Shown piece after piece: positions 1-64,000 of a DNA stretch of 64,000 bases (the first letter of the stretch is position 1; each line of letters opens with the position of its first letter). Location: NCBI RefSeq assembly GCF_910592395.1, contig NC_088318.1, positions 17,918,349-17,982,348 on the forward strand, read 5' to 3'. This DNA is from Lineus longissimus. Its lineage: Eukaryota > Nemertea > Pilidiophora > Heteronemertea > Lineidae. The notes beneath the pieces are model-generated. The model saw only the letters and a program-made list of their open reading frames with translations, made no database searches and was not told where the DNA came from. The position numbers and the translations under genes are program-made.

Positions 1-29817
<29,817 letters not shown>

Positions 29818-29944
29818 GATGACAGAGAGTTCAGAATCACCACCCTAGTTTAAGACAGAAGTTAATCCAATGTCCGTGTGTAATCCGATGTGAAAAATAA
29901 TCCTTAGATGTGATGGTGGGTGGGTTTTTGATTGTCCACCATGA

Positions 29945-30000
29945 TTAGGGTCAAGGTCGTGCTGCTCAAGGTCAAATTCAGCTCAAGGTGAAGGTCGGAT
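29945..30000 (-). promoter_or_regulatory. Cluster of AGGTCA-type nuclear receptor half-sites upstream of the PPP1R16-like start
   Basis: The plus strand reads GGTCAAGGTCG, CTCAAGGTCAAATTC and CTCAAGGTGAAGGTCGG within about 55 bp. TCAAGGTCA is the monomer consensus of NR5A/ERR receptors. The cluster lies about 130 bp 5' of the ATG, possibly in promoter, 5'UTR or intron. Binding is conjecture. Confidence 0.3.
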
Positions 30001-30911
30001 GGGTCAATATGAAAACCTGAAATGAGATGAACGAGAGAAATGTCCAGACTCTTTGAAAGCAAGAAGACCGGTGTGTGAAGATGTGTAAAATGTACAAGAC
30101 CTGCAAATCTTACGTTTGTGTATTATTAGGCCTCTAGGCTCTAAGTTACAGACTAACCTCAACCAACTACATAGCGTTTTTGTCTTATTTGCTGTGTGCA
30201 TTGCATGTACAAGAGGCCTTATTGAAACAGTGTTACCAGATGTCAATAAAATTGACGCAAATTCTTTCAGCTGAATGGCAGGAATTTCAATCCTCTGCCT
30301 CTTCATTTGTACATTGGAGGCCTTATGCACGTGCAATTCAACCAACAAACACAATGCCCAATGTGCATGTTTTGTTGTGCTTGCTTTCCGTGCAAAGAAA
30401 AGCGACAGGCCTTCACGCATTTGATTCTCGACTTATCGAGTCAAATGCTGCGTCGACGCCATTTAGGTGCATCAGTTGTGCGCATTGGCCTTCATGTAAG
30501 ATAAACCTTTTGAACTGGTGCCCATCAACAAGCTATCAAAGCTTCGACACATTTTGTCAATACACCCCAAGTCAGAACTAGCACCCATGATCACCACCCA
30601 TGAATGGATAAATAAGAGATAATTTGGGGACAATAAATCCATTTAAAACTGAGCGCTGCTTGCCAAGTTAATGACAACATGGACAATGCTAAATTTCCTT
30701 CCCACACTGATTACAGACAGGGACCAAAGATTATAACGATTCCCATGCTTTGTTTGTATAGAAAGGGTTAAATCAAACTACTAAAACTGATCCAATTACC
30801 AATGTTAGAATAATAATACACCTGAAGAATAAGGCCTACTACAAGTGGGCTTACATGTGGGCCTATTCTCTGGCAATCAGGTTGACGATTTTTCGCCAAA
30901 TTATCACAATA

Positions 30912-31111
30912 TACAGTGGAACCTCCCTTAGCAGACACCTCTCTATTAAGGACAACCTCTCTATTAAGGACAACCTCTCTATTGAGGACACTACTTTTGG
31001 TCCCAAATTGGTCGTTTCCATTCAATTTGACCCCTCTAATCAGGATACCACTCTATTAAGGATAGCCCTTGTCAGTCCCGAGGGTGTTCTTAATAGAGAG
31101 GTTCTACTGTA
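30912..31111. mobile_element. MITE-like element, 200 bp, terminal inverted repeats, TA flanks
   Basis: Left end TACAGTGGAACCTCCCTTAG; right end on the minus strand TACAGTAGAACCTCTCTATT. The interior repeats CTCTATTAAGGACAACC. A diverged copy lies at 1678-1831. The TA flanks fit a Tc1/mariner-type insertion (inference). Confidence 0.75.
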
Positions 31112-32589
31112 GGCCTACTTTGGGTACAAGAACACAATTTTTTTCATTCCCTGACTAATGTGAAGTTACATCAAAACCGGGTGTATTGAATTCTTCTTCT
31201 TTACACTGCTAGCATTCACCTCTTCACAATCACATTGGTCTGCCCAATACAATGTCAAACTCAAATGCTCAAATGAATGCAATCACATAGGCCTATACTA
31301 CATGTATTATACTAGTGTGAGCACATACAGTTACACTAAAGCATGTACTCGAGTCATATTGGACCACACGCTGTCACCTGGCTTTTGACTAGGCCAAGAC
31401 TTTAGAAGGAAGTAGCCTGATGAAGTTGATTATAACAGGTCTGAAGTGTATCCACATATTTACTTCCAAATGTGGGCCTAACATAGACTGTCTTATCATG
31501 CGAGTCACAACTTGTCAGATTTATCCATCGACCAATAAGGAAAGACTAATACTAGTAGAAAACTCTTAGTTAAGATTACTAATCAATAGATCAGACCTCA
31601 TATTATCATAAGCCCAAAAAAGGAAATTGTCCATTTTTTGTATCTTTGTATTTTTGTTTTGTAATTTGTATCCGTTTGTATTTTGTCAAGAGTGATAAAA
31701 TTATTATATTATAAAAGAGGACTTTAAAAACTTTGGCCACTCTTATCTAAACATTAGCCGAAACATAACCCTAATTACAGGTCAACTTAGCCGGCGATAT
31801 ATCTGCCATACCTGTTATAAATACAATCATTGATGTACACTACCACACTTTAGCATATTGCAAATCAATGCACTAAGGGTATACAAAGTATATGTCGTAT
31901 AATTCGTGTACAAAATGTACACTGGGATTCCTATACATACACCAGCGACTAGACCAACACCTTAAACTTCAGAGTAGGCCGAAAGTTTCAAGTCAAAAAA
32001 CCTTCACAAAACGTTATACCTACCAAAAATCGAGCTAAATTATCCCAAGTGATGCTAATTACAATGAGTGTGTGCACTACTTAAATCATTTGAATCTCTC
32101 CTTTATTAGTAATGACAAATAATCCACAAGTGAGTAGACTCTCCTTGTCACAAACCGCCAGCCATACTAGCTGGTTGTACACGCTAGGCGGCAGCACCGT
32201 ACGAGATGCCGTCATTTTGTTGAGGACATAGGCACATCCCACGAGCAGACTGCACCTCAGCAGTTTAGTACCACAACTGAGGACAGGTTGTGCCTTTGAG
32301 ACTGACTGTCTTCTTGTCTTCATGCTCTTGGCGATCGCAATGCATGTACACTCCTAGAGCATCACAATGCTCGAATGTACACAAACGTGACAAAGGATCA
32401 GAAGACCACTCATTTATGGAGAGATGAGGAATTGTTTACGCCAGTGCAAGACATCGGACCGTTTTCACATCGAGCAGCTGGGCTTAGCATACCAACAACT
32501 CGTCCTGCTGGTTATCGATTCTCTAAGCTGTTGAGTTAGTTGGTCCATTGAAAAGAAACAAAAAATCAATATGATATTTATCTCAAGAG

Positions 32590-32595
32590 TTTATT
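32590..32595 (-). terminator. Candidate polyadenylation signal of IST1
   Basis: AATAAA on the minus strand, about 590 bp past the IST1 stop. An earlier one is at 32873-32878. Either would give a 3'UTR of typical length; usage is not determined. Confidence 0.4.
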
Positions 32596-33183
32596 CAGTG
32601 ACATTTCATAGAGTGCACCATTGATCACAGCTCTGAGGAAGAGACCAAAATACATGTGCACTAGGTAACATACATGTACACATACATGTACATGGAGAGT
32701 CCATGCAGGGCCAAAAATCAAAAACTGCATCGTAAACGAAGAATCTTTCCATTATCATTCACGAGTTTACAGACTTTTTACACTATTTCCACAGCAATTC
32801 TCTGCCACTGAAATATTGCAGTTTTAAAATCTGCTGCCTTGTAATCGCAGCAACTTTAAACATTACCATTAATTTATTTAGAGAGATTAACAATTTATAT
32901 ACAATATATATAATCCTATGTGGATGATGGATCCCGACGGGCTAATACAAGTACATCATAAGTCACCCATATCCAACATGAACACTGCACAGAAAAAGTG
33001 TCCAGAGTGATTCAGGGTGAGCACAAGACAAGCAAGCTCAGACACAAAGGTGTCATTCTGGGACACTTGTTCTGAGGGGTGTAACACCACGATGAAAAAT
33101 CAAGCTGCCTCTCCATTTCTGGATATCCTAGCTTCCCCTCTGCTATCGCTTCCCCTCCAATGAACAAATGTCTAAAATTAAGT

Positions 33184-33383
33184 CTATTTCCGTTTTTTCA
33201 GTTCCTCAAATCTTCGCGTCAAATCATCAAAATCCACATCTTCTCCTCCTGCACTTGTTCCGAAACTGTTTGCGGGCGTATTGAGGTCATTCAGCGGGAC
33301 GGAGGGTAAATCAGGCAATGTGCTGTCAACCTTCGGTGGCCCTGGTGGGGGCATCGGGAGTGTGGAGTTTTCACCACCGTTAT
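33184..33383 (-). CDS. IST1: IST1 last exon with MIM motif
   Basis: 200 bp with acceptor cgttgcag. It encodes STLPMPPPGPPKVDSTLPDL and ends EDVDFDDLTRRFEELKKRK before TAG. The reading frame requires a phase 1 upstream exon. Confidence 0.93.
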
Positions 33384-36300
33384 CTGCAACGAAAAAGACT
33401 TCTTGTTGGATTGACATATGATTGATATTTCATGAACCATTCGTCATCACAAAGATACCTATTGGGCATGTGTTACAAGCTTCACCAGCTATCTTTTGTA
33501 ATGGCAGCTAATAATACCGCGCTAAGTTAGTAGGTCTTGGCACCATGGCACCATAGTTGCATAGAGACAGAACTGTCTAGAGTCAGATAAGATCTGTGGT
33601 CTCTTTTCCCACCCATTCCTTTACAGGGTCCATCCAAATCCTCTTTAGTCGACCACATCTTCGGTTGCCTTCTACTGTGCCCTGCTGGATGGCATTTGCT
33701 AGGATTCCCTTGGCTCTGGTCACATGGCCAAACCACCTCAGCTTGATGAAGATGTTAAGGTGGATACCATCTTGGATTTTCGAGGTCACAAAGCCAAAAT
33801 GGCTGCTGGTCACAAAACAAGGTTATGGAAATACTTACATGCTGGTGGCGGTGACGGATGTCTATTCATCACAGTGCTATAGGAAGGCAGCTGAAACGAC
33901 ACGAAAACAACAGAACTGAAAGATTTCATCGGCCATTACGATTAAGAGCCAATAAGATCATACGGACTATTGAATCCCTCTCCAGCCGGGGAGGATGCTT
34001 TCATCACAAGTTTCTATGTGAATCACTTGGAAGGGGTATTTTGCTGTTTTGGTATAGACAGGCAAAATCAGCAGATGTCTTGGATATGTGGCGGACATCT
34101 TTCCAGCAAGATGTCCACATATGGCAGTCAGCTGATGTCTGCGGATACTTACAGATTTTGTCCGGGTTTCCCCCAAGATGTCTTGAGGGTGATGGTGAGG
34201 TTTCACATTTTGATCTGAGGACAAGAACAAGGTCACGAGTGACATTTTTCCTCTGGTTTATGTCATCAGATTAGGTTGGTGGATTTGTACTACTGTTTCT
34301 CAGTATACCAGACAGTAAAGACATACCGGTAATGGTCAATTGTCAGAATGCCACCTTGTTCTCAGATCAAAAGCTGAACCAAAATTGTCACTTTATTGTT
34401 TAAGTGCTCCAAATGTGAAGAGTTACAAAAAAACGGAGTTAAGGAATCTAGGGTTTGGAGATTTTGCTAAAGCACCACAACCAAATGTTTCTATCACCAT
34501 AAATGAGGAACCAGTGTGATCTAAGGAATTCAATCAAAACAAGCCTTCACCATAAGCTGTTAAAGGGAACTGGAACCGCTGAGCGATTTATTCAACTTTT
34601 CGACTTTCACCGCCCGAGAAAGTCAAACTTCCGACTTCCTATTCGAGTTCAGATTTGTAGCTCCGCCCCCAGTGCCCGAGCATGCGCAGTTCAATTTGTT
34701 ATTATTGAGAATCATGTGAGAATCACGTGAGTCATGCGATCTTTCATTCATGAGTTTTCGTAGTAAATTCCAAGGTAGTGACGTCACTCAATGATTGACA
34801 GCTAGGCGCCATGTTTCATTCATGCCTCGTTCTGATCACCCGATACGCGGGAAATGAAAACGAGGTCATACGAACTGCCTTGGCGGTTTCAGTTCCCTTT
34901 AAACAAAAATCACATGGCAGCTTTTACAACATAGTCGGTGTCTCCCCTGGCTTCTGATTTGAACACTATGGACCTATCGGCCTTTGATCATGTCTGTACA
35001 GAGTTCCCATCCACATGACACCACAGATATCCCACCAAAAGAAAAAAAAGATCAGCAGAGTGCTTGCTTTTGAATAGCCTCCACTACTCAAAACCTCTGT
35101 GACATTGATGACAGTCAGTAATAAGCAATGCAACAACAACATTCATAACGGTCAGTGATATTTCATGCAAGTTCGGCTTTTAATTGTGCAAGTCCACAAC
35201 CTTTTATAACCTGTCAGAAACAGAAGAAAACAGTAACATAAATCTCAGGTTGTGTACATACTTGTGGAAGGGGTTTAAATGCCGGCTCAGTCTGTATTAG
35301 GAGAGAAGAAGTAAAGACCCAACTATGTTTATCCATCATCAAAACTTGTAGTTTTTCTCAAACTTTTCTATCAAAGTTGTTGAACTCAAATTATCATTCA
35401 AACAACAAGTTTAGTAAGGAGTTCATCATATTTTGTAGAGGACAGCTTCTAAGAAGAACACAGCTTAGGTGCAAAAGGTTTGACCTAAAAGTCAGGTTAG
35501 TCTTTACAAGAAGCTTATACTGGCAGCACACAGAGGTTAACATGGTAACAGTAAATGTCTATGAGATCCAGGTGACAGAGGTCTTTCAAATGCTATATAA
35601 ATAGATAACCGACATAATGCCATTGACGCCAACAAAACAAATGGTCTTTTTTCTGTACGACATGATATCACAGACATTTACGCCATGTGCTCCAGGCTTG
35701 ACAAACCAGGGAGGAAAGCTAATGGTACCAGTACATCAAAACTTACATTTGATTCTGAACCTGAGGGTCCATGCACTACAGGGCCAACACATGGCAAAGG
35801 TGGTGGAGTGCCACTCGACTGTTTACAAAACAAAAATAATGCCGTGTGATTGAAAATGAAACAGGAACTGGACTAAAAAGCTCAAATAAAACAGAATGTG
35901 ATGATGATCACCTACAACGTTAGATGTGTATGTGACAAATCTTGATATTGTGAGAAATGATATTTTCAAATCGAAACATTGCAGATTTGATGACCCATGT
36001 TGAAATATTTTTCTGCTTTGGCAAACGTTCACATGCAGAGAAGGGATTGAATTTGAGCAAAACAGAAAAACTTCTAAATCTTACCGGCGGACCACCTTGT
36101 GGGTCATAACTAGCAGCCGCTGGAGGGTAGGCAGAATTCTGGTTTTGTGGGGGACATGAGGGCTGTGACGGAGGGTACCCAGCATCCTGGTGTGGGTAGG
36201 GCACATGCGGCTGGCTGGGTGGATATGGCGCAATAGGGCCCATCGGCTGGTGGGCTGTGGCAACAGGAAAGTGTCCCCCGCCGTTACCTGGTCCTGGCCC

Positions 36301-38279
36301 ACCAGGAGGCGGGTATTTCTTATCTTGACCTCCCGCCATGCCAAGGTCTATTAAGTCTTGGCCAACTGTTGGTATGTCATCTCCCTTAAAGTAAGAGGAA
36401 ATGCCTCAAAATCGTGACTGACAAAATGGTCACATTTCAGCAACTCGACCCCAACAACAGTCCAACCATTCTTGGAAAGGTAACCAAAGGACAATATGAT
36501 TCATTCGTGTTGTACGATGGACCATATTGATTATCACGGTAAAGTCAACTCATAAGAGTTTAAAATAACAAAACTAACTTCTTGAATGAACTGCTGGAGG
36601 ATTTGGGGCAATCCATCTGTTTTTCTTGACTTACCATCATCACTGCTGGGTCAGGTTCAAATGGTACATTGTATGACCTTGCAATCTCAACCATATAACT
36701 TTCCAGCAGTTTCTTTGGGGGTTGATGCAGACTCAACTTGTGTTTTAGCTGAAATGTGAATTAGCGACAAACAGTAAAACGTATTCTGTAAGTTCGCCCA
36801 CTGATGACACCCAGGGGAAGAAGAGACCATCTGTCAAAACCATGCAATTGAAATTGCTGATAATGGTCACACGATAGGAAAGTCAACAAGGAAGAAAAGA
36901 GAAAAACAGGGAGTTAACCTGAAAAAGACAAAGTGTAAGTTTACCTTTTCATCTACAGCCTCACAGTCACTGTGCTTACACATCTCCACATATTCTTTGC
37001 CATACTTGTGACTGAACTGTTTCATGATCTGGCAAAAGCAAACAAAACGACACAATCAAATAGAATAATAATCAGAGAGTAAAAAGAATTCTTTTCTGTC
37101 TGCTCGGTCACTGCTGCTACAATACGATTCATGACTAGCAAGGATTATTATCCTGTGGTCCAGGATGAGTACAACTAGGGACAAAAATTCTCATATAGAT
37201 TTTAAAAATTTATAACTTTCTTGTCCTGAATGAGACACCTACTTCCCGTAACTCTGGGACGTCACCACAGACTCGCAGTGTCGACCAAATCACACTTGCA
37301 ATCGGTTTGTCCAGGTCCTCGTCAACGCGACTGAAACACGAATGCAAAGTAGATCAGAAGGTTAAGTAAGTCATACATTTCAAAGTCCTTAGTGAACAAA
37401 ACTAAAGTAATATGTAAAGTTTTTAGTAATTTTACAATGCTGGAATATTATTGTCAGGTGTTGGCCTACAGCACAAATGAGACTGCATGAAGTTTAACTT
37501 ACGCCATGCTTTTGATCAAACCAAATCTTGCCAGCAAGAAATCGCAATACGATTCGATTATCTCGAGCGCTTCCACTAAGTAATCCTCTCGGACAATGTG
37601 CTCAACCTGGAAAGATCAGAACAAATTACCTTTTAAAGAAACGTTGCACTCATAACTCTTGACTCTAGAGGCTCTGAATATTCCAAATAGCTGTTTTAAG
37701 TTGCCAGGCCCTTGTATGGACTGCCAATGCCAGAGTAGTAAAGGATACGCTCCTCTTGTTTACAAATGCAACAGACGAAGCCTCTGGCAGAATGTCCACT
37801 TACCCTGATTCTTGCTCGGTCTTCCTTTCCTGCAGAAATGTAATCTGCTATCTCCTTTCGTGACTTTTGGGTCAATTCCGCTGAAAGCAAACAAAGTCAT
37901 TGCTGGATAGATCACAACGGCAGCCAAAGGAAATGCTTGAATCAAGTTATTTTGCCAAGACTGAAATCGGTTCGGCGGGGCACACTCATCTGTGTTTTTT
38001 GTGAAACGTAAAGAGGGCCAACTTGTCCCGTACGCGGATTAGACCGTCGTGATTGAACGTTGCGTCAATGAGTGTCAATACTGTTGCATTGTCCTGAAGT
38101 CGCTGCGTCATCTGTGTTTTCTTCGAGGCAACAAAGATTTGGATTAGAAGACATGCCATTTTATTCAATTTGAATTAGAAGCGATACATACTTTTCTTTT
38201 TTTCCAATAGACGCAACCTCTGGATAGCCAGGCGCAGATTGGTCTTGAGTTTCTCATAGTTTGGCTTTGAACTAAACAT
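33184..38279 (-). CDS. IST1: IST1, ESCRT-III-associated factor
   Basis: Nine exons: 38192-38279, 37804-37880, 37503-37606, 37243-37330, 36945-37028, 36635-36748, 36085-36384, 35747-35818 and 33184-33383. Family knowledge: IST1 is an ESCRT-III-fold protein that binds CHMP1, VPS4, LIP5 and spastin through MIT-interacting motifs, acting in endosomal tubulation, abscission and membrane scission. Seen: the N-terminal helical IST1 domain (MFSSKPNYEKLKTNLRLAIQ, KSRKEIADYISAGKEDRARI, EHIVREDYLVEALEIIESYC, PPKKLLESYMVEIARSYNVP; about 195 residues). A long Pro/Gly/Gln-rich linker follows, then the C-terminal MIM motif DDLTRRFEELKKRK before the stop. All joins are in phase except 35747 to 33383, where phase 0 meets phase 1, so a small exon is missing. 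Length without it is about 374 residues, near the family norm. Confidence 0.95.
33527..33813 (-). mobile_element. Non-LTR retrotransposon fragment (C-terminal end of a reverse transcriptase ORF)
   Basis: LRWFGHVTRAKGILANAIQQ and GTVEGNRRCGRLKRIWMDPV followed by KEWVGK match the well-known C-terminal RWFGHV...GRP...W...KEW tail of endonuclease/reverse-transcriptase LINEs (RTE- or jockey-like). The end (DSSVSMQLWCHGAK) continues in another frame, so the copy is frameshifted and dead. It lies in an IST1 intron in the gene's orientation. Confidence 0.85.
34560..34902. mobile_element. TTAA-flanked MITE, copy 2 (inverted relative to copy 1)
   Basis: TTAAAGGGAACTGGAACCGC at the left and TTAAAGGGAACTGAAACCGC read from the right. 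The body aligns with 24593-24934 over its whole length in reverse, including TGACGTCA at 34779-34786. It lies in an IST1 intron. Confidence 0.85.
35747..35818 (-). CDS. IST1: IST1 exon 8 (linker)
   Basis: 72 bp with acceptor gtaaacag and donor GTAAGT. It encodes SSGTPPPLPCVGPVVHGPSG then SESN. Its phase 0 end does not fit the last exon. A weak internal GTTCAG donor (phase 1) would fit, or a further small exon exists. Confidence 0.7.
36085..36384 (-). CDS. IST1: IST1 exon 7 (Pro/Gly/Gln-rich linker)
   Basis: 300 bp, phase 0-0, acceptor tttaag and donor GTAAGA. It starts GDDIPTVGQDLIDLGMAGGQ and continues with PYPP/GYPPSQ-type low-complexity sequence, as expected for the flexible linker between the IST1 domain and the MIM. 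Confidence 0.88.
36635..36748 (-). CDS. IST1: IST1 exon 6
   Basis: 114 bp, phase 0-0, acceptor catttcag and donor GTAAGT. It encodes LKHKLSLHQPPKKLLESYMV and EIARSYNVPFEPDP, closing the globular domain. Confidence 0.95.
36945..37028 (-). CDS. IST1: IST1 exon 5
   Basis: 84 bp, phase 0-0, acceptor tgccag and donor GTAAAC. It encodes IMKQFSHKYGKEYVEMCKHS then DCEAVDEK. Confidence 0.93.
37243..37330 (-). CDS. IST1: IST1 exon 4
   Basis: 88 bp with acceptor gtttcag and donor GTAGGT. It encodes RVDEDLDKPIASVIWSTLRV and CGDVPELRE, matching the helix that precedes the family's ELxxVxxQ segment. Confidence 0.93.
37503..37606 (-). CDS. IST1: IST1 exon 3
   Basis: 104 bp with acceptor tttccag and donor GTAAGT. 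It encodes VEHIVREDYLVEALEIIESY and CDFLLARFGLIKSM. Phase 0 in, phase 2 out. Confidence 0.95.
37804..37880 (-). CDS. IST1: IST1 exon 2
   Basis: 77 bp with acceptor gctttcag and donor GTAAGT. It encodes TELTQKSRKEIADYISAGKE then DRARIR, the most conserved block of the IST1 domain. Confidence 0.95.
38192..38279 (-). CDS. IST1: IST1 exon 1 (coding), start codon
   Basis: ATG at 38279-38277. The exon encodes MFSSKPNYEKLKTNLRLAIQ and RLRLLEKKK and ends in phase 1 at donor GTATGT. An upstream acceptor tatttcag before the ATG shows that at least one untranslated exon precedes it. Confidence 0.93.
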
Positions 38280-39774
38280 AATGATGGATCTGAAATAAAA
38301 AGAGACATTAAACTAACACAAGAACATAACGGAAATACTGTAAAACACGGTTTACTTCTGGGATGATGAATAAGTGCCTCTTCGACTTCTTCGAATCAAA
38401 ATCCAGTAGTCTCAGAACCTCCCCCACTAAATGTCCCACACAAGACTGTGTAGGCCTACTGTAAAAAGATTGAAAAAATACGAGAAATCTTCTTTTCAGA
38501 AAAACGCCCGAGAGTATGAACTACGTCTACCAACCTTAACTTTGCAATATATCGAATGTATATGTGTTACTGGCAGTCACGAGAATATTATATTGAATTG
38601 AGTGATTGTTGAAATGAGTCACAAGAGCATGACTTTTGAAAGGGTTTAGTGTGTCAACTCGCAATGCGGAAGTGTTTGTAAACAATAATTCATTACGATT
38701 TTGACCGATTCCGCTCCTGCCGTGGAGAAGGTGTCTTCGCAAGTCTATAAGACAAGACGGCTCCTATCCGGTTTAGTACAAAAAAATTAAGCCTCGTGTA
38801 CAGACGCCGGGGATTGTAACCGCGGACAAGAGATGTGCAAGTGTGAGGTCAACCACAGGTGTCTGTCTGCTTACTACACAGGCCGAATGGACAGCAGTAG
38901 TTCAGATAATATGTTAAGAGCAAGCTCTAGTGAACTCACACAACTGTTTGAAATGGGGGAGCTCCCCCAAACCCCCGTCCTTCTGACATATTTAGCCAGT
39001 ACATTGGGGGATGAGTCCCCCAAACCCCCTCCCCCGTTCTCTGAAAGTGACAGGTTTTAGCCAGTTCATTGGGGGAAGCCCCCCCCCCATTGGACTCTGA
39101 AAATAGAATTCCTTAGAGACACTGAACCACAAGGCCCCACAAAGAAATAGTCCCCGCCCGCCCCGGTAGCTGTCTCATATCTGCTGACAGAAGCAGCCTT
39201 TTGTGGTGAAATAATAATTGAATTTTCCACCTGCTAGCCTAGATAGGCCTATTTGTGTATGTTTCTTAAATTAAATGCATCTTGTCATTAAAGGGGGACT
39301 ATAAATTCACTTGACCGGTCACCGGAAGCCGATGCCCCCAAATCGAGTTCATGACGAGTGAATTGCCGTCAAGTACCAGTCTCTGTAATCAGTGAATGGA
39401 GGAGAAATCAATCACTGGGGTCTGTACACCGGACCGAATGGACAGTAGTTGTTTGAATAGTGAACCGGATAAGAGCCGTTAGGCCCTACGGCGCTCCGAA
39501 TTGATTCTTGTTGCAGGTAGACTCACGCCGCACAGTCCAATGCTCCTTACCGGGCGAGACGGAGGACGAGGCCGGTCCAAGGCGTCCGTAGTGTAGCAGA
39601 CAGGCAGGCAGGCAGGCAGGCAGTATAGTTGCAGCTGCGACGACCAACGCAAACGAGCGATTTTTGATGTGCATGCGATCGTGATACCAGGTCGCGCGCA
39701 GTGACAATAATCGCTCATCTAATTGAATGACCAAACGTTTCTGACAAACAAAAGAATTTATATATATACATGTA
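38280..39774. other. Region between the start of IST1 and the fucosyltransferase stop
   Basis: Contains the presumed promoter and 5'UTR of IST1 (not pinpointed). A duplicated G/C-run segment occurs: TTTAGCCAGT(A/T)CATTGGGG, near 38991 and 39056, each next to C runs. A (CAGG)n microsatellite of about six units is at 39600-39623. No coding exon supported. Confidence 0.6.
39600..39623. repeat. CAGG microsatellite
   Basis: About six perfect tandem CAGG units. Confidence 0.9.
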
Positions 39775-40877
39775 TCATATTTCGTTATTACACATTGCTA
39801 TCCAATTTGCAGGATAATATTCAGGATAATTGAATTGAGAAGCAAGGCTTGATCCCGCTCTTGCAGGTGTTTTATAGTAAATCACCTCTCCACCAGCTAA
39901 CCAACTAGCCCACCAACCAAAACTTCCAACAGACATGATCACGTGGTCACATCGTGACATGATGGCCAAGTCTACTTCCTGTCTCTTGCCTTCTACAAAT
40001 CTGATGTCATCGTTGACGGCATGCAACGCCGACTTTGCCCAGTCAATGCCATTTGAGCAAACGACAAATGAAACATTTTTGTACTTGTCACGAAAATAAT
40101 TCATCGATCTGTTAAAGTAATCTTCATCTGGTACGAGATAACCGTAACTTTTAAAAGGTTCGACAAGGATGTCCCCTCTGCGGATATGTACTGCAACCAG
40201 AGTAACGTTCTGCTTGGAACCTCTTAATGCATCCAAAACGCCCGATGCTTCCTTTGATATCTCTGTATTGAATGTGAAATGTCTTCGGATTACTTCGTTA
40301 TATTTTGAGAAATACTTCCACGATTGTCTGTATCCCGTCATTTCGGCCCTTGCGCCCTTCAAGTCCAAGTGTTCTACGTTGTTGCTGTAGGCACAGCTCT
40401 GTGATTCTCCAATGACGGTAAGTTTTGTGAAGTCCGTCCCCTCCGCATAGATGGTCGGGTCTCCAAGTATAAACATTTTTGGGAGTAAGCCGCCTTTGCT
40501 GATGAATGGGACGAGGTTATTCCTCATGGCGGTACCAACCATGGCGGAATATTCAAACATCTGGTTTCCAGTCCCGCCATTAAACCTCGTGGTAATTTGT
40601 CCACTGCGCATGGCGCCGGACGTTGCAATTTCAGTGGAAAGACTTGTTGCTTCCGTCTCTTGGCGTCGCGTAAGAAGTAATTTTAGCAGCAACGTATGAT
40701 TGTTTGTAGTCCGAATGGTTTGGTTATAAACAGGGTTGGAAACCACTTCGAAGGCTGAAGCCTGCGTGTTCCTAATGATTCGCCCCATCCATTTTTCCTC
40801 TGACGCCAACATGTAGCCGGCCATGAAGCCGGTGATGGTCATAAGAATTGTCAGAAACACTTGAATAAATTTGAAAC
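39775..40877 (-). CDS. Fucosyltransferase exon 2 (catalytic domain)
   Basis: A single uninterrupted exon holds the membrane anchor and the whole catalytic domain, ending ANWIAMCNNEI and TGA. Confidence 0.93.
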
Positions 40878-41282
40878 CTGGAAAGGAAATGAGGACGCAT
40901 TAGTGATTTTCAATCTGGCACATGTCCGAGTGTTGGAAATACTACATAATTGTTCTGAATATTTCTCTCTCTGACTCTATGGTATCATTCATGCTAAAAA
41001 CAATGCAGGGTCAAAGATAATTGACTTTGAAATGAGCTCAAATGCGTAGAAATAAGTGTCGATGTCCGACTGTCACGTGACTAAAACGTCATCAATATCT
41101 TATTCAAATGACCTTGTGAGCTATAAATAGTAACTTCGCGGAATGCTATTGCTTACAAGATTTCAAATTCAAGCCAAAATGGTGATACCTCTGGTCAACC
41201 CTTAACGATCACCGCTCAACTCCAATATTAAGCAATTAAATTACATATTGATAAAAAGCCTACCGTTGGTTCTCTGCATCAT
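39775..41282 (-). CDS. GT11 galactoside alpha-1,2-fucosyltransferase-like protein
   Basis: Two coding exons, 41264-41282 and 39775-40877, give 373 residues. Family knowledge: GT11 enzymes are Golgi type II membrane proteins that move fucose from GDP-fucose onto terminal galactose in alpha-1,2 linkage. Seen: a short cytosolic tail (MMQRTNG), one signal-anchor segment (residues about 10-30, VFLTILMTITGFMAGYML) and a stem with sequons. The GT11 block RFNGGTGNQMFEYSA starts near 105, the GDP-fucose motif VAVHIRRGD near 234-242, and the C-terminal block SVGSFGWWASWLAG near 322-335. Full length, with no broken motif. The GTG at 40860 in the second exon is not the start: exon 1 supplies ATGATG in good context, and the split GGT codon joins in phase. 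Exact acceptor specificity cannot be read from sequence. Confidence 0.92.
40878..41263. other. Fucosyltransferase intron
   Basis: 386 bp. On the opposite (plus) strand it contains CTATAAATAG at 41121-41130 followed by an eight-codon open frame; not called as a promoter. Confidence 0.8.
41264..41282 (-). CDS. Fucosyltransferase exon 1 (19 nt of coding sequence)
   Basis: ATGATGCAGAGAACCAACG followed by donor GTAGGC encodes MMQRTN plus one base. It joins the exon at 40877 (acceptor ctttccag) in phase 1. The noncoding part extends upstream. Confidence 0.85.
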
Positions 41283-44066
41283 TTCGCTAAATGCTCCCGG
41301 AATGCACAGAATTGGAAAGGTCAGGAAACGTTGACATCCTTGAAGCATGCCATTCTTCTATTCATTGGTCACATTTTTTACCCAAGTTCACCAATATTGT
41401 CCATAACTAATGAATGTCTTGACGATTTACGCGTGTGTATCAGCTTGCACAATAATATCATTCAACAGTGTACATTTGCCTGTACATTCGAGTACTTTGC
41501 GCCCCTTTATCAGATTTTCGTGATATAGTAATGTCCACTCAGAAACGATTATTTTATCACGCAGTGCAAACATGATTATGTAACGTTTAGACTAAAACTG
41601 CGATATTAGTGACAGACAAGGAATACCGGTATCCAAGATACGACATATCATTAAAGGAAAACCTGTAAAGGAATCAAACTACACTACATGTTACATGTGT
41701 GTAGGCCAATGTACCGTGCAGATATGATGGTGATATATTGGCGTCATCGTCAATCATCCATGACACACGTAAATAGGTGCATTTTTTGCACCAGCACAAA
41801 GGACCCCGGCAAGGCCTTTGTGGCCCTTAACCGGTAGACCGTTCATTCACGACCGTGAATTGATTGGTTCTCAATTTGAAAAAAGGGAATTGCCAATGGA
41901 TTGGACTATTGTTGTCATTTTCCTGGCCGAGTGGAACCGACAACCCCAAATAACAAAGACAATAGTCAATGGACTTGTTCTTCGTGTGTTGAAACAAGTG
42001 TGCCGTTGTCCACATTGAAGTTGATATGTCTCATAATGACTGGTTGTCTTTCATTGACCTTAATGCGACAACGGTTATCGAAATATTCTTTACAATGTTG
42101 TTGGTCAGTGTCGATTGATTAAGTGTCGGGTACCTCCGCAGCAAGGATTATACTCTAAGATGTAAGGCTTCTTGATACAGCGGTGATGTCGATCAGAAGG
42201 GGAGGTCTTTGTTCTCATATTGATGTTCCGCACATAGTTTTGTTCTCTGTTCGCCCCTGCAGAACATACCAGGTTAAGCTCGGCGATACTAAGAAAATGA
42301 AAAACATCAATCAGTAAAAGAAAGCGATAGCAAATAGTAAAACCTCCCAAGTAGAATTTTCGACTGAGTAAGCGTATCACACGAGTGTTTGGTTTTTGGA
42401 CAGTAAACCCATGAGACTGCAGCCCGGGAGATGTTCCGAGTTTCCGGGGTTTCTCGTTGATCTGAAGCAAAAAGACGCGTGGTACACCATAGTTACCAGT
42501 CCGGCAATAAGGCTAATATTCCAACCTCCAGAGTAAAATCTATTTCATAATTAACCATCATACCTGGTGATGAGCAAACAACCTAAATCTTTAAACAATC
42601 GTCAATCACTTCCCAAGACACGTAAAGGCGTTTTTCAACGTGCTGATGAATTCATTGAGAACTTCGAGGACGATTCAGTTGGGGTCATTGCGGAGCGCAC
42701 ATCAATCTATTATAGTTGCCTTGTCATGTTTGACGTGAAGACACACAATTATCAACGTGGTTTCAGTTACAGGAAGTTTTCAAAGAAACAAACAAAGCAT
42801 TATTACATTAGCTATGACAGAATTGACCAATCAGGAAGTGTGATATGTTCCAAGGAACAGTTGTGTGCGATGGGCGCAGTTTCAAATTGTAGCACAATCA
42901 TGAAACAGGTGTGACCGGTTTCTAACGTTGATATTGTGATTGGATTCCTTTAGGATCTATATACATGTACATATTTCGAGTATCACAACGCATGTGCAGA
43001 AATATTGTAATACGACAAAATCCTGTCTTGGATAACGAAAATAAATAGTTATTACTTTTTCCACCACTACGCGGGGACTAATGGTTGAAGTCTGAGTGGT
43101 TCTGTCCAACTTCCAGCATGCTTTAAAGCAATCTATTTGATCATGGTTGTCAGAAACCACAAATTATTGGAGAACGGCTTAAATATTCTTTCCTGTGTTA
43201 AAAGCCCATCAGATTAGAACTGAATTAGTCGAGGCTATATGGAATCCAATAATGCTGTCATTAGCTTCATCCGTCGTTACCGCACGAAATCATTTCACAG
43301 TGTCATCTACAAAACGATAGGTTTATTAAATTTGCAATTTCTCACTGTCAGATCAGGCGACTGTTTTGATTCAATACGTGATAGCATAATGATATCATGT
43401 CGTGTTGGTTGTCAGTGTAGATTCAGGTGAAATATGAGTCGCCATTGTCATTTTAAAACGAACGAAGATGAAAAATGGGGTGGATTTCGGTTGAGGCTGG
43501 AACTAAAAATTCGAGTTGTTTGGTGTAGCGACTGGTATGGCATGTTAGTCCGGGATGCCTGCTATCACCTCACGCCAACCACGTCCCCCTTGCACCACGT
43601 TTCTTTACCCGAGCCGGTGACGCGATGACCTGATCAGACCTAGTGACAGCAGGCGTAATGAAACCACCAGTTGACAAAGCAATTGACAATGGCAATACGA
43701 CCGAAGCAACCTGTGTGAGCCTTAATGAGGAGACGCTGGCATTTTAACAAAATCGGATTCCGCTGCGACATCAATTGAATACATTGTGTATTGAGCTGCA
43801 GGATCAGTTTGAAGTAACGAATACAAAGGAGATGGATGATTATTGACTTTTGGGAGGGATGCTGCAACAAAGGGACCTGTAGCTATATCGATTGGAGAAA
43901 TCATAATCATTGTTACAGATGCTGTATGTATATAAACTGATGCCGTTGTGTGATCATAATAATACTAGTCGTGCGATGGCGAGTGGAACCATCGTTATTT
44001 CAGTTGATACATAGGCTCAACGTAGCACTCGTAAGTCCGTACAAGGTAACAAGGTTCTTTCATTAA

Positions 44067-44209
44067 GGAAATGATACCGAACCGGAGGTATTGGTTGTTT
44101 CAATAAACACCGCGAGAGTTAATAAAGGGTGGAAAAATAATATAAGCCAGCTCCACCCGAGCGATGTTTCCTTCGACAACCAATACCGACAGTGAGGTAT
44201 CAATTTCTA
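44067..44209. repeat. Inverted-repeat (MITE-like) element
   Basis: The left arm (44067-44100, with GGTATTGGTTGTTTC) pairs imperfectly with the right arm (44173-44209, GACAACCAATACC), about 30 bp each, around a 70-bp centre. A related single end lies at 23951. Confidence 0.5.
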
Positions 44210-44590
44210 AACAAACGAAGTCGAATGAGAGTTGTCTAGGATCTCTGTAGTGGATAACTACATTGTAACGAAAGTTATGTGAGGATACACAACCAGTTCC
44301 AAAATAATCTTAACGATTTAATTTATGTGACTACATCATCTCGAACTGTGGAATATTTGATATTGTTGGCGCACGATAAATAAACCAATCACGATGGATG
44401 GTATTGTTGACAAGTCCTTCATGGCCGTTTGCGCGATGAAAACAGTTCCAATATCACCTGCGGTGCTCTAATGACTGTCGTTTATGACATTTTTCTTCAC
44501 AGCTACAAGATACCTTCACGTCCATTCCAAACAATCTCCGTAAGGACACCTAACTCATTTTCAGCAATCGTCGTGGATATTACAATCAAA

Positions 44591-44727
44591 ATGATCGGAT
44601 ACAGGGTAATTCTGATAATCGAATGGACTGTCTGGGCCGTCGACGCCCTTTTGAAACTTAATGGTGGTGGTAGTTCCTTCCCCAGCCCAGTCTACCTCTC
44701 CTGGATGCAGGCTTTCGAACTATCACG
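44591..44727 (+). CDS. Alternative or duplicated first exon of the PstS-type guanylate cyclase
   Basis: From ATG at 44591 it encodes MIGYRVILIIEWTVWAVDAL (signal-peptide-like), then KLNGGGSSFPSPVYLSWMQA and FELSR, ending in phase 2 at donor GTAAGC. Exon 1 at 45498 encodes SLNGGGASFPSLVYLSWKHT and ends in phase 2 as well. The frame is also open further upstream (to 44429). It could splice to the exon at 45767, making an alternative N terminus, or be the remnant of a tandem gene copy. No second copy of exon 2 is convincing between 44728 and 45497. Confidence 0.65.
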
Positions 44728-45497
44728 GTAAGCCAATGATTAGATCAAATTAGTTTGCATGACGACCACAATTCGTCCCTTGAGACTCAAAATGTGGTAA
44801 GTGACATACGGAGTATTTCAGAAGTGGCAAGGTTATTTCCCGTAACTAATAATATCCCGCAGCAGGATAACCTATGATTGGACGTTGAGATAACTTGGGA
44901 AGGTTTTGTAAGTGAAAACGGAGCTAGTGAAAGTCGCTTATGACCTAAGGTTTCACAAGGGACGCACAGAAGTGACTGTGGCCAAAGGTACAACTTCACA
45001 CAGTGTAAATAAAGCACTTCATCAAGAGAAAGTGGCACATTTGAAGAGTTCAGATGCAAAACCACTGAATCCATTTCACGTATTTTCTGCTGTAGCTCTT
45101 GATGGCACTTGACTACCTTCTTGTCCTTGCAACTTCAGTTGTTCATCCATACAGTATTTCTCGAGCACGTCCTTTTGACCTCCGTCTTGAGTATGCCAAC
45201 TACCTTACCCGTGTCTTGAATATTGACGTCCTTTCGGACAAATGGGCAATTCTTCACGGATCGTGTGACCTGATGCAAAGTTTCCATGATTACCTGAGTC
45301 TGATATCAATCAAATCGTTACTGGTTAACTTTAAGTGTCATAGACAGCTATAGACGAAGCTTGGGTCAATTCTATCTTTAGCAGATATCGGATTCCTGCT
45401 CATCAAATTGCCTGTCACCTTGTCAGAGGTATCACTAATAAGTCTGTGGTGTAGCAAGGGCGCAGGATTCTGTTCAGTCACCTCAGGGTAATAAACG

Positions 45498-45664
45498 ATG
45501 CGAATAAGAGTCGTGGTAGCCGTTTTGGCTTTCCAACTTTACATTGGACGACGGTTATTGGCGTTTGGGGCGACTGAGCCCGCAACTGTGTCACTGAACG
45601 GCGGTGGTGCATCATTTCCAAGTCTCGTCTACCTCTCTTGGAAACACACATTCAGACTCGTTCG
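45498..45664 (+). CDS. PstS-type guanylate cyclase exon 1
   Basis: ATG at 45498; signal peptide MRIRVVVAVLAFQLYIGRRL; first pocket motif GGGASFPS (residues 35-42); donor GTAGGT; phase 2. Confidence 0.92.
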
Positions 45665-48600
45665 GTAGGTGGTCCTTTATCACTTGTGTGTAGATATTTT
45701 CTTGCCTTTGTTGTGTATGATGAGTTCTAATGGAATGAAATATCATAGGTCTTGATTCTCTTCCAGAAAGGACTTCAATGATGTTGACATTACCTATGAC
45801 GTAACAGGCAGCGGTAGGGGGCAAGAGATGATAAAGAATGGCACTAACAAGGGCGAGCCAGTCATCTTTGCTGGGTCAGATTCCTTGCTGAATGAGACCG
45901 ATCACCAACAGTACCCGGACTTACAGATGTTACCAATGATTGCTGGGTGAGTAGGCCTACCCATAGAACGATCCTTTCTCCGATGGAGTGGCCAAGCTAT
46001 ATTTGCTCCGTAGCGGTCAATTACTTGGTACTGTTATCAAAGCGAGGCTTGAAGATTGAGAAAGATCATGCAACGTCCCAACTCCGCTATATAAAACTAC
46101 AAACGGCAAACTGATCATTTGTCGAAATCTAGCCAAAATGTGTCACTTAAGAAAACAAGATGGCATTCACTATGTCTACCTTCAGCTCATAAGATCTTTT
46201 TTTCCAGATCCGTCGTATTGAGCTATAACCTTCCAAAAATCAACGGTAGACTCTTCTTGTCTCGAGACCAACTTGTTGGCATTTACAATGGGACAATAAC
46301 CATGTGGAACGACGCATCACTCCAAGCGATGAACCCGGGCATCAATCTCCCAGCACAAAAAATAATCGTCATCGCAAGAATGGACAAATCAGGAACCACG
46401 GAAATATTCACATCGGCGCTGTCGGCGATTTCGCCCGAATGGAATGCAACATACGGGACATTCAGCCAGGGTGTGGACTCAGATTTGGTGCCGGTGCACT
46501 GGAATGCTTCGGTTGTGGACTATTTTGGATATCAGGGGCGCGGCGCATCGGGTCTGATTTTAAGTTTTCCGTATTCAATTGGATATATGTCACTGGCAGA
46601 TGCTGTCGATTCGGATATGCAATACGCTTATCTTGTGAACAAAGCGGGAAATATCATCGAGCCGACAATGCAAAGTGTTCAAAGTGCAATGGACGATTTC
46701 ATTGGGTCATTTAACAAGTATTTCACGGCTTCTATCATAGATGCCCCCGGTGATTATTCCTATCCTATAGCAGCGTATAGCTACTTCATAGTCTACAAAA
46801 CAGGCATGAAAGATTGTGACGCGGCCATTGAGCTTGTCAGATTCATCGAGTGGGCCTTTAATGACGAATTTGCAAGACGTATATGCGAGAAACATCACAT
46901 GGTTTGTCTAAGTAAACAGGTCGTCGCAAAGGTATTCAACGATGTCCTAAAAACCCTCACATGTGGGGATGGAACCAATGTGGACAAAGCCGTAGAGGAT
47001 CAACGCTACTGGGAGAAATTAAGCCAAGAGACGTGGAGGATCCCAACGTATGTCGGCGTCCCTCTAACGCTTATCTTTATCATTCTCTTATCGTTTGGCA
47101 TTTCGTATCAGCAGTTTAAAAGATACCGGCGGATTTTGAAAGGGGAATGGAAGTTGAACCTTTCAGAGTTAGTCCTGTTAAACGCCGGTGATCGCACGAA
47201 GAGCTCCCAATCTGTCATGAGTAGTAATACCATGGATGCACGGCACACTGTTCGCTGGGCTTTCTCTTCCAAGATGAAGGTCGCCATTTTGGATGACGTC
47301 AAACTCATGCTCCACGCGATGGAGAACATCCCACACGAGAGTATCAGGTACACCACGATGTTTGAGATTCTCCGAATGAAGGACACCATTAAGGACACGA
47401 ACATCTGTAGCTTTTATGGACTAGCCGTCATTGAGGATACCTACTATCTTGCCCGCGAGTTCTGTGCCAAGGGAATCCTTCAAGAAGTGCTTCAGGACGA
47501 CAACTTTCAACTTGATATCAATTTCAAATATTCCATGGCAATAGACGTTTGTCAAGGGATGGTTTATTTGGAGAAAAAGGGTATTGTTCATGGCTTTTTG
47601 ACGTCTCACTGTTGTTACTTGGACGGGAGATGGAATGTTAAGATATCTGACTGGGAGATATCTAAGTTACAGTCCATCCAATTATACAATCTAGCTCAGG
47701 ATGTAAAATTGTATGAACCCGAGAATTATGCAGATCTATTCTGGACTGCGCCGGAAGTGTTGACATCACGTGAGAATATCACGTGGCACAGTGACGTGTA
47801 CAGCTTTGCTATAATTGCGTACGAGATCTTCACCAGAGCGGGGCCTTACGATGATCATCTGGACATATTGCGGGCCAGTGAAATTGTTCAAAGAGTGATG
47901 TCAGAAAGCCTACGTCCTAGGCTATCAGGTCAAATAGATGTTCCCAACGACCTTCATCCAATCCTAAAAAGGCTGTGGTCAAAGAAATTAGAGGAGCGCC
48001 CCAATTTCTCAGCAACGATGAAACTGTTGTCGAAAACCCGCAAGACCAGAAAGTGTGTTCTTGACTGCATGATGGACGCAATGGCTGGTTACATGAACAG
48101 CCTGGAGGAGAAGGTCAATGATAGGACTAAGGAGCTCGAAGGTGCCATGATGCGGGTGAAGACCGTCCTACATCAGATTTTACCGCCCGCCGTTGCCGAA
48201 AAACTTTCAAATGGAGAGGCAGTGGCGCCAGAATACTTCGATTCCGTCACAATTATGTTTTCCGACATCGTCGGTTTTACAACGATTGCTTCTCTTCTGA
48301 CTCCGCTCGAAGTGGTAGACTTTTTAAACTCCTTGTACCTGACCTTCGACTTGATCATAGACAAATACGATGTTTACAAAGTCGAAACAATCGGCGATGC
48401 CTACATGGTGATCTCCGGTCTTCCACACAAAAATGGAATCGAGCATGCGCAGAACATTGCAAACATGGCGCTGGATTTTGTTAATGCTATGAGCGGCGCA
48501 AGAATTTTCAACATGCCGAAGCGACCCGTTGAGCTCAGGGCTGGATTCCATTCCGGTCCCGTGACTGCCGGGGTTGTTGGGATGAAGATGCCACGATATT

Positions 48601-49231
48601 GTTTGTTCGGCGACACGGTAAACGTAGCCTCAAGGATGGAGTCGACCTCAGTTCCTATGAAGATCCAGATCACAGCGTCATCTCACAAATTACTTGTCCA
48701 GATTGGCGGTTTCGTCATGCAAGAGAGGGGTCAAACTGAAATTAAGGTAAAAGTTGTCTCATGGGGAGGGTATTAGTTGGTGCAGCTTAGATTTGGTACC
48801 GTCCGTTAAAGGGTTTTTCAGATAGATCTGGCCAAAGTTACTTGGCTGACCTCTTGTCACTAAACTGTAATAGTGTGATCACAAATAGTAATGTTACACA
48901 GCCCTGGGCAGCCGGTGTCACAGTTGACCGGCTTTAGTTGACATCTTCAAAGAGCATTTGCTTATGCCTACCCTAAGGGAAATCGAGGGCTGTGCAACAC
49001 CACTACCTTTTGGCCCTAGTTCAACCAGGTACCTTTGGCCGGAACGATATGAAAAACACTCTAAAAAGCCCGGCAACCAATCCAGCATTTTTCTTTCTCT
49101 TTCAGGGAAAGGGCAAGATGACAACCTACTGGTTACTGCAGAGGATCACACAGAATAGTAAGGATGGCGACTGCGTGTTCGTTAGCGTAAGGGAATCACA
49201 GAAATGCGAGGGTCCGTTGATGTCCGTATGA
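45498..49231 (+). CDS. Receptor guanylate cyclase with PstS-like phosphate-binding ectodomain
   Basis: Exons 45498-45664, 45767-45946, 46208-48746 and 49106-49231 join in phase to 1003 residues. Seen: an N-terminal hydrophobic signal (about 1-22). A PstS-like type II periplasmic-binding domain follows (about 30-370: LNGGGASFPSLVY, DVTGSGRGQEM, FAGSDSLL, YNGTITMWND, RMDKSGTTEIF, SIGYMSLADA). Then come one membrane span (about 398-418), a kinase-homology domain (about 490-725, with HGFLTSHCC and DWE instead of DFG), a dimerisation linker and a class III cyclase (about 795-980). Metal-binding Asp802 and Asp846 and guanine-selecting Glu842 and Cys914 are present, so cGMP synthesis is expected. 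Five sequons support an extracellular ectodomain. Known receptor cyclases usually carry an ANF-receptor ectodomain instead. Predicted role: a plasma-membrane receptor for phosphate or a related oxyanion (inference). Confidence 0.95.
45767..45946 (+). CDS. PstS-type guanylate cyclase exon 2
   Basis: Acceptor cttccag, donor GTGAGT. It encodes KDFNDVDITYDVTGSGRGQE and NKGEPVIFAGSDSLLNETDH, holding two phosphate-loop motifs (Ser71, Asp94). Phase 2 in, phase 2 out. Confidence 0.94.
46208..48746 (+). CDS. PstS-type guanylate cyclase exon 3 (rest of ectodomain, membrane span, kinase homology, cyclase)
   Basis: Acceptor tttttccag completes a Gly codon and reads SVVLSYNLPKINGRLFLSRD. One 2.5-kb exon spans most of the protein. 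It ends QERGQTEIK at donor GTAAAA, where the open frame would otherwise run into an unrelated 10-residue tail before a stop at 48774-48776. Confidence 0.95.
49106..49231 (+). CDS. PstS-type guanylate cyclase exon 4 (C terminus)
   Basis: Acceptor tctctttcag. It encodes GKGKMTTYWLLQRITQNSKD, the canonical end of receptor guanylate cyclase domains (EIKGKGxMxTYWL), and stops at TGA 49229-49231. This shows that the frame's longer run at 48747-48776 is intron. Confidence 0.93.
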   Translation, partial: GKGKMTTYWLLQRITQNSKDGDCVFVSVRESQKCEGPLMSV

Positions 49232-50016
49232 TTGGCCAGACAGCACAGACTGTAAACACAGTACTCTGGATACTGTATCTAGTCTGTGGACAAAGAATGA
49301 GCTCGACTGGCTAGGACAGTTCCTCTGTTACAATCTAGAATCGCAGTAAGAACGACGCACCATTGTTATACTCAAAGTTTATATCAAAGATTTTATTTCC
49401 GTTTTTTGCATATGTATTTACAAAACTACCAGTGCACTAGAAGTGTCATGTACATTACAATAATGTATGTTGTGTTGGTATTAACCAACTCCTTTGAAAG
49501 CAACGATGAAAATTTAAAAAGAAAATAAAACAAAATGAGATATACTGGTGAGGATGATCATCAGCTGTGTAATGAGATGATGAATGGTTATGACATACGA
49601 GGGTTTTCCGTGATAAGACGATAGATGACGATGAAATCGATGTATCATTGATGTCGATGTGAAGAAAAGTATTGATACCAAACATTAGGATTTTTAATCG
49701 TCATTTGTTTCGGCCGTGAGTTGGACAGACGTAATACGCAACCTCTTGTCTCTCGTCTACTCTTCCGACTTGAGACTTCGGTCTTCTAGTGACGGCATGT
49801 CGTCAGGAACGATGCCAACAACTTTTAGGGTAATGGTATGATGTTCCTGTCAGCCGTGTATGTCCGTTAAACGAAAGGGTGTTTAATGACGCTAACCATG
49901 GCACGAGAGCATTGGGGGAAATTAATTGAACAGGAGAATTGTTTGACTTTGACGTCGAGGCATCTTGACACCCAGACGAGTGCAGCCCCTACACATCTCA
50001 ATCTCCGCAGCCAGCT
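49232..50016. other. Tail-to-tail intergenic segment with both 3'UTRs
   Basis: Plus-strand AATAAA at 49524-49529 (cyclase) and minus-strand AATAAA at 49392-49397 (Dispatched-like) would make the two 3'UTRs overlap by about 100-150 bp if both are used. Confidence 0.5.
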
Positions 50017-53000
50017 TCAGATTTCTGTAACTCGTCGTTTATGCGTCCGTCTACCTGTGGACAAGAAATCTAAACTTGCTGTGCGGACTGGCGCTGGACT
50101 TGTAGGTGCGTACCTGATTCTGTAGATAGGGGAGTCCGGTGGTGGAGGCGGGGGAGGCGGCGGCGGCGAGGGGCTTGGAAGAGGGGAGGGCGTTGGGAGA
50201 GGAGAGGGAGTAGGGAGAGGAGACGGTGTAGGGATATCCTGGTCAAGGTACTCAGTCGATGGTGTCTCTGGGTAGTGCTGGAAGTGGTTTGGGATTCGAT
50301 CAAGAGATCGTACGGAGTACGTCGGGCGGCGGTGCGGACAACCTGCATTGACTCTCCGCGTGGCACACGGTGGGCTGATGGGTCTCACAGCACAATGCGC
50401 TGTGCTGCACCTATGCCTGGAGAAGCTTGCAGATCGCGCCGGGCTCGTAGACAGGGATTTCATACTATCCCGCATCCGGCTGTAGCGCCGATGAGGACAG
50501 TAATCAAGCGGAATATTATTAGCGTCCGAAACGATCACATTATGAACCGAATTCGGCCTCATTGGTTTCTTTCGAGGTAACGAGTTTGATCGAAGATCAG
50601 TTATCATGGTGAACTCTTCGATAAAAGACGCAGTCCCATTCTCAAGATCATCGGAATCCAAATCGTCTTCATCCTCCTCATCCTTATCACTGTTATTGCA
50701 ACTCCCAGGGGCTGGAACCTGCAAGAAACCGCCGCTAGGGCCGAACCTGACACACAGCGCTTGGAAATAGAAAGTCGAATAAAGCCAACTTACGAAAGTT
50801 ACGATGAGAGTATACGTAGTCACTTGGTATACACCGAAATAAACAGCAGGCAAAACGCACAAGGCGGAGGTGAAAATTGTGAGTGTTGTCATGCAGACCG
50901 CCGGTCCAACTTGCGTGAAGGAGTCTTTTACTCGGTCGTCTCTCTTGATGTAATCGGACTGGCGGTAGGCAATGGCGTAACGAACAGTGTTGCTGGTCGA
51001 TAATCCAACTGATATTGATAATATTCCGCATTCTAGAAGATTGAGCTCCCACCCTAGGAAGATGAGGATCCCCACTGAGACAGCAGTTGCGAAAATGATT
51101 GAGACGGCCGCGTAGATGGTCAGCAGGAAGTTCATAGTCGTCACGAGAATGACCAAAGACACTATGCCAAACGCGATGGCGATGGCCAAAGTACTAGTCG
51201 GTCGGAGCGCCACCTGGAGGTCATAGAAATCAAAAGAAGAAAAGAACCAGGCACTGTCTAGACCAGTTGGAGCACCTTGCCGAGAAACCTTCACGAACCT
51301 TTTTATTTTCTTGTAGAAGGCTGCGACTGCGTTATACTCTGCGGACCAGTGGTCTGTCGTAACAACACTGAAGATGAATACTGTAATGTTATCTCGGCTG
51401 TCGAAGAGTGGCTTGCCTAGAAATTGAAATGGACTGGCACTGCTGTTATCATACACCAAATATTGGAACAACTTTGCGAAACATTTTACCATTGTTTCGC
51501 GATGGTATGGAAAGTGGGAGACCGGCCTCTCGCAACACGGGGAATGGTCTACTTTAGGGACTGCTGCGTCCCTGCAGGGCCGGGCCATTGCGGGCGGTAT
51601 GAGATCCATGGTACACTTCAGCTTCCTGCTGTGTGTCCCTAAAAACGGCTGCGCAACAAGGCGATGACAGAACTGGTGAAGCCACTCTATAGTCCGCGGG
51701 TGGTAAAAATCAAATCGTGTGTCAAACACTGTAGTTCCTCGATCATTTGGGTCAAGCCAGTTACCATTGTCAGCTGGTAACGTCCCGAAGACTATCTGAA
51801 TTGTAAAATTCTGCGGATTGGCCCCTTCTGTGTCACGATCAGATAGTAATAAGTGATTAAATTTGTTGTTTAGATTCATGAAGGTGCCGAGAGGATGGTC
51901 TTCTTGGAACGTCCGGATACCTTTATATCGAGGGAACGTAATATTAGGCCAATAGTAAATGCATATGAGACCGCCAATACCGAAAATGGTAAATCCAGCT
52001 ATCCAAACGTACCAGAACCGTAACACTATCATTGGCAAGCAACTTCCATATACAAAATTCCTAAAACCCTTTATCCTTTTGACTAATCCTTCAACGCACA
52101 AATGACACGAATTTTTCCGCTGCGTTGACGAATTTTCCGTTTCGTTTCGTTTTGTGCTATCCTGTTCACGTTTTAGATACTCCTTACTCTTCTGCACTAC
52201 TTTTTCGTTTAAAACTAAGATGGCGGGCACTACTGTCATGACAAGACAAAAATTCACAACTATTCCCGTTCCGGAGAGCATTCCAAAAAGGCGAATGGAA
52301 GTGATGTTGTTTGAATAATTTGCATAGAAAACGGAAGCAATTGTAAAAGATGCCACGAAGTTCGACAATGCTGTATGATGAAGCACGCTTGACAATCTTT
52401 CTTCAAGTGTAGCCTCGGGTTTCGCGAGTTTTACCTGATGCCATAGGTCAAAGGCCAAGTAAATGACGTCTGCTCCTATTATTATGTAAATGAGGACGGC
52501 ACAGAAATTAACATAAGGAAAGAAGTCCAATCCAAAGATGACGTGGTAAAAAAAGTATGAAATGACACAGGTCATTCCGAAGCAGGCGGTAGTTGCCACG
52601 GCTACGACGACCTCTTGGAAGAACATGCACATCATCAGCAGAGCAACAAATACCCCGAGAGATATCAACCCGACGTCTGAATTGAAATAGGAATCAAATA
52701 TGATACTATTTTTTATGACGTCAATCGAAATTACGCGTAAATTCCTCGGTTGTAATTTCCCAGCTTTGTAAACATCCTGGTAGAAACTATCCGTCAGTTT
52801 TTCATCCATCCTTGTCATGGGTAGATGAACGACCGTCATTGAGCCTTTGTCCTTTGGTATTAAATCAACTGCGGGGTTCATGAAATTGCTGTCCATCAGA
52901 TAGGTGAAGATATTATAAACAACGTTGTATTCCGTGCACATGTTTTGAACACCCGGGCACTTATGCGGATTTTGGTAGCAGTCTGATAATAGGAAGCCAT

Positions 53001-53252
53001 TGTAGAAATCCCGCGCGCACGCGCGGATGATTTTTTTCGCCATCGTGACGTCAGTGTCGGTTAGGTCTGCACATGCTTTACGCCTCATCACACCAACATA
53101 ATGTCCTATTGATAACGACGGACATGTTTTGTTGACACCGGGATACGCCATGATGACTTCGGTGTCCATTTTGCAGATTGTGCGCATGACGGAAGACGAG
53201 AAAATGTCACCTCCGAACTTTCCCTTGATGAATAGTTTCACTCTTTCTTTAC
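50017..53252 (-). CDS. Dispatched-like last exon (spans 2-12 and cytosolic tail)
   Basis: A 3.2-kb exon with acceptor taatttcag, ending in TGA at 50017-50019. The apparent start at 53241 is an in-frame GTG. The tail has a DEEDEDDLDSDD acidic run, Ser/Arg-rich stretches, and PTPSPL repeats running into about ten prolines near 50150. Confidence 0.93.
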
Positions 53253-55703
53253 CTGAAATTAGTGAAGGTAAAAGTAGAAGTTATTAGTGCCTAAAAAGGT
53301 TGGTACGAGCACAGCCACCTGCCATCTTCGTCACTTACCATGGAGAGGGTGGTCACCTGATCTTACCTCTTCCATGCATGGCTGACAATCATTCAATATC
53401 CGGGGCACTTCCTCATGAGCAAACATGATACAGTGATTTGTAACGATTGTCATCCAATCTCGGCAATTCGACAGTTGGGAATGCTTCATTGTTATCAATG
53501 TCAAGCCAAGTGCAAGACAGGGTTTATTCATGCGCTTTCGAAGCCCGGATAAATGTACATGAAGATTCTTGGTTCTCAGCTTAGAATCTGAGAGGCAGAT
53601 TGGCAGAGATATATGTCATTGTTGTAAAAAAGGAAACACTCCAATACATCACTGCGGCATCCTAAAGAACCACTAAATGTTTTTTTTTCTGTTACCTGTT
53701 GCACGGATGTATAGCAAACTTTACATCCGTGATGGTAGTTTTTTGAGGTTTTTTCTGTGAATGGACACGAAATAATAGTTACCTATAGGTTCATACAAGC
53801 GACACTGGTATAAAACATCTGACGCAAAGTCGGAAGACTCGATGGTATCTTGAGGAAGGCTCGAGTCACGGGAGCCAGCAGGGGCTAAAGTAGGCAAGGG
53901 GTAGTCCTCCAACCCCGGGTACCATCGCGTAGGCTTTGGTAAGTAGCTGAATTTACCCTTGCGGATACCGGCTTGGAGGTGATACATTGCTAAGCTGGCA
54001 TTCTTGATCTTGGTACCTCTTGGTTCGAAGCCCTGGAAAAATGGCCAGATTTTAATATTTTCAACAACCAAATATGTTTTTTGCGTAAGCAGTGCCATGC
54101 ACTTCCACATGTTCAGAATACCGGTGTATCAATGTATCTTGCCAATGTATGTTTCAATCAACCGTAAAAACGCCTGCCCTCAGAGCATCGCACGCCAATC
54201 ATTCCCCATTGTACGATCGCATTCTTACGGCGTCTAATGCCTCTCCTTGGATCGATTCTCCACGGCTAAGATAAGTCGATACATCCCATTTTAAGTGAAA
54301 TTTAAACCAATATGTTGGTGGAGAATGTCTCTTGTATTGAGCTAAGATTGGAATAACGCTATGAAATATTGAAGATACGATTTTCGTGAGTTTGATTTTA
54401 AAAGAAGAACTGATTCAAACTCAAGTATGAATACAAATATTTAGGAATAGACGAATACAAAGAATTCAGAAGGCCGTAGTTACATAGGGTTCACGTTGTC
54501 TCTTGTCATGTTTCACTTGTCACGAGCTAGTTAACTGACTTAGGCTTGAAAACACGACGTAAGGGTGAAAAGTGACATCGTGAATCGTATGTAGCCCGCT
54601 CTTTGGAAATGACATGTTCATTCTTCATGTCACACATGAAAAGTGACACGTTACATGTGAACTTCATATGATTATGAATAGTGACTGTATAAAAACGTAG
54701 ATGGTATCTACTGTAGCATTATAAGCTGGTATGAAGGTCAGGATCATCCTTTCACACAGGGCTCTGAGATCGCAAAGCAGTTAATTGAGCGAGGTCGGGG
54801 TTAGATAGTCAGAGTCAAAGAATGGATTCTGATCTGGTAACGGATACGTTTAAGCAACCGTTACGCCGTCGACGAAAAGATTATAGATGACACTTTGCCC
54901 TGCCTTCCCGCAGGCCTTGGGCAGCTGACAGGTCATTTCACCCTGGCAGTCAAACAACAACTACACTGTAATGTGCAGTGAAAGAGATAATCAAGATACT
55001 AATCTATTGTTAATCTCGTTTAAGAATGTGATTCAGATCCTTGATAGATCGGCATAGTTCCATCGTCTATTAGATTTGTTAAACGATAATCACGTTACAT
55101 TGTCATTCGAGATTGTGCAAATTGAAAGCTCCGATCAGTGTTTACGCGGCCATTTTTCTTTTGATTCCCTGGGTAGAGGAATATGGTCGTCCAGGTTTTG
55201 ATATCCTGTAATTTTGTTAATACAACTTTGTCATACGGAAAGAGGACTGTCCCGAAGAAAAAGACGACCTCTTTGGCAGAAAATCTTTCGTCATTGTTAT
55301 CATCATTACCCCCATTCGCTGTACCATTTGCGTTATTGAATAATTTGCTAGGCGATTAGGAAGAGCACGCCACTAGAAAAATCAGCCAATTGCAAGAGGT
55401 GATTAGTTCGGCAGGTGTTCCTATCATCACATTGAAGACTAAAAAATCAGTTAATAATTTACATTGTGATGAAAAAAAAGCTTTTATGCACAGAATAGGA
55501 CTGATGGTTATTCAGGACGGTGGTGCTGTCTCACAACATTTTGACATCTCAGAAGCACCACGTGATCACCTACCTTCATTTGATTGGATAGATCGGGAAT
55601 CAAGGGCGGACGGTGGACCAAGATCCCGGTCAGAGCGAGGCTGAGGATGAGGATGACTATCAATACGACCACCAGGGGATATCGCGCCACGAAACGAGAA
55701 TAA
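50017..55703 (-). CDS. Dispatched-family RND protein, 5' end not found
   Basis: Exons 55574-55703, 53783-54032, 53339-53587 and 50017-53252 join in phase (about 1287 residues; the first exon begins mid-codon, so N-terminal residues are missing). Family knowledge: Dispatched proteins are 12-span RND transporters; DISP1 releases lipid-modified Hedgehog, powered by an ion gradient. Seen: first span RYPLVVVLIVILILSLALTG, the diagnostic GFEPRGT after it, and a Cys-rich first ectodomain. A sterol-sensing-like block of five spans lies near 52680-52210 (IIIGADVIYLAFDLW in span 4), then a second ectodomain. Spans 8-12 lie near 51200-50750 (LGWELNLLECGILSISVGLS; VGPAVCMTTLTIFTSALCVL). A long cytosolic tail has acidic, Ser/Arg and Pro-rich parts and ends VTEI. 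Two of the three transport-critical Asp positions differ, so activity or orthology to DISP1 is uncertain; DISP3-like is possible. Confidence 0.9.
53339..53587 (-). CDS. Dispatched-like exon (first ectodomain)
   Basis: 249 bp with acceptor cctctcag and donor GTAAGT; phase 1 on both sides fits the neighbours exactly. It encodes LSNCRDWMTIVTNHCIMFAH and RILNDCQPCMEE. The internal ATG at 53531 is not a start. Confidence 0.8.
53783..54032 (-). CDS. Dispatched-like exon (GFEPRGT and first ectodomain)
   Basis: 250 bp with acceptor ttttccag and donor GTAACT. It begins GFEPRGTKIKNASLAMYHLQ; GFEPRGT is diagnostic of Dispatched. Confidence 0.92.
54033..55573. other. Dispatched-like intron
   Basis: 1.5 kb. 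Around 54500-54660 there are several related GTGACA/TGTCAC motifs (AAAAGTGACATCGTGAA, AAAAGTGACACGTTACA), apparently a small degenerate repeat. Nothing else supported. Confidence 0.7.
55574..55703 (-). CDS. Dispatched-like exon (first transmembrane span)
   Basis: 130 bp with acceptor ttttcag and donor GTAGGT. It encodes YSRFVARYPLVVVLIVILIL and HRPPLIPDLSNQMK, typical of the first span of Patched/Dispatched proteins. It enters in phase 2, so at least one coding exon lies upstream. Confidence 0.9.
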
Positions 55704-58700
55704 CTGAAAAAGAGAGTTCAGAGATGTATCTCAACCAATTTCCTTAACACTGCTGAAGCTTGTCAATACATCTGCCATGCTGCACATTTCATGATGATTT
55801 ACGAGCTGAAGTATTTTCCGAAAAATCACTCCTTGAAAAGTATACATGTACTTCGCAAGCAAATCATCTTACGAGAATACAAACGTCAAATGCTCCGAAA
55901 TGCCCTCCGAGTCTTTCAATAACTTTTACAAATCTCCAAATATTGGAGGTATGGGTGATGACAGCGAGAAGATGCAATCATCTGTATCTTTTCCGAAGAT
56001 TTCAAAACCATTGCTCTATATTTCTCAGAAATCGAAGCGCTTCAATTAATTATAATTGCACTCTAAGAAATGAAGAGGATCAATGACATTAACGCAAGAT
56101 AGTTTTTTGTGACGTTATGATAAATCATCTTGCGCTTGTCGTTATGACTAACTTCTCTTTTGAAAATCGAAGTACGTATTCATGTAATGTCCACTTGAGC
56201 TTTACACGGTAGTAGGCGCCTATATAAGAAGTGTTCTATCCCAAACAAAGAGACCCAGGACGGGGACCAGGGTAATCACCTCAACAATTCTCAAAGGAAT
56301 CGATTTCCAAAACCGGATGACCAGAACTGACCTTATCGGTGACCCAGACATATAAATACTTTGAGGTATTGAATGGTCATAAAAGCCTTTCAGTCAAGCC
56401 CTACATCCCACAAGACATCTTGCTTGTGGACAGTGGATGGTCATATGTCTGACCTGCTTGAAAGGATGTCGACTGAAGATGAATGCTTCCGGCTTTGTAT
56501 CAAATTTGTCGTTCTACAGATGAAAATTTTTTTAAGTCCAAATATTTTTTTTCTGCTCAAACTGAACAAACATCATCAGTCTCAAAATGCTATGGCTTTG
56601 AAAATTTATTTTTTTCACTTGTTTTTTTCTGCTCAAAATTTCAAGCCAGCTCTGCGCAGCTGTCAATTTGGATCTAAAAGCACGCAAACTGTTCAGTGCT
56701 AATAATGATAAAACGAGCGAATAAATCATTAAAGAGAATGTATAAAACTAGCATTTTTGGAAAAGCGATTGATAAAAAGACCATTTGTTCCAGCATAGCT
56801 GGGGTATATCAATGCAGTACTCCTGACTATTAAAAGTGCTTTTGAATGAAAATCATTTGCAAAGCACTGTACAATTTAAAAAACAACACATAGTAAAAGA
56901 GAAAATTGTACACAGAGATTAAAACATTCATAGAGATTAAAACATTTAGGTGCTGGTGTCGAAGTGTTCAATAAAAAGGTGAGTTTTAAGATGTTTTTTT
57001 ATTTTTCCGTGATAATTCCGTGAGTTATTCCATTTTCCTTGGAATTTGGTCATGGAAATACTGTAGCATAGTGTGGGACCTCGTCCGCAAAACACTGATG
57101 CATTTACGATGACCACGAACCTGAGTCTAGATTTTGTGCTCTGGTTTTTCCATCATGCTGCCATGTTATCTCCGCTTCTTCCTGATCGATAACATGCACC
57201 GCGAAGTCCTCCCTCGATTGTATGTAGTGGGAGAGTGTGTTTGATGTGTTAATCCAAACTGATTAATCGTATGATGATCATAAAGAGTGCGAGTAGGGAT
57301 ATTTAGCTGGCTTGGATGTGGTGTAGATTTTGCATGCACTATATTTTCTGTAATGTTACTAAAAGATGCTTTTTTTCTAGAAGACGATTCATAAGTTATA
57401 CAGCGGTATGGTATAGTACTGAGAAGAGTTCACACAAACAACCAAGCATCCATTCTAATCTCCTCTTCCGGATTTTTTTGTTCACTGGGATAGTCCTAGT
57501 CGTACAAGATCTCACTCAAAGAGCAAACAAACAGAACAATACATCATATAAACAGTCAGAACCGATAAAATGATATTTATGATCCCATAGCGGTGCTTTG
57601 AAAGATTACATTCAATGACAACTATCAGAGATCATTACTCTTATGGCGTATTTGCGCTGACGTTTTCCATTATTTACCATTGCTAAGCGTTACAAAAAGA
57701 TTATTCATTCATTCACGCAGATTCTGAAGAGACTAGTGGTCATCATCAAACTGTCTCTGAGAAGGCAATAGTAAGATCAGCCGACCAGTTTTAATCAGAT
57801 GATGTGTGGAGAGCCTACCGCAAACTACTTTGGAGCTATATGACACTGAAAGCAATTGAATGACAAGAAACATCATTTTTTGAAAATCCCATTCAGCTTC
57901 GAGCTATATTCAAATCGATTGAGACTGCAAACGCATAAGAAAACATTGCGGATAACATTTCATCTTGTTACCATACCGTGCACTATAAGCTGGAAAATAT
58001 CACAGCATATTTTGCATTTATAGGGTTTCTAATACGCCAAAGTTCGATGTCAGTGTAACTTTTATGCCTGAAAGTATAAGTTGTAATTTTTTTATCTTCC
58101 ATCAGGGAGTGCTTTCGCGAAAATCTTATTCAACTCTGAGCTGTTTACAAACTTAAATGAGCCGGCGATCATAGAAGAAAAAACATTCCCACTACGATTT
58201 CATCTCAACTTATAATGAGCTTGAAAAGTCTGTAGATACAAGGCTTCCCCGAAAGGACAAGTAGGAATAAGGCCCAATCTCACTTCGCTAGTAGCTCTAT
58301 CCTGTTTTTAGTCAATTGGGATTGGAGGCGTTTTATGTTTTCTCTTCAAAGGCGTACAATTTGTACGACATACGTCTATCTATGAGCATAACATCTGCAA
58401 CTTTCTGACATGTCAGTCGAAATCTCCCTTGATACTAAATTTCCAATCGACCTTCTCGGATACTCAATTCCCTCTAGTCGCATAGAAGATATTCCAAGGT
58501 GGAAAATACATGTTGCTCCATAAAAATAGAAGCGTTGTTAATGAATGGGTTAACCCAAGAGGTTCCATAACAAAAAGTGTTATAAACAATTTCGTCATCC
58601 TTATTGAAAAGCAAACGATGTCCTAAGATGAGAATAAATCTGCAAATTTGAAAATCCCTGCAAATATTGAGCGTGTAATGGTTTACACCTGAAGTAATCG

Positions 58701-61700
58701 CTGGCGTCTCATCTTGAGGGAGCCATCGAGTCCATTGCCGCCCATCAAGAGTGCCGAAGCAGGTGTTTACCTTGCGTTGTTACAGTAAGATAATGGCCAC
58801 TTTTACGTTATCCAAATGGTGGTGATTAAAGTAGTCCATTAGTATATTAAATACGTTCTACTTTTGAGAATAGCGAAGGAGAAGGCCGACTGAAGCAACA
58901 ATGGAGCACAATCGACATTCTCTGGTTGAACATTCTCTGGTTGACTGTTTTTGATATTTACCACTGATGCACATTCTTAAGAAGAAGCTCAGTCGATGAA
59001 AACGTTTGCTGGTGATGGTGATTAGCAGGTTGTTTTGTAGCAAAGGGTTTTTCAGAAGTAAATGTCCAGACCCTTCTGGGGTGCTGTGCGATATCTTCAA
59101 GTTTGGGCTTTCTCGTATCTGATTTTGTAACCCATCACAATTTGTATTTATTGGCCCAGTGTCACCGTTTCGGCCCGTAAACGAACAGTGAAGGGAACAC
59201 TTAAGTAGTATGTAGGTGATGTAGGGATGAATTTGACCTTTTGACCTACTTTCGTGTGACCTCAGTGGATTTAGGGTGAACACCTGATGTACCCTGGTAA
59301 AGAAAATGTCCAAGAAATGCTCTTATGAGAGAAGTTTTGGCACAAGTGACGTTATTTCATTAAACATGCGTTTAAGAAACAACGCAAATTCCTCAACAAA
59401 TAATCCCTGTGCGTCTGCAGTCAATTTTCTTTAATATTCATTAATTGTGTGGCTGTTGTGTCGTAATTTGATGCTGCAGCATCATTAAACAATCTCTTCC
59501 TGTTATTTTTTTTTCAAAACCCATCTCCTAGCTTGAAACTAATATTGCAGCAACCCAAGGCTATGTTGATAGTCTCTACGATATTAAATTAGTTGTAGAG
59601 AACTGTTTTATGTTGCATGGCTGCACCAAAAAAACAATGATCAAGTGGCAACAGTAGTGGTGAATTATTCAGGGACCAGGAGGATGGGATTACGTTGTAC
59701 CAATTGACCAATAGGTGTCCCTATGATCTCATGTTCATCAACGCTTGCTCACTTGTACCAGGAGTATTTCATCATTTAGTCCAACCAGCTCCCTAACAGT
59801 GTTTTTATCCACATGGAGAACATCAAAAGGACCCCTAGTTTTGCCTTAGGCACCCTCTCACAAATGCCGGCGACTGCTAGTAGTTCGTAGGCTTGACTGG
59901 ATGTGTATTTGCAAAAGCTTGATGAGATGTGACAGGCGTTTCTGCTTTAATTAGTCGCAGTCTTAGTATTAATTAGACTTCTGAAAGCAATTAGTCCTCT
60001 CAGTTATGTTGTGATGACACCGACCTCCATTATTGGTATGAAGTAGCGTCTTCCCACCAGGACAGCTGCTAACTTAGAGATGACACCAAATCAATATTTC
60101 GTTCCGGATTATTGGTAGCATGATTGATCCATTCCACGCTTTGTAATATCCTGAGCTAATCTCTCTATGGTGGTATAATCAGAATCTTCATTGACTCTTG
60201 TTAGGGATCATTGAAGCTAATGGTAGTGCCTGTCATAGCTGATAGGTTGCAATGGGTGAAAGGCACAATCAGTTTTTGTACATCATAATGGATGTACTAA
60301 TTATTCTGTCAAGATGGATAATGACCATGGCCTACAGCACGAACAGCCGTTTTTTAAGTTGGAAAAAGTCAATTGGGTCATTTGGATGATGAGTCCATGA
60401 ATATATTGAAGCGGCTGAAAATCTAGCGCATATGCAATTGCCTCACTGGCATTTGATTCCAGGAAGTACGGTACTGCAACCGAGGATGATAGTTTAAAGT
60501 GATGTTGACTGAAAGGTGATGCACGTCTGTATGATGCATATAGGTACACATTCTGTGTCATTCAACAACCTTCATACCAAATGAGGCGACACACAGTCTA
60601 TACACAAAGTTAACGAGTTGAGAAAATAATCATTTCCTGTGCAAATTACTTTTTCGATTTTTGGAACTCTTAGCAGGAAACTCAAGGCCCAAGCGGACGG
60701 GACATATCGGTAACCGATGGTATATATCTCCCTGTATTTCCTCATTACACACGTCATTTAATCATAGGCTTGCTGTCAAGGGTTCGGAGCTGAGAATTGG
60801 GTGATGCAAGTATGATACACCGGTTTCTATCTGAGAGACAAGTTGTTTAGCCAATACCAGCTATGAATTATTTGCAAGACTTATGACTGCTGGGATTAAG
60901 TGGAGAGTCTCTGCCCCCCTGGTCATATGTCTTTTGTACCATAACCATAATCTGCCCACGAATTGGTGCAATGGCCACTTAATCATCGCCAAGTCTAAGA
61001 AAAAAGTATCTACAGTATTGAAAAAGCAAATTTTCCTACGAATCTCGTTCAGAGAATCATGCTCAGCATTCATGGCAAAGCATTAATCACAAGAAAAATG
61101 AAAAATGGTACCGTTGTGGTGAGATCTTTTCTACCATACCGATGATCTAAGTCCACAGGAGGGGGATGGTTGGGAAGACAATACATTCTATTGTAAACTC
61201 GTTTTATTAGGTAATTGGTTACTGAAGCTATACGGTGGACGAACAATGGAATATTACTTCTTGTCATGCAGACTAAGTCTCAACTACCACTGCTACTGAC
61301 TCTGGCTCTTCTCCTTATGGATTTGCCACTGTTTAAAGCCGATATACGTATTCTCGTCAAATCTAAGGTCAGTTTACTTACACATATTGATGGTGTGCAA
61401 ACATGGTGCTTCCCACCAGCCTACTTGGCAGAAGGGCATGCTCTGCATTGAGAATGGTACGTATTGATCATCAAGGCCCATCCCGTCACCTTCGTCAGAG
61501 AGATGCGAGTGTTTTTCCTCACCGGTCGCCCTCCAACCTCCTCACCATCAATCAAATGTCGTATGCCAAGTCAGCAGCCGCGTTAAAAGCCCTCTGACCT
61601 GTCACTTCAAGGAAGACAAACGGACGGGATAATGCTTCTTTCACACTGTGTTTATGATGCCTCGAAGATATCTTGTGGGCGTTGGAGGTGTGTTAGTCCC

Positions 61701-64000
61701 TCACAAGGATGGTGCGGCGAGTCGAAGTGACTAACATAACAACAAAAGTTTGACTGATAGAGCGAATTTCACAGCGTGAAATGGCCTTGTGCGATTTTAT
61801 GTGCTGGGTAATGTTTGTCTTGGTTATTTTTTTAAAGCCTTGGTTTTCCCTCACAAATACATTTAATTTACCTTTCTAGCATGGTAAGAAACCAGAACAA
61901 ATAAATCACGTCCTCTCCATAACAAAACAACCATCATTAATTCATGGCACATCCAACCGCTAATGCAAAACCCATTTCCTTTAATTTAATCATCTTAGCG
62001 AACTTAACTAGCTTTCAGGGCGACTGGATAATGAACAAGTTGTGCTCATCAATACAAGAAACTAACCGCACTCTCTTCGCCATATTTGTTTGAACAGAAA
62101 TCGAAAAGAATTGTTTTATCATGTTCCAAGATGGATGCCGGGCACGTAGTACACACGTGCTCATGGTCGTTTCCCCTTTTGAGAAGATTGGATAATCACA
62201 GTACTGCATGAAGGTAAGCTGTGGAAACAGGTTTCATCCGTACACTGGATAATTACAGTATTGTAGAGTAGGTTGCAAAACAAGTCTTCAGCCTGAACCA
62301 CTGCAATGTTCAAGCCCCTGCCACCGGAATGTCTGAAGAGAGCCTCCGGAGACTGAAATTGGTAACTAATCTCTTCTGGAGTTTTGAAGGAGAGGATGTT
62401 TTTATCGGGAACACATTTATTGATTTGGGAAAGCTTTATCTTTTGATTGTCATACAAGATATCAGTTTGACATCTTATTGTATTATCTACAACGTCCTCC
62501 ATCAGTGAAAGAGCAGGACATACAATTGTTACTAAAGGTAAAAGCACCAAAATAATGGCTCTGAATAGAATGAAGATGTTTGGTGGCCACTCACTCAAAT
62601 TTGGTACATGACACTTACTCCCTATTGAATGCTTATATATCGTGTCTTTAAATTGGCTCCCGGATATAATATTCCCCAATGTAATTAGGTGTCTTGCTAT
62701 TCATTCTATCGGCGTTCTCATTGGTGACAAACAGGGGGAGTCTGAACATCCAAAACTACCTTGACTTTTTCATTTTTCTGTGTCCTTTGAGAATCAGATG
62801 GTGTCATTTTAGCAAACAAGTTACATGTATCGTTCTTTATCTTCATGCCACTGAAGAAGAACAATCTGTTCACCTACATTATTTACTATTCAATCTATTC
62901 AGGTGTACATGTAGCAATTACAGAGAAGTTTGTCAGAGAACTGTTATACTCAAGTCCGCATTCATGACACTGTGTTTCATCAGAAACACATACATAAGCG
63001 CCTAAAATGTACAGTGGAGTTTAGCTGTCACGCCATCAGGGGAATTGAGGATTGTCTATTCCGATTAAACTTTAGTCTAAGTGGAGAAAATTGCTTTCAG
63101 CTTCAAATTATCCCTGTCTCTCATTAACGAATTGTGTAGGGAGTTACTTGTTGTTCATTTAAAAGCGTTTTCTTAATTGTAGCACTTTTTATGAGTCGTT
63201 TGGGAATTTTTTTCGTTCTAATTGGTGATGGGGCGTGCGCTCTGAGTTCTTCAGAGTAGTAAAAGGGATTGGCAAAGAAGTTTTATCATAATTTACTGAG
63301 AATCACTTTCTTAACCATGACCTTATTGTTCTTCCTATCATTTGCCAATGTTTTGGTAGAAAGGAAAGCCGCTCTTGTACATACCCAATCACACACGTCG
63401 GACGCTCTTGCACTGTGCTACTATGCATCTCATTGCCTTAACCAATTCTACAATCATAGCTTCCCTATCAAAACATATCTCGCCATAACATCAAATGCAT
63501 GTTTGCATGTTTTGTACACTATGTAAACACTGTACAACTGCAGAGTAACGCGAGCAAACAAGACTCATATTTTGTGTCACTTTGAGTGTAGCAATAAGTC
63601 AGGAGTGGGCGGGATGCTTTCAATGTAAATTTAATATTCAGAAGTGTACATAGCGCGGCTTCGACTTCGGATATGAAAGTCAGAGAACGTTTGATTAACG
63701 AGCGAACATCGACGCTTCAGCACAATGCGCTTCACTCAATTTGGTTGTTATTAGAGCTTCCGTGCAATTTTGCAAATTGGATACATGGATGCATTAAAGT
63801 TTCATTGGATCCGTTTTGAAATTGTTTTTGTCATATTTCTATCTTGCTCTAGTTGATTGGGGGAAATCCCAAGTAGTTAAATGAATTCATTAAGCAAGGG
63901 TTACACAACCTTCAAAAAGTATCTCTGAAGGCAATGCAGTTAAGGCTTCCAGAATCGCTTGAAAGATGAGAATAATTATGGCAGTGAACGTTTTATTTTG
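55704..64000. other. 8.3-kb region with no supported gene
   Basis: Probably the first intron and/or upstream region of the Dispatched-like gene, since its missing N-terminal exon must lie on this side. Reading frames such as 58858-59313 and 62161-62679 (minus) show no recognisable family. A direct repeat of two TGACCT half-sites occurs near 59236-59249. Confidence 0.6.

Follow-up and report, generated by a model that had tools for sequence, protein, structure and literature searches.

A Lineus longissimus receptor guanylyl cyclase with a PstS-type ectodomain, a candidate receptor for extracellular phosphate

A 64 000-nucleotide stretch of Lineus longissimus DNA (the window; contig NC_088318.1, positions 17,918,349 to 17,982,348) holds, at 45498–49231 of the forward strand, a gene in which a PstS ectodomain is fused to a receptor guanylyl cyclase. 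Its domains, pocket residues, cyclase residues, family and common ancestry were computed, and the sequence indicates that the product probably senses extracellular inorganic phosphate directly, as a receptor coupled to cGMP. If so, a dedicated phosphate-binding domain would be described here for the first time in an animal receptor; a literature search aimed at receptor cyclases with a PstS ectodomain found no description of one. A 2021 review (PMC8199323) calls phosphate-sensing mechanisms poorly understood and names three candidate sensors: PiT2, FGFR1c and CaSR. The vertebrate candidates CaSR, PiT1/PiT2 and FGFR1c have the same proposed role, reading extracellular phosphate, but are unrelated to the Lineus receptor; in that review phosphate inhibits CaSR and the PiT proteins are transporters. 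The Lineus receptor combines a clear second messenger with a phosphate domain that looks purpose-built, and simple tests are possible.

The gene was modelled as four exons encoding 1003 amino acids and a stop codon that ends exactly at 49231. All three introns are GT–AG and the phase is kept throughout; alternative choices of the last intron, or an exon 1/2 junction moved by a few bases, give 1001–1006 amino acids. Exon 1 (45498–45664; ATG, donor GTAGGT, phase 2) encodes the signal peptide, with a hydrophobic segment beginning at residue 5, and the first pocket loop, LNGGGASFP, which contains pocket residues S39 and F40 (45612–45617). Exon 2 (45767–45946) carries the PstS N-lobe with pocket residues S71 (45810–45812) and D94 (45879–45881). 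Exon 3 (46208–48746) is an open frame covering residues 117–962 without interruption, that is, the remaining and larger part of PstS, the membrane span, the kinase-homology domain and nearly the whole cyclase; the PstS–cyclase fusion is therefore independent of splicing. Exon 4 (49106–49231) supplies the cyclase C-terminus, the tail and the stop. An NCBI protein, P0001 ('retinal guanylyl cyclase 1-like isoform X2 [Lineus longissimus]', 927 amino acids), has the same last two exon joins and is 100% identical to the spliced model, exon 4 included. P0001 starts at Met77 of the model and so gives no confirmation of exon 1; it begins downstream of the signal peptide and of the first three pocket sites, which was counted against the phosphate-receptor reading. 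Rfam gave no match and no tRNA was found. The complete, phase-consistent gene described in the initial annotation is supported, and so are its domain calls.

The domains follow in the order signal peptide, PstS, one membrane span, kinase-homology domain and guanylate cyclase. The span (approximately residues 394–418; 47040–47114) has a 19-residue hydropathy peak of 2.17 starting at residues 396–398; both it and the signal peptide were called by hydropathy only. The kinase-homology domain (residues 496–721; 47346–48023) matches PK_Tyr_Ser-Thr (PF07714) at 7.8e-34 in Pfam, and its catalytic motifs, read directly from the sequence, are degenerate. Guanylate_cyc is matched at 2.7e-64 over residues 790–973 (48228–49138, across the last intron), and the cyclase part scores 330 bits against the solved ANP receptor 1. 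D802, E842, D846, C914, N921 and R925 are all present, so the residues for metal binding (Asp), guanine recognition (Glu/Cys) and the transition state (Asn/Arg) are complete. Pfam and hydropathy thus agree with the intracellular layout first proposed, and domain order and catalytic residues together identify the protein as a predicted receptor guanylyl cyclase. The known animal enzymes (ANP receptor 1, GC-C, retinal GC and the nematode GCYs) likewise have a signal peptide, a single span, a kinase-homology domain, a linker and a class III cyclase with guanine-type residues, but the Lineus ectodomain is PstS, a type II periplasmic-binding protein (PBP), and not ANF_receptor.

The ectodomain matches PF12849 (PBP_like_2) over residues 26–336 at 4.2e-25 (89.5 bits, cut-off 27). 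ANF_receptor (PF01094) is absent among the Pfam matches at E ≤ 0.1 and was rejected as the ectodomain; the profile search proposed in the initial annotation thus decided for PstS, as had been claimed there. The NCBIfam PstS equivalog TIGR00975 is matched at 226.3 bits (cut-off 205), with the other two PstS models under their cut-offs (NF008171, 146.9 of 339; TIGR02136, 38 of 206.6), and the top PDB match is the PstS structure 8ods (3.2e-36). In the alignment to PstS nine of nine pocket positions, presumably the phosphate contacts, are kept, one Thr as Ser. The motif R173-x-D175-x-S177-G178-T179 (46377–46397) corresponds to R135, D137, S139, G140 and T141 of Escherichia coli PstS; the set Asp94/Arg173/Asp175 presumably favours phosphate over sulfate. 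D56 and D137 are named in the PDB titles of PstS structure matches; the pocket residue roles do not occur in PMC5439949. An AF2 model of the ectodomain of a Haliotis orthologue (pLDDT 87) matches phosphate-bound PstS 1quk (E 3e-33, TM 0.90 by target), so the type II PBP fold of PstS is predicted, as judged on this orthologue and not on the Lineus protein. That the full-length relatives of the modelled protein are catalytically degenerate was counted against the phosphate-receptor reading.

The gene is not a one-off. At least 70 retrieved proteins, Lineus included, have the PstS-receptor-cyclase architecture, and the matches listed cover five animal phyla (nemerteans, annelids, molluscs, a priapulid and tardigrades); one further protein, from EukProt, is presumably ichthyosporean. 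No deuterostome member appeared among the matches listed from three protein searches, which scored candidates sharing 5-residue words with Lineus. Nine named entries among those listed are annotated as natriuretic-peptide receptors or retinal cyclases, labels that hide PstS receptor cyclases. All nine pocket columns are covered in 20 related domains: 12 read as PstS, at least one position is changed in the other eight (three have Glu at Asp56), and R-D-S-G is present in all 20. Among 50 partly covered domains showing this stretch it is changed in six (five R-E-S-G, one R-D-A-G). Of 49 relatives that match the cyclase model, 22 lack catalytic residues, and all 11 labelled as molluscs are among these 22, so the family as a whole has not preserved the cyclase output; in molluscs the pocket is mostly kept (eight of 11 fully covered domains) but cyclase residues are missing. 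The pocket changes and the missing catalytic residues were both counted against the phosphate-receptor reading.

Upstream of the gene, a tblastn match (44645–44728, E 8e-6) marks a candidate alternative first exon (44591–44727, forward strand) with its own ATG, a hydrophobic stretch and the variant loop LNGGGSSFPSPVYLSW. Its donor, GTAAGC in phase 2, is compatible with exon 2. The core 20 codons differ at 2/3/13 sites in codon positions 1/2/3, and dN is 0.36 against a dS of 1.70; the variant loop thus appears to be under purifying selection. A remnant of a duplicate gene is possible, but a dN/dS near 0.2 speaks for an exon in use, and tblastn found no second copy of exons 2–4 within the window, so the extra exon does not belong to a complete tandem copy of the gene there. 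Differences between the two first exons are confined to the signal-peptide and pocket-loop part, and two receptor forms that differ in this part would result.

In the proposed mechanism the outer PstS domain would bind phosphate between its two lobes, and lobe closure would be relayed through the single span and the pseudokinase to a cyclase that is presumably dimeric. Phosphate binding would change cGMP output; activation is our guess, with a sign barely better than a coin-flip. With pocket and cyclase residues both kept, the phosphate sensing first suggested for this gene stays plausible. Bacterial PstS binds phosphate at around micromolar concentrations; seawater contains about 0–3 µM phosphate, and body fluids far more. 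If this affinity is kept, the site would be useful mainly facing seawater, and by analogy with the nematode chemosensory receptor cyclases external sensory cells would then be expected.

The PstS fold might instead serve another ligand (another oxyanion, a phosphonate, a phosphorylated metabolite or a partner protein). PBP folds do change ligands, and in some subgroups of the family Asp56 is replaced by Glu and Ser38 by Asn; we consider this unlikely for Lineus, which keeps all nine pocket positions including the presumed phosphate-over-sulfate set. Less probable again is constitutive binding, in which the domain is always closed in millimolar body fluid and regulation falls to the pseudokinase, partners or the splice form. 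At the phosphate levels of body fluid a micromolar site would be saturated, and mollusc domains mostly keep the pocket although the matched mollusc cyclases are degenerate; on the other side, a pocket retained for so long points to a signal in use, and the first exons vary just where the signal peptide and the pocket loop lie.

Bacterial PstS, above all that of Chloroflexota (Anaerolineae), has the fold, the pocket, TIGR00975 and the cysteine pair C319/C368 in common with Lineus, where PstS is however the ectodomain of a membrane receptor; its fusion to a cyclase speaks against a component of a Pst ABC transporter. In trees whose prokaryotic rows were those nearest to the query, the PstS receptors of animals, fungi, stramenopiles, cryptists and a green alga, class C GPCRs included, form one group inside Chloroflexota PstS. 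The first of these trees left out P0004, two of three unlabelled bacteria and segments shorter than 285 residues, such as P0073 and P0082; the second left out 35 of the 80 retrieved loci and many rows of the first. The cysteine pair is common to the eukaryotic receptors and absent in 33 other prokaryotic rows. This grouping and the pair argue against a recent transfer into animals: of the transfer, intron gain and fusion first suggested, the bacterial affinity stands and the recent animal event does not. Recent transfer into nemerteans, or contamination joined to a cyclase gene, is very improbable and was rejected in its simple form: the ectodomain is 38–45% identical to Chloroflexota PstS among the matches listed, but introns lie inside the PstS part, one unbroken exon spans the fusion, several phyla have the architecture and the eukaryotic receptors cluster.

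In a tree of intracellular parts (without P0202 and twelve degenerate-group rows, P0013 among them), 19 PstS receptors, Lineus included, split from the 19 other cyclases sampled at 100/100. With five degenerate members added (and P0202, P0020, P0243, P0274 and seven degenerate mollusc rows left out), P0013 fell on the ANF side and the PstS rows stood together in 2% of 200 bootstrap trees; a single PstS–cyclase clade including P0013 was not rejected by the AU test (p 0.34). We tentatively propose, at somewhat less than even confidence in the whole, that a Chloroflexota-type PstS passed into early eukaryotes a single time and then served as a general phosphate-sensing ectodomain. Protists and fungi would have joined it to class C GPCRs, and Holozoa to receptor guanylyl cyclases; protostomes would have retained a seawater-phosphate receptor, with Lineus tuning the pocket by its two first exons and mollusc members becoming a catalytically dead partner or decoy. 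A common eukaryotic PstS group would make phosphate receptors an old, bacterial-derived eukaryotic sensor.

Class C GPCRs with PBP_like_2 (Heterosigma, Hondaea, Jimgerdemannia) have a PstS ectodomain in the same tree group with the pocket mostly kept, but are seven-span proteins without a cyclase; 7tm_3 (PF00003) is absent among the Pfam matches of the Lineus protein. PMC3251606 gives the fungal SPPG_06488 as a further class C GPCR of this kind. The bacterial-type Ser/Thr kinases P0070–P0072 also carry PstS on a kinase protein, but with the kinase N-terminal, PstS C-terminal and a position on another tree branch; the likeness to the Lineus receptor is one of convergent design.

Splicing of the region was modelled by enumeration of GT-AG choices. 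The gene proposed in the initial annotation as complete and phase-consistent at 45498-49231 was recovered with exactly these ends, as four phase-consistent GT-AG exons (45498-45664, 45767-45946, 46208-48746 and 49106-49231) with a product of 1003 residues. The corresponding NCBI entry for Lineus longissimus, P0001 ('retinal guanylyl cyclase 1-like isoform X2', 927 residues), is identical from Met77 of our model onward, and the two models agree on the joins of exons 2-3 and 3-4. Exon 1 is predicted on our own reading alone, from a start codon, a hydrophobic segment and a PstS-matching loop.

A second copy of the exon 1 loop was located by tblastn at 44645-44728. The candidate first exon carrying this variant pocket loop (44591-44727) has an ATG at 44591, an open frame and a GTAAGC donor, and ends in the phase of exon 1, so that a join to exon 2 would stay in frame. 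Exon 1 and this copy were compared over 28 codons (dN 0.36, dS 1.70); the core 20 codons contain 13 third-position differences versus two first- and three second-position differences. The lower dN and the third-position bias indicate purifying selection on the pocket loop. In all likelihood the segment serves as an alternative first exon, transcribed from a separate promoter.

Pfam matches along the Lineus protein follow the order PBP_like_2, kinase-homology domain, Guanylate_cyc; ANF_receptor gave no match in this search of the spliced protein, and the ectodomain is assigned to PstS, as had been proposed. It scored above the cut-off of the NCBI PstS model TIGR00975 and under those of two further PstS models. 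The 26 PDB sequences matched (E ≤ 0.001) bear phosphate-binding, phosphate-transport and DING names, two being called alkaline phosphatase. The phosphate pocket of Escherichia coli PstS is presumably formed by T10, F11, S38, D56, R135, D137, S139, G140 and T141, at which Lineus has, in order, S39, F40, S71, D94, R173, D175, S177, G178 and T179. Residue names for the pocket were sought in PMC5439949 and did not occur there. The ectodomain has five N-glycosylation motifs and is followed by one strong membrane span. Structure prediction was performed on the Haliotis protein P0083 (20-row alignment, pLDDT 87.2); its best PDB matches were phosphate-binding protein entries, several of them phosphate-bound mutants.

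The alignment of the Lineus protein to ANP receptor 1 starts inside the kinase-homology domain and reaches the end of the cyclase, in which D802, E842, D846, C914, N921 and R925 are kept. On direct reading the kinase-homology domain has HGF and DWE in place of the usual HRD and DFG motifs, which are likewise absent from this domain in other receptor cyclases. The PstS-ectodomain receptor cyclase is real. Sequence evidence could hardly argue more strongly for a functional cyclase whose ectodomain binds phosphate, and we infer that phosphate would drive cGMP output.

Full-text searches of open-licence PMC papers for a PstS-type receptor cyclase turned up none that described one in its title or abstract. 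Individual papers place the S-helix in receptor cyclases (PMC1592074) and PBP_like_2 on the fungal glutamate-type GPCR SPPG_06488 (PMC3251606), give PBP_like_2 as a listed abbreviation (PMC10445921), describe ion sensing by nematode rGCs, with GCY-8 inhibited by chloride (PMC5225109), and treat phosphate sensors (PMC8199323).

Three protein searches were run, with the ectodomain region (82 proteins), the ectodomain alone (best 120 of 183 used) and the intracellular region (best 120 of 7899 used), and members were defined by a PstS match followed by a receptor-cyclase intracellular match. Among the matches listed, at least 70 proteins, P0001 included, have this architecture, and the gene is not one of a kind; the finding is broader than first supposed. 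Members occur in nemerteans (Lineus, Tubulanus), annelids (Owenia, Dimorphilus, Paralvinella), molluscs (Haliotis, Littorina, Patella, Gigantopelta, Babylonia, Batillaria, Liolophura, Saccostrea, Potamilus, Pinctada), Priapulus and the tardigrades Hypsibius and Paramacrobiotus. The EukProt protein Nk52_evm35s2340 (P0013), which we take to be from the ichthyosporean Chromosphaera perkinsii, carries a tandem pair of PstS domains, followed by the same intracellular part. Two PstS domains are also present in P0014, an unnamed relative, and four matches with degraded pockets in the EukProt protein P0004. In P0070-P0072, Ser/Thr kinases of bacterial type, a PstS domain lies at the C-terminus; here PstS was combined with a kinase independently.

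The 70 proteins yielded 71 PstS domains, the spliced Lineus protein being counted separately. All nine pocket columns were covered in 20, 12 of which are as in PstS. The eight deviating domains include two with Ser for T141, one with Ser for F11 (first domain of P0013), P0017 with Ala-Ser at positions 10-11, P0215 with Pro at position 10, and P0024, P0032 and P0213 with Glu for D56, perhaps reflecting a changed ligand; in P0032 and P0213 S38 is also replaced by Asn and position 141 is changed, and position 10 is Lys in P0213. Some N-terminal differences may be errors of gene model or alignment. Most of the 51 partial domains lack the N-terminal pocket columns, and one lacks every column; the other 50 read R-D-S-G (44), R-E-S-G (five) or R-D-A-G (one). 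A match to the Lineus cyclase was found in 49 proteins (P0001 excluded), with the full set of six catalytic residues present in 21, incomplete in 22 and cut off in six; 20 proteins gave no such match, including full-length P0009 (Gigantopelta) and P0020. The 22 deficient proteins include all 11 mollusc-labelled ones with a cyclase match (P0005-P0008, P0010-P0012, P0016-P0018 and P0026), Tubulanus and P0013. Since 8/11 fully covered mollusc domains keep the PstS pocket while catalytic residues are missing, the pocket tends to outlast catalysis in molluscs. This suggests that mollusc members could be pseudo-cyclase partners; judged by its residues, the Lineus cyclase, in contrast, is intact.

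In a quick ectodomain tree (109 rows) the receptor rows fell into one 60-row group (SH-aLRT 100) adjoining Chloroflexota; it also contains P0150 and P0156, which have neither receptor part nor source name, and many other rows are likewise unnamed. A scan of named prokaryote genomes gave 80 loci, the top 16 being from Chloroflexota. A more thorough tree, in which 45 of the 83 rows came from these loci, recovered one group of 28 (support 100/99), consisting of P0150, P0156 and 26 eukaryotic-labelled rows, among which P0014, P0060, P0062, P0063 and P0081 lack an organism name; P0065 is presumably euglenid, judging from its id. This group joined 13 Chloroflexota-side rows at 99/93. Because P0150 and P0156 sit inside it, the 26 rows strictly need two changes. 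Independently of the trees, the grouping is supported by a cysteine pair, C319 and C368, present in 17/17 Chloroflexota rows, 15/15 animal or ichthyosporean-type receptor domains, 5/5 unnamed Chloroflexota-like rows and both P0150 and P0156; each cysteine occurs in 10/11 other eukaryotic rows. Neither was found in 33 other prokaryotic rows (32 other letters and one gap at C319; 24 and nine at C368). On the simplest reading, for which we infer the tree root and the direction of transfer, the donor would be Chloroflexota. The bacterial origin first suggested is retained in this form, but the event appears older than proposed, with one eukaryotic group of PstS receptors.

For the intracellular part, a 38-row tree with catalytically intact members and P0020 on the PstS side separated 19 PstS-type rows from 19 others at 100/100; among the latter are Hydra and a EukProt Opistho-2 protein, which we take to be Pigoraptor. 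In a 40-row tree that took in five degenerate members but omitted P0020 and two long ANF rows, the long-branched P0013 shifted to the ANF side, and no branch set all PstS rows apart from the others any longer; a single PstS clade was not rejected by the AU test (p 0.34). The non-PstS rows are those nearest to Lineus, so these trees under-sample cyclase diversity.

The minus strand at 50020-53280 carries a multi-span gene of the Sterol-sensing/Patched type, a single long open frame arranged tail to tail with the gene for the cyclase. A glycosyl transferase family 11 gene (fucosyltransferase-like) occupies 39778-40899, minus strand, and a tandem array of about 51 copies of a 19-bp unit, with three forward frames open over much of its length, extends over 4278-5244.
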